A stretch of 64,000 nt of DNA from Phycisphaerae bacterium (lineage in GTDB: Bacteria; Planctomycetota; Phycisphaerae; Phycisphaerales; Phycisphaeraceae). The stretch spans positions 124,001 through 188,000 of the forward strand of contig JAUIGU010000002.1 in the NCBI GenBank assembly GCA_030432595.1, in the 5' to 3' direction. The position numbers and the translations under genes were made by a program. Below are positions 1 through 64,000 of this stretch, piece after piece. The notes beneath the pieces were generated by a model. The model did not search any database. It was not told the origin of the DNA and saw only the letters and a program-made list of their open reading frames with translations. Within the stretch, counting starts at the first letter, position 1. Every line of letters starts with the position of its first letter.

Positions 1-2
1 TG

Positions 3-77
3 GCCGTGCTGGCGTTGCGCGAGCTCGTTGAAGAGCCCGCGGCCTACGAACTCATGGCCGACGTGCCGACGCCTTGA
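3..77 (+). CDS. 3' end of an unidentified protein (partial)
   Basis: Only the last 24 codons are inside the window; the frame is open from the left edge and closes with TGA. The visible tail (ALRELVEEPAAYELMADV) is acidic and helix-prone, as in many protein C-termini, and it converges with the minus-strand gene that stops 36 bases further on. Too short to assign a family. The frame could be open by chance, since high-GC DNA has few stops. Confidence 0.45.
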   Translation, partial: AVLALRELVEEPAAYELMADVPTP

Positions 78-113
78 CGTTTCGCATCACCCCACGCGTT
101 TTGCGCGGTTGTG

Positions 114-1115
114 TTACTGCATCGGGCGCAGGCGGATGAGCATCACGATCTGCGCCTCGCCGCCGGGCACGCCCTGGGTCATCAGCGCCCGGCCGAGGTT
201 CAGGGGCAGCGGGATGGTGGGTGCCGGGGGGATCGCCGGCCCGTCCTGGTGCTGGGCCTGGAGCACGACGTCCACCGCGCCCGCGTCCACCGCGTTGACC
301 GGCTCGCCACCGCCGGCGTCGTCGGGCAATTCCTCCGGGTCCTGAGCGCCCGGGCGCTGGTCCGGCGGCAGCGTCCAGGGGTCGCGGGCCAGCCCCAGCA
401 CGAGGTAGCGGTCGCCCGTCACGGCCAGGCGGATCGCGAGTTCCTCGAACAGCCGGCCGTCGAGCAGCTTCTCTTGCGCGGTGCGCGGGCGGAGCATCTG
501 TCGCGGCTTGTGGTGGTGGGGCGTGAGCTCGACCCGGCAGAACCCGCCGGGCTGCGGGCGCACGGACATGAGCAGGTGCAGCCGGTGGCCCGTGACTTCT
601 TCGCGTTTGGGCGCGAACGGCGGGACGGTGAGGTCGGCGTAAAACGCGGCGCGCAACGGCCGGGAACGCACCAGCGGCGTCGGCGTCGGGCCGGCGACGA
701 TGCGCTGCTGGCGGTCGTCCCAGGTCTCGGGCAGCGCGTCGATGAAGTCGTTGAGCCGGCTCGCCGGCAGCAGCCCGACGCGCAGCCCGTTGCCGTGCCA
801 CACGCCGCGGGTCAGGGCGGGGACCACTTCTTCGTCGGCGAGCGCCCACGCCCGATCGATCCCGCGGTCCAGCGGGATGAGTACGGTGGTCACCCGCGCC
901 TCGGCGGCGGCGTCGGCGGTGATGACAGACTCACCGGGCACCTCGTAGATCGTGCCCGTCGCCGGCGGTTCCGCGCTGCGGATGTCGTCGAGCGTCTCGT
1001 CGGGCATCGGCGGGCGCTCTGCGGTCGGCACGGTCTCGCAGCCGTTCGACACTGCCAGAACGCACGAGCACATAAGGCCCCACACCAACGATCGCGACCA
1101 CGCTCGCTGCATCAT
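114..1115 (-). CDS. Secreted, possibly lipid-anchored protein of unknown function
   Basis: About 333 residues. The N-terminus (MMQRAWSRSLVWGLMCSCVL) is a signal peptide followed by a Cys in the context AVSNGC, a weak lipobox, so it may be a lipoprotein facing the periplasm. The mature part has an acidic, Pro-rich linker and a folded middle (VTTVLIPLDRGIDRAWALAD; LRVGLLPASRLNDFIDALP; HRLHLLMSVRPQPGGFCRVE) with no catalytic motif I recognise. The start is the first of two adjacent ATGs because TACAAT lies exactly 6 nt upstream, implying a leaderless message. The reading frame is open further upstream, but that extension is Arg-rich and overlaps the terminator of the HU gene, so it is rejected. 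Function unknown. Confidence 0.75.
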   Translation of the reverse strand: MMQRAWSRSLVWGLMCSCVLAVSNGCETVPTAERPPMPDETLDDIRSAEPPATGTIYEVPGESVITADAAAEARVTTVLIPLDRGIDRAWALADEEVVPALTRGVWHGNGLRVGLLPASRLNDFIDALPETWDDRQQRIVAGPTPTPLVRSRPLRAAFYADLTVPPFAPKREEVTGHRLHLLMSVRPQPGGFCRVELTPHHHKPRQMLRPRTAQEKLLDGRLFEELAIRLAVTGDRYLVLGLARDPWTLPPDQRPGAQDPEELPDDAGGGEPVNAVDAGAVDVVLQAQHQDGPAIPPAPTIPLPLNLGRALMTQGVPGGEAQIVMLIRLRPMQ

Positions 1116-1121
1116 CCGTTC

Positions 1122-1127
1122 ATTGTA
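1122..1127 (-). promoter_or_regulatory. -10 box (TACAAT) for the 114-1115 gene
   Basis: TACAAT followed by exactly six bases and then ATG. Placement predicts that transcription starts at the start codon. No clear -35 box is seen. Confidence 0.55.
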
Positions 1128-1150
1128 CCGGCAGCCCCGCCCCCAACGAC

Positions 1151-1178
1151 AAACCCCCCGCCGGACTCGGCGAGGGGT
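1151..1178 (-). terminator. Rho-independent terminator downstream of HU
   Basis: On the minus strand a GC-rich stem (CCCCTCGCCG / CGGCGGGGGG, short AGTC loop) is followed by a short T-rich run. It lies about 95 nt beyond the HU stop codon and just before the next minus-strand gene, separating the two units. Confidence 0.6.
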
Positions 1179-1271
1179 TCGAGGTCTGTCACGGACCAAA
1201 ACGGAAACGGTACGGAAATCAAAAAACTCGTCACGGCGCGGCGGGTCGGAGCGCCCGGGCACGCCGAAGAT

Positions 1272-1613
1272 TCAGTTGACCTGTTCCTTGAGGTTCTTGA
1301 GCGCGCGGACGCGGACGTTCTTGCTGGCCGGCTTGGCCTTGAACATCATCTCTTCGCCGGTGAAGGGGTTGATGCCCTTGCGTGCCTTGGTGGCCGGCTT
1401 CTTGACGACGGTCATCTTCGCCAGACCCAGCAGGTTGAACACGCCGTTCTTCTTCAGCGACTTGACCATGATGCCTTCGAGCGCGTCGCACACGGCGACG
1501 ACGTCCTTACGCGTCATGTCGGTCTGCTCGGCGATGGTGCGGTAGACCTCGGCCTTGGTGGGGGCCTTCTTGGTGGCCGCGGCCTTTTTCTTGGTCGTCT
1601 TTTTCTTAGCCAT
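1272..1613 (-). CDS. HU-family DNA-binding protein with Lys/Ala-rich N-terminal extension
   Basis: 113 residues. HU/IHF proteins are dimeric architectural proteins that bend DNA in the nucleoid. Residues 1-18 are almost only Lys, Ala and Thr (MAKKKTTKKKAAATKKAP), a histone-H1-like tail seen in some HU variants. The HU fold follows: helices (KAEVYRTIAEQTDMTRKDV...) and the beta-arm region with RKGINPFTGEEMMFKAKPA, close to the HU signature; the C-terminal KNVRVRALKNLKEQV is typical. The ATG at 1613 has AAGGAGAG at a good distance upstream; longer in-frame starts give implausible low-complexity peptides. The gene stands alone with its own terminator. The basic head probably adds non-specific DNA affinity (inference). 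Confidence 0.93.
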   Translation of the reverse strand: MAKKKTTKKKAAATKKAPTKAEVYRTIAEQTDMTRKDVVAVCDALEGIMVKSLKKNGVFNLLGLAKMTVVKKPATKARKGINPFTGEEMMFKAKPASKNVRVRALKNLKEQVN

Positions 1614-2204
1614 GGTGCTCTCCTTGCGAGGGGCCGGCCAAATGGATGCGGCGCGGCCCGGTGATGCGGTTCCTCCGTGACAGAGAGGACGGGGCGGCGG
1701 GCGGCGGCGATCACGAGCGGCCGGTCCCGCAAACCCCTGTTTTTCCCGAGCGATTCCAGCCCGGACCAACGCGGGGTCGCGTTTGATGCGGCAAATCCTG
1801 CCGTTTTTGTCACCCCGCGTCAAATCGGCCTAGCAAACAAGGGGTTTTCAACACCGCCGCACGGGGCAATACCGGGCCGCCCGGACCCGCCCAGACCCCG
1901 CGCGAGCGGCTCAACGCGGGGCGGGGTTTCGTCGGCCGGGCCTGCCAACCTGACAGCGCCGGACCGACCGAGCCGACCGCTGGCAGCACAAACCGGCCGT
2001 GACGGCCCGGAATCGCGTATTTTCCACTGGCACCGCGCTTGCCTCCCTTGTCCGCCGGGCGCGGTGCGGCCGTGCCCGCATCCGTGTTTTCCCGCACAAC
2101 GTCCCGATAGCCCCGCACCGACGGTCCCAGGCAGGCCGGCCCGCACGAGATGGCCGATGAGTCTGGGACAGGCACCGGGGCCCGACCAGGAAGGAACCCA
2201 CACC
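1614..2204. other. Gene-free spacer between hupB-like gene and dnaK
   Basis: 591 bases with no convincing gene. On the minus strand TTGACG (1818-1823) and CAGGAT (1795-1800) are separated by 17 bases, a possible HU promoter with a leader of roughly 175 nt; the -10 is poor. I looked for the CIRCE inverted repeat (TTAGCACTC-N9-GAGTGCTAA) that controls many dnaK genes and did not find it. The long open frames here are extensions of neighbouring frames with biased composition. Confidence 0.5.
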
Positions 2205-4115
<1,911 letters not shown>

Positions 4116-4123
4116 CCAATCGC

Positions 4124-4129
4124 TATAAT
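4124..4129 (+). promoter_or_regulatory. Perfect TATAAT just after dnaK; possible small-RNA promoter
   Basis: TATAAT sits 8 bases after the dnaK stop and about 45 bases before the terminator stem. Transcription from it would give an RNA of roughly 75 nt ending at the terminator. No good -35 box is present, but many genes in this window also lack one. Confidence 0.3.
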
Positions 4130-4174
4130 GCGACACGCTCGCGAAGCGACCCCAACCCGCCCCACCCACCCCGC

Positions 4175-4212
4175 GGAGCTCCCGGCGTCAAGCTGGTGAG
4201 CTCCGTTTTTTT
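4175..4212 (+). terminator. Rho-independent terminator of dnaK
   Basis: Perfect 7-bp stem GGAGCTC / GAGCTCC (4175-4181 with 4198-4204) followed by G and a run of seven T. It lies 60 nt after the dnaK stop. Confidence 0.88.
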
Positions 4213-4332
4213 ACGCTCCTCCCGGTCCGTCGCGAACGCCATCCTTGGCTTCCATGCGAAAACGGTCCCGTTTGTCGTAATCAGAAAACGAAGCAAACGG
4301 GTCCGCGGTTTTCAGTTCCGGGCGGTGTCGCT

Positions 4333-4959
4333 TCATTCCCGACGCAGGCCCGCTAGCGCTCCTTCCGCTCGCCCCATCCGCAGGCCGCGCTCGAACGCCT
4401 GTTCGTCGGCCGCGTCCCACGCGGCGTCTTCGCGCTGCTTCGCATCCTTGACCGCGATGTCGCCGGGCCGACGCACGAACAACCCGCCGACCGCCGCCAG
4501 GATCGTCGAACCCAGATAGACCCACGGCGCCGCCGACCCGGTCATCGGGGCCACGCCGCGCCCCAACCGCCCCGCCGCGACCAACTCGTCGCCCCAACCC
4601 ACGCCCGGATGCCGCAGCGTTTCGAGCGCGGCCTCGGCTTCTTCGACCACCCGAAACGCCTCGGCCCGCCGCTGCTTCGCCGCCTCGACCACGCGCGCCG
4701 CGCGTTCCACCGCCAACCGCAGTTCGCTCGCCAACGCGCTGCCCGGGTGCCGCGCCTCGATGGCGTCGAGCTGCGCCCGCAGCACCGCGAGCTGCTCGAG
4801 CGCCGGGTCCAGCCCCTCGTCGATCGATTCCGCTACTGACCGCGCCTGCGCGAGCCGAACCTCGTACCACGCGACACGCTCGGCCGTGTTGGTCCCGCAG
4901 CCCGACAAACCCCACACGCCACCACACACCGCCACCCACAACACACACACCTTCAGCAT
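4333..4959 (-). CDS. Coiled-coil lipoprotein with a second membrane segment, function unknown
   Basis: 208 residues. Signal peptide MLKVCVLWVAVCGGVWG ends in lipobox LSGC, so the protein is probably lipid-anchored. Residues about 25-130 are Ala/Glu/Arg-rich long helices (coiled coil). Near residues 145-165 there is a hydrophobic stretch (PWVYLGSTILAAVGGLFVRR) that may span a membrane, then an acidic/basic helical tail. GGAGGTCG lies upstream of the ATG. The arrangement of lipobox, coiled coil and second membrane segment recalls phage spanin or holin accessory proteins, and a phage-head module lies 43 kb away, but I see no direct link. It faces the dnaK terminator. Confidence 0.75.
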   Translation of the reverse strand: MLKVCVLWVAVCGGVWGLSGCGTNTAERVAWYEVRLAQARSVAESIDEGLDPALEQLAVLRAQLDAIEARHPGSALASELRLAVERAARVVEAAKQRRAEAFRVVEEAEAALETLRHPGVGWGDELVAAGRLGRGVAPMTGSAAPWVYLGSTILAAVGGLFVRRPGDIAVKDAKQREDAAWDAADEQAFERGLRMGRAEGALAGLRRE

Positions 4960-5049
4960 CAGAGCGACCTCCAGAAAAAGGAAGGAAACGCTCTCCGCTC
5001 TGCCGGCGACCCACGCGGGCCGCGATTAAGTTGATTGAATCGGCGCCAA

Positions 5050-7044
5050 CTACCTCGCCGCAGCGAGTTTCGTCGTCACCGGGTTCAACTGCGTCACCGG
5101 CCGGCCGTCCCACTTGACGAACGCCTCGATCGCTTCGTATTCCGCGAGCCCGAGCTTGTCGTAGACCTCGGCGGTTGCGCGGTTGCGGTCCTCGGCCCGC
5201 TGCCAGAATTCACGCGGGTCGTTACCGGGGAACAGCGCCTTGTCCTTCTGGCTCTCATGCTTGAAGATCGCGTGACGCTTGCGCATCAATTCTTCGGGGC
5301 TGATCGGCACGGCGAGCTCGATTCGCTCCGGCTCCCACTCCTGCCAGGCCCCGCGATACAGCCAGACCTCGCAGTCGTCGTACCACTTCTGGTCTTTGAT
5401 TTGCTCGATCGCGGCGAAGATCGCCTGGAGACAGACGCGGTGCGTGCCGTGCGGGTCGGAGAGGTCGCCGGCGCAATAAACCTGGTGCGGCTGGAGCTTG
5501 TTGAGCAGGTCGACGATGATCTTCACGTCTTCGTCGCCGATGGGTTTCTTGCGGACGGTGCCGGTCTCGTAGAAGGGCATGTCCAGGAAGTGCAGGTTGT
5601 CGTAGGGCACGCCGCACGCGCGGCCGGCGGCGCGGGCCTCGCCGCGTCGGATCAGCGCCTTGATCTTCTGCGTCTCGGGCGAATCGACCTGGCCGGGCTG
5701 TTTATTCTTGATGAACTTCTCGATGTGGTCTTCGATGGCGTCGGTCTGTTTCTGGTCGATGCCGAACGCGCGGTTGAAATCGGAGGCAAAGTCTGTGAAG
5801 CGGACGGCGTCTTCGTCGAACACCGCGATGCTGCCGGAGACCTGATAGGCGACGTGGACTTCGTGCCCCTGGTCGGCGAGGCGGATGAGCGTGCCGCCCA
5901 TCGAGATCACGTCGTCGTCGGGGTGCGGCGAGAAGATGAGGCACCTCTTGGGGAACGTGCCGTCGCCCTTGACGATGTGCGTGGTCGGACGCTGCGCGTC
6001 CTGCGGCTTGCCGCCGGGCCAGCCGGTGATGGTGCGCTGCATGACGCCGAAGACGTTGACGTTGATGTTGTACGCCGGGCCGTGCTCGGCGATGAGGCCC
6101 TGGAGGTGGTGCTCGTTGTAGTCCTCGTCGGTGAGTTTGAGGATCGGCTTGTCGAGCTTCATCGCCAGCCAGGTGACGGCCTTGCGGATGAGTGCGTCGT
6201 CCCACGCGCAGTCGCCGACGAGCCAAGGCGTGGCGAAGCGGGTGAGCGACGCGGCGGCGGCGCCGTCGAGGAAGAAGGTGGTGTTGTCGTGCTGCTGCAG
6301 GAACGACGCGGCGACGACCGGCGTGACCTCGCCTTCAATCGCCCGGGCGGCGATGGGGGCCTTGCCCTCGCCGAAGGCGACGATGATGACGCGGCGGGCG
6401 GCCATGATCGTGCCGACGCCCATGGTGATCGCCCGCTTGGGCACGTGTTCGAGGCCAAAGAAGTCGGAGGCGGCGTCAAGGCGGGTGATGCGGTCGAGCC
6501 AGATCATGCGCGTGCGCGAGTCCATGGTCGAGCCCGGCTCGTTGAAGCCGATGTGCCCGGTGCGTCCGATGCCCAGCAGTTGGATGTCCAGGCCGCCAGC
6601 CTCGGCGATCTTGTCTTCGTACGCGGCGCAGAACGAGGGGACGTCCTCGGCCGAGAGCGTGCCGTCGGGGATGTTGATGTTTTCTTCGGGGATGTCGATG
6701 TGGTCGAAGAGGTGCTCGTTCATGAACCGCACGTAGCTCTGCAGCTCGTCGGGCTGCATCGGCCAGTACTCGTCGAGGTTGAACGTGACGACGTTCTTGA
6801 ACGACAAGCCTTCTTCCTTGTGCAGGCGGATGAGCTCGCCGTAGATGCCGGTCGGGGTCGAGCCGGTGGCCAGGCCCAGCACGGCGTGGGTGCCCTCGGC
6901 CTGGCGCTGGCGGATCAGCGCGGCGATCTCAGCGGCGACGGCGCGGTTGACCTCTTCGGGCTGGGCGAGGACGCGGGTGTCGATGTGCTCGCGGACGGTG
7001 GCGGGGTTCCGTTCGGTGGCTGTGGATCGGAAAGCGGTGGTCAT
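5050..7044 (-). CDS. nagB: Glucosamine-6-phosphate deaminase fused to a PIG-L/LmbE-type deacetylase domain
   Basis: 664 residues. The N-terminal half is a NagB sugar-phosphate isomerase/deaminase: ATGSTPTGIYGELIRLHKEE (phosphate loop), FNLDEYWPM (catalytic Asp region), GIGRTGHIGFNEPGS (active-site His). From about residue 360 a second domain has CLIFSPHPDDDVISMGGTL, the PIG-L/LmbE zinc motif (HPDDD), with a matching SDPHGTHR later. The fusion is known from other bacteria; it should convert GlcN6P to fructose-6-phosphate plus ammonia, and the second domain may remove N-acyl groups from a GlcNAc-type sugar (inference). Start at the ATG at 7044, behind GAGAG and a good promoter; a TTG 27 bases upstream is less likely. 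Divergent from a ROK repressor that probably controls it. Confidence 0.93.
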   Translation of the reverse strand: MTTAFRSTATERNPATVREHIDTRVLAQPEEVNRAVAAEIAALIRQRQAEGTHAVLGLATGSTPTGIYGELIRLHKEEGLSFKNVVTFNLDEYWPMQPDELQSYVRFMNEHLFDHIDIPEENINIPDGTLSAEDVPSFCAAYEDKIAEAGGLDIQLLGIGRTGHIGFNEPGSTMDSRTRMIWLDRITRLDAASDFFGLEHVPKRAITMGVGTIMAARRVIIVAFGEGKAPIAARAIEGEVTPVVAASFLQQHDNTTFFLDGAAAASLTRFATPWLVGDCAWDDALIRKAVTWLAMKLDKPILKLTDEDYNEHHLQGLIAEHGPAYNINVNVFGVMQRTITGWPGGKPQDAQRPTTHIVKGDGTFPKRCLIFSPHPDDDVISMGGTLIRLADQGHEVHVAYQVSGSIAVFDEDAVRFTDFASDFNRAFGIDQKQTDAIEDHIEKFIKNKQPGQVDSPETQKIKALIRRGEARAAGRACGVPYDNLHFLDMPFYETGTVRKKPIGDEDVKIIVDLLNKLQPHQVYCAGDLSDPHGTHRVCLQAIFAAIEQIKDQKWYDDCEVWLYRGAWQEWEPERIELAVPISPEELMRKRHAIFKHESQKDKALFPGNDPREFWQRAEDRNRATAEVYDKLGLAEYEAIEAFVKWDGRPVTQLNPVTTKLAAAR

Positions 7045-7077
7045 GGGGTCTCTCGCAAGAATCGCGGGCAAAACAAA

Positions 7078-7106
7078 ATAATAACTTGTACGATATTAAA
7101 TGGCAA
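7078..7106 (-). promoter_or_regulatory. Promoter of the nagB fusion gene
   Basis: On the minus strand TTGCCA (7101-7106) and TATTAT (7078-7083) are separated by exactly 17 bases, each one mismatch from the sigma-70 consensus. Predicted start near 7071, giving a leader of about 27 nt. Confidence 0.75.
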
Positions 7107-7117
7107 GAAGATTGAAA

Positions 7118-7125
7118 AACATGTT
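7118..7125. promoter_or_regulatory. Palindrome AACATGTT, candidate ROK operator
   Basis: An 8-bp perfect palindrome in the AT-rich divergent spacer, just upstream of the nagB -35 box and overlapping the ROK gene's own -10 region. Position fits an autoregulated repressor site; the exact site is an inference. Confidence 0.35.
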
Positions 7126-7130
7126 AAATT
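7125..7130 (+). promoter_or_regulatory. -10 box (TAAATT) for the ROK gene
   Basis: TAAATT lies exactly 6 bases before the GTG start at 7137, the same spacing as the other predicted leaderless genes in this window. Confidence 0.45.
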
Positions 7131-7136
7131 GCTGCA

Positions 7137-8294
7137 GTGATTGATTTTGCAACTCTATTCAATCGGCTGGAAACCGACGTGTTGCGGGTCGTTCGGAGCC
7201 GCGGGCGGGTCAGCCGATCGGAACTCGCCGTGGCGTTGGGGGCCCGTCCCAACTCGGTCGGGCAGGCGGTCGGCAGGCTGATCGACAAAAGACTCCTGCG
7301 GGAGTGCGATCCCGAGGCGGGGGCGACCGGACAGGGAAGGCCTCGCCGACCGCTCGAGATCGATGGCGCGGGTCGGCACATCCTGGGCGTGGCGGCGCAG
7401 GGCCACCCGGCCCACACGGAGCGACACGATCTGAGCATCCGACCGGTCAACCTGCTCGGCCGGGCTGTCGGCGCCGCGTGGCGCGGCCCGGCGGATGGCG
7501 TCGGGCTCGACGCGCTGAACGGGTTAGTCAACGACGCCACGCTGGGCATCGCGGTCACGACGCCCGGCTTGATCGACCGTGAAAACCTCGGGCGTGATGA
7601 GCACTCGGCCGTTCGCAGCGTCCGCGCAGCCGTCGAACGGATCGGCCGGCCGGCCATGATCGATAACGACGGACACGCGTTGGCGGCGCGTTGGCAACTG
7701 ACCGGCGGCCACGGCCGGACCTTAGAACCGCCAGGCAAGACCGAGGCGTCGGACGAGGAGGTTCTGTTCATCCGGTTGGGCGACGGACGCATGGGCGCGT
7801 CGGTAATGATCGGCGGCCGACCGAACCGTGGGTGTGTGATTGGCGGCAACGAGTTGGGCCACACGCGGCTGCCGGTCGATACACCGCGCTGTTTCTGCGG
7901 GCAGACCGGCTGCCTGGAGCGGATCGCCTCCACGGCCTTTGTGCATGCGCGCGGCGCGAGCACAGCCCGCACGTTGCCCGAGTTGTGCAGCGCGTTCGGG
8001 CGCGGCGCCGAGGCGGACGACGCGGCCGTGTCGGCGATGATCGGTCTGCTGGCCATCGGGGTGAGTAATGCGGTGCAGTTCCTGCGGCCGCACCGCGTCG
8101 TCGTCGTCTCGGAGATGTCGCGGTACACGGCCTTCTTCGACGCATGGCGCGAGGAAACGGCGGCGCTGCTCCTGCCCGAACTGCGACGACGGGTCTTGAT
8201 CGAAGCGTGGGACGAGCCCCTGGCGTCGCCCGCGGAGTCGGCGGCGCACCTCGGCTTGGCGGCGATTTACGACAAGGCTTGGTGCAAGGCCTGA
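7137..8294 (+). CDS. ROK-family transcriptional regulator (NagC/XylR type)
   Basis: 385 residues, usual for regulatory ROK proteins. Residues 1-60 form a winged helix-turn-helix (RSELAVALGARPNSVGQAVGRLIDKRLL). The ROK domain follows: IDNDGHALAARW, GGNELGHTRLP (ExGH motif) and the zinc site CFCGQTGCLERIAS (C-x-C-G-x-x-G-C). ROK repressors of this kind bind amino-sugar phosphates or sugars and repress catabolic genes. It is divergent from the GlcN6P deaminase gene with a 92-base spacer, so it is the likely repressor of nagB. GTG start chosen: no Shine-Dalgarno, but TAAATT is 6 bases upstream. The kinase motif DxGxT is not evident, as expected for a regulator. Confidence 0.92.
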   Translation: MIDFATLFNRLETDVLRVVRSRGRVSRSELAVALGARPNSVGQAVGRLIDKRLLRECDPEAGATGQGRPRRPLEIDGAGRHILGVAAQGHPAHTERHDLSIRPVNLLGRAVGAAWRGPADGVGLDALNGLVNDATLGIAVTTPGLIDRENLGRDEHSAVRSVRAAVERIGRPAMIDNDGHALAARWQLTGGHGRTLEPPGKTEASDEEVLFIRLGDGRMGASVMIGGRPNRGCVIGGNELGHTRLPVDTPRCFCGQTGCLERIASTAFVHARGASTARTLPELCSAFGRGAEADDAAVSAMIGLLAIGVSNAVQFLRPHRVVVVSEMSRYTAFFDAWREETAALLLPELRRRVLIEAWDEPLASPAESAAHLGLAAIYDKAWCKA

Positions 8295-8323
8295 GCCCGC
8301 GATCACGAAAGAAAACGTGTCCG

Positions 8324-10309
8324 TCAGCGCGAACGCAGCCGGTACGCCGCGAAAAGTTGATCGTTGATGTGTTGCGCCGTCAGGCCCGTCTCCCACGTGC
8401 GCCGCGGACGACGGCGGGACCGGTCGAGCCAAGCTTCGAAGTTGCCGTCGGCCGCGCGGTCAAGAGTCATCGCCGCGTCCACAAAACGCGGGTCCCTTTC
8501 GCCGCCCGACACGGCATCGAGCACGTTCTGTTCGTCGCTTACATCGGCGTTGCGGTCGCGGACAACGATGCTGCGCTTGCCGTGTTCCCGCGGCCAGCCC
8601 ACGACCGTGTTGTGGCGTACCGTCACGCGGTACCCGTTGACCGGTTCCGACCACGAGCCGAACTCGGTAATCTCGATCGCGCCGGCCCAACTCGCGTCGC
8701 CGGTCTTGGTCAGCAGCAGGTTGTGCTCGATGAGCGCGTGTTCGACGGGCCAGGTCTCGATGCCGTAACCGCGCCGGCCGTCGGGTTTGTCGGTCATGTT
8801 GTCGCTCTCGGTGACGACGTTGTGGGCCACCACGGAAGGCGCCAACGCGAGGTACATGCCCAGCGCGTTCCGCGCGAACAGGTTGCCGGTCGCGCGTCCG
8901 CCGGGGCGCAGCTGAAGGCCGTACGACGCGCCGCGGGCGATGACGCTGTCGGTGACGGACACGTTCTTGCAGTCGTGCTGGATGTAGAGGTTGTGGTTGA
9001 ACTTGGTGCGGAGGCCGCCGTCGGCGTCGTCGGCCCAGCCGTTGTGGTCGAAGACGCATTCATCGACGGTCAGGCCGTTGACGCGTTGGGCGTAGATGCC
9101 GGCGCTGTGCCCGCCGCGGTCGCCGTCCCAGTGCGACCAGGCGTCGGTGAAGATGCTGCGCCGCAGAACAACGTCGCGGAGCATGTTGTCCCGGCCGTTT
9201 TGAAGCACCAGGTGCAGCCCGAAGCGGTCGAAGACGCAGTCCTCGAGGTGAAGGAAAGTGCCGTTCGCGTACCAGCCGATCCCTTTTTCGCGGTACGGCA
9301 CCTGGTTGGGGCGGAAGTCGGCGCGGTCGGGATCACGCCGAGCCGCAACGACGCGCAACCCCTGGATCGCCAGGAAGTCGACCCGCGAGCCGGCCGTGGT
9401 GTGCAGCAAGCCGCCGCCGTCGGTGAGGATCGTCGGTCGGTCGCCTTGGCCGTAGACGCCGACGACCAGCGGGAATTGCCGGTCACGCCCGGAGCGGGTC
9501 CAGTGGCCGAAGCCGCCGTGAAACGTATCGCTGGCCCGGAGCAGGAGGTGGTCGCCGTAGCCGTTGCGGACAAGTTGCTTGGCGCGGGCGAGGGTGCGAA
9601 CGGGGTGGTCTGCGTCCAGGCCGTGGCTGCGGTCGTCGCCGGCGCTGGCGACGTGGATGGCGCGGGCTTCGGGGTGCAGGGGCCAATCGGTGAACCCGTC
9701 GTCGTCGCGCTGCGGACCCAGATCGGCACCGCCGGCGTCCTGGCCCGGGTCGCTCGACGCGTCGCGGTCGGCACCTTCGACCACCAAAGCATGCCGCGCC
9801 ATCGCCACGACCTGCCCGTCCCGCCGCCACAGCGCCTGCAACTCGACACGGCCCGCCGGGAGCCCCGCCATTACGCCGACCGGCAGTTGCACGGGCGACG
9901 CGTGGAACCGAACGACAAAACCATCGACCATCGCGCGTCGATCTTCCGACCAGGCAAGCACCAGCAGGTCCGCGTCGTCCGGCCAGCTCTGCGGGGTCGC
10001 GATCGATAACGCCTGTTCCTGATCGGGCTCGAGCGAAACGTCCCACAGATCGGGAAAGCCCGGCGCGAACGAAACGGGCCCGGCCGACGGCGTTGGATCC
10101 GGTTCGCTCGGTTCAGACGTTGGCGGCGGCGCTGCCGGGCCATCGCCTGCAGTACTTCGCACCGTGACGCGTTGATCCGGATCGGTGACCGTGACCCGGC
10201 CGCCGTCATCGACTTCGATGGTCACCTTGGCGGTGGCGATCAGCGTGAGCACCCCGAGAAGCATCAGCGCCAAACCCCACACCCACGGACAGACAAAGAC
10301 TCGCGACAT
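8324..10309 (-). CDS. Membrane-anchored or secreted right-handed beta-helix protein (polysaccharide-lyase-like)
   Basis: 661 residues. Residues 6-27 (VCPWVWGLALMLLGVLTLIA) form one hydrophobic segment, signal peptide or anchor. A Pro/Ser/Glu-rich linker follows, then a domain with the pattern of a parallel beta-helix: repeated short strands such as FLHLEDCVFDRFGLHLVLQN, VNGLTVDECVFDHNGW, CKNVSVTDSVIARGASYGL, and NVVTESDN. The phrase ASAGDDRSHGLDADHPVRTL is typical of the beginning of pectate-lyase-like folds. Probably binds or cleaves a polysaccharide outside the cytoplasm; the catalytic class cannot be read. The ATG at 10309 has GGGGAA 6 bases upstream. An upstream in-frame extension without a signal peptide is rejected. 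Confidence 0.82.
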   Translation of the reverse strand: MSRVFVCPWVWGLALMLLGVLTLIATAKVTIEVDDGGRVTVTDPDQRVTVRSTAGDGPAAPPPTSEPSEPDPTPSAGPVSFAPGFPDLWDVSLEPDQEQALSIATPQSWPDDADLLVLAWSEDRRAMVDGFVVRFHASPVQLPVGVMAGLPAGRVELQALWRRDGQVVAMARHALVVEGADRDASSDPGQDAGGADLGPQRDDDGFTDWPLHPEARAIHVASAGDDRSHGLDADHPVRTLARAKQLVRNGYGDHLLLRASDTFHGGFGHWTRSGRDRQFPLVVGVYGQGDRPTILTDGGGLLHTTAGSRVDFLAIQGLRVVAARRDPDRADFRPNQVPYREKGIGWYANGTFLHLEDCVFDRFGLHLVLQNGRDNMLRDVVLRRSIFTDAWSHWDGDRGGHSAGIYAQRVNGLTVDECVFDHNGWADDADGGLRTKFNHNLYIQHDCKNVSVTDSVIARGASYGLQLRPGGRATGNLFARNALGMYLALAPSVVAHNVVTESDNMTDKPDGRRGYGIETWPVEHALIEHNLLLTKTGDASWAGAIEITEFGSWSEPVNGYRVTVRHNTVVGWPREHGKRSIVVRDRNADVSDEQNVLDAVSGGERDPRFVDAAMTLDRAADGNFEAWLDRSRRRPRRTWETGLTAQHINDQLFAAYRLRSR

Positions 10310-10519
10310 ACGCGTTCCCCAAAGACGATCGATCGGCACGACTGCGGGACACGCGCCCGGGGCGGCCGACTGGGCCACGTCGGGTTCAGCGTCCGGTTTC
10401 GTGCGCAACGAGGCGCAGGGGGTGGGTCGCGAGGTTGATTCCATGCGGTATTGCAAGGGCGATCGTGATGGGCGGTTTTTTGGTTCTGCCGGTCCTGCCG
10501 CGCGGATCTTGGCGCAGGT

Positions 10520-11665
10520 TTACGGTGCGGTTCCGTTTACGGCCGGATCGGCGGGCGGTGTCCCGGGCGACAAGACGGACTCGGAGGCGAGCCCGAAACG
10601 GTGGGCCCGCGCCGATTCCCGCGCCAGGGTCGCTTGGTCCGCGTCTCGGACAACGCGCCACCACGCGGCGCGGACCCAGTGGCGCGGGGAGCCCGTGGCA
10701 ACGATGCGAAGCGTCGGTTCCTCTGTAAAAACAGGGTCGGGCTCCGGGTGGGCACCCGCCACGATACCCCGTGGACTAGACGTGATCTCGTCGCCGATCC
10801 CTGGAGCATCGCCTGAAGGCTCGCTCGAAAGCCACGTCTGTTCCTCATCGGGACGCGCGGTCGCGTCGTCGTTCATCATTGGTACCCAGTGCGAAGTAGC
10901 CGTGACAAAGTGTCGGACCACGCCCGGATCGAGCCGCGGATCGAGCAGCAGGGAAACGGGGACGCGGCGGATCGGTGCTTCAAGGTGTGTCGGTGGTTCG
11001 AGGTAGAGCGCCTCGTCGCCCCCCACAAAGAGTCGAACGCCGACGCCGACATCGCCGGCCAAGACGGTGTGCGCTCGCCGGGTCGCCAAGTCGAGGACAA
11101 GAAGACTGTCCGTCCCGGCGTCGTGAATGAACGCGGCTTGGTGACGCAGGTCGATGGCGACGCAACGAAAGTCGGCCTGGGGCGACACGTCGTACGGCGG
11201 ATCAAACCACCACGCGTCCACGACCCGGCCGGTCAGCGGCGACATCGCCACGAGCTTCGCGCCGCCGGGCACGATCGGACCGCCGCCCAGTCGGCCGCGG
11301 TCCAATGCGAACACGACTGACCCGTGTTTCGGGTGGTCCACGGTCTGAACGTCGATAACATCGACCCACTCGCGCAACGCCGGGTCCTTCACGCGACTCG
11401 ACCGCAACGCCTGGGGGTGCCAGGTCGCGTCCGGAGCCGGCGAACGGCGGTGGGACGCGTCCCGCCACCACAGGGTCGTGCGGGGCGGCAGGTGGCCGGG
11501 GGCCACGTCGCGTCGTTCGACGACCGGCGTCTCCCACGGGTCGCCGACCTGAGCGGAGATGCCAGACGTGACGAGCCACGTTAAAACGCCCACCGCTCGG
11601 GCCAGGACGCACCCGAACCGTCGCGGCGGATCGCCGACACTCCACGCTGCCCCAGGCTCCGGCAT
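10520..11665 (-). CDS. Secreted Yellow / major royal jelly-like beta-propeller protein
   Basis: 381 residues. The N-terminus has Arg residues and a hydrophobic segment (CVLARAVGVLTWLVTSGISA), a secretion signal. The body resembles bacterial members of the MRJP/Yellow family: KLVAMSPLTGRVVDAWWFDP, then DFRCVAIDLRHQAAFIHDAG (family consensus: D.AVD....AYITDSG), then SLLVLDLATRRAHTVLAGD. These are six-bladed beta-propellers; bacterial functions are mostly unknown. The C-terminal region is degenerate and charged. The gene lies 70 bases from the tRNA gene on the same strand and about 210 bases upstream of the beta-helix gene, so the two secreted proteins may be co-transcribed. Assignment rests on motif resemblance only. 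Confidence 0.75.
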   Translation of the reverse strand: MPEPGAAWSVGDPPRRFGCVLARAVGVLTWLVTSGISAQVGDPWETPVVERRDVAPGHLPPRTTLWWRDASHRRSPAPDATWHPQALRSSRVKDPALREWVDVIDVQTVDHPKHGSVVFALDRGRLGGGPIVPGGAKLVAMSPLTGRVVDAWWFDPPYDVSPQADFRCVAIDLRHQAAFIHDAGTDSLLVLDLATRRAHTVLAGDVGVGVRLFVGGDEALYLEPPTHLEAPIRRVPVSLLLDPRLDPGVVRHFVTATSHWVPMMNDDATARPDEEQTWLSSEPSGDAPGIGDEITSSPRGIVAGAHPEPDPVFTEEPTLRIVATGSPRHWVRAAWWRVVRDADQATLARESARAHRFGLASESVLSPGTPPADPAVNGTAP

Positions 11666-11735
11666 ATCGGAGGTATCGGACGATTTCTACAGGGTTTTAA
11701 GGGGTCAACGGGCCTCGTTCGGCCCGAACGCTGAA

Positions 11736-11808
<73 letters not shown>

Positions 11809-11875
11809 GTTGGGGGTTCTGGCTGGGGATTGTCGGGGATTCCGGGCCGGCCTGCCACAACTGGGTCCGACGTGC

Positions 11876-11881
11876 TAGGTT
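11876..11881 (+). promoter_or_regulatory. -10 box (TAGGTT) for the GH1 gene
   Basis: TAGGTT, six bases, then the ATG at 11888; no Shine-Dalgarno is visible, which fits a leaderless mRNA. Confidence 0.45.
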
Positions 11882-11887
11882 TTCCGA

Positions 11888-13279
11888 ATGAGCGAAACAT
11901 TCCCGGAAGGTTTTCTCTGGGGTGCGGCGGCCGCGTCGTACCAGATCGAGGGCGGCGCCCGCGCCGACGGGCGGTCCGATAGTGTCTGGGACGTCTTGTC
12001 GCGCTGGCCGGGCAAGGTGGCCGACGGCCACACCGGGGACGTCGCGTGCAACCATTACCAGCGGTACGAAGACGACGCTGCGCTCATGGCCGACCTGGGG
12101 CTTCAGGCGTATCGCTTGTCGATCGCCTGGTCTCGCCTATTCCCCGACGGGACGGGGTCGGCCAACGAGGCGGGGCTGGAATACTACGATCGCGTGATCG
12201 ACGCGTTGCTCGAGCGCGGCGTTCAGCCGTGGGTCACGCTTTTCCACTGGGACCTGCCCAACGCGCTGCAACGCCGGGGCGGTTTTCTCAACCCCAACAT
12301 GCCTGACTGGTTTGCGGACTACACCGCGACCATCGCGAAGCGTTACGGCGACCGCGTGACGAACTGGTTCACACTCAACGAGCCGGCGTGCTTCATCGGA
12401 CTGGGCCTCCGGGACGGCATCCACGCGCCGGGCTGGGTCTTGCCGATCGGCGAGGTGCTGGTCGCGCAACACCACGCGCTCATGGCGCACGGCCGCGCGG
12501 TACAGGAGTTGCGCGAACACTGCAAGGCCGCGCCGCGCATCGGCTGCGCCCCCACGGGCAAGATCGGCATTCCCGCCAGCACGGCGCAAACGGACCTCGA
12601 CGCCGCTTATGACTGGACCTTCGACCTGGACCTGCCGGACGTGTCGATCTTCCACTACGGCTTCATGGGCGACCCGGCGATCCTGGGCCGATACCCCGAA
12701 GGCTTCGACGAACACTTCGGGCACCTCATGCCCAAAGGCTACAAGCATGACTTCGCGGTCATGAAGCAGCCGATCGACTTCTTCGGCATGAACATCTACA
12801 ACGGCAAGACCATCCGCGCCGGCGACGACGGCCGACCCGCCGAAGTCGAGCGCCCCGTCGGCCACCCGGTCACGATGATGGACTGGCCGGTCACGCCCGA
12901 CTGCCTGAGCTGGGGCGTCAAGCACGCGGTCAAGCGGTACGGCCTGCCCGTCTACATCACGGAGAACGGCTGCGCCTCGATGGATTGGGTCGCGTCCGAC
13001 GGCTGCGTCCACGACGCCGCCCGCGTGGACTACCTGGACCGACACCTCGCCGCCTTGCGCAACGCCGTGGTCAAGGACGAGGCGGACTGCGCCGGCTACT
13101 TCCACTGGTCCATCATGGACAACTTCGAATGGGCCGAGGGTTACCGCAAGCGGTTCGGGCTGGTCTACATCGACTACGCGACGCAGGAGCGCATCCCCAA
13201 GGACTCGTTCCGCCGGTATCAGGAGATCATCCGCACCCGCGGCGCGTGCCTGCCCGCTGACCCGGCCCCGCTGCGCTGA
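11888..13279 (+). CDS. Beta-glucosidase, glycoside hydrolase family 1
   Basis: 463 residues, full length for GH1. Retaining (beta/alpha)8 glycosidase acting on beta-glucosides or beta-galactosides. Seen: N-terminal FLWGAAAASYQIEGGARADG (GH1 N-signature), FHWDLPNALQ, FTLNEPACF with acid/base Glu at 165, and YITENGC with nucleophile Glu at 359, then DNFEWAEGYRKRFGLVYIDY, the aglycone and sugar-binding loop. No signal peptide, so cytoplasmic; it would cleave imported disaccharides. A SppA-like gene begins 28 bases downstream on the same strand but has its own -10 box. High confidence in family, substrate not determined. Confidence 0.97.
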   Translation: MSETFPEGFLWGAAAASYQIEGGARADGRSDSVWDVLSRWPGKVADGHTGDVACNHYQRYEDDAALMADLGLQAYRLSIAWSRLFPDGTGSANEAGLEYYDRVIDALLERGVQPWVTLFHWDLPNALQRRGGFLNPNMPDWFADYTATIAKRYGDRVTNWFTLNEPACFIGLGLRDGIHAPGWVLPIGEVLVAQHHALMAHGRAVQELREHCKAAPRIGCAPTGKIGIPASTAQTDLDAAYDWTFDLDLPDVSIFHYGFMGDPAILGRYPEGFDEHFGHLMPKGYKHDFAVMKQPIDFFGMNIYNGKTIRAGDDGRPAEVERPVGHPVTMMDWPVTPDCLSWGVKHAVKRYGLPVYITENGCASMDWVASDGCVHDAARVDYLDRHLAALRNAVVKDEADCAGYFHWSIMDNFEWAEGYRKRFGLVYIDYATQERIPKDSFRRYQEIIRTRGACLPADPAPLR

Positions 13280-13295
13280 GATTTTCAAACAGACG

Positions 13296-13301
13296 TACGA
13301 T
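13296..13301 (+). promoter_or_regulatory. -10 box (TACGAT) for the SppA-like gene
   Basis: TACGAT is followed by six bases and the ATG at 13308. Confidence 0.5.
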
Positions 13302-13307
13302 GGACAC

Positions 13308-14321
13308 ATGTCGATCGGCCGAGTCGTCTTGCTTTTATTGTTCGTGCTGACCGTGACCGGGTGCGGACGCGCGACGTTCGTGGTGGGCCTGGGTCCCGGC
13401 GATCAACGCCTGACCGAGACGCAGGTCCTGCGCGACGGGCGGTGGGGCTCACGCAAGGTCGCGCTGATCGACGTGTCGGGGCTGCTGACCAACACGACGC
13501 GGCGCGGCCTGCTCAACACCGAGCCCAACCCCGTCTCGTCGTTTGCCGAAGCGCTCAACCGCGCGGCGGCGGACCGTGACGTCGCCGCGGTGGTCGTGCG
13601 CATCAATTCGCCCGGCGGCACGGTGACGGCGTCGGAACTGATGTACGGGGAACTCGTGCGGTTCCGCGAGACCACGGGCAAGCCCGCGGTCGCCGTCATG
13701 ATGGACCTCGCCACCTCGGGCGGGTACTACCTAGCCTGCGGGTCGGACGTGATCTTCGCCCAGCCGACCACCATCACCGGCTCGGTCGGCGTCATCCTGC
13801 AAACGGTGTCGGTCAAACCGGCGCTGGAGCGCTGGGGCGTGTCGCTCGACGCGATCACGTCTGGACCGAACAAGGACGCCGGCTCGCCGCTGTCGGACCT
13901 GAGCCCCGAGCAGCGTGAAACCCTCGCGGTGATGGTCGATGACTTTTACGCCGGGTTCCTCCGTGTCGTCCGGCAACACCGCACCGAGATCCCCGAAGAA
14001 CATTTCGCGCAAGCCACCGACGGCCGCGTCGTCACCGGGAGAAAGGCCCTGGAATGGCAGTTGGTGGACCGACTCGGCGGGATCCACGACGCGTTCGACG
14101 AAGCGAAACGCCTCGCGGGCGTCACCCACGCCGATCTGGTGCGCTACCACCGCCCGCTCGATCAACCCGGCTCCGCGTACGCGTCATCCGGCGTGTTGGC
14201 TGGGGCTTCCGAGACGCGGGCGGTGCAACTCAATCTGTTGCAACTGAACCTGACCGAAGCCACGCCCGGGTTCGGGCTGCCGCCGGGCGCGTACTACGTT
14301 TGGACGGGCGAAGCGCCGTGA
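13308..14321 (+). CDS. SppA-like signal peptide peptidase (S49), lipid-anchored
   Basis: 337 residues. S49 peptidases degrade cleaved signal peptides in the membrane using a Ser-Lys dyad. Signal peptide VVLLLLFVLTVTGC ends in a lipobox with Cys19, unusual because classic SppA has a transmembrane anchor. Core: VVVRINSPGGTVTASE, then MDLATSGGYYLACGSDVIFA with nucleophile Ser137, TTITGSVGVI, and SGPNKDAGSPL with general base Lys189. Length matches the short SppA/SohB type. C-terminal 50 residues are variable. The next gene starts 30 bases downstream on the same strand. Confidence 0.93.
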   Translation: MSIGRVVLLLLFVLTVTGCGRATFVVGLGPGDQRLTETQVLRDGRWGSRKVALIDVSGLLTNTTRRGLLNTEPNPVSSFAEALNRAAADRDVAAVVVRINSPGGTVTASELMYGELVRFRETTGKPAVAVMMDLATSGGYYLACGSDVIFAQPTTITGSVGVILQTVSVKPALERWGVSLDAITSGPNKDAGSPLSDLSPEQRETLAVMVDDFYAGFLRVVRQHRTEIPEEHFAQATDGRVVTGRKALEWQLVDRLGGIHDAFDEAKRLAGVTHADLVRYHRPLDQPGSAYASSGVLAGASETRAVQLNLLQLNLTEATPGFGLPPGAYYVWTGEAP

Positions 14322-14351
14322 CCGTCTGGCCCGCAGTTCCTTCAAGTGACC

Positions 14352-15392
14352 ATGACCACGATCGATCTGCAATGCCCGGGGTGTGAGACGCTGCTCGAAC
14401 TGGACCGCGGGTTTGCCGGCGGGGTGTGTCGGTGCAGCGACTGCGGGACGCTCATGACCGTCCCCGACAGCGCGGCGGATCGGCCCGAGCGCCTCGAACG
14501 CCCGGATGCGCCGGTTCAACCGCAAAGCCGCCCCGATTCGCCTTCCAAGCCCAGCCGACGTGCTTCGACAACACGCACCAAACCCACGCGATCCCGCTCC
14601 CGCGAACCCGAACCCAAGGGCAAACAGACCTACCGCACCGCGTCGGGCCGAACGATCACCGTCGATCACGACCGCGTGATCCCCATGGCCCCGGTCAAAC
14701 GCCACGCGGTGCGCGCCGCGACCGTCCTGGTCTTCGTGGCGGTGGTCGGCGGGGTGCTCGGCCTGTGCGGGTTCGGCGTCTACCTGATGTGGAGCAGGCC
14801 CGACGCCAAGCAAGTGGCCGAAGCGCAATACGTCGAGACGTTCCAATTCGACCCCGACGCGAACCCCTACACCATCGCCGCGCCGCACGTGCTGGGCCTG
14901 CCGCTGACCAACCGCGTAGCCGTGGTCTACGACACAACCACGCTCACGGCCGACCAACTCGCGTCGGTCAACCCGTTGCTGCTGGACGGGCTGCGCCGCG
15001 GCGATCCTGCGGTCGCCGTGACGCTCATCGCCAACCGCGCCCAGGGCGAACTCGACACGCTGCTCGACGAACGCCCGCTGGACCGGGTGGACACCGAGGC
15101 CTTACGCCGGGACCTGGCCGACCTGACCGCCAACGCTGCTGGGTCGCCCCTGATCAGCGCGACCCAGCGCGCGCTCAACGACGACCCAGAGGTTCTGATC
15201 CTGGTGACCGCCCGGCGAGTTGACCAGGCGGAAGCCCGCGCGGTCGCCAACCTCCTGCCCCCATCTGGCGTCCGGCTCGACGCGGTGATGATCGACGCCG
15301 ACAGCTTTGCCCTCGAAGACCTGACCCGGGAGCACGGGGGCCACTACGTCACCCTCGCATCCGACCAAGAACTGGCGGACTGGCAGCCGTAA
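14352..15392 (+). CDS. Zinc-ribbon membrane protein with a vWA-like extracytoplasmic domain
   Basis: 346 residues. Residues 1-40 hold a zinc-ribbon-like set (CPGC ... CRCSDCG). A Pro/Ser/Arg-rich linker follows, then one membrane segment (RAATVLVFVAVVGGVLGLCGFGVYL, near 118-142). The C-terminal 190 residues look like a Rossmann/vWA fold (TNRVAVVYDTTTLTADQL; DPEVLILVTARRVDQAEARA; GVRLDAVMIDADS) but lack the DxSxS metal motif. The zinc ribbon should be cytoplasmic and the vWA-like domain outside. A GTG 6 bases upstream is an alternative start. Function unknown; likely transcribed with the preceding SppA-like gene. Confidence 0.8.
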   Translation: MTTIDLQCPGCETLLELDRGFAGGVCRCSDCGTLMTVPDSAADRPERLERPDAPVQPQSRPDSPSKPSRRASTTRTKPTRSRSREPEPKGKQTYRTASGRTITVDHDRVIPMAPVKRHAVRAATVLVFVAVVGGVLGLCGFGVYLMWSRPDAKQVAEAQYVETFQFDPDANPYTIAAPHVLGLPLTNRVAVVYDTTTLTADQLASVNPLLLDGLRRGDPAVAVTLIANRAQGELDTLLDERPLDRVDTEALRRDLADLTANAAGSPLISATQRALNDDPEVLILVTARRVDQAEARAVANLLPPSGVRLDAVMIDADSFALEDLTREHGGHYVTLASDQELADWQP

Positions 15393-15422
15393 CCCGATGT
15401 GGTATGCCGAGCGGTCTGGGAT

Positions 15423-16238
15423 TCAGATCGGCGACGTCACGCCGTGCAGCAGCGCATCGACCTCGTTGAGGAACTTGGCCAGGAAGAAGTTCGCGATGAT
15501 GATCGCGATAAACCCGGTCACGAAGGCCTCGGTCGTTGCGCGCCCCACGCCGGACGCGCCGGCCTCGCAATGAAAACCCTTGAAACACGCGATCAGGCCG
15601 ATCAGCAGCCCGAACACGACCGACTTGATCAGTCCGGTGATGACGTCCCACGAATCGATGAGGTACGCCGAGAAGTCCCAGTATTCCCCGCCATCGACGC
15701 CGAAGCCGACGACGACCGTGAGGTACCCGCCGTAAATGCCCAGCAGGTTCGAGAACACGGTCAACACCGGCAGCATCAACACACACGCCAGCACGCGCGG
15801 CACGACGAGAAACCGGATCGGGTCCGTGCCCATCGCCCGCAGCGCGTCGATCTGCTCCGTGACGCGCATCGTACCCAGCTCGGCCGACACCGCCCCGCCG
15901 ACTCGCCCTGCGATCATCACCGCCGCCAGCACCGGGCCGATCTGCTTCACCACCGACAGCCCGATCGCCCCGCCGAGCCGCGACTCCTGCCCGATCTGCG
16001 CCAGCGGCTCGTAGCTCTCGATCCCGATCACCGCGCCCACAAATAGCCCGACCAACGCGACGACCGAGATGCTGCTGACCCCGACGATGTACATCTGCGG
16101 CATGAGCAGGCGGACCGTGGAGCCGGGCTTGGCGGTGAAGGTCCACCGCGCTGCGGCCCCCGCGAAGCGCGAGAACACGCCGAACGCCTCGAGCCGTTCG
16201 AGCACCGCCGCGCCGAGCTGTCGGACCTGATCGAGCAT
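15423..16238 (-). CDS. MlaE-family ABC transporter permease
   Basis: 271 residues. MlaE/YrbE proteins are the inner-membrane permeases of lipid-trafficking ABC systems that move phospholipids between inner and outer membranes. Seen: several membrane segments, VALVGLFVGAVIGIESYEPL, the conserved cytoplasmic coupling region AELGTMRVTEQIDALRAMGT followed by DPIRFLVVPRVLA, and GLIKSVVFGLLIGLIACFKG. The ATPase (MlaF) and MCE protein (MlaD) are not in this window, so the system would be split. Two starts are possible (ATG 16238, GTG 16250); neither has a good Shine-Dalgarno. Lies 64 bases after the cyclo-ligase gene on the same strand, so may be the last gene of that unit. Confidence 0.95.
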   Translation of the reverse strand: MLDQVRQLGAAVLERLEAFGVFSRFAGAAARWTFTAKPGSTVRLLMPQMYIVGVSSISVVALVGLFVGAVIGIESYEPLAQIGQESRLGGAIGLSVVKQIGPVLAAVMIAGRVGGAVSAELGTMRVTEQIDALRAMGTDPIRFLVVPRVLACVLMLPVLTVFSNLLGIYGGYLTVVVGFGVDGGEYWDFSAYLIDSWDVITGLIKSVVFGLLIGLIACFKGFHCEAGASGVGRATTEAFVTGFIAIIIANFFLAKFLNEVDALLHGVTSPI

Positions 16239-16302
16239 GGTGATCGTCACAAACCGGGTGGCCGCAGTGTAACCCTGCCGGTGTGACGTTTCGTCGTTGG
16301 GG

Positions 16303-16902
16303 TCAACCTCGCTCGACCGGGAACCGCAGCGTCCGGGACGGCGTCACCACCGCCCGCATCGGCACGTCGTGCGGCTCGACGACAAGTCCTTCCACCACCT
16401 GCTCGTCGAACGCGATCCCCACCGTGAAACACCCCGGACGATCTGCCAGAAAGCGGTCGTAGTGCCCGGCCCCACGCCCCAGCCGATGGCCCGAACCCCC
16501 GTCAAACCCCAGGCCCGGCACCAGCGCCACCTCCGGCGACGCCACTCGGCGATCTTCGCCGAGCATCGCCGCCCGCGGCGCGAGAATCCCGAACTTCCCC
16601 GGCTCCAAATCCTTCAACGAGTCGATCCGGCACGCCGACATCACCTCGGCGCTTTCGATCACCGGCAACGCGACCGCGATGCCCGACGCCAGCAAATCTT
16701 CGATCAGCGTGTACGTCGGCACCTCCGACTTGTCCGACGCGTACGCCAAAATTGTGATCCCCGACTTGACCTCCGGCAGGGCCAGCACGCGCTCACGCAC
16801 CGCGTCACCGCCGCTCAGTCGAGCCGGCTCGTCCAACGCATCCCGCAGCGTCCGCAGGCGTCTTCGCCACGCTCGCTTGTCGTCATCCGCCGGTGATGCC
16901 AT
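16303..16902 (-). CDS. 5-formyltetrahydrofolate cyclo-ligase
   Basis: 199 residues, normal length. Converts 5-formyl-THF to 5,10-methenyl-THF with ATP, returning a storage folate to one-carbon metabolism. Seen: KRAWRRRLRTLRDALDE (N-terminal substrate-binding helix), and the family signature VPGLGFDGGSGHRLGRGAGHYDRFL, which carries the nucleotide-binding Gly/Arg loop. Its ATG shares one base with the TAA of the upstream transporter gene (TAATG), so translation is probably coupled. Cytoplasmic. Confidence 0.95.
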   Translation of the reverse strand: MASPADDDKRAWRRRLRTLRDALDEPARLSGGDAVRERVLALPEVKSGITILAYASDKSEVPTYTLIEDLLASGIAVALPVIESAEVMSACRIDSLKDLEPGKFGILAPRAAMLGEDRRVASPEVALVPGLGFDGGSGHRLGRGAGHYDRFLADRPGCFTVGIAFDEQVVEGLVVEPHDVPMRAVVTPSRTLRFPVERG

Positions 16903-17807
16903 TACCCATCACCCCGTTCGTGCCGCTCGGCAAACATGCCCAACCCGCCGGCCTGCTGCGCCTCCTCGGCGGCCGCGTGCTCGTGGTTCTGCGTCGGGTC
17001 GATCCGCAGGTAAGGCGAGAGCCACTTCACCGCCAGGTAGATAATCGGCGTGTCCACCAGCGCCGCGACCAGCTTGAACACGTACCCCGCGAGGATGAAC
17101 GACACCGCCAACTGGAACCACACCGGCTGGGCATCGTTGATCGGCAGGCCGTTGGGGCTCTCGGGGTCGAACACGTTGAACGTCAGGTACGTGATCAGGA
17201 TGACTGCCACGGTGTCAACGAGTTGACTGACCAGCGTCGAGCCGTTGTTACGCAGCCAGAGGTGTTTGCCATTCGTGAGCCTTTTCCAGAAATGGAAGAC
17301 CTGCACGTCGATGAACTGCGCAGCGAGGTACGCGATCATCGACGCCCCGACCGCCGCGAGCGTCGCCCGACGGACTTCATAAAACAGCGGCAGCCGATCC
17401 GCCGCGTCGCGCACGAGGTCGCCCTGCACATCCACCGCCTCCCACCCCGGAAGCACGCCGCCCAGCCAGAGAATGAACAACACCCAAAGGTTGAGGATCA
17501 GCCCGACGAAGACCACGAAGTTGGCCCGGGACCGGCCGTAGAACTCGGAGATCAGGTCGGTACACAGAAACGTCACCGGGTACGGCAGCACGCCCACCGC
17601 GACCGCGAAGGTCAGCGTCCACGTGTCATCGCCCGAGCCCATCGGCACCGACGCGAGCTTGATGAAACGCGTCACCCCCAGGATGTTCAGCATCGCCAGC
17701 GTGCCCAGGAACAGCCCGGCCATCACCAGGAACACCCGCTCCCGCCGACGCTGCAACACCTCGGGCGCAACCGGCGGAAGGTTCGCAAAACGGTTGGCGT
17801 CGCTCAT
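16902..17807 (-). CDS. Queuosine precursor transporter, YhhQ family
   Basis: 301 residues. YhhQ/VUT_1 proteins import preQ0/preQ1 for queuosine tRNA modification. The sequence has about six membrane segments (VFLVMAGLFLGTLAMLNILG; LTFAVAVGVLPYPVTFLCTD; NFVVFVGLILNLWVLFILW; ATLAAVGASMIAYLAAQFID; VDTVAVILITYLTFNVF) and the family motifs TFLCTDLISEFYGR and QFIDVQVFHFWKRLT. The family usually has about 220-240 residues; extra length is an insert around DVQGDLVRDAADRLPLFYE and a hydrophilic Ala/Glu tail. Coupled to the cyclo-ligase gene. A PTPS/QueD-like gene lies at 57 kb. Confidence 0.92.
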   Translation of the reverse strand: MSDANRFANLPPVAPEVLQRRRERVFLVMAGLFLGTLAMLNILGVTRFIKLASVPMGSGDDTWTLTFAVAVGVLPYPVTFLCTDLISEFYGRSRANFVVFVGLILNLWVLFILWLGGVLPGWEAVDVQGDLVRDAADRLPLFYEVRRATLAAVGASMIAYLAAQFIDVQVFHFWKRLTNGKHLWLRNNGSTLVSQLVDTVAVILITYLTFNVFDPESPNGLPINDAQPVWFQLAVSFILAGYVFKLVAALVDTPIIYLAVKWLSPYLRIDPTQNHEHAAAEEAQQAGGLGMFAERHERGDG

Positions 17808-17882
17808 CGCGGGGCCATGCTAGCGCATCGCTGGCCGCGATGCCCGTAAACTGTGACCGCCCCTCCACCCGCGAGCCCGCTC

Positions 17883-18578
17883 ATGACCACCACTTCCACG
17901 AACCCCGGACGCATCTACGACGGCGACGGCGACACGCTCGTCTCCGAGCAGAACCTCACCGAGAAGCTCGTCATCGTCCCCGAGGGCAAGAGCCCGTCCA
18001 GGCCCGACGCGACGCCGCGCATCCGCATCATGTGGGGTCAGCACCTGCTCGACGACCTGCTCGCCGGGCGGTACCGCTCGCTGGTGTGCGCGGTGAACAC
18101 CGAGAACAACGCGCACGGCATCATCGGCCAGCTCGCCGCCCTGCTGCCCGCCTCGCCGTGGACCGCCGAGTCCATCACGCAGCACGCCCGGCAGTTCGTC
18201 GGCCGACAGCAGACCACCGTGCTCAAGTACGACTTCGACACCGTCGAGTGCCTCGCGCTTCTGCGTCCGACCGAGAACGACACGATGAGTCTGGACGATT
18301 TGGGCCAGGGCCTTGGCGTGGTCCGCGGCATGCTGTCGCGGCGGACGGACCGGCTGCCCGTAGCGTCGGTGTCGTTCCTGGGCGCGCGGGCGAACCGGCT
18401 GGTCGGTGCCGACGGCACCGAGCCCAGCTTCGAACAGGTGCTCCGCGTGATGGCCGAGGCCGACTTTACCGGTGACGTCTACCCGGCTGTGTGGATGTGG
18501 GACAGCGCCCCGACCGCCCTGTTCGCCCGGTACCCGTTCCCACGTTCGGTGGACGACATGCGGGCCGGCGGGTTCTGA
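17883..18578 (+). CDS. Conserved hypothetical protein
   Basis: 231 residues, soluble, no signal peptide. Notable segments: RIRIMWGQHLLDDLLAGRYR, LVCAVNTENNAHGIIGQLAA, and an acidic/hydrophobic C-terminal half ending PFPRSVDDMRAGGF. No motif I can name. The ATG at 17883 is preferred over the GTG at 17853, because TAAACT (17847-17852) abuts that GTG and transcription from it would begin after it. It is divergent from the YhhQ gene across a 75-base spacer. Composition is normal for the window, so probably an old resident gene. Confidence 0.7.
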   Translation: MTTTSTNPGRIYDGDGDTLVSEQNLTEKLVIVPEGKSPSRPDATPRIRIMWGQHLLDDLLAGRYRSLVCAVNTENNAHGIIGQLAALLPASPWTAESITQHARQFVGRQQTTVLKYDFDTVECLALLRPTENDTMSLDDLGQGLGVVRGMLSRRTDRLPVASVSFLGARANRLVGADGTEPSFEQVLRVMAEADFTGDVYPAVWMWDSAPTALFARYPFPRSVDDMRAGGF

Positions 18579-18690
18579 AACGTTAAGACAGGAAAGAAAA
18601 CAACCGGCAAACAGGACACGAACGTTCACCCGCACGTGAAGTCGTTCAATACCGGTTTCCTTGCCGTGGCTTTTCTCGGGCAACCTGCTC

Positions 18691-18696
18691 TATAAT
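18691..18696 (+). promoter_or_regulatory. -10 box (TATAAT) for the Minf_1886-family gene
   Basis: A perfect TATAAT, then six bases, then the ATG at 18703. The mRNA should start at the A of the ATG or next to it. Confidence 0.65.
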
Positions 18697-18702
18697 GCCG
18701 CC

Positions 18703-19110
18703 ATGCCGTCCGTCGATCTCCTCGACATCGTGAAAAAGACCAAGTACCCGCTGGAGGCGTTTTTGTTCGTTCAGCGCGGGCTGGACCAGACGGTGCGCGG
18801 CATCCACGGCGAGATGGACGAGGACGACGAAGACCTGTTGCTCGACGACCCCGTGCAGTCGTCCCGCCACGTGTCGGGTCGGCAGCTCTGCGAAGGCCTG
18901 CGTGACTACGCGATCGAGCAGTACGGCATGATGGCGCTGACCGTGCTGCGCTACTGGGGCATCCACCGCTGCGAGGACTTCGGCCGGATCGTCTTCGCGA
19001 TGGTTGACGCCGGCATGATGCACAAGACCGACGGCGACACGCTCGAAGACTTCGACAACGTCTTCGACTTCCGCGAGGCGTTCGGCCCGGGCACGCTGGT
19101 GCTCAACTGA
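18703..19110 (+). CDS. Minf_1886-family protein, function unknown
   Basis: 135 residues. The family is named after a Methylacidiphilum gene and is widespread in Planctomycetes and Verrucomicrobia; no function is known. Diagnostic stretches: YPLEAFLFVQRGLDQTVRGI, RHVSGRQLCEGLRDYAIEQY, GMMALTVLRYWGIHRCEDFG and IVFAMVDAGMMHKTDGDTLE, followed by FDNVFDFREAFG. All-helical, cytoplasmic. Start set by the TATAAT 6 bases upstream; an upstream in-frame extension would include the promoter itself. A dispersed hairpin lies 30 bases after the stop and probably ends the transcript. Confidence 0.9.
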   Translation: MPSVDLLDIVKKTKYPLEAFLFVQRGLDQTVRGIHGEMDEDDEDLLLDDPVQSSRHVSGRQLCEGLRDYAIEQYGMMALTVLRYWGIHRCEDFGRIVFAMVDAGMMHKTDGDTLEDFDNVFDFREAFGPGTLVLN

Positions 19111-19140
19111 ACCACGTAATCAACCGATGAAACCCTATAC

Positions 19141-19169
19141 GAAGCCCACGTTCAGCGAACGTGGGCTTC
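19141..19169. repeat. Dispersed hairpin, copy 1 of 3
   Basis: Perfect 13-bp inverted repeat (GAAGCCCACGTTC) with a 3-base loop AGC. The same arms recur at 21366-21394 and 44152-44180. Position after a gene and before the next suggests a terminator-like or RNA-protecting role; there is no strong T run. Confidence 0.85.
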
Positions 19170-19198
19170 TTCGATGAACTGAGCCCCCGCGCCCCGCG

Positions 19199-19204
19199 TA
19201 AACT
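19199..19204 (+). promoter_or_regulatory. -10 box (TAAACT) for the 94-residue gene
   Basis: TAAACT lies 7 bases before the ATG at 19212; no Shine-Dalgarno is present. Confidence 0.45.
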
Positions 19205-19211
19205 CTGCACC

Positions 19212-19496
19212 ATGCCCGAGATCGAAGTCGGCACCGAAACCGAGACCGCCACGCACTGGGCGTACGACGTCCGCGTGTTCGACCAGGGCAGGACCCACAC
19301 CCACCGCGTCACGCTGTCGTTCCAGGACTACGACCTGTGGTCCCACGGCCGGGTCCCGCCCAGCCAGGTCGTCGACGCCTGCTTCCGCTTCCTGCTCGAC
19401 CGCGAGCCGGCCGACGACATCCGGGAGCACTTCGACTGCTCGGTCATCCGCCGGTACTTCCCGGAGGTGGATCAGGAGTTGCCGGCGTTGGTGTGA
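19212..19496 (+). CDS. Small conserved hypothetical protein
   Basis: 94 residues. The pattern HRVTLSFQDYDLWSHGRVPP followed by SQVVDACFRFLLDRE and VIRRYFPEVDQELP occurs in a small protein family spread over many bacteria (VTL..... D..LW.G...PP..V......FLLDR...), without known function. Acidic, soluble, probably cytoplasmic. Start fixed at 19212 by the -10 box and because the upstream in-frame extension runs through the hairpin repeat. A repeat-flanked cargo gene follows after 8 bases. Confidence 0.75.
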   Translation: MPEIEVGTETETATHWAYDVRVFDQGRTHTHRVTLSFQDYDLWSHGRVPPSQVVDACFRFLLDREPADDIREHFDCSVIRRYFPEVDQELPALV

Positions 19497-19504
19497 AGCT
19501 TTGT

Positions 19505-19536
19505 GAACCACCGATGGACACGGATGAACGCCGATT
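19505..19536 (+). repeat. Interspersed repeat, left copy flanking a cargo gene
   Basis: GAACCACCGATGGACACGG and on to 19536; matches the reverse complement of 19909-19940 at about 27 of 31 positions. It contains the start codon and first residues (MDTDER) of the gene between the two copies. Sequences of this type (ACCAC-GATG-AC-CGGATGAAC) are familiar around small cargo genes in planctomycete and other environmental genomes. Confidence 0.8.
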
Positions 19537-19903
19537 AGAGTTTGTCCGCTTCGTCGTTCTAAAGCAGGACCCACAATCTCACTCTGAGTTGGGTGTTTTT
19601 CAGGCAGCGTTCGAGCTTCGTGAGACTGGAACGCTGTCGGTCCACGAAGAAGAGCGCTTAGAACAAGAATTGTCCTGGCTCCGCATGCATTTGAAATCTC
19701 CCGCTTGTCTGCGCGAATCCGGCAATCAGCGGGCAATCGCCTGGTTCCATCCCCGAGCCCAGCGTCCAATCGAGAAAGTCAGAAACATCGCCGGTCTTCT
19801 TGAGGAGCACGGATTCCATGTCCGCATGATCAAAACGCATGACCCGGGAACCGTGATATACGAAGACGGGTGGCAGGTCATTGCGAAACCACGAAGGCGG
19901 TAA
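19514..19903 (+). CDS. Repeat-borne cargo protein, function unknown
   Basis: 129 residues, mixed charged helices. Segments: HSELGVFQAAFELRETGTLS, ELSWLRMHLKSPACLRESG, AIAWFHPRAQRPIEKVRNIA, GLLEEHGFHVRMIKTHDPGT and VIYEDGWQVIAKPRR. I recall similar proteins of unknown function in planctomycetes, but cannot name a family. Base and codon use differ from the neighbours: more A/T, for example TTAGAGTTTGTC near the start. The start codon and first six residues are encoded by the left repeat. It ends 3 bases from the rmuC stop codon, in convergent orientation. Likely arrived as a repeat-flanked unit. Confidence 0.75.
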   Translation: MDTDERRLEFVRFVVLKQDPQSHSELGVFQAAFELRETGTLSVHEEERLEQELSWLRMHLKSPACLRESGNQRAIAWFHPRAQRPIEKVRNIAGLLEEHGFHVRMIKTHDPGTVIYEDGWQVIAKPRRR

Positions 19904-19906
19904 AGA

Positions 19907-21286
19907 CTATCCGCGTTCATCCGCGTTCATCTGTGGTTCCATCTCTCGCGGCTCGCGCGGGGAGGATTCGACAATCGTGATCTCGCCCTCGGCCGGCAGT
20001 TCCTTGGGCGAATCGGCGCCGAGTTCCTTGAACCGGCGGGTCTGGCTGACGACCTGGGTCTCGAAGCTGCCGACGAACTTGTTGTAGTGCTCGACCGTCT
20101 TGCCGACCGCTCGCCCGAGGTTCGAGAGGTGCGACACGGCGGTGGCGACGCGCTTGTGCAACTCCTGCCCGAGGTCGCGGATCTGCTTGGCGTTCTCGGC
20201 GATCTGCTCTTCGCGCCAGCCCAGCGCGACGACCTTCAGCAGCGACACCAGCGTGGTCGGTGTGGCGATGACCACGTTGCGGTTCATCGCGCTCTCGATC
20301 AGCTCGGGCTTGCGCTGGGCGGCGGCGTACAGGAACGATTCGCCCGGAATGAACAGCACCACGAAGTCGGCCGTCCGGAAGTGGTCCTGGTACCGCTTGC
20401 TGCCCAGCTCGGCGACCTTGTCCTCGATGTGGCGGACGTGGCGCTGCAGCGCGGCCTCGCGGTCGTGGTCCTCGATCGCCTCGGCGGCGTCGATGAACGC
20501 GGTGATCGGCGTCTTCGCGTCCACCACGATCTCCCGCCCCCCCGGAAGTTGCACCAGCATGTCCGGGCGGAGGCCGCCCGAGCCCGAATCGACATGCGCC
20601 TGCTCAACGAAGTCGCAGTGCGCCACCATCCCCGCCAACTCGGCGACGCGGCGGAGCTGCAGCTCGCCCCACTGCCCGCGGACTTCAGGACGGCGTAACG
20701 CTTTGACGAGGTTCGCGGTCTCGTCGCGCAGGCGTTTCTGGTCTTCGAGCATCGAGCCGAGTTGCTGGCGCAGGCCGCCGTACGCTTCTTTGCGCGATTT
20801 CTCGATCTCGCCGATGGCGCGGGTGGCCTCGGCGAGCTTTTCCTGCACGGGCTTGACCAGCGCTTCGATGGCGAGCTTGCGTTTGTCGAGCTCGGTGCTG
20901 GCGTCCTTCTGTTTGCCGGCGAAGGTCTGCTCCGCCCTTTTTAAAAACTCGTCCGTGGCGTTCTTCAGCGTGTCGCCGGCGAGGGCCTTGAAGGTCTGCT
21001 GGGCCGCGGCGTCGGCCTTTTTGAGCGCGTCCTGGAAGCGGGCTTCGTTTTCTTTCAGCCGTTGATCGAAGTCGGCCCGCGCCTGATTGGCCAGCGCGAG
21101 TTCCTTGTCGAGCGTGGCGACGCGTTGCTGCTCGGCGTCGATCTGGTCGGCGTAGCCCTCGATCGCGCGTTCGCGTTCGGCGACGGTGCGCTGGGCGTGT
21201 TTCCAGAGGCGGTACAGCAGGACGGCTACGACCGCGGCCGCGAGGAGCGACACCGAGACGATCGCCAGCGCGAGTTCAAGGATCAT
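19907..21286 (-). CDS. rmuC: DNA recombination protein RmuC
   Basis: 459 residues. RmuC proteins limit recombination between inverted repeats; the core is a restriction-endonuclease-like fold. Seen: N-terminal membrane anchor (LALAIVSVSLLAAAVVAVLL), long coiled coil (residues 30-170), then the core LRRPEVRGQWGELQLRRVAE, GLRPDMLVQLPGGREIVVDA with the DAK triad in VVDAKTPITAF, and FVVLFIPGESFLYAAAQR. The C-terminal EPQMNADERG is encoded by an interspersed repeat and is not part of the family, so the original stop was probably replaced by the insertion. ATG at 21286 has TACAAT 6 bases upstream. Confidence 0.95.
   Translation of the reverse strand: MILELALAIVSVSLLAAAVVAVLLYRLWKHAQRTVAERERAIEGYADQIDAEQQRVATLDKELALANQARADFDQRLKENEARFQDALKKADAAAQQTFKALAGDTLKNATDEFLKRAEQTFAGKQKDASTELDKRKLAIEALVKPVQEKLAEATRAIGEIEKSRKEAYGGLRQQLGSMLEDQKRLRDETANLVKALRRPEVRGQWGELQLRRVAELAGMVAHCDFVEQAHVDSGSGGLRPDMLVQLPGGREIVVDAKTPITAFIDAAEAIEDHDREAALQRHVRHIEDKVAELGSKRYQDHFRTADFVVLFIPGESFLYAAAQRKPELIESAMNRNVVIATPTTLVSLLKVVALGWREEQIAENAKQIRDLGQELHKRVATAVSHLSNLGRAVGKTVEHYNKFVGSFETQVVSQTRRFKELGADSPKELPAEGEITIVESSPREPREMEPQMNADERG
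19909..19940 (-). repeat. Interspersed repeat, right copy, inside the rmuC 3' end
   Basis: On the minus strand GGAACCACAGATGAACGCGG and on to 19909, inverted relative to 19505-19536. It encodes the last residues of RmuC (EPQMNADERG) and its stop follows at once. Confidence 0.8.
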
Positions 21287-21292
21287 GCGGCG

Positions 21293-21298
21293 ATTGTA
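21293..21298 (-). promoter_or_regulatory. -10 box (TACAAT) for rmuC
   Basis: TACAAT, six bases (CGCCGC), then the ATG of rmuC. Confidence 0.55.
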
Positions 21299-21365
21299 CC
21301 GCGTGGTGACGCGGGGTTCGGTGGGTGTTGGGGTTTTTCGAGGGGGTTGAGCGGAATGACATAGG

Positions 21366-21394
21366 AGAGCCCACGTTCAGAGAACGTGGGCTTC
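21366..21394. repeat. Dispersed hairpin, copy 2 of 3
   Basis: Inverted repeat AGCCCACGTTC / GAACGTGGGCT (11 bp, 21368-21392) with loop AGA; the two outer bases of the 13-bp arm are mismatched on the left. It lies between the stop of the minus-strand gene at 21423 and the rmuC promoter. Confidence 0.8.
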
Positions 21395-21422
21395 GGTGGG
21401 AAGGTTGATCGTTGGCGGGTGG

Positions 21423-21764
21423 TTACGCCTGCACGTCGATATGATGGAAGTCGGCGACGGGCGTGGGCGGCGTGGCGTCGGCCGAGTCCACCGCGTCGGG
21501 ACCGTTGGGCGGCACGGCACCGGGCGGGAGGTCGTGGGGCAGGTCGTAGAGCTGTTCGTAGCCGGGCGCCTGGCGGTCGGGCAGTTCGGCGTCGGGGTCC
21601 TCGGCGTCCTCGGGGGCGTGGAGGCGCTCGGTCATGAGCTTGGAGAACTCGGCCTGGTCGGCGGCGCGGTCGTTGCGGGCCTTGTCGCGCTGGCGCGACA
21701 CCTGCTGGGCGTTGTGGGCCGACTGGGCGACGCCCGCGGCGACGCTGGTGGAGATCGTGCTCAT
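21423..21764 (-). CDS. Small conserved hypothetical protein
   Basis: 113 residues, soluble. The head STISTSVAAGVAQSAHNAQQ followed by QVSRQRDKARNDRAADQAEF is an amphipathic helix of Ala, Gln and Arg; the C-terminal half is Asp/Pro-rich and probably disordered (DLPPGAVPPNGPDAVDSAD). Similar small proteins beginning with a helix of this pattern seem common in planctomycetes, but no role is known. The ATG at 21764 has GAGAGGTGG upstream. The dispersed hairpin 30 bases beyond the stop may end its transcript. Confidence 0.7.
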   Translation of the reverse strand: MSTISTSVAAGVAQSAHNAQQVSRQRDKARNDRAADQAEFSKLMTERLHAPEDAEDPDAELPDRQAPGYEQLYDLPHDLPPGAVPPNGPDAVDSADATPPTPVADFHHIDVQA

Positions 21765-21951
21765 GGGGCCACCTCTCGGGGGCGACGGACGGGCCGTGGC
21801 CGACGTCTCGACCACTGTTCATTCATCGGCGGTTCGGTCGCCACGCTTGAACGAAACCGCTCTCTGGGTCCCAAAACCGGGCGATTATGGGGCCGAGGCT
21901 CGGGCTCGGCGGGTCGTTGCGGTTCGGCCCGGTCCGGCCGAGGATGGGGCG

Positions 21952-23316
21952 ATGTCTGGCGGCGAGCTCGACAAGGCGTTGTGGGAGTCGGTGGCGGGCC
22001 GGCCGGCGTTGTTAGAGGCCGCGGCGAAAGCGGACCCGGCGTCGCCGGCCGACCTCGCGCGCCTGCGCAAGCAGGCCGACGCCGACGCGGTCCGCGTGGC
22101 TCTTCAACTAGTCGCGGCGCGACGCAAAGCGGTGGCGAAGTTCGGCCCGACGCTGTTCGGCGAGGGGGCCGAGGCGTTGGTCGCCGACCCCGACGGTGTC
22201 GAACAGGCGACGTCCTGGCGGGCCGCACGTCCGAAGGCGCAACGTTTCGCCGACGCCGGCTGCGCAATGCCAACGGACCGCGCACCCGTGGTGGACCTGT
22301 GCTGCGGCATCGGCCTGGATGCCAAGGCGCTCGTCGCGGCCGGCTGCGATGTGGTCGCGTACGACGTCGATGCGGCGCGGGCATGGATGGCCGCGCGGAA
22401 CGCGGGGTGCGCGGTCGTGCAGGCCGACGTCACGGCGTTGCCCCCCGAATCCGTCGCCGGGCGTTTGATCCACCTCGACCCCGCGCGGCGGGTGCGCGAC
22501 GCCGGCCACACCGCGTCACGCCGGACTTTAGCGCTGAACGACCTCGTGCCGTCGCCGACGCAGATGCGGCCGTTGATCCAGGCGGCGGCTGGTGCGGCGG
22601 TCAAGCTGTCGCCGGGCGTGGACGCGTCGGCCGTCCGCGATGTGTTCGGCGACGGCGAGCTGTGCTTCACGAGCGAGCCGACCGGCACGGGCCGACGCCG
22701 CAAGCTCACGCAGGCGACGTGGTACGGCGGTTCGCTGCGACGCGAAGCCTCGAGGTGCGCGGTGTTGACTTTTGACGAAACCACGGACGGACAAGACGCC
22801 CAAACACGCAACCACCCCGACGCGGCCGCGACCTTCGAAGTCTCCGGAAAGCCCGTGCCTTCCACCGACCTTCCCGTCGCCGGGCGGGCTCAATACCTCG
22901 TGGTCCCCGACCCGGCGGTGGAGCGGGCCGAAGTGCTCCATCTCTTTGGTTTACCGACTCTCCACCCGGGTCTGGGCGTGTTGACCGCGGACCAAACCGC
23001 GTTTGACTCCGGCGACGAATCGGACGCAAGCTCGCACACCGCAATACCGACGCGTTCAGAGCAAGCCCGGCTCCGGTCGCACGGTGCGGCCTGGTTCGAG
23101 GTCGCCGCCGACATGCCCTGGCGGGAGCGCACGGTGAAGCGTTGGCTGGCCGACCACGACGCGGGGGTGGTGGAAGTCAAAACGCGCGGCCGGGCCGTGG
23201 AGCCGGACGCACTTCAGCGTCGGCTCCGCGGCGACGGCCGCGCGTTGTTTACGGTGTTCGTGCTGCGGCTGGGTCCGAAGCAACACGCGTACATCACACG
23301 TCCCGCCGGCGGCTGA
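21952..23316 (+). CDS. Class I SAM-dependent methyltransferase with THUMP-like C-terminal domain
   Basis: 454 residues. Residues 110-240 form a Rossmann methyltransferase: VVDLCCGIGLDAKALVAAGC (SAM motif I), DVVAYDVDAARAWMAA, and RLIHLDPARRVRDAG where the catalytic DPPR/NPPY-type motif is DPAR. A helical N-terminal domain (about 100 residues) precedes it. The C-terminal part, with ARLRSHGAAWFEVAADMPWR and VKRWLADHDAGVVEVKTRG, matches the THUMP-like domain found with such methyltransferases, suggesting an RNA substrate (inference). Its last 23 bases overlap the end of the convergent PEP-CTERM gene. Start at 21952 after GGATGGGG; a longer frame upstream lacks family resemblance. Confidence 0.88.
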   Translation: MSGGELDKALWESVAGRPALLEAAAKADPASPADLARLRKQADADAVRVALQLVAARRKAVAKFGPTLFGEGAEALVADPDGVEQATSWRAARPKAQRFADAGCAMPTDRAPVVDLCCGIGLDAKALVAAGCDVVAYDVDAARAWMAARNAGCAVVQADVTALPPESVAGRLIHLDPARRVRDAGHTASRRTLALNDLVPSPTQMRPLIQAAAGAAVKLSPGVDASAVRDVFGDGELCFTSEPTGTGRRRKLTQATWYGGSLRREASRCAVLTFDETTDGQDAQTRNHPDAAATFEVSGKPVPSTDLPVAGRAQYLVVPDPAVERAEVLHLFGLPTLHPGLGVLTADQTAFDSGDESDASSHTAIPTRSEQARLRSHGAAWFEVAADMPWRERTVKRWLADHDAGVVEVKTRGRAVEPDALQRRLRGDGRALFTVFVLRLGPKQHAYITRPAGG

Positions 23317-24490
23317 CCAGCACGGCCAAACCGCCGAGCAGCAGCGCCGCGGCCGCCGGCTCGGGCACGACCCCCTCGCCGACCGCTTCGATCGCGTCGA
23401 TGTCGAACGCGCCGAAGTTCTGCTGACCGGGCACGCCGAAGCTGAATGTCGACAGTGCGTAGGCGTGGTCCCAGAGGTGGCCGCCGTGCGACAGGAACGT
23501 CGCGCCCGTCGGATCAAGCACAAAGATCTCCGAGCCCGTGGCGTAGTACCCGTCGGGGTCGGCCGGGTTGGGGATCTGGTCGATGCTGAAGATGATGCGG
23601 TCGGTATCGGGACCGCCGGTGGGGTCGCGGTCGAATGACGTGTCTTCACCGATGATGTCCTGCACCATCAGCGCGTCGAGGTTGAGGTCGTCGGGCTCGA
23701 CGCTCGTGGGCAACGCGCCCAGCAGGGACGTGACCGCGGCTTCGATGGTCGGCAGGTCGATGTACGGCGTGCCGTCGGCGTTGAACACCGACACCGGCGG
23801 GCCGGCGAACCCCGTCGCCGCGTCGAGACGCAGCGAGAGCTTGTCGGTGTCGGCCACCAACGCGGGCTCGGGACCCCAGATCTCCAGGCCGTCGATGTCG
23901 TCGGGCAGCGGCATTCCGTTGATCTCGGCCTGGGTCGCCCAGGTGCTCTGGATGTCCGGGCCGTTCGCGCCCCCGAACACGCCGAGTTCATAAGAAATCT
24001 CGCCCGCGCCGCCGACGGTGTTGCCGTTGCCCAGCAGCACGGCCGGGCCCGACGGGATCGTCATCGGCGTCGGCCCGGGCGTGTACCCGACAAAGTCCTT
24101 GTCCAGCGAGAACAGCAGGTGCGCATCGTCGGCCAGCAGTTCGTTGAACAAGTGGTCGGCGTGGTTCGCGATCGCGTCGATCTCGAAATCGACCAGCACC
24201 GTCGGGAACACCGGCGGCGAAAAGTCCAGCCCGTTCGCCACGCCGCCCGAGCCGTCCCACGCGACGATTTGTTTGGGGTCGAGCGCCGTGCCCACCGCCG
24301 TGATCTCGTGGTCCAGGTCGTGCGAATACTCCTTGCCGGGCACGATGCTCGGCGGTGCCAGACCCGGGCCCAAGGTCGGCGTCCCGGGGGCCAACCCGCC
24401 GTAGGGGATCGTCGCCGACGCCGTGCCCGCACCAAGCCCCGCCAAAGAAAACGCCGCGACACCGGCCGCGCCAATGAATCGTCCACACAT
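23294..24490 (-). CDS. Secreted PEP-CTERM protein of unknown function
   Basis: 398 residues. Signal peptide GAAGVAAFSLAGLGAGTASA at the N-terminus and, at the C-terminus, VPEPAAAALLLGGLAVLVSRR: the VPEP motif, a hydrophobic segment and Arg cluster that define PEP-CTERM sorting signals cut by exosortase. The middle is acidic, with many Asp-rich loops (DDLNLDALMVQDIIGED; DRDPTGGPDTDRIIFSIDQI), likely calcium-binding or beta-rich. No known enzymatic motif. AGGGAGGA lies upstream of the ATG. No exosortase gene is in the window. Confidence 0.88.
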   Translation of the reverse strand: MCGRFIGAAGVAAFSLAGLGAGTASATIPYGGLAPGTPTLGPGLAPPSIVPGKEYSHDLDHEITAVGTALDPKQIVAWDGSGGVANGLDFSPPVFPTVLVDFEIDAIANHADHLFNELLADDAHLLFSLDKDFVGYTPGPTPMTIPSGPAVLLGNGNTVGGAGEISYELGVFGGANGPDIQSTWATQAEINGMPLPDDIDGLEIWGPEPALVADTDKLSLRLDAATGFAGPPVSVFNADGTPYIDLPTIEAAVTSLLGALPTSVEPDDLNLDALMVQDIIGEDTSFDRDPTGGPDTDRIIFSIDQIPNPADPDGYYATGSEIFVLDPTGATFLSHGGHLWDHAYALSTFSFGVPGQQNFGAFDIDAIEAVGEGVVPEPAAAALLLGGLAVLVSRRRDV

Positions 24491-24833
24491 GGTTCAAGTC
24501 CTCCCTGTTTCGTGGGGTCGAATGACCGTTAAAGAAGCCGACGGATCCACATCCCCCGTCGCCCCCGACATCGCATCACCGTGACGCGCCACTGCGCGAC
24601 GGGACAGCCGAGATGCACTGCCAAGGTTACCAAGATGGCCACCGGCCACAACGCCGATTCCCCGCACACGGTTAGGGGACTTCCCGCGCGAGACGGTTGC
24701 GAGCGGTCGTTTGGCTCTCCGCCGCGCCGCAGCTTTGCCAACGCCGGGCCGTCGGTTCCCCCGTCCGCGAGACCCGCAGGCGGTAACATCCGACCGTCAA
24801 CTCCGAATCTCTTCACCATCGCTGGGGAACGCC

Positions 24834-26501
24834 ATGACCAACGCCCACGCCAACCTGACCACCACGCTCGCGGAAGTCTCACCGTTGCTCGCCCAGCCGG
24901 ATGGAAGCGGGCTATTCGGCGGAGCCGGGGCGCTGATCCTCGTCGCCATCGTTCTGGCAATCCTGATCGGCTTCGCGGTCTTCTTCGTCCGCCGCTATCG
25001 CCGGTGCCCCCCCAACCGCATCCTCGTGATCTACGGCAAGGCCGGCGGCGCCCGCACCGCCAAGTGCCTCCACGGCGGCGCCGGCTTCGTCATGCCGGTG
25101 TTCCAGGACTACGCGTACCTGTCCCTGGAACCAATGACCATCGACATCGAGCTCACGTCGGCGCTGTCCAAGAAGAACATCCGCGTGGCCGTTCCCTCAA
25201 CCTTCACCGTCGCCATCAGCACCCAGCCCGAGATCATGCAGAACGCCGCCGAGCGTTTGCTGGGGCTTCGTGAGCAGGAGATCGCGCTGCAGGCCCGCGA
25301 CATCATCCTCGGGCAGATGCGTCTGGTGATCGCGACGCTGACCATCGAAGAGATCAACACCGACCGCGAACGCTTCCTCGACCTGGTCAACAAGAACGTC
25401 AACTTTGAGCTCAACAAGATCGGGCTCTACATGATCAACGTGAACGTCCGCGACATCACGGACGAGTCGGGCTACATCGAGGCGCTCGGTAAGAAGGCCG
25501 CGGCCGAGGCGATCAACCAGGCAAAGATCGACACCGCCCAGGCCGACCGCGAAGGCGCGATCGGCACCGCGGCCGCCGACCGCGAGCGCGAGGTCAGCGT
25601 GTCCGAGCAGGTCGCCCAGTCGTTGATGGGGCAGAAGCAGGCCGAGCGCGACCAGCGCATCAAGGTCGCGTCGCTCGAGGCCCAGGGCATCAGCGGCGAG
25701 GCCGAGGCCAAGCGTGAACAGGACATCGCGATGGCGAGCCAGGGCGCGCTGGCCGTGCAGGGCGAGAAGGAGGCCGAGGCCCAGCAGCGCATGCGCGTCG
25801 CCGAGCTCGAAGCGACCGCGGTGGACGGCGAGAACAAGTCCAAGGCGCAGATCGTCGACTCGCAGGCGACGCTCGCCGAGCGTCAGGCCGAGGCACGCCG
25901 GCGCGGCGACGTTGCGCTGGCGCAAGCGAGCCGCGACGTGTTGATGGCGGAAAAAGAGGAAGAGCTGGCGCGGATGGAAAAGGAGGTCATCGCGAAAGAG
26001 ATGATCGAGCGCCAGCAGGTCGAGATCACCGCCGACGCCGAGGCCGAGCGCATCCGCCGCGTCGCCAAGGGTGAAGCCGACGCCGTGCTCGCGAAGTACC
26101 TCGCCGAAGCGGAAGGTATCCAAAAGGTGCTCGACGCCAAGGCCGAGGGTTACGCCCGCTTGATGGCCGCGTGCAAGGACCGGCCCGACCTCGCGCCGAG
26201 TCTGCTGATCGTCGAGAAGCTGCCCGAACTCGTCGCCGAGCAGGTCAAAGCGATCCAGAACCTCAAGATCGACAAGATCACCGTGTGGGACGGCGGCAAC
26301 GGAAGTGACGGCAACGGCACGGGCTCGACCGGCAACTTCCTGCGCGGCCTGATCGGCTCGCTGCCGCCGATGCACGAACTCGCCAACCAGGCCGGCATCG
26401 ACCTTCCCGAGGTGCTGGGCACCGTGCGCGACGCGGAGGCGAAGGCCAAAGCCAACGCAGAGCCTGCACCGCCGAAGGGCGAAGGTCCTGCCGGTGCGTG
26501 A
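24834..26501 (+). CDS. Flotillin / SPFH-domain membrane protein
   Basis: 555 residues. Flotillins scaffold membrane microdomains. One N-terminal membrane segment (LILVAIVLAILIGFAVFFVR, residues 34-53), then the SPFH domain (NRILVIYGKAGGARTAKCLH; GFVMPVFQDYAYLSLEPMTI; VPSTFTVAISTQPEIMQNAA; LVIATLTIEEINTDRERFLD), then a long Glu/Ala coiled coil with repeated AEA/EAEAKR motifs (residues 220-430) and a Gly/Asn-rich hinge (GGNGSDGNGTGSTGN) before the tail. GGGGAA precedes the ATG at 24834. A small membrane-protein gene follows at 20 bases, as NfeD-type partners often do next to flotillins, but the partner here is not an evident NfeD. Confidence 0.95.
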   Translation: MTNAHANLTTTLAEVSPLLAQPDGSGLFGGAGALILVAIVLAILIGFAVFFVRRYRRCPPNRILVIYGKAGGARTAKCLHGGAGFVMPVFQDYAYLSLEPMTIDIELTSALSKKNIRVAVPSTFTVAISTQPEIMQNAAERLLGLREQEIALQARDIILGQMRLVIATLTIEEINTDRERFLDLVNKNVNFELNKIGLYMINVNVRDITDESGYIEALGKKAAAEAINQAKIDTAQADREGAIGTAAADREREVSVSEQVAQSLMGQKQAERDQRIKVASLEAQGISGEAEAKREQDIAMASQGALAVQGEKEAEAQQRMRVAELEATAVDGENKSKAQIVDSQATLAERQAEARRRGDVALAQASRDVLMAEKEEELARMEKEVIAKEMIERQQVEITADAEAERIRRVAKGEADAVLAKYLAEAEGIQKVLDAKAEGYARLMAACKDRPDLAPSLLIVEKLPELVAEQVKAIQNLKIDKITVWDGGNGSDGNGTGSTGNFLRGLIGSLPPMHELANQAGIDLPEVLGTVRDAEAKAKANAEPAPPKGEGPAGA

Positions 26502-26521
26502 ACTCTTGAGCGAGCGCGCCA

Positions 26522-26929
26522 ATGACCCTCGACCCTTTTGGCTGGCGGCCCGTCGCAAACCGTGCGGAACCTTCCGGGACCGGCGGGCTTGACGACCACC
26601 CGGCGGCAACGTTCTGGACGCAGTGGTTCACCGGCGTGGCCGTGCCGATCGCGCTGCTGGGTTACGCAGGGTGGCGCATCCTGGCCGGCGAGATCTGGGT
26701 GCCGTTCCGCGGACGCCGGGGGTATTTCGGAACCTGGCTGGACGGCACGGAACTCTGGTGCGCCGCGGGCGTCATGCTTGGCGTGTCGGTCGTATTGCAC
26801 GCCCACGCCTTCTGGGGGCAGCGCTACGCCCCGGACCACGCCGGCCTGGTCCTCGCCAAAGCCGGTGGCTTGCTGATCGCGCTAGCCTGCGGGTGTGTCT
26901 GGGGCTGGCGGTGGCTGACGACGGGATGA
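26522..26929 (+). CDS. Small integral membrane protein, function unknown
   Basis: 135 residues with three hydrophobic segments: WFTGVAVPIALLGYAGWRIL, ELWCAAGVMLGVSVVLHAHA and GLVLAKAGGLLIALACGCVW. GAGCGAG lies upstream of the ATG at 26522. The gene follows the flotillin gene by 20 bases and precedes a terminator, so the two form an operon; a role linked to flotillin membrane domains is an inference. Confidence 0.75.
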   Translation: MTLDPFGWRPVANRAEPSGTGGLDDHPAATFWTQWFTGVAVPIALLGYAGWRILAGEIWVPFRGRRGYFGTWLDGTELWCAAGVMLGVSVVLHAHAFWGQRYAPDHAGLVLAKAGGLLIALACGCVWGWRWLTTG

Positions 26930-26997
26930 AGCCAAGACCGCGGACACGAATTCTCTCTTCGCTCGGGAACCTCTATTCCACCGACCACGTCCAACCG

Positions 26998-27026
26998 CCC
27001 GGAGACCCCGTGTCTCCGGGTTTTTT
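26998..27026 (+). terminator. Rho-independent terminator of the flotillin unit
   Basis: Perfect 9-bp stem CCCGGAGAC / GTCTCCGGG with a 5-base loop and a run of six T. Confidence 0.92.
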
Positions 27027-27077
27027 GTTGCTGTGGCCCCGGCCGACGCCCCGGTCGGAACCTTGAAAGGAGCCCCC

Positions 27078-28355
27078 ATGCGTCCGTTCCCGTTGAAATT
27101 GAACCTCGCCGCCGCCCTGACCGTGCCCGTGTGCCTCGCCCTGCCCGCCGTCTTGCCCGGGCTCGCCCAGATCGCTCGGGCCGAGAACCGCGTGACCATC
27201 GCGCCCGGCGAGGACGTGACCGTCGTCATTGAACGACCCGCACCCAAGCCCGAGCTCGCACCCACGCAACCGCCGTTCGAGGGCGTCCGCGCGACCGTGG
27301 ATGTCGCGCTGCTGCTGGACACCTCCAACTCCATGGACGGGCTCATCCACCAGGCCAAATCACAGCTCTGGACCATCGTTCAGCAGTTCGCCCGGGCCAA
27401 GAAGCACGGCCAAACGCCGACGCTGCGCGTCGCGCTCTTCGAGTACGGCAACACCAGCCTGCCCGCCGCCGAGGGCTACCTCCGCCAGGTCGTCCCGCTC
27501 ACCGACGACCTGGACACGCTGTCCGAAGCGCTCTTTGCGCTCACGACCAACGGCGGCGACGAGTACTGCGGGCAAGTCATCGACGAGGCGCTCAACCGGC
27601 TGGACTGGTCCAACGAGCCCGGCGGGTACAAGGCCGTCTTCATCGCCGGCAACGAACCCTTCACTCAGGGGCCCGTGGACTACCAGCAGGCCTGCAAGCG
27701 CGCCATCGAGGCGGGCGTCGTCATCAACACCATCCACTGCGGCGCGTACGGCAGCGGGATCGACGGCTTCTGGCAGCACGGCGCTCAGCTCGCCGAGGGC
27801 AAGTACCTCAACATCGACCAGGACCGCGCGATCGTGCATATCAGCGCCCCGCAGGATGAAGTCATCCTCAGGCTCAACCGAGACCTCAACGGGACGTACC
27901 TGTGGTTCGGCGACGCCGAAACGCGCGGCCGGCTGCGCGAAAACCAGGCCGTGCAGGACCAGAACGCGTTCGGGGTGTCGGAGTCGGTCGCGGTGCAACG
28001 GGCCGCCACCAAGGCCAGCGGCGCCTACCGCAACGCGGGGCGCGACCTGGTGGACAGCTACGAGGCGGACGACACGATCCTCGCCACGCTGGACGACGAG
28101 GCGTTGCCGGAAGGCTTCCGCGGGTTGTCGATGGAGCAACGCGAGGTCAGGCTGCAAACGATGTCCAAGGAGCGGGCCGACCTCCAGGCGGAGATCCAGA
28201 AGCTCAACGCCGAGCGTGAGGCGTACGTCGCCGCCGAGCGGCGGAAGCGGGCCGAGGCGGCGGGCTCGACGCTGGGCGACGCCGTGGTCGATGCGGTGCG
28301 CGAGCAACTCGCCGACGCCGGGTTTGCCGTGGATGCCCCAGAGTCGGCGGAGTGA
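27078..28355 (+). CDS. Secreted von Willebrand factor A domain protein
   Basis: 425 residues. Signal peptide KLNLAAALTVPVCLALPAVL to about ALARAEN. A vWA domain from residue 72: VDVALLLDTSNSMDG carries the MIDAS motif DxSxS (DTSNS, near residues 81-85), followed by VALFEYGNTSLPA and TNGGDEYCGQVIDEALNRLD (MIDAS Thr and Asp region) and AVFIAGNEPFTQGP. vWA domains bind Mg2+ and a protein or polysaccharide ligand. The C-terminal third is a coiled coil (KERADLQAEIQKLNAEREAY). AAAGGAG precedes the ATG. Periplasmic or extracellular; partners unknown. A terminator follows. Confidence 0.9.
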   Translation: MRPFPLKLNLAAALTVPVCLALPAVLPGLAQIARAENRVTIAPGEDVTVVIERPAPKPELAPTQPPFEGVRATVDVALLLDTSNSMDGLIHQAKSQLWTIVQQFARAKKHGQTPTLRVALFEYGNTSLPAAEGYLRQVVPLTDDLDTLSEALFALTTNGGDEYCGQVIDEALNRLDWSNEPGGYKAVFIAGNEPFTQGPVDYQQACKRAIEAGVVINTIHCGAYGSGIDGFWQHGAQLAEGKYLNIDQDRAIVHISAPQDEVILRLNRDLNGTYLWFGDAETRGRLRENQAVQDQNAFGVSESVAVQRAATKASGAYRNAGRDLVDSYEADDTILATLDDEALPEGFRGLSMEQREVRLQTMSKERADLQAEIQKLNAEREAYVAAERRKRAEAAGSTLGDAVVDAVREQLADAGFAVDAPESAE

Positions 28356-28402
28356 GTCCGCGGTGGTTGCTTGGCGACACCTGAACGCGGCCTGACGAAA
28401 CG

Positions 28403-28425
28403 CCCCGCTCCCCGCGGGGTTTTTT
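28403..28425 (+). terminator. Rho-independent terminator after the vWA gene
   Basis: Stem CCCCGC / GCGGGG, 5-base loop, six T. It lies 48 nt after the stop codon. Confidence 0.9.
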
Positions 28426-28558
28426 CTTGGGGTTGATGCGGGTTCCGCAGAGTGGGGCCGGCAGCGACGGTATAGTTGAAACGGGAGAGTGAGGCCGGCC
28501 GGCGCTCGATCCCGTCGGCGGTTTGATCTGGGCACACGCGATCTGGAGCGGGACACGG

Positions 28559-30442
28559 ATGTCGGACACTTTGCTGCGGTTTCGTCCTGCGCGATGCGCA
28601 ACCTATTCGGCTTGCCGGGCAAGGCGCAGCGATGCGCGGCGTAGCTTGACGCGGCTGAGAAACGCCGCGCTGATCAGCTTCTTTGGTTTGTGCAGCGCCC
28701 CCGCCCTCGCTGAAAACGATTTGTCCGGCGACGTGATCTCCGGCAGCCCGGTAGTCAACTTTCAGCCGTACGAGACCTTCCGACTCCGCCTCGCGCCCGC
28801 CGCCACGCCGGAACCCGGTGCCGCCGCCCTGGGGTTCCCGACCGACCTGGTCTTCGACGCCAACGGCCGGGGGTATCTCGCTGAACTCACCGGCGACGTC
28901 CGGCTGATCCACCCCGACGGCACCGTCGCGGCCACGCCCGTCATCGACGGCACCGACTACACCGACCTGCCGCGCGGACGGGACATCGGCATGACGTCCG
29001 TCGCACTGCACCCCGACTTCCTGACCCCCGGCACGCCCGGCTACGGAAAGATCTACACCGTCGAGTCCGGCATCGACCACCTGCAAGGTATCCAGAACGG
29101 AGACCTCGCCGGCGTCAACCGCCTCGACCCGGGCGTGGCCGACTTCGCCCCGCTCTACAAGCCCGTCGGCATCGACGAACGCTTCAAGGCCAACACCGAG
29201 CACCGCTCCGGCGTCTTCGAATACACCGTCGATCCCGGCAACCTCGCCGCCGGCTTTTCCCAGCGCCGCGAGGTGTTGCTGACCCACCAGTTCCACCACG
29301 CGCACAACCTCGGCGACCTGCTCTTCGACCCGCGCGCCCAGCCCGGAGACGACGGCTACGGCCTGTTGTTCGTCTCTTCCGCCGACAGCGGCAACGGCAC
29401 CCGCTACCAGAACAACGCCAACGGCCCGGCCGGCAGCCCCGGGCCCGGCTCCACCCTCGCCGACGATTCGGTCTACGGGCGCATCCTCCGCATCGATCCC
29501 CTCGATCCCAACGCGCCCGGCGTGGACCTCACCGACCGCGCCGTGTTCATGGGCACCGACCCCGCAAACCGCAACCAAACCCTCGCCAAGTTCTCCGTGC
29601 CGATCAACGGTCAGGCGAACCCCTTCTTCGTCAACGACGGCCAGGTCACCGGCAACGACCTCACCTGGGCGTACGGCCTGCGCAACCCCTACCGCATCTT
29701 CATCGACCCCGAAGAACCCACCAACACCACCACCATCTGGGCCTCCGAGACCGGGCAACAAAACGTCGAAAGCGTCCGCACCGTCCAGGCCGGCTCCGAC
29801 GGCGGGTGGGGCATGCTCGAAGGCGGGTTCTTCTATCTGCAGAACTCGGACAACGACACCGCCACCCCAACGTTGATCCAAGGCCTGAGCGAATCGCAAC
29901 TGCAGAACACGCAGATCACCGTCGCGCCCCCCACCGGCGTCACCACGCGCAGCCTCGGCGACCCGGAGATCGCCCGCATCCTGCAGGTCGACTTCCCCGA
30001 GTTTCAGTACGACCACACCGACGGCGTCAGCCCGATGGGCGGAATGATCTATCGCGGCGGCGACATGACGCCCCTGCAGGGCATGTACCTCTTCGCCGAG
30101 TACCAAGGCAGCTCGGACTCGATGCTCACCGACCCCGACGGCCGGACCATCGGCGACCAGGCCGTGATCCTCGTCGCCGACCCGGACGACCCGCTCGGGC
30201 AGGTTTATGCGATGTCTACGACGCTCGACTCGCCGGACGTCCCCGAACGCATCCTCGGGTTCGCCACCGCGCCCGACGGCGAAGCGCTGTTGTTCGGCTT
30301 CAACTTCGGGCCCGCCGGCCCCGAGGGTGTGGTCTACCGGATGATCCGAGTGCGGACGGTCATCCCCGAGCCCTCGACCGGCGTGCTTGCGTTGGTCACG
30401 CTTTCCTGGATCGAGACCGAACGCCGCCGCGGTCAGGCGTAA
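28559..30442 (+). CDS. PQQ-dependent sugar dehydrogenase-like secreted protein with PEP-CTERM tail
   Basis: 627 residues. Signal peptide near residues 38-52 (ALISFFGLCSAPALA) after a basic head. The body is a glucose/sorbosone dehydrogenase-type six-bladed propeller: LGFPTDLVFDANGRGYLAEL, GRDIGMTSVALHPDFLTPG, HQFHHAHNLGDLLFDP, SVYGRILRIDPLDPNAPGVD, NDLTWAYGLRNPYRIFIDP and WASETGQQNVESVR. These enzymes oxidise aldoses with pyrroloquinoline quinone. The C-terminus VIPEPSTGVLALVTLSWIET followed by an Arg cluster is a PEP-CTERM signal, so it is probably surface-sorted. A TATAGT near 28471 could be its -10 with a leader of about 80 nt. Enzyme activity is inferred from the fold family only. Confidence 0.88.
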   Translation: MSDTLLRFRPARCATYSACRARRSDARRSLTRLRNAALISFFGLCSAPALAENDLSGDVISGSPVVNFQPYETFRLRLAPAATPEPGAAALGFPTDLVFDANGRGYLAELTGDVRLIHPDGTVAATPVIDGTDYTDLPRGRDIGMTSVALHPDFLTPGTPGYGKIYTVESGIDHLQGIQNGDLAGVNRLDPGVADFAPLYKPVGIDERFKANTEHRSGVFEYTVDPGNLAAGFSQRREVLLTHQFHHAHNLGDLLFDPRAQPGDDGYGLLFVSSADSGNGTRYQNNANGPAGSPGPGSTLADDSVYGRILRIDPLDPNAPGVDLTDRAVFMGTDPANRNQTLAKFSVPINGQANPFFVNDGQVTGNDLTWAYGLRNPYRIFIDPEEPTNTTTIWASETGQQNVESVRTVQAGSDGGWGMLEGGFFYLQNSDNDTATPTLIQGLSESQLQNTQITVAPPTGVTTRSLGDPEIARILQVDFPEFQYDHTDGVSPMGGMIYRGGDMTPLQGMYLFAEYQGSSDSMLTDPDGRTIGDQAVILVADPDDPLGQVYAMSTTLDSPDVPERILGFATAPDGEALLFGFNFGPAGPEGVVYRMIRVRTVIPEPSTGVLALVTLSWIETERRRGQA

Positions 30443-30459
30443 CCGCACCGGCCACCGCG

Positions 30460-31257
30460 TCAGACCCCGACTTCCTCCGCGTACCACGCCGCCACGCCAT
30501 CGCCGATAATCGGAACCGCGCCCGCCTCGAGCACCCGGCGGATCGCGTCCCGGTCGCCGCCGCAGATCACCCGCACCTCGCCGCGCACCTGCGTATCCGT
30601 CGCCGCCCAGCCGTCGGGCTGCGCGACCGCCCGGGGGTGCGTGTGCGCGTTGACCCAGTTCGCGAACATGCACACAACGCCCAGCGGGTGGTTGCGCGGG
30701 TTGCGCCGCGACGGCCAGCCCTCGCCGAACGTCTGGACGCCCGCCGCTTCGAGCCGCTCGCGCAGGTCCATGGCCGGGTGCTCCGCCGGCAGCGTCGCGA
30801 CCGCGTCGAACCCGATCGCGCTGCCGGCTTCCAGACTCGGCTCCAGGCATCGCGCCACGTAGTCGCGCCAACGCGGCGCATCGGCGACCAGCGCCCGCAC
30901 GCTCGGCGTGTCCCCGATCGCGCCCAGGTAGTCACACGTCTCGACCGTGCCGCCGATAGCGCGCGACTGATCGTGCAGCCAGCGTGTGCCCGCCACCCAA
31001 TCGACGCTGGTCATGCCGCCGTGACCCAACGCGTCGAGCCTGAGGAACTGGTCGAACTCCATCGGCCCGGATGCCGCCACACCGCCGGGGTTGTGCCGGT
31101 GAAACTTCGTGAACCCCAACTCCAACAGCGGGCCGTAGTGCTGTTTGTGCCACTCGATAAAGCCGAGCCGGGGGATGTCCCGCCCGATGCCGCGCACCGA
31201 CGTGTCCCGTGAACTGTGCCCGATGTTGGCCCCGACGATCGCCCGGAATCCCGGCAT
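30460..31257 (-). CDS. Hypothetical protein
   Basis: 265 residues, no signal peptide. Segments such as RLGFIEWHKQHYGPLLELGF, TKFHRHNPGG and GVVCMFANWVNAHTHPRAVA, with several Trp and His residues and a predicted alpha/beta pattern, suggest a TIM-barrel-like or sugar-acting protein, but I recognise no family signature. AGGGGTGA precedes the ATG at 31257. It converges with the sugar dehydrogenase gene (17-base gap). About 157 non-coding bases separate it from the CPBP gene upstream. Function not assigned. Confidence 0.7.
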   Translation of the reverse strand: MPGFRAIVGANIGHSSRDTSVRGIGRDIPRLGFIEWHKQHYGPLLELGFTKFHRHNPGGVAASGPMEFDQFLRLDALGHGGMTSVDWVAGTRWLHDQSRAIGGTVETCDYLGAIGDTPSVRALVADAPRWRDYVARCLEPSLEAGSAIGFDAVATLPAEHPAMDLRERLEAAGVQTFGEGWPSRRNPRNHPLGVVCMFANWVNAHTHPRAVAQPDGWAATDTQVRGEVRVICGGDRDAIRRVLEAGAVPIIGDGVAAWYAEEVGV

Positions 31258-31414
31258 TTGTCACCCCTGTAGATTGAATGAAATCGTGGAATTGCACGGC
31301 CCTTTGCCGTCACCGAAGTCCCCCGATTTTACTCGCCGCGTTTCCGTTTTTAAGTCGCATTGCCCGGCAAAGCCTGCGCAACATCCGCACACGTTCTGCA
31401 ACCAACGCCAGCGC

Positions 31415-32449
31415 TCACGCCGTGCCCAACACATAGGCCACGTTCAACGCGTTGAACCCCGCGTGCACCATCATCGGCGGCCACAGCGACCCCGTCCGCT
31501 CGTACAGGAACCCGAACACCACGCCCAGTAGTGCCAATGCCGGCAGCGCAACCCACGGCACCGCACCCGCGTGCAGCAACGCAAAAAACACCGACACGCT
31601 CCCGATCACCGCCCAGCGGTGCCGCCGCCCCCACCACGCCAGCAGCGACGTCTGCAACAGCCCGCGGTTGAACAACTCCTCGGTCAGCGGCGCGAGCACC
31701 ACGGTCGAGACCGTGAGCAGCGCGATGCGTCCCCATTGCCCGTCGTCCTTCATCGCGGCGTACTCGACGAGCAGGTCGTGCTGGATCGGCGGCGGCGGAT
31801 CGCCCCACCAGGTCGCCAGCGCGGTGAAAAACACCTGCGCCGCCATCGACAACAAAAGCCCCACCGGCAACGCAATCAACACCCAACCCAGTTCGCGCCC
31901 CGGACGACGCGGCACCAACCCCAGCCGACGCATGGCCGACGCCTTCCCGCGCGGCGATGCGCAGCGCCAAAGCAGCCACGCCACGGGCGGCCCGAACGCC
32001 AACACCTGCGAGACGATCACCAGCCCGGGGTGGTATGCGCCGGCCGACGTATCCGACGACCCGCCGCCGCTCGACGCCAGCCCGCCGAGAAACCCGCCGG
32101 CCATGAGCCCGCCGCAGAACCACAGCCACAGCCCGATCAGCGCGTCCCACGCGGAGAGCCCGACGCGGCGGTTCGGCGACCGCTCCAGGCCCCGCGCCGA
32201 CAGCGCCCCCGACCGCCAGAGCACCAGCACCAGCACGAACGCCACCGGCACCACGCCCCACGCCAGCCACTGCTCCCACGCCGCCGGCACCCGCTCGACC
32301 GCCTCCAGCACCGCCGCGTCCGGCATCGGGACCGCATCGGCCGAGGTTTCCACCACCTTTTCCAGAATCTCGGCGGTTTCTGACGGGGCGGGCGCGGCGG
32401 TCGGGGGCGGGGTCTGGAGAATCATGCGCAAGTGAGATTGCCCCGGCAC
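31415..32449 (-). CDS. CPBP-family intramembrane metalloprotease (CAAX protease-like)
   Basis: About 344 residues. CPBP (Abi/Rce1-type) glutamic proteases sit in the cytoplasmic membrane. Seen: several membrane segments (WLAWGVVPVAFVLVLVLW; LIGLWLWFCGGLMAGGFLGG), then the catalytic motifs PLTEELFNRGLLQTS (EExxxR), FFALLHAGAVPW (FxxxH) and MMVHAGFNALNVAYVLG (HxxxN). Start uncertain: GTG at 32449 has TACGAT 7 bases upstream, matching the leaderless pattern; ATG 32425, 32455 or 32470 are alternatives. Divergent from the helicase gene. Substrate unknown. Confidence 0.92.
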   Translation of the reverse strand: MPGQSHLRMILQTPPPTAAPAPSETAEILEKVVETSADAVPMPDAAVLEAVERVPAAWEQWLAWGVVPVAFVLVLVLWRSGALSARGLERSPNRRVGLSAWDALIGLWLWFCGGLMAGGFLGGLASSGGGSSDTSAGAYHPGLVIVSQVLAFGPPVAWLLWRCASPRGKASAMRRLGLVPRRPGRELGWVLIALPVGLLLSMAAQVFFTALATWWGDPPPPIQHDLLVEYAAMKDDGQWGRIALLTVSTVVLAPLTEELFNRGLLQTSLLAWWGRRHRWAVIGSVSVFFALLHAGAVPWVALPALALLGVVFGFLYERTGSLWPPMMVHAGFNALNVAYVLGTA

Positions 32450-32520
32450 GCGAGGCATCGTACCCTTCACGATTCGGGATTTTTCGTGACGCCCGGCCCG
32501 AGTTGTTGCAGGGGATAAGG

Positions 32521-35500
32521 ATGTCGATGCTGCCTTCGTGGTCTCCGTTCTTTCAAGCCAAGGTCCGCATGCAGGGACGCGCAGCGCAGATGGCCGGCAA
32601 GGTCACGCGGCGCAGCCCCGAAAACGACCAGCTGCTCGCCGTGGACGTCACGGACGACGACGGCACGCACACCGTCACCGTCGAGGCCGACGGGCGGCAA
32701 GGCGTCGCCGAGTGCACCTGCGACACGTACGCGGACGGTCAGTTCTGCCCGCACATCTGGGCCGCCGTCCTGGACCTGGCCCACGGCGACGAACCGGCCG
32801 AAGGCACGGCCACGATCGCCGACCTCGCCAAGCTCAAGCCCCGCCCCCCCAAGGCCCGCAAGCGCGAACCCGGCGTCGTGCAGGAAACCAAACGCGGCGA
32901 GCCGCGCTGGATGAGCCGGCTCACCCTGCTCCAGCCCGGCGCCCAGGCCGAGCGCGCCCGCACCCGCGCGATGGACGCGCTGGCCAACGCGCAGCGCCAG
33001 GTCTGCTACGTCGTGCTGCCCGGACCGTCGCGCCGCAGCCGCGCGATGGTGGTCGAGTTGCAGCAGCGCTCCGCGATCGCCACGGGCTGGTCCAAGCCGC
33101 GGCCGTTGAAACTGTCGTCCGACAACCTCGACACGCTGGGCGACCCGGTGGACCGCGAGCTGGCGGCGCTGCTGCTGGGCGCCGGACGGGTCGCGCAAGA
33201 CGAGCCGGTGCGCTTGCCGCGCGGCCTGACGCAACACGCGACGTACCGCCTGGTCGCCGGCGCACAACGCGCGCTGCTGCGACGGATGATCGACACCGGC
33301 CGGTGCTTCGTGAACATCGCCGATGAAGACCTCGACGAGCAGGTGCTGCGCCCGCTGCGCTGGGAGCTCGACGCAGACGCGCCGCTGGCCGAATCGGGCC
33401 ACGCCCACAGCAGCGAAGACCACGCGCTGGGCGCCCCGACCGGGTCGGGCCTGCGTCCGGGGCGCGTCTCGACGTGGGTGCCGTGGCTGGTCGGCCGGCC
33501 GGCGGCGGGCGCGCTGCGCCTGGAGATGCAGCTTCGTCGTGACGGGCGGCGCGTGCCCGCGACGTCGCCGCTGCTCGTGCTTGGCGGGCCGGACGGCGTG
33601 GTCATCTTCGCCGAACCCCTGGACCGCCGACGCCGACGCCAGACCGTGGCGGTCGCCGCGCGGTTCGACGACCGCGAGGCGCTCGCGTGGGTGCAGCAGT
33701 TCCGCGACTCCCGCTTCGCCGACGACGCCGAACGCGAAGGGCTTGAAGAAACCGAAGACGACGCGCCCGGCACCATGCTCGTGCCCGACGAACAGGTCGC
33801 CGGCTTCCTCGAACGCCTGTACCTGCTGCCGCAGCTCCCCGAACTCGACCTGCCCGACGGCCTGGGCTACCGCGAGCAGCGCATCGAGCCGCGCCCCGTG
33901 CTCGAACTGTTCAGCCCCGGCACCGCGCAGGCCGCCGAGCTGGGCGCGACGCAGAAGAGCCAGCTCGCCGGGCGCATCCGCTTCGACTACGCCGGCGTGC
34001 GTGTGAGCCCGACCCAGCCCGGGCGGTTCGTGCCCGTCGCGGCGGGGGTAGAAAGTGAAAGTGCCGGTGTGAGTACGAGTGACGAGGAAGAAGGCGGATT
34101 GGCCGACGCCGAGGAGATGCAAACGCTGCTCTCCAGCACTGACACCAACACGGACACCGACACGACTCCCGCCACCGCCGTGCTCGACGCCGTCGAGACC
34201 GAGACGCACGGCGACGAGGGCGAGGCCCGCCGGCTCATCCGCCGCAACTTCCGCGCCGAGCGCGAGGCCATCGAGCAGACCGCCGGCCTGGGCCTGCGCT
34301 CCAGCTCCGCCGCCACGCCCGAGGCGCTGTTGCTGCCGTCCAAGCACGTGCCCGTCGCGGTGAGCCGGCTCCTGCTGCACGGCTGGGCGGTCTTCGCCGA
34401 CCAGAAACTCATGCGCACCGCCGGGCCACCCGCGTTGTCCATCAGCTCCGGCATCGACTGGTTCGAGCTGCGCGGTGATGTCAAGTTCACCGACGACGAA
34501 GGCGCCGAGCACGTCGTCGCGCTGCCCGCCATCCTCGAAGCCGCCCGCGCCGGCCGACAGATGATCGAACTGGACGACGGCACGCAGGGCCTGCTCCCCG
34601 AGCAGTGGCTCGCCGAGCACGGGCTGCTCACCGCCATGGGCGAGCTGCACAGCGACCACCTGCGCTTCCGCACCTCCCAGGCCGCCATGCTCGACACCCT
34701 GCTCGACGAGCAGGACCTCCAACGCGTCGACGACCCGTTCCGCGAAGCCCGCGAGGCGCTGCGCGGCTTCGACGGCATCCACCCCGCCCAGCCGCACCCC
34801 GACTTCCACGGCACGCTGCGCACCTACCAGCAGCACGGCCTGGGCTGGTTCGCCTTCCTCCGCCGCTTCGGCATGGGCGGCGTCCTCGCCGACGACATGG
34901 GCCTGGGCAAGACCGTCCAGGTCCTCGCCATGCTCCAGCAACGCGTCCACGAGCGCGGCGACCAGTCGCAGCCCTCGCTCATCGTCGCGCCGCGCTCCGT
35001 CGTCTTCAACTGGCTCGACGAATCCGAGAAGTTCACGCCGGAATTGAAGGTCCTCGCCTACACCGGCCCGGACCGCACCCAGTTCGTCGACAAGCTCGAA
35101 GACTACGACCTGATCGTCACGAGCTACGGCCTGATGCGCCGCGACGCCGAACGCCTCGCCGACGTCACCTTCGACTACGCCGTGCTCGACGAGGCCCAGG
35201 CGATCAAGAACCCCAGCTCCCAGAGCGCCAAGGCCGCGCGGCTGCTCAACGCCAACCACCGCCTCTCGCTCACCGGCACGCCCGTCGAGAACCACTTGGG
35301 TGACCTGTGGTCCATCTTTGAGTACCTCAACCCCGGCATGCTCGGCGCCAATGCCCGCTTCGCAGACCTCGTCCGCGGCGCCACCGCCAACATCGACGCC
35401 GACCAGCTCGGCCCCGATTCGCCGCCGTCCCTGGAACCCACCACGCCGAGTGCCGAGGAGCAACGCGAGGAAGCGCCGGATCAAACCGAAAACCGCACCC

Positions 35501-36414
35501 ATCCGGATGTGGTTGATGCCGCCTCTCAACACGAAGCCCCAGACACCCTCGACAATCGGCAATCCGAAACCGGCAATCAAAAAGCCTCCCCGCTCCACCA
35601 GCTCGCCGCCGCGCTGCGCCCGTTCATCCTCCGCCGCACCAAGGCCCAGGTCCTCACCGACCTGCCCGCCAAGACCGAGCAGACCATCCACTGCGAGATG
35701 GAGCCCGCGCAGCGCAAGGTCTACGACGAGCTGCGCACCTACTACCGCGGCACGCTCATCAACCAGCTCGACGCGGACGGCGTCACCGCCGGCAAGTCGC
35801 TGGGCCGGTCCACCTTCATGGTCCTCGAAGCACTTCTGCGGCTGCGCCAGGCCGCGTGCCACCCCGCGCTCATCGACAAGGCCGGTATCAACACCACCGG
35901 CGCACCGTCCGCCAAGCTCGACGCGCTGCTCGAGATGCTCTCGGAGGTTTTGGCCGAGGGTCAGAAGGCGCTCGTGTTCTCACAGTTCACGTCGATGCTC
36001 TCGCTGGTTCGCCAGCGCTTCGACGAGTCGGGGATCCAATACGCCTACCTCGACGGCCAGACCCGCAACCGCCGGCAGGTCGTCGAAGACTTCCAGACCG
36101 ACCCGGACCTCCAAGTATTCCTCATCAGCCTCAAGGCCGGCGGCGTCGGTCTGAACCTCACCGCCGCGGAGTACGTCTTCATCCTCGACCCGTGGTGGAA
36201 CCCCGCCGTCGAGCAGCAGGCCATCGACCGCACGCACCGCATCGGCCAGACCAAGCCGGTCTTCGCCTACCGCATGATCTGCGAAGACACGGTCGAGCAA
36301 CGCATCCTCGAGTTGCAGAAGCGCAAGCGCAACCTCGCCGAGGCCATCGTCGGCGGCGAAGAAAACGTGCTCAGCTCGCTCACGCGCGACGACCTTGAAG
36401 CGCTGCTGGCCTAA
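32521..36414 (+). CDS. SWIM zinc-finger SNF2/DEAD-like helicase
   Basis: 1297 residues. SNF2 ATPases move or remodel protein-DNA complexes. Near residue 65 is a SWIM finger (CTCDTYADGQFCPHIW). A long middle region follows, then the two-lobed motor: DDMGLGKTVQVLAMLQQ (Walker A, near 790), LIVAPRSVVFNWLDESEKF, LDEAQAIKNPSSQSAKAARL (DEAQ box, near 890), SLTGTPVENHLGDLWSIFEY, then KALVFSQFTSMLSLVRQRFD, GVGLNLTAAEYVFILDPWWN and AIDRTHRIGQTKPVFAYRMI. Two acidic low-complexity inserts are present (34045-34215 and 35410-35590). AGGGGATAAGG lies just before the ATG. Resembles bacterial SWIM-SNF2 proteins of unknown biological role. Confidence 0.95.
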   Translation: MSMLPSWSPFFQAKVRMQGRAAQMAGKVTRRSPENDQLLAVDVTDDDGTHTVTVEADGRQGVAECTCDTYADGQFCPHIWAAVLDLAHGDEPAEGTATIADLAKLKPRPPKARKREPGVVQETKRGEPRWMSRLTLLQPGAQAERARTRAMDALANAQRQVCYVVLPGPSRRSRAMVVELQQRSAIATGWSKPRPLKLSSDNLDTLGDPVDRELAALLLGAGRVAQDEPVRLPRGLTQHATYRLVAGAQRALLRRMIDTGRCFVNIADEDLDEQVLRPLRWELDADAPLAESGHAHSSEDHALGAPTGSGLRPGRVSTWVPWLVGRPAAGALRLEMQLRRDGRRVPATSPLLVLGGPDGVVIFAEPLDRRRRRQTVAVAARFDDREALAWVQQFRDSRFADDAEREGLEETEDDAPGTMLVPDEQVAGFLERLYLLPQLPELDLPDGLGYREQRIEPRPVLELFSPGTAQAAELGATQKSQLAGRIRFDYAGVRVSPTQPGRFVPVAAGVESESAGVSTSDEEEGGLADAEEMQTLLSSTDTNTDTDTTPATAVLDAVETETHGDEGEARRLIRRNFRAEREAIEQTAGLGLRSSSAATPEALLLPSKHVPVAVSRLLLHGWAVFADQKLMRTAGPPALSISSGIDWFELRGDVKFTDDEGAEHVVALPAILEAARAGRQMIELDDGTQGLLPEQWLAEHGLLTAMGELHSDHLRFRTSQAAMLDTLLDEQDLQRVDDPFREAREALRGFDGIHPAQPHPDFHGTLRTYQQHGLGWFAFLRRFGMGGVLADDMGLGKTVQVLAMLQQRVHERGDQSQPSLIVAPRSVVFNWLDESEKFTPELKVLAYTGPDRTQFVDKLEDYDLIVTSYGLMRRDAERLADVTFDYAVLDEAQAIKNPSSQSAKAARLLNANHRLSLTGTPVENHLGDLWSIFEYLNPGMLGANARFADLVRGATANIDADQLGPDSPPSLEPTTPSAEEQREEAPDQTENRTHPDVVDAASQHEAPDTLDNRQSETGNQKASPLHQLAAALRPFILRRTKAQVLTDLPAKTEQTIHCEMEPAQRKVYDELRTYYRGTLINQLDADGVTAGKSLGRSTFMVLEALLRLRQAACHPALIDKAGINTTGAPSAKLDALLEMLSEVLAEGQKALVFSQFTSMLSLVRQRFDESGIQYAYLDGQTRNRRQVVEDFQTDPDLQVFLISLKAGGVGLNLTAAEYVFILDPWWNPAVEQQAIDRTHRIGQTKPVFAYRMICEDTVEQRILELQKRKRNLAEAIVGGEENVLSSLTRDDLEALLA

Positions 36415-36523
36415 CCCCCTCTCCCGCTGGGAGAGGAACACCGCCCCTTCCGCTAAACTCCCACCGCGCGGCACCCTTCTAAGCCCTGCCCGCCGCGAAG
36501 ACCCCGTTTCCCCGGAGTTCCTT

Positions 36524-37732
36524 ATGCCCAGCGGCAACGCCGTCATCGGTCAGTCCGGCGGACCCACCGCCGTCATCAACCAGTCCCTCGTCGGCGTCGT
36601 CGAAGGCCTCCGCGCCGAAGCCGACTTCGACGGCAAGATCCTCGGCGCGCATCACGCCGTCGCCGGCATCGTCAAGAACGACTACCTCGACCTCACCGAC
36701 ACGCCGCAGGACGTCCTCGACCGCGTGGCCGAAACCCCTAGCTCCGCGCTTGGCTCGTCGCGCGACAAACCCGATGATGCGTACTGCCAACGCATCTTCG
36801 AGTCTTTCGAGAAGCAGGACGTCCGCTACTTCTTCTACGCCGGCGGCAACGATTCCTCCGACACCTGCCGCATCATCGCCGAGAAAGCGCAGGCCAAGGG
36901 CTACGACCTCAAGGCCTTCCACGTCCCCAAGACCATCGACAACGACCTGCCCGTCAACGACCACACGCCCGGTTTCGGCAGCGCCGCCAAGTTCGTCGCC
37001 CAGGCCTTCATGGGCGACAACCTCGACAACGCCGCGCTCCCGGGCATCAAGATCAACATCGTCATGGGCCGACACGCCGGCTTCCTCACCGCCGCGTCCA
37101 TGCTCGGCCGGCGCGACGGCACCAGCGACGGCCCGCACCTGGTCTACGTCCCCGAAGCGTCGTTCTCCGAAGACAAGTTCCTCGCCGACGTCGAACGCGT
37201 CTACACCAAGCTCGGCCGCTGCCTGATCGCCGTCTCCGAAGGCATCCACGACCAGGACGGGACCCCCATGATGGTCAGGCTTCAGGACGAGGTCGAAAAA
37301 GACAGCCACGGCAACGTCCAGCTCTCCGGCAGCGGCGCGCTGGGCGACCTGCTCTCCGACCTCATTAAAACCAAGCTCGGCGACAAGCTCAAGAAAAAGC
37401 TCCGCGTCCGTGCCGACACGTTCGGCTACCTGCAGCGCTCTTTCGTCGGCTGCGCCTCGCCCGTCGACCAGGCCGAGGCCCGCGAGGCCGGCAAGAAAGC
37501 GGTCGAAGCCGCGTTCCACTCGGAACGCCCGTCGGGCTCGATCGCCATCGTGCGCACCAGCGACGCGCCGTACACCGTCGAGTACCGCACCATCGACATC
37601 AGCGAGGTCGCCGCGCAAACCCGCCACCTCGATGAGAAGTACATCGTCGACGGCTGCGACATCGACGCGTCGTTCAAGGTTTATCTGGCTCCGATCGTCG
37701 GCGACCTGCCGGCGATCGAAACGCTGGTGTAA
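36524..37732 (+). CDS. PPi-type phosphofructokinase (diphosphate--fructose-6-phosphate 1-phosphotransferase)
   Basis: 402 residues. Reversible phosphorylation of fructose-6-phosphate in glycolysis/gluconeogenesis. Seen: NAVIGQSGGPTAVINQSLVG (phosphate-donor loop), YFFYAGGNDSSDTCRIIAEK, HVPKTIDNDLPVNDHTPGFG (catalytic TIDND with Lys before it), and NIVMGRHAGFLTAASM (F6P-binding MGRxxG). ATP-type enzymes have GGDGS and classic PPi enzymes GGDDS; here it is GGND, so the donor is uncertain, though the PKTIDND context and length fit the PPi group. GGAG lies 11 bases before the ATG. It follows the helicase by 109 bases. TAAACT near 36452 may be its -10. Confidence 0.92.
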   Translation: MPSGNAVIGQSGGPTAVINQSLVGVVEGLRAEADFDGKILGAHHAVAGIVKNDYLDLTDTPQDVLDRVAETPSSALGSSRDKPDDAYCQRIFESFEKQDVRYFFYAGGNDSSDTCRIIAEKAQAKGYDLKAFHVPKTIDNDLPVNDHTPGFGSAAKFVAQAFMGDNLDNAALPGIKINIVMGRHAGFLTAASMLGRRDGTSDGPHLVYVPEASFSEDKFLADVERVYTKLGRCLIAVSEGIHDQDGTPMMVRLQDEVEKDSHGNVQLSGSGALGDLLSDLIKTKLGDKLKKKLRVRADTFGYLQRSFVGCASPVDQAEAREAGKKAVEAAFHSERPSGSIAIVRTSDAPYTVEYRTIDISEVAAQTRHLDEKYIVDGCDIDASFKVYLAPIVGDLPAIETLV

Positions 37733-37903
37733 CCGACCCGCGCCCAGCCCGCCCAGGTTTTCCAATCTCCCGCGCAGCCGTCGCGATGCTGTGGTTTCGC
37801 GCCCGCACACCCTTTATCCCTTGGTATCGGGGCGAGGACTGTTATCTTGCGTGGGACGCACACGCGACACACGTTCGGCATCCATCTTCGAGGGAGAAAG
37901 TCA

Positions 37904-40900
37904 GTGGGCATCATGCGTTTGACGGGTCCGGGTCGGTGGCTCCGGGACAAAAAACTCCATCTACTTAGTGCAACGCTGACGTGCGTCGGGCTGCCGGCGT
38001 CCGCCATCGATTGGGACGGCAACTTCCCGGTCGATGGCAACTACGACGGCAAGATCGACGACGTCAACAACTGGGACCCGGCGATCCTGCCGTTCCCGAC
38101 CGTCGGCGTGGACTTCAACCCCAGCGCGACGTACACCGTCGCGTTCGGCGTCGATGTGGAGACCGGCGGGGCCCAGATCAGTGCCGGCGACGTGACGTTC
38201 ATGAGCCTGCTGGGTTCGACCAACCCGGTGTACGCGATCAACAATAACCTCCGCGTGTTCAGCACGCTCACGCTCGACGCCGTCGACCTTACCTCCGGTT
38301 CGTCGGCCGACCTCACGGTCCTGATCGAAGACGGCGGCACGCTGACTGCCAACGACGCGGTCATCACCTCGCCCAACCAGATCAACCTGTCCAACAACAT
38401 CGACAGCGCGACGCTGAATCTCAACGGCAGCATGATCAAAGACGCGATCGGTCTGCTCGCTTCCAGCGCCGGCGCGACGGGGGCCCGGGTCCGCCTTGAC
38501 CAGGGCTCGTCGATCGACATCGTCAGCGCTCCGATCGGCAACATTGTGCGCATCGGCAGCAACCAGGGCACGTTCGGCCGGGTCGATGTGCTCGACGGTT
38601 CGACCATCGCGGCGGACGCATCCTTGTTCATCGCCGACTTAGCCCAGGCCGGCACGCCCTCGCCGCTGAGCGTGCTGGAAGTCAGCGGTACGGGGTCGAG
38701 CTTTGTCCAGGCGGCGGGGCGTTTTTCCTTTATCGGCAGCGCCGATGTGAGCGTGCTCAACGATGTCGGCCGCGCCACCGTGCGCGACCTCGGCGAGATC
38801 GAACTGGGCGGCGACCTGACGCTCTACAAATCAGGCGTGCTCGAAAACCTCGGCGGCATCCTGCGCGTCAAGGGTGTGGCCACGATGAACGGCACGCTCA
38901 CGCAGAACAACTCGACCGCACCGACCGGCTCGACCAGCGTCACCAACTTCGACGACGCGACCACCTTCAGCGCAGGCTCGACGATCAACCTCGACGGCGG
39001 CGGCCTGAGCTTCAACGGCGGGCTGACCTTCGACGCCAACGCCACGCTCAACCACACCGGCGGCAACCTCAACCTCTTCGGCCCGGCCACGTTCAACCCC
39101 ACCGAGATCGGGTTTGGTTCCGCCGCGGGCCTCCCGGCGACGTGGCGCATCCGCGACGATGTGGTCTTCGCCCAGCGACTTCGCTTGGGCAACGCGGCCG
39201 GCACGCTGGGCGCGATCGACCTCGAACCCGGCGGCGTCCTCCGCAACAACGCCGGCGGCGGGTCGAACGACCTGGTTGTCGGGTTCGACGGCAACGGCAG
39301 CCTCAGCGTCGGCGGTAACAGCTTGGCCGACATCTACGACGACCTGATCGTCGGGCAGAACGCCGGCTCGGCCAGCGTCGTCACCGTAAGCGGACTGAAC
39401 GCCCTGCTGGACGTGTCGCGCAACGGCACCGGCTCCAACGCCTTCGTCGGTTTCAACGGCACCGGCGTCCTGAACCTCCGCAACCGCGGCTACATGAACG
39501 TCGGCAACGACCTGGTCATCCAGGCCGGCACCGCCGACCCCGCCGCCACCAGCCTCGCGACCATCGGCAGCGAGACGACCGGCGGCGACCCCGCGACGCT
39601 CAACCTGACGGTCGGCAACAACCTGCTCATCGGACCCGTCGCCCAAGGCTCCGCCACCGGCGAACTGGTCATGGCGCGTAACGGCTACGCCGAGGTCGCC
39701 GGCCTCACCCGTGTGCGCGGCGGCGGCATCTTCACCATGGAAAACAATTCACGGCTGGTCACCAACTCGTTCACCGTGGACGCCGGCGCACAACTCAACC
39801 TCAACGGCGGCATCCTCGAGATCGACGGCGGGCTCGCCGAGTTCAACCACGGCGCGCTCCGCCTCGGCTCCGACGACGTCGACGCGCCGATCGACAACGC
39901 CCACCTCCGGGTGGCCAACGGCGGCGTGGCCCGCACGGCTTTCGATATCGAACTCAACGACGCCGTCGAAGCGGGTTCCGTCGAGGTCAGCGGGCTCAAC
40001 AGCCGGCTCGAGCAAACCGACATCAATGCGGACACGCGGATCGGCGCCGGCGGCACCGGCACGCTGGTCGTCCTTGGCGGCGCGTCCGCGGCACTGGGCG
40101 ACCGCCTCACCGTCGGCGACGGGTTGGGCAGCATCGGGTTCGTGCGGATCGACGGTGAGGACACGACCGCCCCGTCGTTCCTCCAACTGGCCGGCGGCGC
40201 CCCGTCCGCCGTCATGCTCGTCGGAGCCAACGACGCCACCGGGCAGGTCTTCGCACGCAACGGCGGGGTGATCGACGCCGCCGGCGACCTGATCCTCGGA
40301 CAAAACAGCACCCCCGCCGCCATCGAAGCCCAGATCCTCGCCGACGGCACCGGTGACGCCAACGCCTCCACGATCTCCGCCTTCCGCATCGAGGCCCACG
40401 GCCCGCGCTCCTTCGTCAACGCCGACAACGGCGGCGTCGTCGGATCGCAGAGCACCATCACCCTCAACGACGCCTTCCTCCGCGCCGACGGCGGCACCAT
40501 CATCACGCCGCACCTCATCCTCAACACCAACCCCGACACCGCCGTGGACTTCATCAACGGCGGCGCTCTGCAAGCCTCGCAGGTCACCGGCAAACTCGTC
40601 AACGAGTCCGGCGTCGTCCGCCCCGACACCGGCAACGGCTTGTTCTCCAACCTCACCGACGACCTGAACATCTCCGGCGAATACGTCCAAGGCGACGGCG
40701 CGACGCTCGAAATCCAACTCGGCGGCACCACCGCCGGCACCGACCACGACCGCCTCATCGCCGACGTCGTCACGCTACTGACCGGTTCGGTCCTCGACGT
40801 CCAACTCATCAACGGCTTCACGCCCACTCTCGGCGACCAGTTCGAAATCGTCCTGGCCAACGGTGTGCTCGGCACGTTCACCGACACCTTCGGCCTGGAC

Positions 40901-41272
40901 ATCGGCGGCGGGCTCGCGCTCGACCTCACCTACCTCGCCGACCGCATCTTTCTCGAAGCCATCGCCGCCGCCGACCTGCTCGGCGACTACAACGACTCCG
41001 GCCAGGTCGAACAGGCCGACCTCGACTTCGTCCTCCAGAACTGGGGCGACACCGACGTCTCCGACGTCACCGCTTGGGTCAACTTCCCCGACGGCAACCC
41101 CTTCGACGGACTGGTCGACCAGAACGAACTCGACGGCGTCCTCCTGAACTGGGGCGACTCCACCGCGCCGGACTTCGCCGCCTCCGCCGTCCCCGAACCG
41201 GCCGCATGCTTCCTGCTGATCACCACCGCCGTGGGGTTACGTCCAGCTTCGCGACGACTCAAGCGACGATAA
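37904..41272 (+). CDS. Large secreted beta-rich repeat protein with dockerin-like pair and PEP-CTERM tail
   Basis: 1122 residues. Signal peptide (KLHLLSATLTCVGLPASA) then about 950 residues of Gly/Asn/Thr-rich repeats of the autotransporter/adhesin style: short units such as GTLVVLGGASAALGDRLTVG, GTGVLNLRNRGYMNVGNDLV, NGSLSVGGNSLADIYDDLIV. This pattern predicts a parallel beta-solenoid. Near the C-terminus is a dockerin-like Ca-binding pair (LLGDYNDSGQVEQADLDFVL and FDGLVDQNELDGVLLNWGDS) and then SAVPEPAACFLLITTAVGL with Arg cluster, a PEP-CTERM signal. The GTG at 37904 is chosen because AGGGAG lies 7 bases before it; the ATG at 37913 is the alternative. Probably a surface or matrix protein. 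The next gene is of the same design. Confidence 0.88.
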   Translation: MGIMRLTGPGRWLRDKKLHLLSATLTCVGLPASAIDWDGNFPVDGNYDGKIDDVNNWDPAILPFPTVGVDFNPSATYTVAFGVDVETGGAQISAGDVTFMSLLGSTNPVYAINNNLRVFSTLTLDAVDLTSGSSADLTVLIEDGGTLTANDAVITSPNQINLSNNIDSATLNLNGSMIKDAIGLLASSAGATGARVRLDQGSSIDIVSAPIGNIVRIGSNQGTFGRVDVLDGSTIAADASLFIADLAQAGTPSPLSVLEVSGTGSSFVQAAGRFSFIGSADVSVLNDVGRATVRDLGEIELGGDLTLYKSGVLENLGGILRVKGVATMNGTLTQNNSTAPTGSTSVTNFDDATTFSAGSTINLDGGGLSFNGGLTFDANATLNHTGGNLNLFGPATFNPTEIGFGSAAGLPATWRIRDDVVFAQRLRLGNAAGTLGAIDLEPGGVLRNNAGGGSNDLVVGFDGNGSLSVGGNSLADIYDDLIVGQNAGSASVVTVSGLNALLDVSRNGTGSNAFVGFNGTGVLNLRNRGYMNVGNDLVIQAGTADPAATSLATIGSETTGGDPATLNLTVGNNLLIGPVAQGSATGELVMARNGYAEVAGLTRVRGGGIFTMENNSRLVTNSFTVDAGAQLNLNGGILEIDGGLAEFNHGALRLGSDDVDAPIDNAHLRVANGGVARTAFDIELNDAVEAGSVEVSGLNSRLEQTDINADTRIGAGGTGTLVVLGGASAALGDRLTVGDGLGSIGFVRIDGEDTTAPSFLQLAGGAPSAVMLVGANDATGQVFARNGGVIDAAGDLILGQNSTPAAIEAQILADGTGDANASTISAFRIEAHGPRSFVNADNGGVVGSQSTITLNDAFLRADGGTIITPHLILNTNPDTAVDFINGGALQASQVTGKLVNESGVVRPDTGNGLFSNLTDDLNISGEYVQGDGATLEIQLGGTTAGTDHDRLIADVVTLLTGSVLDVQLINGFTPTLGDQFEIVLANGVLGTFTDTFGLDIGGGLALDLTYLADRIFLEAIAAADLLGDYNDSGQVEQADLDFVLQNWGDTDVSDVTAWVNFPDGNPFDGLVDQNELDGVLLNWGDSTAPDFAASAVPEPAACFLLITTAVGLRPASRRLKRR
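40968..41190 (+). repeat. Dockerin cassette, copy A
   Basis: Coding segment nearly identical at DNA level to 43165-43375 (about 6 differences in 190 bases, counted by eye), whereas the proteins differ completely upstream. Confidence 0.85.
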
Positions 41273-41529
41273 CACCCGGCCCAAGCTCCGACGCACAGGC
41301 TTGACCACGCCGCCGACTCACGCGCCGTATCTGTCCGAGAACTCACAGCACTGTGTCAATCTGGGAAAAGCTCGTCCTCACGCTCGGGGAAACCAGTGCT
41401 TGGTGCATTCCATTGGCGTGGGTAGACTCGAATCGCGAATCGTGGGGCAGCGTGGCCGACCCGGTCGTTACGCGGCCCGCCTATAGAAACCACCGACCGC
41501 GTCGGGGTTGCACACCGGGAGAGAGTTCG

Positions 41530-43443
41530 ATGTCGATGCCTACGTTCGTCTCCGCGCTTTCACCGCGACTTGGGTCAATCACGTCCGTCGCCGTTTGCGG
41601 CCTGCTCTTGGCCGTCCCCGCGTCGGCCCAGGTGTTCGCCCCGGGCCCTTCGTTGCCCGGCCTGTTCGACTCCGTGCTCGACGTGCCCAGCCCCCCGCCG
41701 GTCGGCGTCTCGGTCTCCGGCGGCGTCGGCGGCGTCGCCGGCCAGACGACGCAGCTCAACCTCAACACCAACGGGTCCGCGACCAACAACTTCACCGCCG
41801 CCTCCGGCGCCGAGGTCAACATCGACGGCGGCACGGTGGGCAATAACTTCACGTCGCTCGACGCCAGCGAGGTGAACCTGCTCAGCGGCAACATCGGCCT
41901 GAACTTCCGCGCGGATTCCAACCGGGTCGGCATCTCCGGCGGGAACATCGACGACGGCTTCACCGCCGACATCGGCGCGCGGGTCAACCTTTCCGGCGGG
42001 AGTATCGGCGAGAATTTCCGGGCGCTGGCGGGCAGTGTGGTCAACGTCAGCGGCGGCAACATCGGGCGCGACTTCACCGCCTCGGGCAACTCGACCGTGA
42101 ACGTCTCCGGCGGCAGTATCGGCGAGCGGTTCACCGCTGACAGCATCACGCTTGACATCACCGGCGGCACGGTGGGCAGCAACCTCGATGCGATCAACAA
42201 CACGACCCTCAACATCTCCGGCACGGCCGACGTGTCGAACAACCTCGATGTCGGCTCCGGCAGCGTCGCGAACATCTCCGGCGGGACGATCGGCCCCGGC
42301 GCGGAAGCCCTGGCCGGCGGCGTAGTCAACATCAGCGGCACGGCCGACGTCTCCCGCGTCGATGCCGAGAACGGCGGCGTGGTCAACATCTCCGGCGGCG
42401 AGGTGGGCGTCGGCGTCCGGGTCGAGACCGGCGGCGAGATGAACATCTCCGGAGGTTTGGTCCGCAATGGCATGCTGGCCTTCGCCGGCAGCAGCGTGCA
42501 CGTGTCCGGCGGGATCGTCACCGACCTCTTTGAGGTCTTCAACGACGCCGAGGTGGAGATCTCGGGCGGCAACGTGGGGCGGTTTATGGATATCGAGGGC
42601 ACCGTGGACGTGACCGGCGGTGCGTTGGACTCGAGCGCAAGAGTCTTCGGGGGCGGCGTGTTGAACCTTTCGTCAGGTTCCGTAGGCAACGGCATCGAAG
42701 CTCTGGACGGCTCCTCGGTCATCATCACCGGCGGCGACTTCGGCTTCGGCACCATGGCCCGCAGCTTCAGCCTCATCGACATCAGCGGCGGGACCGTCGG
42801 CCACAACTTCACCGGCGAAGTCGCCAGCGTCGTCAACATCTCCGGCGGCACCATCGGCGACAACTTCGAGACCGACGGCGTCGTGAACCTCACCGGCGGC
42901 GCGTTCGCGGGCAGCTTCGAGGCCACCGCCAACGCCCAGGTAAACCTCTTCGGCAGCGACTTCGAACTGGACGGCGTCCCGGTGGCCGGCCTCACCCCCA
43001 ACGTGCCGACCACCATCTACACCCGCGGCGGCGTCACGCTCACGGCCACGCTCGAGGACGGCACGCCGTTTGACCTCGACCTCAACACCCTCACCCCCCC
43101 CAACCCCGGCGACGACTTCGTCGACTTCGACGCCACGCTCACCGTGACCTTGATCAGCAGCGCTCTGCTCGGCGACTACAACGACTCCGGCCAGGTCGAA
43201 CAGGCCGACCTCGACTTCGTCCTCCAGAACTGGGGCGACACCGACGTCTCCGACGTCACCGCCTGGGTCAACTTCCCCGGCGGCAACCCCTTCGACGGGC
43301 TGGTCGATCAAAACGAACTCGACGGCGTCCTCCTGAACTGGGGCGACTCCACCGCGCCCGACTTCACCGGCACCCCCGTCCCCGAACCCGCCGCCGCGCT
43401 CGTGTTGTCGACGTTGGCCCTGACACCCCGCCGTCGAATCTGA
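41530..43443 (+). CDS. Secreted NISGG-repeat solenoid protein with dockerin-like pair and PEP-CTERM tail
   Basis: 637 residues. Signal peptide ITSVAVCGLLLAVPASAQ. From residue 70 to 490 there are more than 20 repeats of about 20 residues with the core VNISGGTIGxNFxA (examples VNVSGGNIGRDFTASGN; VNVSGGSIGERFTADS; VNISGGTIGDNFETDG), a regular parallel beta-helix. Then LLGDYNDSGQVEQADLDFVL and DGLVDQNELDGVLLNWGDST, a dockerin-like calcium-binding pair, and TPVPEPAAALVLSTLALTPR, a PEP-CTERM signal. GGGAGAGAG precedes the ATG. A TAGACT near 41423 may be the -10. Surface scaffold or adhesin role is an inference. Confidence 0.88.
   Translation: MSMPTFVSALSPRLGSITSVAVCGLLLAVPASAQVFAPGPSLPGLFDSVLDVPSPPPVGVSVSGGVGGVAGQTTQLNLNTNGSATNNFTAASGAEVNIDGGTVGNNFTSLDASEVNLLSGNIGLNFRADSNRVGISGGNIDDGFTADIGARVNLSGGSIGENFRALAGSVVNVSGGNIGRDFTASGNSTVNVSGGSIGERFTADSITLDITGGTVGSNLDAINNTTLNISGTADVSNNLDVGSGSVANISGGTIGPGAEALAGGVVNISGTADVSRVDAENGGVVNISGGEVGVGVRVETGGEMNISGGLVRNGMLAFAGSSVHVSGGIVTDLFEVFNDAEVEISGGNVGRFMDIEGTVDVTGGALDSSARVFGGGVLNLSSGSVGNGIEALDGSSVIITGGDFGFGTMARSFSLIDISGGTVGHNFTGEVASVVNISGGTIGDNFETDGVVNLTGGAFAGSFEATANAQVNLFGSDFELDGVPVAGLTPNVPTTIYTRGGVTLTATLEDGTPFDLDLNTLTPPNPGDDFVDFDATLTVTLISSALLGDYNDSGQVEQADLDFVLQNWGDTDVSDVTAWVNFPGGNPFDGLVDQNELDGVLLNWGDSTAPDFTGTPVPEPAAALVLSTLALTPRRRI
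43165..43375 (+). repeat. Dockerin cassette, copy B
   Basis: See copy A at 40968-41190. Same reading frame, same position near the C-terminus. A third, diverged copy is encoded on the minus strand at about 63110-63300. Confidence 0.85.
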
Positions 43444-43564
43444 ACCATCCGCACCAACACATCGAACGATGCAATGCCCCCAGCCGCAACCCCAAGGGCT
43501 GCGCGTCTCGGCGCAGGTTTCGGCCGCTCGTTCCGCACTGCGTGGCAGTGCGGCTGAAAATGTA

Positions 43565-43617
43565 AATCCTTTCGCCTCTTTGCTCTCTGCGCCCTCCGCG
43601 CCTCCGTGGTTTCTCTT
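43565..43617 (-). repeat. Interspersed low-GC repeat (ACCACGGAGGCGCGGAGG type)
   Basis: On the minus strand the segment reads as a purine run of ACCACGGAGG, GCGGAGGGCGCAGAGAGC and AAAGAGGCG units. Sequences of this kind are a familiar intergenic filler in planctomycete and other environmental genomes. Its low GC stands out. Confidence 0.6.
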
Positions 43618-44001
43618 GCTGCGCAAAAACATGCGCCCGCTTCCCGCAGTAAGCCCCGCTTCTTCCCGACCCTTCCGGGGGCCGGGGGTGGCGGGGGCCC
43701 GCAGGTTGTCGCGGGGTTCCAGGTCGGTGAGGCGGTGTTCTGGTGAAACGCGGGGTCCGCTGCGTGGATGGTTTATGGGTGGTGCGCCCGGCGAGTGGAT
43801 GCTCGCACCAAAGGCGTAAGAGACGAGGAATGAGCGCCACCCCACGCTTCGCAAGACCCCCGACGGGACACACGCCGAGCGAGTCCGATCCGAACGCGAC
43901 GGCTCGCCGGGGTTGATGCGAGGTGTGCATCAGCGTGGTGCTGCGTGAAGTGGGAGCCGCCGCCGCGTGGAGTTTGATGCTCGGCCCTGGTGAAGGTGGC
44001 G

Positions 44002-44086
44002 ATATAAAGCGGCCGACGGTGTCGGCCGTGCTCGGGCGTGTGGGTTTGCGAGCGCTCGACGGCGGCCACCGGCCGCCGCTTTATAT
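44002..44086. repeat. 85-bp element with 12-bp perfect terminal inverted repeats
   Basis: ATATAAAGCGGC at 44002-44013 and GCCGCTTTATAT at 44075-44086. Next to each end, inside, is a 7-bp hairpin: GGCCGAC-GGT-GTCGGCC (44011-44027) and GGCGGCC-ACC-GGCCGCC (44061-44077), each sharing bases with the terminal repeat. Looks like a small non-autonomous mobile element or structured RNA. Confidence 0.65.
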
Positions 44087-44151
44087 GGCTGCCGGCTCTT
44101 TGACAAGTGAAGCAGGGGCGTTGTCGCTCCACGAAAGCACAAGAGAAGAGA

Positions 44152-44180
44152 GAAGCCCACGTTCAGTGAACGTGGGCTTC
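44152..44180. repeat. Dispersed hairpin, copy 3 of 3
   Basis: Perfect 13-bp arms GAAGCCCACGTTC / GAACGTGGGCTTC with loop AGT. The third loop base differs in each copy (C, A, T) while arms stay the same. Confidence 0.85.
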
Positions 44181-44226
44181 GGGGCAATCCCGTGACATGG
44201 CCGGTTAGTTAATCATAGTTTCCCGG

Positions 44227-44232
44227 TACCAT
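44227..44232 (+). promoter_or_regulatory. -10 box (TACCAT) for the deacetylase gene
   Basis: TACCAT followed by six bases (CCGACG) and the ATG at 44239. Confidence 0.45.
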
Positions 44233-44238
44233 CCGACG

Positions 44239-44922
44239 ATGCCTCATGAAACCATGCACAGCCCCATGAAAGTCGTCCAATGTTGGGACGACGCGGTCGA
44301 AGAAGACATCCGCCTGACGGACATCCTCCGCAAGCACGGCGCGAAGGCCACCTTCAATCTCAACCCCGGCCTGCACGGCCCCGAGCGCAGCGGGCCGTAC
44401 AACGAGAAATGGAAAAAAGCGATCCGACGCTTGGCCCGCGGTGAACTCGTGTCGGTCTACGACGGGTTCACCATCGCGAATCATTCTGACACACACCCCT
44501 GGCCGACTCGCATCGACCTCGACGACTGGCGGCAAGAAGTTAAGGACGGCCGCAAGAAACTTCAAGACTGGTTCCAGCAGCCCGTGAGCGGCTTCGCGTA
44601 CCCGTTCGGCGATTACGACGACGCGACCGCCGCGGTCGTGGCCGACGCGGGCCACGTGTACGGCCGAACCGTCGGCAAGCAGACACCGTGCCTGCCCGCC
44701 GAACGCCCCGAGGCATGCCACCCGGATTGCCACTTCCTCGACGACGACTTCTGGGCCCTCTACGAGCGAGCGAAGGCGTCGGGCTGCGGCGCGTTCTACT
44801 TCTGGGGCCACAGCTTCGAGCTCTACACCGAGGACGACTGGACGGCGTTCGACGCACAGATGGGGCGCATCGCCGCGGATAAGGACGCGGTCTGGGCCGA
44901 GGTGTACGAGCTGTTCGCGTAA
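44239..44922 (+). CDS. Polysaccharide deacetylase-like protein
   Basis: 227 residues. Carbohydrate esterase family 4-like proteins remove N- or O-acetyl groups with a metal. Seen: KVVQCWDDAVEEDIRLTDIL, where the usual TFDDG is WDDA; KATFNLNPGL; ANHSDTHPWP, the metal-binding H-x-x-x-H; and GFAYPFGDYDDATAAVV. A C-terminal Trp/His region (FYFWGHSFELYTEDDW) matches the leucine/His motif place. No signal peptide, so cytoplasmic; many such enzymes act on peptidoglycan or exopolysaccharide precursors. The replaced first motif may change metal binding. Converges with the HTH-receiver gene. Confidence 0.85.
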   Translation: MPHETMHSPMKVVQCWDDAVEEDIRLTDILRKHGAKATFNLNPGLHGPERSGPYNEKWKKAIRRLARGELVSVYDGFTIANHSDTHPWPTRIDLDDWRQEVKDGRKKLQDWFQQPVSGFAYPFGDYDDATAAVVADAGHVYGRTVGKQTPCLPAERPEACHPDCHFLDDDFWALYERAKASGCGAFYFWGHSFELYTEDDWTAFDAQMGRIAADKDAVWAEVYELFA

Positions 44923-44933
44923 GCGCAAAAACA

Positions 44934-44974
44934 AAGCCGCGTCTGTTCGACACGGCCTTGGTGCGGCGCGGCTT
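44934..44974 (-). terminator. Hairpin between convergent genes
   Basis: AAGCCGCG / CGCGGCTT, 8-bp stem with a 25-base loop. On the minus strand it is followed by TGTTTTTG, so it may terminate the HTH-receiver gene. The large loop makes it less certain. Confidence 0.5.
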
Positions 44975-45088
44975 CGTTCCGTCGTCTCTTCCCTGAATTC
45001 GTCCCTGGATCGGCCCGGGTGGGCGTTTCGCCGCGGTCTCTCTTCCCCTTGGCCGGGGCGTCAAGCCTCGGCGGGGCGATGTGGTGGA

Positions 45089-45667
45089 TCAGTACACGAT
45101 GGCGGTGGCGTCCTCGACGGCGTCGATCACCTGACGCACGTGGAACGGCTTTTTCAGGTAGCCGTCGAAGCCGTTGTTGAGCAGGTGCTGGGCCTGGCCG
45201 TCCGTGAGCTTGCTGGACATGGCGATGACCTTGGTCATCTGCAGGTCGTCGGAGCCGCGAACGAGCTTGGCGATGTCTTCGCCCTTGATGTCGGGCAGGT
45301 GCATATCGACGAACAGGACGTGCGGGCGGAACTTCTCGGCGGTGACGCCGGCGGCGAACCCGCCGTGGGCAATCTGCACTTCGTAGCTGGCCTGCTCGAC
45401 CAGCACTTTATTCAGAACCTGAAGCGTCTCGGACTCGGCGTCGACGATCAGCACACGCGTCGCGCCGGACTGCAAGCCGTCCAGCGGGATGTTGTGCTGC
45501 TTCATGAAGCGGATCAGCGACGACAGCGGGATCCGCCGGTCCTTGGAGCCGGGGATGCGGTAGCCGCGCAGCTGGCCGGAGTCGAACCACTTGGACACGG
45601 TCCGCGGGGCGACGTTGCAGATCTTGGCGACTTCGCCCGTGGTCAGGATGTCTTTCTGCTTGGGCAT
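45089..45667 (-). CDS. Response-regulator-like protein: MerR/excisionase-type HTH plus receiver domain
   Basis: 192 residues. Residues 8-60 form an excisionase/MerR-type winged HTH (LTTGEVAKICNVAPRTVSKW; GQLRGYRIPGSKDRRIPLSS). Residues 70-190 are a CheY-like receiver: RVLIVDAESETLQVLNKVLV with the acidic pair, phospho-acceptor Asp121 in VLFVDMHLPDIKGEDI, then Lys in GYLKKPFHVRQVI. HTH before the receiver is reverse to the usual order. The ATG at 45667 is preceded by AAAGG. No kinase gene adjacent. Such proteins are frequent in planctomycetes; role unknown. DNA binding controlled by phosphorylation is an inference. Confidence 0.9.
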   Translation of the reverse strand: MPKQKDILTTGEVAKICNVAPRTVSKWFDSGQLRGYRIPGSKDRRIPLSSLIRFMKQHNIPLDGLQSGATRVLIVDAESETLQVLNKVLVEQASYEVQIAHGGFAAGVTAEKFRPHVLFVDMHLPDIKGEDIAKLVRGSDDLQMTKVIAMSSKLTDGQAQHLLNNGFDGYLKKPFHVRQVIDAVEDATAIVY

Positions 45668-45939
45668 GCTCGGAACCTCGGCCTTTCTCCCCGAACGCGG
45701 GGCCTCCGTGAGCCGACCCGGACCCTGCCGAGAGCGTGCTCAACAGGCACATCGGCGCATTGAGGCGGCGAATTGACCGGCAGGGACGGAAAAACCGGGA
45801 CGGACGTCGCCGCAGGACGAATCCGGCGACCGATCACGTCCGTTAACTTCGGGATAACCACGTTCACAGTGCCCGGCAGTCCCGATAACTGTTTACGCCG
45901 GACGCCGACCGTGCGTTGCGACACGGCGGGCGTGGCCCG

Positions 45940-45945
45940 TAGACT
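45940..45945 (+). promoter_or_regulatory. -10 box (TAGACT) for the HAD/phosphomutase operon
   Basis: TAGACT, six bases, then the ATG at 45952. The only promoter-like signal upstream of the two-gene unit. Confidence 0.5.
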
Positions 45946-45951
45946 CGCGCC

Positions 45952-46629
45952 ATGCTTGAGGCGATCGTGTTTGATTTCGACGGCGTGCTCGTGGACTCCG
46001 AGCCCCTGCACTACCAGGCGTTCGTGCTGATCGCCCGGTCGCTGGGCATCGAGTTGACGTTCGAGCAATACGTGCAGACTTACATCGGCTTCGATGACCG
46101 CGATGCGTTCCGGGTCATGCTCGAGGTCATCGGGGAAGCACCGACCCCACAACGCATCGCGGAGTTGAGCGCTGCAAAGCAGCCGGCGTTCAACACCATC
46201 GCCGAGTCGGCGGCGGCATCGGGTTCGATTGCCGTGCCGGGGGCGGTTGAACTTCTCGACCGTGCGATCGACGCGGGCTTGAAGGTCGCCATCGCGAGCG
46301 GCGCAACCCGGGCGGACATCGAACTGATGCTGGGTATACTCGACCGCCGAGACCGGTTTAAGGTGATCGTCTCGGCGGACGACGTGGAACACAGCAAGCC
46401 GGACCCGGCGAGTTACGCGAAGGCGGCCGCCGCCCTGGGCGTTTCTACGGATCGGTGCTTGGCCATCGAGGACACGGTCGCGGGTCTTCGATCCGCGTCG
46501 GCTGCCGGGTTGAAGACGCTGGCGGTCACCACGACGCACGAGGCAGCGCTGCTGGAACCGGAAGCGGACCGCGTCGTTGAAACGCTGGAAGGTGTCACGC
46601 CCGATCAACTTAAGCAATGGTTCGCGTGA
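45952..46629 (+). CDS. HAD-superfamily phosphatase, beta-phosphoglucomutase-like
   Basis: 225 residues, cytoplasmic. Motif I AIVFDFDGVLVDSEPLHYQA with nucleophile Asp and acid Asp, cap domain (helical), motif II VAIASGATRADIELML, motif III Lys in VEHSKPDPASYAKAAAALGV and motif IV AIEDTVAGLRSASAAGLKTL. The SEP after the DxD motif is typical of sugar-phosphate phosphatases and beta-phosphoglucomutases. It is followed after 9 bases by a phosphohexomutase gene, so a role in sugar-phosphate turnover is likely. Substrate cannot be read. Confidence 0.93.
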   Translation: MLEAIVFDFDGVLVDSEPLHYQAFVLIARSLGIELTFEQYVQTYIGFDDRDAFRVMLEVIGEAPTPQRIAELSAAKQPAFNTIAESAAASGSIAVPGAVELLDRAIDAGLKVAIASGATRADIELMLGILDRRDRFKVIVSADDVEHSKPDPASYAKAAAALGVSTDRCLAIEDTVAGLRSASAAGLKTLAVTTTHEAALLEPEADRVVETLEGVTPDQLKQWFA

Positions 46630-46638
46630 GGAGATGCA

Positions 46639-48003
46639 ATGATGGCGGATGATGCGCCGCTCATGTTGAGTGTCAGCGGGATGCGCGGTCTGGTCGGACG
46701 GTCGTTGACGCCGCCGGTGGTCGCCCGGTACGCGGCGTCGATCGGCACCTGGCTCAAGCGCTCACGCGACACGCCCCGCCCGCACGTCGTGGTCGGCCGT
46801 GACTCCCGGCCATCGGGACCGATGTTCGAGCACGCGGCGATCGCGGGTCTGCTCGCCGTCGGCTGCCGGGTCACGCGGGTCGGCGTGCTGAGCACCCCCG
46901 GAGTCGCGGTCATGGTCGAGCACCTCGGCGCCGACGGCGGGGTGGTCCTCACCGCCAGCCACAACCCCAGCCCGTGGAACGGGATCAAGCCGCTGCGTTT
47001 CGACGGCGTCGCCCCGCCGGTTGAAGACGTCGAGCGATTGATCGCCGACTTTCACGACGATCGGTTCGCATACGTCGGGGTCGATGAACTTCAAGCGGTC
47101 GCCGAGGAATGCTCGGGCGTCCAAACCCATGTCGAGAAAGTCATCGGTGCGGGCATCGACGTAGACCTAGTCCGCGCGGCCGGGCTCAGCGTCGTCGTCG
47201 ACAGCGTCCACGGCGCCGGCGGTGCCGAGGCGGCGGCCCTTCTCGACACACTCGGCGTACAAACCACCCACCTCTATCACGAACCGACCGGCCGATTCCC
47301 CCACACCCCCGAGCCGACCGCCGCCAACCTCACCGAACTCTGCGAGCAAACCTGCGGAGCGGACGCGGCCGCCGGCTTCGCGCAGGACCCGGACGCCGAC
47401 CGCCTCGCGATCGTGGACGAAGCCGGCCGATACATCGGCGAGGAATACACCCTCGCCCTTTGCGCCTCTCACTTGTTGAAACCGGGGGATGTCGCCGCCG
47501 CGAACCTCTCGACCAGCCGCATGATCGACGACGTCGCCGAGCGCATCGGTGCCAGCGTCGTCCGTGCGCCCGTCGGGGAGGCCAACGTCGCCGCAGCCAT
47601 GCGGGCCCATGGTGCAGCCGTCGGCGGCGAAGGCAACGGCGGCATCATGTGGCGACCCGTGACTCAGGTGCGTGACTCGCTCGTCGGCATGGCCGTCGTA
47701 CTGGAGATGCTCGCCCGAACCAAGCGAACCCTCTCCGAGCTTGTGGCCGACATCCCCCACTACACGATCCTCAAAGACAAAGTGGAGATCACCCCCGGCA
47801 GCGCCGGCCCCGTGCTCGAACGCGTCCAGAAGCTTTTCGACGGAAATGCAATCGACACCCAGGACGGCGTCCGAATCGACATCGATCGCAGCTGGGTCCA
47901 CGTTCGGCCGAGCAACACCGAGCCCATCCTCCGCGTCATCGCCGAATCGCCGAACGCCGACGAAGCGCGTGCACTAATCGAGCGTGTCCGCGGCGTGCTC
48001 TGA
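46639..48003 (+). CDS. Phosphohexomutase (phosphoglucosamine/phosphomannomutase family)
   Basis: 454 residues, normal length. Interconverts hexose 1- and 6-phosphates via a phosphoserine. Seen: SVSGMRGLVGRSLTPPVV, HVVVGRDSRPSGPMFEHAAI, the active Ser in VVLTASHNPSPWNGIKPL, the metal loop GFAQDPDADRLAIVDEAGRY, sugar loop GGEGNGGIMWRP, and phosphate loop VHVRPSNTEPILRVIAESP. GEGNGG with VHVRPSNTEP is close to phosphoglucosamine mutase, so the product may feed UDP-GlcNAc (inference). GAGGAGAT lies before the ATG; translation probably follows the HAD gene. Converges with the phage-like module. Confidence 0.95.
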   Translation: MMADDAPLMLSVSGMRGLVGRSLTPPVVARYAASIGTWLKRSRDTPRPHVVVGRDSRPSGPMFEHAAIAGLLAVGCRVTRVGVLSTPGVAVMVEHLGADGGVVLTASHNPSPWNGIKPLRFDGVAPPVEDVERLIADFHDDRFAYVGVDELQAVAEECSGVQTHVEKVIGAGIDVDLVRAAGLSVVVDSVHGAGGAEAAALLDTLGVQTTHLYHEPTGRFPHTPEPTAANLTELCEQTCGADAAAGFAQDPDADRLAIVDEAGRYIGEEYTLALCASHLLKPGDVAAANLSTSRMIDDVAERIGASVVRAPVGEANVAAAMRAHGAAVGGEGNGGIMWRPVTQVRDSLVGMAVVLEMLARTKRTLSELVADIPHYTILKDKVEITPGSAGPVLERVQKLFDGNAIDTQDGVRIDIDRSWVHVRPSNTEPILRVIAESPNADEARALIERVRGVL

Positions 48004-48006
48004 CCC

Positions 48007-48525
48007 TCAGCCCGCACTCTCGCCGCCGACGATCTCGACCTCGTCGGTCAGCCGGGCCCCTTCGGTCGGAGTCAACGTGACGCGCAGCGTGGTGGCTTGC
48101 TGCGCCGGGGCGATGTTGTCGAGCTTGAGGCGGAACAAGTACCCGCGAATAATCGGGTCGTAGAACGCACGCTGGTCGGCCAGGTCGCGGAGCTCGACAT
48201 CCCACCCGTAGAGGCGTCTACCGAGCGTCCCATCGCCGCGCCCGCTCGACGCGAACAATTCGCACCGCACGCTGCCCGAGCTCTTGATCGAGTCGCCCAT
48301 CTCGTCGCGCAGCTCGATCCGGACTTCGAGCAGCGGCACGTCGTTCTCACGCACGAACTGCGTCGATGGATAGATCCGCATCGACCGCGGCATCGGCCGC
48401 CAGCGCGACGCGGCGTCGTCCATTGTGGGCACCGCCTCGACGCCGCCTTTTACACATCCGCCCGCCAGCCAAACCCAGGCCATTGCGGTGCAAACAAATC
48501 CAAGTTGGAAGAATCTACGCGTCAT
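48007..48525 (-). CDS. Lipoprotein at the end of the phage-like module
   Basis: 172 residues. Signal peptide RRFFQLGFVCTAMAWVWL ends in lipobox LAGGC. The mature part is beta-rich with an immunoglobulin-like or beta-sandwich pattern (PLLEVRIELRDEMGDSIKSS; RRLYGWDVELRDLADQRAFY; TTLRVTLTPTEGARLTDEVE). The ATG at 48525 overlaps the end of the holin-like gene by 11 bases, so translation is probably coupled. In phage lysis cassettes a small lipoprotein next to a holin can be an outer-membrane spanin; here it is larger, so that reading is tentative. Confidence 0.75.
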   Translation of the reverse strand: MTRRFFQLGFVCTAMAWVWLAGGCVKGGVEAVPTMDDAASRWRPMPRSMRIYPSTQFVRENDVPLLEVRIELRDEMGDSIKSSGSVRCELFASSGRGDGTLGRRLYGWDVELRDLADQRAFYDPIIRGYLFRLKLDNIAPAQQATTLRVTLTPTEGARLTDEVEIVGGESAG

Positions 48526-48859
48526 CGGACAACGAATCATCCACGTCATGCGGCGGCCTCCGCGAGGGGTTCAAGATATCACGTTGGAAGCTCCTCGGCT
48601 CCATCAGCGCCTGCTCCAGCAGCCGCCTCAACGCCGATTGTGTTTCTTCGAAACGGATGACCGCCCGGGTGTTGCGCTCGATCAGATCGGTCAGCACGGA
48701 AACCTCAGAGCGTTCGTAAAGCATCCGGTCGTGCGCCTCGGTGAGTTGCCGCTCGCGCTGGCGAGACATCATCCGCTCCCAAGTCCACAGCACGCCCATC
48801 AACCCGGCGACGCCGAAGTTGACCACCTGCGAGAAGAAGTCGTTGGGTGTTTCCAGCAT
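48515..48859 (-). CDS. Small membrane protein resembling BhlA/UviB-type holins
   Basis: 114 residues. One N-terminal membrane segment (FFSQVVNFGVAGLMGVLWTW, residues 7-26) followed by a charged coiled coil (RQRERQLTEAHDRMLYERSE; VLTDLIERNTRAVIRFEETQ). This architecture, a short N-out helix and a basic/acidic helix ending with IERNT, is that of BhlA/UviB holin-like proteins of phages and bacteriocin loci, which form membrane lesions. The tail is Pro/Arg/Asp-rich. Length fits; direct evidence of lysis function is lacking. It starts 3 bases after the adaptor-like gene and overlaps the lipoprotein gene, so the three are one unit. Confidence 0.7.
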   Translation of the reverse strand: MLETPNDFFSQVVNFGVAGLMGVLWTWERMMSRQRERQLTEAHDRMLYERSEVSVLTDLIERNTRAVIRFEETQSALRRLLEQALMEPRSFQRDILNPSRRPPHDVDDSLSDDA

Positions 48860-48862
48860 TCT

Positions 48863-49504
48863 TCAAACCCTCGCGGTAGGAACCACGTGGAGCGATCGCT
48901 CCTGGTCGATCACGCCGTCGCCGTCGAAGTCGAACGCCACGCGGGCGTGCTCAAAGACCTCGGCGAACCGTCCGCGATAGAACGCGGCGTGCTGCCGCCA
49001 CTGCACCGACTGCTCCTCGGTCCCGATCGCCAGGGAATAGATGTGTTCCAACGCCCGGAACACCTCCAGCCGGGCGATCAGCCGCGGGTTCACGATGCTG
49101 TCGATCGTGTCCTGAGCCGTCGGAGCGTCGAGGTCGACGCCAAGCTCACGGAGAACCGTTTGGCTCGCCAACTCGCGTTGCGGGGCGAAGTTGCGAAACA
49201 CCACCGTCGGAGCCCCCGCATCGGTGCCGGGCATCGAAGGGTCGTCGGTTGAACCACGGATCAGCGACGTGTCGCAACTGCTCGCGGTGAGGACCGAGAC
49301 CACCTCGCGCGGCGCGTTATTGAGAAGGAAAACCGAGCCGGCCTCGACGCCGGCGTCCGCGAGCGTGATGGACGACAGGCTCAGCACCCCGCCCGCGAGG
49401 CTCACGCCGGCGCTGAGGGTGTAGGGAGTCTGCCCGGCCCAGGTCACGTCGTTGAGCAGCGTGGGGCAGACGGCCAGCAGGTCGCGGTCTTGGCTGAAGG
49501 ACAT
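48863..49504 (-). CDS. Head-adaptor-like or hypothetical protein of the phage-like module
   Basis: 213 residues. Head: MSFSQDRDLLAVCPTLLNDV with AGQTPYTLSAGVSLAGGVLS, giving a beta-rich N-terminal half; a helical segment with conserved Arg/Glu (TIDSIVNPRLIARLEVFRAL; RQHAAFYRGRFAEVFEHARV) follows, and an EF-hand-like FDFDGDGVIDQERSL near the end. In phage genomes the gene after the major capsid gene usually encodes a head-completion/adaptor protein, and this one has a comparable size, but I recognise no family. Follows the capsid gene by 76 bases; ATG at 49504. Confidence 0.65.
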   Translation of the reverse strand: MSFSQDRDLLAVCPTLLNDVTWAGQTPYTLSAGVSLAGGVLSLSSITLADAGVEAGSVFLLNNAPREVVSVLTASSCDTSLIRGSTDDPSMPGTDAGAPTVVFRNFAPQRELASQTVLRELGVDLDAPTAQDTIDSIVNPRLIARLEVFRALEHIYSLAIGTEEQSVQWRQHAAFYRGRFAEVFEHARVAFDFDGDGVIDQERSLHVVPTARV

Positions 49505-49580
49505 GTCGGGTCTCGCATGATGGTTGAGGAAACGGAGCCGGCGGCGGGGTGCCGCCGGCCCGCGGCAGAGAGAAGAGCGG

Positions 49581-50717
49581 TCAGGATGTCGCCAGGTTGC
49601 GGATCACGCCGTGCGCGTTCTCGTTCCGCAACTCGAGCGTGTACTCGCCGAGGACTTGCCCGGCCTTGCTGTCACCGGTCGTCGCCAGCGGATGGAACCC
49701 GAAGCTGCGCCCGGACAGCGGAAGCACGTCGATGCGCGAGCTGTCTAGCAGCAACAGCGTGTCGGCCGGCACCCACCGGCTGAGGATCACCCGGCACACG
49801 CCGAAGTCGGACTCGTAGACGCTGAGCAGGTCACGGAAGCGCGTGTTGCGGGCGTCGTAGCCCCGTGCGCTGGCGATGAACCCGTTGAGCGCCCGTTTCT
49901 GGAAGCCGTTGACGACGATCGTGTCAATCCCGCCCGACGACGCCTCCCAGATGCCGCGCATCGCGGCGTTGAGCGTGTCCTCGTCGAGCGCGGCACTGCT
50001 CGCATCGGTGACGTTGGTCGTCAGCATCGAGAGGACGCCCTTCATGCTGCGCCGTGTGCTGACGCCGCCCTGCGGGTCGGTCGCGGGCGCGACGCCGTTG
50101 ATCACGCTGTTTTCCAAGTCACGCAGCAGTTCACGCAGGCGCTCCTGCTTCTGGTAGTCCATCTCGTCGGCGACCGCCGCCTGGGTCGCCGCCAGTTGCG
50201 AGCCCGAGACCTCCACGGTGGACGCGAAGATCTGCGTGTAGTTCTGCCGCCGCGTGCGGTTGGTGAAACGTGCCGCGTCGGCGTCCTGGCCTTCGAGCGC
50301 CGCGTTGCCGATGATGCGCAGCGGCGTGGCATCGACCAGGCCCTCGGCCGTCGTCCCGCCGTACCCCCGCACCACGGTCACGTCGTTGCCGGACACGCCG
50401 CTGACGAGCATCACCTCGCGCGAGCCCTCGACCTGCACCAGGTCGCCCGCGCGAAACACCCCGCCGTCCACCACGGAGAAGCCCGTCTCCGTGGTCGAGC
50501 CCACGACGAGCCCATCATTCACGTCGCTGGCGTTGGGCAGCAGCGTGTCCTCGAGCCACTCGTGGACGGTGCTGGTCGCCGACCGCTGCGGGTCGCCCAG
50601 GTGATCGAGCAGCGGCGTTTCGTAAGGGCTCACGATGCCGACGACGTCGCCGACATCCTCCGCAAGTTCCGGCAGGGTCGCGCCAGCACTGAACGTTGCT
50701 TTCCCGGTAAATGACAT
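49581..50717 (-). CDS. Major capsid protein, SU10/DUF5309 family
   Basis: 378 residues. Strong resemblance to the DUF5309 (SU10-type) HK97-fold major head proteins. Seen: IVSPYETPLLDHLGDPQRSA then STVHEWLEDTLLPNA (family: SP..TPL...G.......HEW..D.L), RQNYTQIFASTVEVSGSQLA, IVVNGFQKRALNGFIASARG, VYESDFGVCRVILSRWVPAD, and VLGEYTLELRNENAHGVIRN, a near-diagnostic C-terminal motif. About 90 residues near the N-terminus look like an inserted beta-domain (VEGSREVMLVSGVSGNDVTV). GGAGGT lies 7 bases before the ATG at 50717; an upstream in-frame extension is rejected. It should assemble icosahedral shells. Base use is like the rest of the window. Confidence 0.9.
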   Translation of the reverse strand: MSFTGKATFSAGATLPELAEDVGDVVGIVSPYETPLLDHLGDPQRSATSTVHEWLEDTLLPNASDVNDGLVVGSTTETGFSVVDGGVFRAGDLVQVEGSREVMLVSGVSGNDVTVVRGYGGTTAEGLVDATPLRIIGNAALEGQDADAARFTNRTRRQNYTQIFASTVEVSGSQLAATQAAVADEMDYQKQERLRELLRDLENSVINGVAPATDPQGGVSTRRSMKGVLSMLTTNVTDASSAALDEDTLNAAMRGIWEASSGGIDTIVVNGFQKRALNGFIASARGYDARNTRFRDLLSVYESDFGVCRVILSRWVPADTLLLLDSSRIDVLPLSGRSFGFHPLATTGDSKAGQVLGEYTLELRNENAHGVIRNLATS

Positions 50718-50834
50718 ACAAACCTCCGATCCATTCGAAATCAAGAAGACAAGAAACGACAAGCGAACAGGACGGCGGACCCGAACCACGCAACGTCTGC
50801 CGACGATGCCGAGTCGCGCCAAGCCGGTCCGCAC

Positions 50835-51386
50835 CTATTCGCCGCGGCGCAGCCGCAGGTAGCGCAGCAGGTCGCGGCGGTCGCCGGATGTCACGGCCTG
50901 CTCGGCGGCGTGGTCCAGGACCGACCCGCCGTGGTCGTCGGGGCTCGGCCCCATCGCCTGCGCCGCTGCGCGGCGCTGCCGGAACAGGTACGGCTTGTGA
51001 CGGCGCAGGTCCGCCACCGCCGCCGCCACGTCCGGCTCGTCCATCTGCCCCACCGCCGCCTCGGTCAGCAGACGCGCCACATCCAGGTCAACCGCGTCGG
51101 CCTCGCTGAGCAACGTGTCGATCCGCTGCCGCCGCTCCAGCGACGCGATCACCTGCTCGTTCTCCGACAGCGTGCGCGTCAGTTCATCGACCCGGGCCTG
51201 CAAGGCTTCCATGGCCTGCTCGGCAGACTGGGCCCGCCTGCGGTAGCGGATCGACTCCGAAACCGGGACAAGCTTGTCCGGCTCGCGCTCCGGCGATGGC
51301 GTAACGACAGAAGCGCTGCTTGCCGCCGGATCGTGCTGCGCGTGGACTTTGGTGGTGTCGTGCGTTGTGTCGATGTTGTTTTTCAT
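50835..51386 (-). CDS. Scaffold-like coiled-coil protein
   Basis: 183 residues, highly charged, low in hydrophobics. An Asp/His/Thr head, then a long coiled coil (RAQSAEQAMEALQARVDELT; RTLSENEQVIASLERRQRID) and helical segments (LLTEAAVGQMDEPDVAAAV). Lies between portal and capsid genes, the classical place of an assembly scaffold. No protease motif was seen, so capsid maturation by cleavage is not supported here. ATG at 51386 preceded by GGAGACC. Role inferred from position and composition only. Confidence 0.65.
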   Translation of the reverse strand: MKNNIDTTHDTTKVHAQHDPAASSASVVTPSPEREPDKLVPVSESIRYRRRAQSAEQAMEALQARVDELTRTLSENEQVIASLERRQRIDTLLSEADAVDLDVARLLTEAAVGQMDEPDVAAAVADLRRHKPYLFRQRRAAAQAMGPSPDDHGGSVLDHAAEQAVTSGDRRDLLRYLRLRRGE

Positions 51387-51430
51387 GCGGGGTCTCCAGT
51401 TCATGGTTTGCTGTTGATCTGCGTGCGTAC

Positions 51431-52885
51431 TCAATGCACGGCGTCTGTATTCGTTGACGAATGGCCTGGTCGACCACCATCACCGGAAGCGTCCGCGTGG
51501 TCGTGGGCTTGCATGTCCGCGTATCCCAGCTCCGTCAGCACCTGTTCGCGCGGGACGCCCAGGCGGACCTTCCGCTCGGCCTGCTCCAGTTGTTGCGTTC
51601 GGCTCTCCGGGAACGGGTCGGGCCAGTCGATGCGGACCCGGCGTTCTTCCGGCCGGCTGGGCAGCAGGCCGTGGACGTCCGCCGCGTGCAGGATCAGCTC
51701 GCAGCAACGTTCCAAGCCGGCGCCGTAGGCGATGCGCTTCTTCTCCGTCCGGGCCAAAAGCCCCAGCAGGACGATGCGTACCGCGTTCTCGCTGGTCAGG
51801 TTGCCCACCCGCCCGCGGAGCACGCCCGCCGCGATCGGCGAAACGCCCGACGTCTTGTCCATCGCCTCGCGTACCTCGGTGATGTGCGCGTCTTCCGACG
51901 GCGTGTCGGCGTCGCCGCCGAACGACTCGATGCTCGCGTCGGGATTGTCGGTTGCCCACATCTGACCGGGCCCGACCGGGCGTTCGGTGAAACCGTCCAG
52001 GCCCTTGGCGAGATACATCTTGAAGCTCGCCAGCGTCACGCGATTCGCGCGGTCGGACAGCCGGGTGTTGAGTTCGTCCTGGAGCGGGATCAACGGCTCG
52101 ACGTCGGACAAACCCGCGTAACTGAACGGCTGCGGGAGGTTCTGGATGTGCACGACCGGCACACAGCCCAGGACGTTTGTCGTCTGTTCAACGCGCTTCC
52201 CACGCCGGATCACTTCGACGTTCGACGGCGTCCAGCACTCGATATGTTCTTCAACCACCCGTGTCGAGCGCGACGCATTGCTCCCCCAGGGCGGACGCCA
52301 CGACCGCGTCTGCGTCCGGTGCGTGAGGCGTTCCGAGTGAACGACGTACGCGTCGAGCAGCCGGTAGTCCCCGGGGTTGACCAAGGGCACTGCCCGCGGC
52401 GCCTCGATGAGTTCGAGCATGAACCCACCCGCCGCGTCGCCGGGGTCCGGGTCGCAGCGGACGACGATGTCGGCGCTGCCGTACACCGACCCGCATAGCG
52501 CGAGGTCCTGCAAAAAGGTCACGCCGCCGCTCGCGCGGAGCACGGCGTCGAGCAACGCGTTGATGCGCTCGGCTTGACCGGGGTCCGCCGACCGCGAACG
52601 GATCGCCACCGGGCGGCCGAACATGAAATCGACCATGGCGTGAACCCGCCAGGCGATGTCGTTCTCGATGACGGCCTTGCCGGGCGATCCATCGTCGGCT
52701 CGACGCAACCGCGCGGGCAGGCCCTCCTCCTGCTCCCACCGCCCCGGCCGCAGCGACCGGTTCCGGTAGTACCTCCAGAACCGCCGCAGCCCGGGCAGGA
52801 CGTCCCGCCGGTGGGCTACCAAGAGGCTTTCGAGTAGCACGGGCGACAGCGTGTCAGGTGCGTCGGGTGAGGCGAGGTGCGGCAT
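51431..52885 (-). CDS. Phage portal protein, SPP1 gp6-like
   Basis: 484 residues from ATG 52885, or 503 from ATG 52942. Portal proteins form the 12-subunit ring through which DNA passes. Seen: LLVAHRRDVLPGLRRFWRYY near the N-terminus, ENDIAWRVHAMVDFMFGRPV (conserved portal core, VVD/MFGKPV type), FLQDLALCGSVYGSADIVVR, APRAVPLVNPGDYRLLDAYV, VPVVHIQNLPQPFSYAGLSD, EPLIPLQDELNTRLSDRANR (conserved loop DELN), and GVSPIAAGVLRGRVGNLTSE, then a helical tail. The later start has CGGAGACC 9 bases upstream and is preferred. Upstream lies the AT-rich divergent spacer, with no terminase gene. Confidence 0.88.
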   Translation of the reverse strand: MPHLASPDAPDTLSPVLLESLLVAHRRDVLPGLRRFWRYYRNRSLRPGRWEQEEGLPARLRRADDGSPGKAVIENDIAWRVHAMVDFMFGRPVAIRSRSADPGQAERINALLDAVLRASGGVTFLQDLALCGSVYGSADIVVRCDPDPGDAAGGFMLELIEAPRAVPLVNPGDYRLLDAYVVHSERLTHRTQTRSWRPPWGSNASRSTRVVEEHIECWTPSNVEVIRRGKRVEQTTNVLGCVPVVHIQNLPQPFSYAGLSDVEPLIPLQDELNTRLSDRANRVTLASFKMYLAKGLDGFTERPVGPGQMWATDNPDASIESFGGDADTPSEDAHITEVREAMDKTSGVSPIAAGVLRGRVGNLTSENAVRIVLLGLLARTEKKRIAYGAGLERCCELILHAADVHGLLPSRPEERRVRIDWPDPFPESRTQQLEQAERKVRLGVPREQVLTELGYADMQAHDHADASGDGGRPGHSSTNTDAVH

Positions 52886-52982
52886 GCCAACGGGTCTCCG
52901 GGGTGACGACACCTCTGGGAGCCCCTCCACATCCGCGCGCATACAACCCGAATACAGTCCCCGAAATCACGTTTAAAACTCT

Positions 52983-52998
52983 TAAATACGAGTATTTA
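52983..52998. promoter_or_regulatory. 16-bp palindrome in the divergent spacer, candidate operator
   Basis: TAAATAC-GA-GTATTTA, perfect 7-bp arms. It sits in a clearly AT-richer spacer between the portal gene and the sigma-54 activator gene, about 40-100 bases from each start, a position suited to a regulator controlling both. Confidence 0.5.
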
Positions 52999-53104
52999 CG
53001 GACGTGGCTAACTTTATCGCTCCGCTGTTTTCTTGGCCAAATTCTGCGCACCATCACGGAAATGATTGCATAACAGCCGATCATGCTCTACAAATAGGCA
53101 TTGC

Positions 53105-54712
<1,608 letters not shown>

Positions 54713-54720
54713 AGCCGTGA

Positions 54721-55806
54721 TTACAACGCATCGATCACCATTTTCGCGATATCGTCCGTGCCGTACCCGCTGCGGTCCAGTGACTTGCCGGTGAAATTCG
54801 GGGTGACTTTCTTGACCGCCGCGCCGATGCGCTGCCCACACTTGATCGCTGTTTCATCGTGCTTAATCCGGCCCGTTTCGCGGAGCAACAGGCCGAGCGA
54901 ATCGATCGTCGCGATGGGGTTCGCCTTGTTTTGACCCGCGATGTCGGGGGCGCTGCCGTGAACGGGTTCAAACATGGACGGCGCTGCGCCGTCGGGGTTC
55001 AGGTTGCCTGACGAAGCAATGCCCATGCCGCCGGCGATGGCGGCCCCCAGGTCGGTGATGATGTCGCCGAACATGTTGGGCACGACGACGGTGTCGTAGA
55101 CCTCGGGCGCGTTGACCATGTACATGCAGCACGCGTCGACGTGGTGGTACGCGGTCTCGACGTCGCTGTAATCGCCGGCGACCTCCGTGAAGGTGCGGTG
55201 CCAGGTCTGTCCGACAAACGTGAGCACGTTGGTCTTGTGTACGAGCGTGAGGTGCTTGCGCGGCCGGGTCCGGGCCAACTCAAACGCGTAGCGGACGCAG
55301 CGCTCGACGCCGAACCGCGTGGCCAGCATGGTCTGGTTTGAGACTTCATGGGGCGTCTTTTCACGGGCGACGCCGCCGAGCCCGCAATAAAGGTCTTCCG
55401 TGTTTTCGCGGACGACGACGAAGTCGATGTCTTCCGGGACCTTGTTTTTGAGTGGCGTCTCGATCCCCGGGTAGAGCTGGACGGGCCGGAGGTTGATGTA
55501 CTGGTCCAGCGCGAAGCGCAACTTGAGCAGGATGCCTTTTTCAATCACCCCGCCGGCCAGCCGCGGGTCGTTGGGCAGCCCGCCGACGGCCCCGAGGAAG
55601 ATTGCGTCGAACCCGCGGAGCGTGTCGAGGTCCGCGTCGTCGAGGACGTGTCCGGTCTCGAGGAAGTGGGCGGCGGAGAAGGGGAACCGCTGGCTGTCGT
55701 AGGTGAGCCCGTCGGCGGCCTTGGCTGCGTCGAGGATGGAGAGCGCGGCGTCGACCACTTCGGGGCCGATGCCGTCGCCGGGCAAGATGGCGAGGCGGAG
55801 GGTCAT
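54721..55806 (-). CDS. 3-isopropylmalate dehydrogenase-type beta-decarboxylating dehydrogenase
   Basis: 361 residues, normal length. Oxidative decarboxylation of 3-isopropylmalate in leucine synthesis, or a relative (isocitrate, tartrate). Seen: [59 protein letters not shown] (substrate Arg residues), [40 protein letters not shown] (Asp metal ligands), and [20 protein letters not shown] (NAD site). LeuB usually has a run with Glu before the first motif; substrate cannot be settled. leuA/C/D are not here. Start at the ATG at 55806; no strong RBS. Convergent with the sigma-54 activator gene. Confidence 0.9.
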
Positions 55807-55947
55807 AGACAAGACTCGGGTGGGGGTGCGATCAAACCGGGCCGGGCACTGATAGCACACCGGCCACAGGCGGGCAAGCGTTCCCGGAAACTCGTTTCCC
55901 CGATCATGGCCCGACCGCGACACTGGCCACGGCGGCCGGTCGGGGCG

Positions 55948-55953
55948 TATCGT
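55948..55953 (+). promoter_or_regulatory. -10 box (TATCGT) for the CbiX gene
   Basis: TATCGT, six bases, then ATG at 55960. Confidence 0.45.
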
Positions 55954-55959
55954 GTCGGC

Positions 55960-56460
55960 ATGACCACGCTCCGTTCTGCCGACCCGGACACCACCGGCAT
56001 CATCATCGTTGACCACGGCTCGCGCCGCCCGACCAGCAACGAGATGCTCGAGCGCTTCGTCGAAGCGTTCGCGCAGCAGCGGGCCGGGACGTATCCGATC
56101 GTCGAGCCGGCGCACATGGAGTTGGCCGAGCCGTCGATCGCGACCGCGTTTAACCGGTGCGTGCAGCGCGGCGCTACGCGGGTGGTCGTCTGCCCCTACT
56201 TTCTCGCGCCCGGCAAGCACTGGCACCAGGACATCCCCAACCTCGCGCGGGCGGCCGGACTCCAACACCCCGACGTGCCCTACGTCGTCACGGCCCCGAT
56301 CGGGCTGGACCCGATGATCAACGACGTGATCGCGTCGCGGCTGGACTATTGCCTCGGCCAGATTGACGGGCGGCACGACGAGTGCGAGTGGTGCAAAGGC
56401 ACCGGTCGCTGCGCGATGAAACGGGCCACCGAAACCGAAGCCGTCGTGTTCGAGGGGTGA
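55960..56460 (+). CDS. CbiX-type sirohydrochlorin chelatase with Cys-rich C-terminus
   Basis: 166 residues. CbiX/SirB enzymes insert Co or Fe into sirohydrochlorin for cobalamin or siroheme. Seen: GIIIVDHGSRRPTSNEMLER (conserved metal His), HMELAEPSIATAFNRCVQRG, VVVCPYFLAPGKHWHQDIPN (second His). The length is that of a small single-domain chelatase. The tail DECEWCKGTGRC has CxxCxxxGxC and may bind an Fe-S cluster or metal; such tails occur in some short CbiX proteins. Divergent from the LeuB-type gene; leaderless start predicted. No other cobalamin gene is near. Confidence 0.9.
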   Translation: MTTLRSADPDTTGIIIVDHGSRRPTSNEMLERFVEAFAQQRAGTYPIVEPAHMELAEPSIATAFNRCVQRGATRVVVCPYFLAPGKHWHQDIPNLARAAGLQHPDVPYVVTAPIGLDPMINDVIASRLDYCLGQIDGRHDECEWCKGTGRCAMKRATETEAVVFEG

Positions 56461-56475
56461 CGAGACGATGCGACG

Positions 56476-56928
56476 CTAAAAGCCCGGCGGCGGGTCTTCG
56501 TCGTCTTCGTCTTCCGGGTAATCGTCGTCGTCTTCATCCTCGTCGCCGTCGCGATCCAACGGGTCGCGGCCGCCGAAGAGGTTGTAGGGGTCTTCGTCCT
56601 CCTCGTCTTCGTCATCGTCCTCGTCGTCGGGTTCGGCGTTCGACGGCCGGTGCGGTCCGGGTCCGCCCATCCGTGCGGACGACGCCGCCCACGCGTCGCC
56701 GATCGCCGTGACGGACGAACGCAACTCGCGGAGTTCGACTTCCAGGGCGCGGTGCCGATCGAGCGAGCGCCGCCACACCGCCAAAAGCACCGCGATGACT
56801 GCCAACCCCAGCGCCCCCACCGCCGCCAGCAGCGCGATGCCGACCCAACCCTGCACCAGCAACTGCAATTGCTTATTGCTGTGGGAAGTGTCAGCTTGGC
56901 TGATCAGGATGGGCAAGAATCGGAGCAT
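56476..56928 (-). CDS. Membrane-anchored acidic-tail protein, function unknown
   Basis: 150 residues. One membrane segment (GWVGIALLAAVGALGLAVIAVLL, near 28-50), then a basic/acidic coiled coil (RRSLDRHRALEVELRELRSS) and a very acidic tail of Asp/Glu runs (about 50 residues: EPDDEDDDEDEEDEDPYNLF and DEDEDDDDYPEDEDDE). The tail is likely disordered. Start: TAGGAT lies 6 bases before the ATG at 56928. Convergent with the CbiX gene with 15 bases between stops. Function unknown. Confidence 0.7.
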   Translation of the reverse strand: MLRFLPILISQADTSHSNKQLQLLVQGWVGIALLAAVGALGLAVIAVLLAVWRRSLDRHRALEVELRELRSSVTAIGDAWAASSARMGGPGPHRPSNAEPDDEDDDEDEEDEDPYNLFGGRDPLDRDGDEDEDDDDYPEDEDDEDPPPGF

Positions 56929-56934
56929 CACAAC

Positions 56935-56940
56935 ATCCTA
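56935..56940 (-). promoter_or_regulatory. -10 box (TAGGAT) for the acidic-tail gene
   Basis: TAGGAT, six bases (GTTGTG), then ATG at 56928. Confidence 0.45.
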
Positions 56941-56965
56941 ATCCGGAGACGCCGAGAAGCGCCCG

Positions 56966-57787
56966 TCAGTCCGCCGCCGGTTCCACGGTCTCCGGCCCGC
57001 GATAGGTACAGACCGTTTTGCCGGTCTCCCAGACACTGATCTCCGTCAGATCGCCGGCTCCGGGAACGTTCCCGGCAAGCATGTCCCAGATCACCCCGGC
57101 GATGTTCTCGACGGACGGGTTGCGGTCGGCGAACGCGGGCACGTCGTGGTTGAGGTGCTTGTGGTCCAGCGGCGTCACGACGTGGCGATCGACCGCGGCA
57201 TCAAGGTCCGCGATGTCGAGGCTGCGGCCGGCTTCGTCCACGGGCACACGCACCACGACCTCGAGCGTGTAGTTGTGCCCGTGCCCGGCCGGGTTGTTGC
57301 ACTTGCCGAAGACGTCGCGGTTCTCCGCCTCCGACAACCCCGGCACGTGCAACCGGTGCGCCGCGGAAAACTCGTAACGCTGTTTGTAATTCACGAATCT
57401 CGGCATATCGGGAACCCGAACCAAAACCGAAGTGTAAGGCGTCAGCCGCAACGCCAAAGAAAAAACCGTGTGTCCGAGTGCCGGCTGGAGGGCGTCACAC
57501 ATCTCGAACAGCAGCGGTCCGAGCCGGACCGGCCCCCCGGAGCGTTCGCGCTGTGCCGCGTCAGACATATTCGGCAGAACATGCTTGCGGACCGCGGTGT
57601 CGATGTCGCGGATGTTGATGAAGTACCCGGTGACCGAATCGGCCTCACCCCGGCAGGTGACCACCAACTCGAAGTACCGTGCGAGACCACGCGGTGCCGG
57701 CCAGGCCGCGTAGGTGTTGTGACGCCCGCCCTCGAACCCGCCGTCGGCGTTGAGGCAAAAACGAACCGTGCGCGACAACTCCAACAT
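56966..57787 (-). CDS. Tandem 6-pyruvoyl-tetrahydropterin synthase / QueD-like protein
   Basis: 273 residues, twice the usual PTPS length (120-150). The C-terminal half is a complete QueD-like domain: YEFSAAHRLHVPGLSEAENR (zinc His), KCNNPAGHGHNYTLEVVVRV (catalytic Cys and two zinc His), LDHKHLNHDVPAFADRNPSV and ISVWETGKTVCTYRG (Glu). The N-terminal half is a degenerate copy (ARYFELVVTCRGEADSVTGY; FINIRDIDTAVRKHVLPNMS) without the zinc His set. PTPS folds make queuosine precursor or biopterin. TATACT is 7 bases before the ATG at 57787. A queuosine-precursor transporter is encoded at 17 kb. Confidence 0.9.
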   Translation of the reverse strand: MLELSRTVRFCLNADGGFEGGRHNTYAAWPAPRGLARYFELVVTCRGEADSVTGYFINIRDIDTAVRKHVLPNMSDAAQRERSGGPVRLGPLLFEMCDALQPALGHTVFSLALRLTPYTSVLVRVPDMPRFVNYKQRYEFSAAHRLHVPGLSEAENRDVFGKCNNPAGHGHNYTLEVVVRVPVDEAGRSLDIADLDAAVDRHVVTPLDHKHLNHDVPAFADRNPSVENIAGVIWDMLAGNVPGAGDLTEISVWETGKTVCTYRGPETVEPAAD

Positions 57788-57794
57788 GCCGGCG

Positions 57795-57800
57795 AGTATA
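57795..57800 (-). promoter_or_regulatory. -10 box (TATACT) for the PTPS-like gene
   Basis: TATACT, seven bases, then ATG at 57787. Confidence 0.55.
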
Positions 57801-57843
57801 GGACCCAACCACAACGCGCTCGGAGTTCGTCGTCCCGGCCGGG

Positions 57844-57849
57844 TATCTT
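57844..57849 (+). promoter_or_regulatory. -10 box (TATCTT) for the TPR gene
   Basis: TATCTT, six bases, then the GTG at 57856. Confidence 0.45.
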
Positions 57850-57855
57850 GACGGC

Positions 57856-58905
57856 GTGGTGACGCACGCAGATAAACCCGGTGGCGGCGGTAGTGCTGCA
57901 AAACTGATCACGGCGGCCGTGGTGCTGGTGCTGATCGGCGTAGTCGGTGTGTGGTGGGCGCTGGGCGGAATGAGGGCCGCCGACGATCCGGTGACGCTTG
58001 CCCAGGCCGAGGCCCGGGCCCAAGTCTTGAGCGAGCGATTTGAGGCGGCGCTGATCAACCACCGCGACCCGCGCCCGCTTCTGCCCGACATCGAACAACT
58101 CGCCGCCGACCGCCCCGACCTCGCGGATGCGCACCGCCTGCTCGGTCAGATGCACAGCGTCCAGGGCCGGAAGCAGGAGGCGTATAACGCGTTCGCCCGC
58201 GCGTTGACGTTGTCCGAAAACAACGCCGAGCTGCAGGTCCTGGCCGGTGCCGGTGCCGAAGAACTCGGGCACTGGCAAGACGCCGAAAGGCACTACGCCG
58301 CCGCCCGCACGCTGAAGCCCGACGACGCCGAGGTCTGGGTCCGTCTGGCCAACGTCGCGATCAAGCAGGGCCACATCGACGAGGCTCGCGGGATATTGAC
58401 CGAGGCCATCGAACGCGACCACGCGCTTTACGAAGCGCACGGCCTCATGGCGACAGTCCAGACCACAGACGGCGACGAAGAAGCGGCGCTTGCTTCGCTG
58501 GAACGCGCGTACAACCTGCTTCTTCCCAAAGGCGGAAAAGACCTGCAAAAAGTCGCGCTGCGCCTGGCCGACCTGCTGCGAAGTCGCGGCGAGCCGGTGG
58601 TGGCCGAGAAAGTCCTGCGTCTGCCCGAACCCGAAGACTATTTCACCCCGGAGATCATGGCCGCCCACGCCGACGCGCTCGACGCCGCCGGCCTCGCCGA
58701 TGTCGCCGGACAGTATTACCAACAGTGGTCCGTGCGTGAACCGGCCAACCCGCTCCCCGCCGCCGAAGCCGTCCACTGGTACCTGCGCGGCGGCGACCTC
58801 AATCAGGCCCGCGCGATGCTCGTCGTCCTCCGCCGCATCGACGCCCGCCACCCGCGGATCCCCCAGTTTGAACGCGACCTCCGCGAATCCGCCCGCCCGG
58901 AATGA
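57856..58905 (+). CDS. TPR-repeat membrane-anchored protein
   Basis: 349 residues. Basic head and one membrane segment (LITAAVVLVLIGVVGVWWAL, residues 17-36), then at least six tetratricopeptide-like repeats (ADAHRLLGQMHSVQGRKQEA; AELQVLAGAGAEELGHWQDA; AEVWVRLANVAIKQGHIDEA; YEAHGLMATVQTTDGDEEAA). TPR domains bind other proteins; the domain faces the periplasm. GTG start from the -10 at 6 bases; a second GTG follows at once. Divergent from the PTPS-like gene, 68 bases apart. Partners unknown. Confidence 0.85.
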   Translation: MVTHADKPGGGGSAAKLITAAVVLVLIGVVGVWWALGGMRAADDPVTLAQAEARAQVLSERFEAALINHRDPRPLLPDIEQLAADRPDLADAHRLLGQMHSVQGRKQEAYNAFARALTLSENNAELQVLAGAGAEELGHWQDAERHYAAARTLKPDDAEVWVRLANVAIKQGHIDEARGILTEAIERDHALYEAHGLMATVQTTDGDEEAALASLERAYNLLLPKGGKDLQKVALRLADLLRSRGEPVVAEKVLRLPEPEDYFTPEIMAAHADALDAAGLADVAGQYYQQWSVREPANPLPAAEAVHWYLRGGDLNQARAMLVVLRRIDARHPRIPQFERDLRESARPE

Positions 58906-58930
58906 CCGACCCGACCCACCGGGCCGCCCG

Positions 58931-58936
58931 TATACT
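58931..58936 (+). promoter_or_regulatory. -10 box (TATACT) of tRNA-Pro
   Basis: TATACT ends 10 bases before the tRNA 5' end; no clear -35. Confidence 0.45.
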
Positions 58937-58946
58937 GACACCGCCT

Positions 58947-59020
<74 letters not shown>

Positions 59021-59111
59021 TTGAACACCCGTTATCCCAACCCAGCACGGCTTGCCACTTCCGCAGTTGTTGAGGATGACGCATCCTCGACATCACGCGC
59101 CACGCCAACGC

Positions 59112-60179
59112 ATGACCACCCTGCCCGCAACGAATCCCGCCCGGCACGATGTCCGACTGCCTCAGTGGCAGCCCGTGACAAACGCGGCGGCGGCTTCGGG
59201 TAACACGGGTCACACGGAACGGACCATCGGCTACGTCCGCCTCTCGGTGACGCGCGGGTGTTCCATGCGTTGCACATATTGCCGACCCGACTTCGACCGT
59301 GGCCACGGCGAGACCGCGTTTGATGCCCGCGATTACGCGTTTCTGATCCGACACCTCCACGGTCGGTTCGGGTTGCGAAAGGTCCGCCTGACCGGCGGCG
59401 AACCCACCACCCGCCGGGACTTGCCGGAGATCATCCGGGCGGTGCGCGATGTGGGCGTGCCCGATTTGGCCATGACCACCAACGGCCTTTCGCTGCGCCG
59501 CGACGCCGAATCACTCCGACGTGCCGGTCTTCGCCGGATCAACGTCAGCCTGGACACGCTTGACCGCGCCCGGTTCGCCGCGTTGACGGGGGTGGACGGG
59601 CTTCCTCGGGTTTTGTCCGGGATCGCCGCCGCGTTGGACGCCGGGTTCGACGTGGTCAAACTGAACACGGTCGTCGTCGCGGAACAGAACGAAGCCGACC
59701 TGCCGGGCTTGCTGACGTTCGCCGCAGACCGTCAACTTCCGTTGCGTTTCATCGAGTTGATGCCCATGGGCCCGTTGGCCGGGTCGTGGTCGCGGCGATA
59801 CGTCCCGGCCGAACGGATGCGTGCGGCGTGCGCGCCGATGGTCCGGCGCTGGGTGCCCGACAAGGAGCCCCTCGGCTCGACCCGCACACGAGATGCGGCG
59901 CGGATGTGGACCGCCGAACTGCGCAACGGCCGGCACGCCCGTGTCGGATTCATCACGCCGATGAGCGACCACTTCTGCGCGACGTGCGACCGCCTGCGTA
60001 TCACTGCGGACGGCGACATCTACCCTTGCCTGATGGATCAGCCACGCGGCAACCTCGCCGACGCCGTCGCCCGCCGCGACGCCGACGCCGTCGATAAAGC
60101 GTTGGACACTGCGTACGCGGGCAAGCAACCCAGCCACCCACCGATCGCGCCGGGGATCATGACGCACTTGGGCGGCTGA
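59112..60179 (+). CDS. moaA: GTP 3',8-cyclase MoaA (radical SAM)
   Basis: 355 residues. First step of molybdenum cofactor synthesis: rearranges GTP with SAM and two 4Fe-4S clusters. Seen: TRGCSMRCTYCRPDFD with cluster Cys 50, 54, 57 (CxxxCxxC), VRLTGGEPTTRRDLPEIIRA (SAM GGE), RRINVSLDTLDRARFAALTG, LNTVVVAEQNEADLPGLLTF, FIELMPMGPLAGSW, and the C-terminal cluster in MSDHFCATCDRLRITADGDI with a further Cys in IYPCLMDQP. The expected C-terminal GG, which enters the active site, is present (THLGG). ATG at 59112 or 59076 possible. moaD follows. Confidence 0.97.
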   Translation: MTTLPATNPARHDVRLPQWQPVTNAAAASGNTGHTERTIGYVRLSVTRGCSMRCTYCRPDFDRGHGETAFDARDYAFLIRHLHGRFGLRKVRLTGGEPTTRRDLPEIIRAVRDVGVPDLAMTTNGLSLRRDAESLRRAGLRRINVSLDTLDRARFAALTGVDGLPRVLSGIAAALDAGFDVVKLNTVVVAEQNEADLPGLLTFAADRQLPLRFIELMPMGPLAGSWSRRYVPAERMRAACAPMVRRWVPDKEPLGSTRTRDAARMWTAELRNGRHARVGFITPMSDHFCATCDRLRITADGDIYPCLMDQPRGNLADAVARRDADAVDKALDTAYAGKQPSHPPIAPGIMTHLGG

Positions 60180-60212
60180 AGTCGGTCGTCGGCCAAGCAC
60201 ACGGAAGCAGCA

Positions 60213-60485
60213 ATGAAGGATGATGTTCGCAACGACGTCCGGGCAAGCGTCCGCCTGTTCGGCCCGCAGGCCGGGCTCAGCGGAAGGCGAACGATCGACG
60301 TCAGAATCGTCCCCGGCGTTACGACGTGCGCCGACGTGCTCACGCAGCTCGAATCGTCGTGCGCGGCGCTGACAGACAGTCTGGCGAGCAGCCGCCTGGC
60401 CGTCGATCACGAACTTGCCACGACAGACACCCGGCTCACAGGCGACGAAGAACTCGCGTTGATCGGCATGGTCGGCGGCGGGTGA
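60213..60485 (+). CDS. moaD: MoaD, small subunit of molybdopterin synthase
   Basis: 90 residues. Ubiquitin-like sulfur carrier; its C-terminal Gly-Gly is thiocarboxylated and donates sulfur in MPT synthesis. Seen: ASVRLFGPQAGLSGRRTIDV, TTCADVLTQLESSCAALTDS, and the end DEELALIGMVGGG, with the required terminal GG. GGAAGCAG is upstream of the ATG. Follows moaA by 33 bases; moaE and moaC are not in the window. Confidence 0.9.
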   Translation: MKDDVRNDVRASVRLFGPQAGLSGRRTIDVRIVPGVTTCADVLTQLESSCAALTDSLASSRLAVDHELATTDTRLTGDEELALIGMVGGG

Positions 60486-60490
60486 ACGAA

Positions 60491-60530
60491 GAACAAAAAA
60501 GCAACAAATCGGTTTGGACCGATTCGGTCC
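60491..60530 (-). terminator. Terminator of the sialate esterase gene; overlapping palindromes
   Basis: AATCGGT-TTGG-ACCGATT (60507-60524) followed on the minus strand by a T-rich run (TTTGTTGCTTTTTT). A second palindrome GGACCGA-T-TCGGTCC (60516-60530) overlaps it, so only one can form at a time. Lies between convergent genes. Confidence 0.6.
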
Positions 60531-60559
60531 GCCGCGCTTGAGTTATATGGTCGCGTGGC

Positions 60560-62098
60560 TCACCGAGCATCGTCGGTGATGCCCGGCCAGTCGTCCGTGC
60601 GGAACGGCGACGCGGGCAGGTTCGCCGAGTTCACCAAATTGGTCCACGCCGGGTTGTCGTCCCATCCGTAACGCACCGCCTGCGGCTCGGGGACCTTGGC
60701 CTCGCTCACGACGATCGTGCGGTCGTCGATGATCTCGGCCACGGCCCAGCGGAACTTCTGGTCGGGGCCGCAGATCACGAAGCCGCGCGGCGGCGCGCTC
60801 TCAACGGTCGCCAAGCCGTCGCCGACGTGGTCAAACGTGAGGTACACGCGGTCGCCCTCGATCCGATGCGATTGGTAGATCGGCCCCGTCGGCACAACAT
60901 TGCGGCCGTAGGCTTCGTTCAGCGCCCATTGCGCGAGTCGTTGACCGACAGGCCGTTTGGCGAGCGGGTGGATGTCCGTCGGGTTGCCCACATCGGTCGT
61001 CACGATCAGCCCGACGTGGTCGAGCTTCTGTGCAACCCGCAGCTGACTCTCGCGCAGCTCCGCCCAACTGAACGTGCCGGGCGGCACGCGCGGCGGTGAG
61101 ACGTACCCCGGCAACTGCACCACGCCGAACGGCAGCGCCTCGTCGCCCCAGCCCGCACGCCAGGCCTCAATCATCGCCGTGAGCGTGAACTCGTACTGCC
61201 TTGCCCGCCAGACGTTGGACTCGCCCTGGTACCACGCGAAGCCGCGCAGCGCGAACGGTTGGAGCGGGTGGATCATCGCGTTGTACAGACCCGCGGGCAT
61301 GTACCGCTCGGCCGGCGGCGAAGGTTTCTTGAGCGTCGCTCCGCCTGGGTTCGGACTGCCGTTGTTGGTCATCGCAGACTGGGCGGCCTCGTACTCGGCG
61401 AGCTCGGCCTCATAGTCCGCGATTCGCCGCTCGTGCCGATCAAGAAGCGGTTGCAATTCGGGGTCGCCCTCCATCGCGCCGTGCGGGGTCCACGCTTCGA
61501 CCGGCGTGCCGCCGTAGGCGGTGTGGATGATGCCGACCGGCACGTCGAGTTCGTTCAGAAGCTCGAGCCCCATGTAGTAGCCGACCGCCGAGAAGTCCCG
61601 CGCGTCGCTGGGATTGCAGCGCACCCACGACGCGTCCAGGTCGTCCTGGGGCGTGTCCGCGACCGCGCGTTCGACCCGGAACAGCCGAAGGTTCTCGTGG
61701 GTCGCCTCCGCGACCTCGTTCTCGGCGTCTTCCATCTTTCGCAGCCGCATGTCCATATTCGACTGCCCGGAGCACAGCCAGACCTCGCCGACCATCACAT
61801 CTTCGAGCGTGTGCTGCTCCGTGCCGACGCCGATGACGATCGTGTGCGGGCCACCGGCGTCCATGGGCTCGAGCGTGACCGCCCAGCGCCCGTCGTCGCC
61901 CGACTCCGTCTCATGCGACTGCCCGGCCATGCTCACCGTCACCGTCGCGCCGGCCTCGGCCCAGCCCCACAGCGGCGCGGGCTTGTCACGCTGCACCACC
62001 ATGTGGTCACCGATCACGGCCGGCAGACGCAACGACTGCGCCGCTACGCCGGAAGAACAAACAACAACAACAAGGAAGATCGCCGCAAGTGCTCGCAT
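60560..62098 (-). CDS. Sialate O-acetylesterase-like secreted esterase
   Basis: 512 residues. Signal peptide RALAAIFLVVVVCSSGVAAQ. SGNH-type esterase: LRLPAVIGDHMVVQRDKPAP and WAEAGATVTVSMAGQ head, VGEVWLCSGQSNMDMRLRKM with nucleophile Ser in GQSNM, IIHTAYGGTPVEAWTP, GFAWYQGESNVWRARQYEF (block III), VTTDVGNPTDIHPLAKRPVG with Asp and His (DxxDIHP). Removes O-acetyl groups from glycans. AAAGG precedes the ATG. Next to alginate-lyase-type genes, so the substrate is probably acetylated polysaccharide (bacterial or algal alginate can be acetylated; inference). Confidence 0.93.
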   Translation of the reverse strand: MRALAAIFLVVVVCSSGVAAQSLRLPAVIGDHMVVQRDKPAPLWGWAEAGATVTVSMAGQSHETESGDDGRWAVTLEPMDAGGPHTIVIGVGTEQHTLEDVMVGEVWLCSGQSNMDMRLRKMEDAENEVAEATHENLRLFRVERAVADTPQDDLDASWVRCNPSDARDFSAVGYYMGLELLNELDVPVGIIHTAYGGTPVEAWTPHGAMEGDPELQPLLDRHERRIADYEAELAEYEAAQSAMTNNGSPNPGGATLKKPSPPAERYMPAGLYNAMIHPLQPFALRGFAWYQGESNVWRARQYEFTLTAMIEAWRAGWGDEALPFGVVQLPGYVSPPRVPPGTFSWAELRESQLRVAQKLDHVGLIVTTDVGNPTDIHPLAKRPVGQRLAQWALNEAYGRNVVPTGPIYQSHRIEGDRVYLTFDHVGDGLATVESAPPRGFVICGPDQKFRWAVAEIIDDRTIVVSEAKVPEPQAVRYGWDDNPAWTNLVNSANLPASPFRTDDWPGITDDAR

Positions 62099-62181
62099 CG
62101 GTCGTGCCTTTCGATCGGGTTGCAGTGAAAAAAGTCAGGATCGGTGCCGCACCATCGCAGCGTCTGCCACACGCGGCGGGC

Positions 62182-62964
62182 TCAACGGTCGTAGTACTTC
62201 AAGGAATCGAACCAAACCGTCGACGTGCCGGGGTCCTGGTTGTAAACACCGGCCTTGAAGTAGTTGTCCAGGCCATCCCAGTACGCCACGTCTTTGCTGA
62301 TCAACGTGACGTCATCGATCTTCACTTTCATCGTGTTGTCTCTCACCTTGATCTCCGCCTTAAAGAATCCGGTCGGCCTGGGCCCCAGGTCGATCCAATC
62401 GGCGTCGAGGTTGCTCAACGAGATCGGCCGGCCCGGGTCGGCGGGGGTGCGGATCGCCGCCCAGAGGTGGTCGTCCTGCCCCGCTCGCGAACGGCGCCAG
62501 GTCAAGCGGATTAACGGTTTGTTGAGTCCGCCGGTCACGTCGTGGATCTGCATGAACGTGAATTGGTTCATGCTTGTGTCGGCGGGGTAATCAACCTTGA
62601 CCCGCCCGATCATCTTCTGCCACGTCGGGCTGGACGTCTGCCAGTCGCCCGTCATCTGGCGAAGCTCGGAGCGGTTTGAGTCGCCCGACACCGTAAAGGT
62701 CATGTGCGTTCCGGTCGGATCGAGGCTGAAGTATTGATTGGATTGTTCGTCGAATTCCCCGTGCGGGATCAAAGTCGAGCTGGTCGGAGCCTGCAGCTTG
62801 GAGCCGTCGAGCACCGAGCGGAACTTCCGGAGGTTGTAGGGCGCGTCGGGGTTGGCCTGCGCATTCGTCAGCGGAACAGAGACACCGCACAGCAGCAACG
62901 CACCGAACCAACCCATGATGTTCTTCTGCACACGCTTAGTCATGGAGCCTGAACGACCTTTCAT
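62182..62964 (-). CDS. Alginate lyase family PL7 (secreted)
   Basis: 260 residues. Signal peptide MGWFGALLLCGVSVPLTNAQ after a basic head. Family signs: FTVSGDSNRSELRQMTGDW (RSELR motif), MQIHDVTGGLNKPLIRLTW (QIH motif), KAEIKVRDNTMKVKIDDVTL and NYFKAGVYNQDPGTSTVWF (YFKAGVYNQ). PL7 enzymes cleave alginate by beta-elimination with Gln, His, Tyr and Arg, all present. GGAAGG precedes the ATG at 62964; a later ATG (62943) is possible. Sits between a glycan esterase and a beta-helix protein gene on the same strand. Confidence 0.92.
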   Translation of the reverse strand: MKGRSGSMTKRVQKNIMGWFGALLLCGVSVPLTNAQANPDAPYNLRKFRSVLDGSKLQAPTSSTLIPHGEFDEQSNQYFSLDPTGTHMTFTVSGDSNRSELRQMTGDWQTSSPTWQKMIGRVKVDYPADTSMNQFTFMQIHDVTGGLNKPLIRLTWRRSRAGQDDHLWAAIRTPADPGRPISLSNLDADWIDLGPRPTGFFKAEIKVRDNTMKVKIDDVTLISKDVAYWDGLDNYFKAGVYNQDPGTSTVWFDSLKYYDR

Positions 62965-63024
62965 GGCCAAACCTTCCGAATCGGGGAGAACGGGACGCCG
63001 CGCTACTCCGAACGCAGTCACGGA

Positions 63025-64000
63025 TCAACGGAACGCACGCCGACGCTGGAACAAACCTGAAAGTAAAACAGCGCCCAAGGCGGGCTCGGGCAACGTGTGG
63101 CCGCGGAAGTCGGGCACACTAGATGAGCCCCAGTTCTGCAAGACACCGTCGAGCTCCGCCTGATCGACCAACCCCTCGGGCAGGTCATTGATCCATCCGC
63201 CGGGCACGCCCCCGCCGCCAATGTCCAGCCCCCAGTTCTGCAGGACCAAATCAAGGTCGCCTTGCTCGACTTGGCCGTTGCCGTTGTAGTCGCCGGGCAG
63301 CGACACGACCAGAAACAGGGCGTCGAGCTGCGCGTCGGACAATGCGCCGTCCAAAGAAAACACAATCGCGTCAATGGAGGTGGACTGCTCCCGCATGCCC
63401 AGCCGCAACTCGAGGGGCATGTTCACGTTGGACGCGTTGATCTCGAAGGTGCTTCCGGTCTCCCAACGCCATGTGCCGTCCGAGGTCGTGCTGTCGTTGA
63501 TGTCGGGGTCCTGGTCGAACGCGTCGGCGCGATAGAAGCTGTCGCTGCTGCCGGAATACCCCGCGGTGCGGAAGTACGAGGTATAGGTCCCGACTTCGTC
63601 GAACTCCAGGTCGAAGGTCGCGATCGCATCGTGGTCCTGGGCCGGCAGATCGACGCGGTCGCCGTCGGGGGCCGAGATCACCTGGTTGCTCAGCGAGCCG
63701 GCGACGGTCTCGAGCGTCCACGTGTCGCCGTCGCCGTTGGGGTCGAGGCGGTTGGTGAACGAGTCGGCGTAGAGCGCAACGAATCCGGCGCCGCCGATCT
63801 GCCCCGGGCCCGGGCCCGGTCCGGTGCCCGGGTCGCCGGGGCCGGCGCTGAGGTCGAGCCAGCTTGCGCCGACGTCGTCGGCTTCGAGCGGCTTGCGCAC
63901 GATCGACGCGGCGGAGACTTCGTCCGCACCGACATCGAACAATCCGATGCGGGCCTGGCCGTCCATGTCCACACCGATCAGCCCGCTGTAGTCCCCGGAC
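63025..64000 (-). CDS. C-terminal part of a secreted beta-helix protein with CBM-like, dockerin and PEP-CTERM regions (5' end outside window)
   Basis: At least 325 residues. It opens with SGDYSGLIGVDMDGQARIGL followed by FDVGADEVS, the usual end of a parallel beta-helix (as in PL6 alginate lyase/chondroitinase B, IDxDGxxR...DIGADE). A Gly/Pro linker follows, then a domain of about 130 residues with carbohydrate-binding-module-like strands (ATFDLEFDEVGTYTSYFRTA; WRWETGSTFEINASNVNM), a diverged dockerin-like pair (LPGDYNGNGQVEQGDLDLVL; EGLVDQAELDGVLQNWGSSS) and TLPEPALGAVLLSGLFQRRR, a PEP-CTERM tail. Next to a PL7 gene, so PL6 alginate lyase is my best guess. Confidence 0.82.
   Translation of the reverse strand, partial: SGDYSGLIGVDMDGQARIGLFDVGADEVSAASIVRKPLEADDVGASWLDLSAGPGDPGTGPGPGPGQIGGAGFVALYADSFTNRLDPNGDGDTWTLETVAGSLSNQVISAPDGDRVDLPAQDHDAIATFDLEFDEVGTYTSYFRTAGYSGSSDSFYRADAFDQDPDINDSTTSDGTWRWETGSTFEINASNVNMPLELRLGMREQSTSIDAIVFSLDGALSDAQLDALFLVVSLPGDYNGNGQVEQGDLDLVLQNWGLDIGGGGVPGGWINDLPEGLVDQAELDGVLQNWGSSSVPDFRGHTLPEPALGAVLLSGLFQRRRAFR

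Follow-up and report, generated by a model that had tools for sequence, protein, structure and literature searches.

The question raised by this locus is how a gene of 129 residues came to lie between two convergent genes, rmuC and ORF111, inside an inverted repeat that encodes the start of the gene's product and the end of RmuC. A sequence-only reading of the window (the whole 64-kb stretch of DNA that was analysed) had taken it for the footprint of an element that brings its own start codon and can land in the 3' end of a gene without disrupting it.

The inverted repeat and the gene between its arms

The repeat had been described as 31 bp long, about 27 of 31 positions matching, around a gene of lower GC content, and this is exact – the 31-bp arms are complementary at 27 of 31 positions, and the cargo gene has 54% GC (59% at third codon positions, GC3) against 67% as the median of the window. 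A GC content this low occurs in just 0.3% of 390-bp windows. No other long inverted repeat (arms of at least 20 bp, within 1.5 kb) is found in the window, and the arm consensus had no matches in 100 shuffles of it. In each arm, the tip GAACCAC leads into 10-bp units (GGATGAACRC) that are nearly identical to one another. The cargo starts 17 bp after the ORF111 stop.

Table 1. Coordinates of the repeat arms and adjoining genes within the 64-kb window
Feature	Position	Strand	Remarks
Left arm of inverted repeat	19505..19535	+	Tip GAACCAC and tandem 10-bp units; contains the cargo ATG (19514)
Right arm of inverted repeat	19909..19939	-	Codes for the last ten RmuC residues, EPQMNADERG
Passenger gene, probably captured, 129 aa, orphan family	19514..19903	+	First 9-10 residues are the arm and its edge
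Element interior, 54% GC	19536..19908	.	Unrelated ORF in its place in same-genus relative G001
rmuC, convergent neighbour	19907..21286	-	3' end within right arm
ORF111, conserved small protein gene, other convergent neighbour	19212..19496	+	Upstream of cargo, same direction

The two copies of the repeat do contribute to the two proteins as proposed. The C-terminus of RmuC reads ...EMEPQMNADERG, with its final ten residues inside the right arm, and the cargo stop (19901–19903) and rmuC stop (19907–19909) are indeed 3 bases apart. The start codon supplied by the left copy replaces the beginning seen in other members of the family: homologues with a clear start begin MYxRFV, and the cargo has the arm-encoded MDTDERRLEF instead, so the repeat's start has taken the place of the one that the gene lost. 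The RmuC domain stops at residue 428, about 20–30 residues ahead of the arm-coded tail, and is spared by the element. Together with the dispersal of the repeat described below, this bears out the idea of an element that entered the end of a gene without disrupting it.

Homologues of the cargo were found at 80 loci in Planctomycetota, Pseudomonadota, Bacteroidota, Actinomycetota, Bacillota and other phyla, and in 5 of 31 relatives, this genome counted. The family is unnamed in Pfam, NCBIfam, PHROG and PADLOC, none of which gave a match worth keeping. Profile matches in the PDB were weak and fell on ferritin helices. The AlphaFold model (pLDDT 85) is confident except for the repeat-encoded tag; Foldseek gave nothing below an E-value of 0.9 and VIA-align nothing above Z 2.8, from which a new fold does not follow. 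None of 35 homologues was bracketed by such repeats above the 99th percentile of the controls. The closest order-level homologue (L306, the same locus as L032; 60% identical) lies within a dense array of tRNA genes, and one in Pseudoxanthomonas (L314:1780-2480) lies between two repeat copies that, judged by eye, resemble Xanthomonas attC sites and may be an integron cassette. Because homologues are not bracketed by the repeats and some have tRNA-array or attC-like settings, the cargo gene is a traveller on several vehicles, this element being one of them.

The junction and other element sites in related genomes

The convergent pair of ORF111 and rmuC is found side by side in several genera. 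The cargo and the RmuC tail are not shared by all relatives, as they would be if the earlier reading were mistaken: both are absent in G005, G013, G041 and G045, where the gap between rmuC and ORF111 is 15–45 bp with no insert. In the same-genus relative G001, the RmuC of which is 83% identical up to residue 448, the same repeat pair surrounds a different, unrelated ORF of 94 aa with two hydrophobic stretches. This pair outscores all 300 shuffles. The 94-aa ORF likewise starts within a repeat arm, the one beside ORF111, and in both species the arm codes for the last residues of RmuC, though in different frames – EPQMNADERG here and GTTDEPG in G001.

The repeat is dispersed. Using its 24-base core with at most 3 mismatches, 32 copies were counted in this genome, with none for the reversed control pattern, and 8 in all in G001. 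It is present in 19 of 61 relatives, counts that are not independent since the genomes are related; many of the genomes are drafts. The maximum is 172 copies in G037 (L138-L177); many of these belong to a longer unit that is itself repeated and has the shared flanks GGTGACGAGAAGTTGAAG ... CCTGAACGTTGCGGCTCA, often at the end of a contig, and they were not taken as proof of spread and were left out of the comparison of interiors.

The copies in this genome are mostly paired in inverted orientation as hairpins of about 70–300 bp, nearly all of the pairs spanning 71–260 bp, and their loops often hold a second, nested inverted pair of another unit type. The interiors of 17 hairpin elements have little in common except these nested arms. 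With ends that repeat across copies and interiors that differ, it is the arms that recur and not what lies between them. Several loci (L005, L006, L008, L010, L015, L016, L120, L131, L135) show shell-like nesting, one arm type outside another with few bases between, as if elements insert into one another's loops. In other genera, arms of this repeat class also enclose complete genes with recognised domains: a Bax inhibitor-1-like gene (PF12811, L136:644-1726) and an ion channel gene (PF00520, L127:1407-2232).

The comparison with G001 was extended to eleven more elements of this genome. G001 is empty at six of these junctions and has a different interior at one; two gave no clear picture and two (L001, L208) were not resolved. 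At the junction with a different interior (L006/L231), G001 has the same arms; this element adjoins the 3' side of a GTPase gene, read as der. Its right arm (L006:1497-1560, L231:1700-1860) codes for the hydrophobic core of an apparent signal peptide (SAFICVHLWF) of the downstream gene, as does the arm of the G001 counterpart despite the different interior, and it looks as though the repeat was recruited there as a signal sequence. A different repeat type in G001 was considered for L013 and L213, with shuffle-test p values of 0.4 and 0.01, and is not claimed. The elements sit directly behind stop codons. At the cleanest empty site (L188/L235, L188 being a GxxExxY element), the insertion lies between the stops of two convergent reading frames that end within a few bases of each other. 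No target-site duplication was found at this site, which has another arm type, nor at the other junctions, where the flanks have diverged.

From this evidence, the locus is likely to be a short inverted-repeat, non-autonomous element of the foldback (MITE/REPIN-like) kind, with a captured passenger gene, between rmuC and ORF111. What persists is the arms, with the gene as a passenger, since interiors are unrelated, the cargo family is unbracketed elsewhere and the arms in G001 hold another ORF. The proposal of an element bringing both a cargo and its start codon thus stands for the repeat, a dispersed end that gives the start, and not for the cargo, which is not its usual load. Other genes within the same repeat, for which a search had been suggested, are the G001 ORF and GxxExxY genes at six loci of relatives; most copies are short hairpins with unrelated interiors.

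The arms would be the ends acted on during movement. A hairpin-like element would have inserted between the closely spaced rmuC and ORF111, probably in the ancestor of the genus. The host could have borne it since the arm can be read without stops in more than one frame and the RmuC domain ends upstream of the tail. The interior may then have been filled or exchanged separately in the two species, the turnover in place occurring by insertion into the arms or by recombination between them. In this species it would have picked up a gene, one of a mobile orphan family, that lost its own start in the process, and translation would begin at the arm ATG, adding a floppy repeat-encoded tag. The transcript would most simply be read-through from ORF111 upstream, and an RNA stem enclosing the start codon may hold expression of the cargo low.

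Two independent insertions at a hot spot behind rmuC, by which each species would have gained a whole element and a cargo of its own, are less likely. At the 3' end of rmuC in G012, seen on the rmuC side, a related repeat pair encloses a gene for an ion channel (PF00520, 3.9e-37); other repeats lie behind rmuC in G007 and G015, as a hot spot would predict. Against this, the two species have the same arm family at the junction although G001 has so few copies in total, and the pattern of same arms and different interior recurs at L006/L231. Two species sampled in the genus are compatible both with one old insertion with a swapped interior and with two hot-spot insertions, and with more than one order of events.

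Genes that may move the elements

Two repeat-bracketed ORFs in relatives (L129 and L134) encode GxxExxY proteins (PF13366; 1.1e-39 for L129). A family search found GxxExxY genes in 36 of the 61 relatives; there are 7 in this genome and none in G001, and this absence, with the few repeat copies of G001, was counted in favor of a link between the two. GxxExxY genes are bracketed by inverted repeats far more often than control genes. An ungapped flank test gave 34 of 48, a set that includes L129 and L134, which were chosen through their repeats, vs. 0 of 26 and 0 of 52 controls; a test across the phylum gave 15 of 22 vs. 0 of 44. In a uniform gapped test without L129 and L134, 61 of 68 GxxExxY (PDDEXK_3) genes were bracketed, vs. 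7 of 193 controls.

The arms around GxxExxY genes are nearly always short tandem units, inverted: ACCACAGAGGCACAGAG, ACCGCCAAGACGCCAAG, AACCGCAGATTTCGCAGATT, and the arm family of the rmuC site. Exactly the last of these was found at the six loci in relatives and at no GxxExxY gene in this genome, the GxxExxY elements of which use other unit types. The element at the rmuC site shares this arm design, holds no GxxExxY gene, and has a cargo of another family; it would be a non-autonomous relative of the elements that bracket GxxExxY genes. Gene-free arms that resemble those of element L213, which carries GxxExxY, are nested in L008, L015 and L016, as is expected of autonomous and non-autonomous partners. 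Genes for four-helix-bundle proteins (TIGR02436) were bracketed in 24 of 29 cases in the gapped test, mostly by 7-bp tandem units (L245-L274). There are 10 copies of these genes in this genome and 1 in G001.

The association suggests that the class is moved in trans by its GxxExxY genes, the products of which are PD-(D/E)XK nuclease-like. Tentatively, transposase-free elements of this design may form a widespread class: their arms of short tandem units would be conserved ends that can be used again, and what lies between them could be exchanged. A GxxExxY nuclease-like protein or, in a parallel class, a four-helix-bundle protein would mobilise the arms and any gene caught between them, which gets a ready-made start codon. 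Both are very common protein families of obscure role, and they would gain a testable job as mobility genes of elements with inverted ends of tandem units. Such elements could be one route for bacteria to change small genes at a fixed chromosomal place. Their repeat sequence can be read without stops in several frames and can thereby provide a start codon, a protein tail or, at one locus, the core of a signal peptide. No description of such elements, GxxExxY (TIGR04256, PF13366) included, was found in the open-access literature, most subscription papers being outside the scope of the search.

It is unlikely that the element is a common MITE or REPIN belonging to a known transposase family (IS or RAYT/Y1) that picked up a gene by chance. 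The size, copy number, intergenic position and hairpin form all fit, but there is no interior common to the copies and no target-site duplication was found. Y1/RAYT genes, the positive control for bracketing, are also often bracketed in relatives, by self-palindromic repeats without the arm motif of the rmuC site; 1 of 30 Y1 loci contains this motif, and not at its bracketing repeat. RAYT was rejected as the mover on these grounds. No transposase for the element was found, in a search that was not systematic for other IS families.

It is quite improbable that the repeat pair is kept not by mobility but for an RNA function or as a terminator of the two convergent genes. Folded as RNA, the element gives a single long stem in which the paired arms cover the start codon, and it does far better than shuffles (z -4.2), and the position behind stop codons would suit this role; the empty junctions in four relatives, the six other junctions empty in G001, and the difference of 32 to 8 copies between two species of one genus argue against it.

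Comparison with known systems

The promoterless single gene, swapped at a fixed place behind another gene, resembles an integron gene cassette, and attC-like repeats flank a cargo homologue in Pseudoxanthomonas, but it is very improbable that the arms are recombination sites of an integrase: an integron integrase above the family cut-off is found in 10 of the 61 relatives and in neither this genome nor G001, the arms as read from the sequence lack the attC core GTTRRRY, and there is no array.

REPINs, which consist of paired inverted REP sequences and are moved by RAYT transposases (PMC3116915), are likewise inverted pairs of a short repeat with a variable spacer, intergenic and in many copies. 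Here, however, the arm is made of tandem 10-bp units and is not a palindrome of its own, there is no link to RAYT, and whole genes can lie between the arms.

The element has the terminal inverted repeats, shortness and copy number of a MITE. Like bacterial MITEs and the Rickettsia palindromic elements (PMC10969869), it is short and transposase-free, has terminal inverted repeats and makes in-frame additions to host genes. Unlike them, its copies have only the ends in common, the candidate helper is a GxxExxY nuclease-like gene and not an IS transposase, and the arm supplies the start codon of a captured gene.

Intervening sequences of 23S rRNA with an S23 (four-helix-bundle) ORF are also inverted-repeat hairpins with a small ORF (PMC4990558), although the element here lies between two protein genes and not in rRNA, and its cargo is another one. 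The intervening sequence of Coxiella, which has heptamer repeats before the S23 ORF and for which a role of that ORF in mobility was proposed long ago (PMC4990558), is the nearest published hint of such a system.
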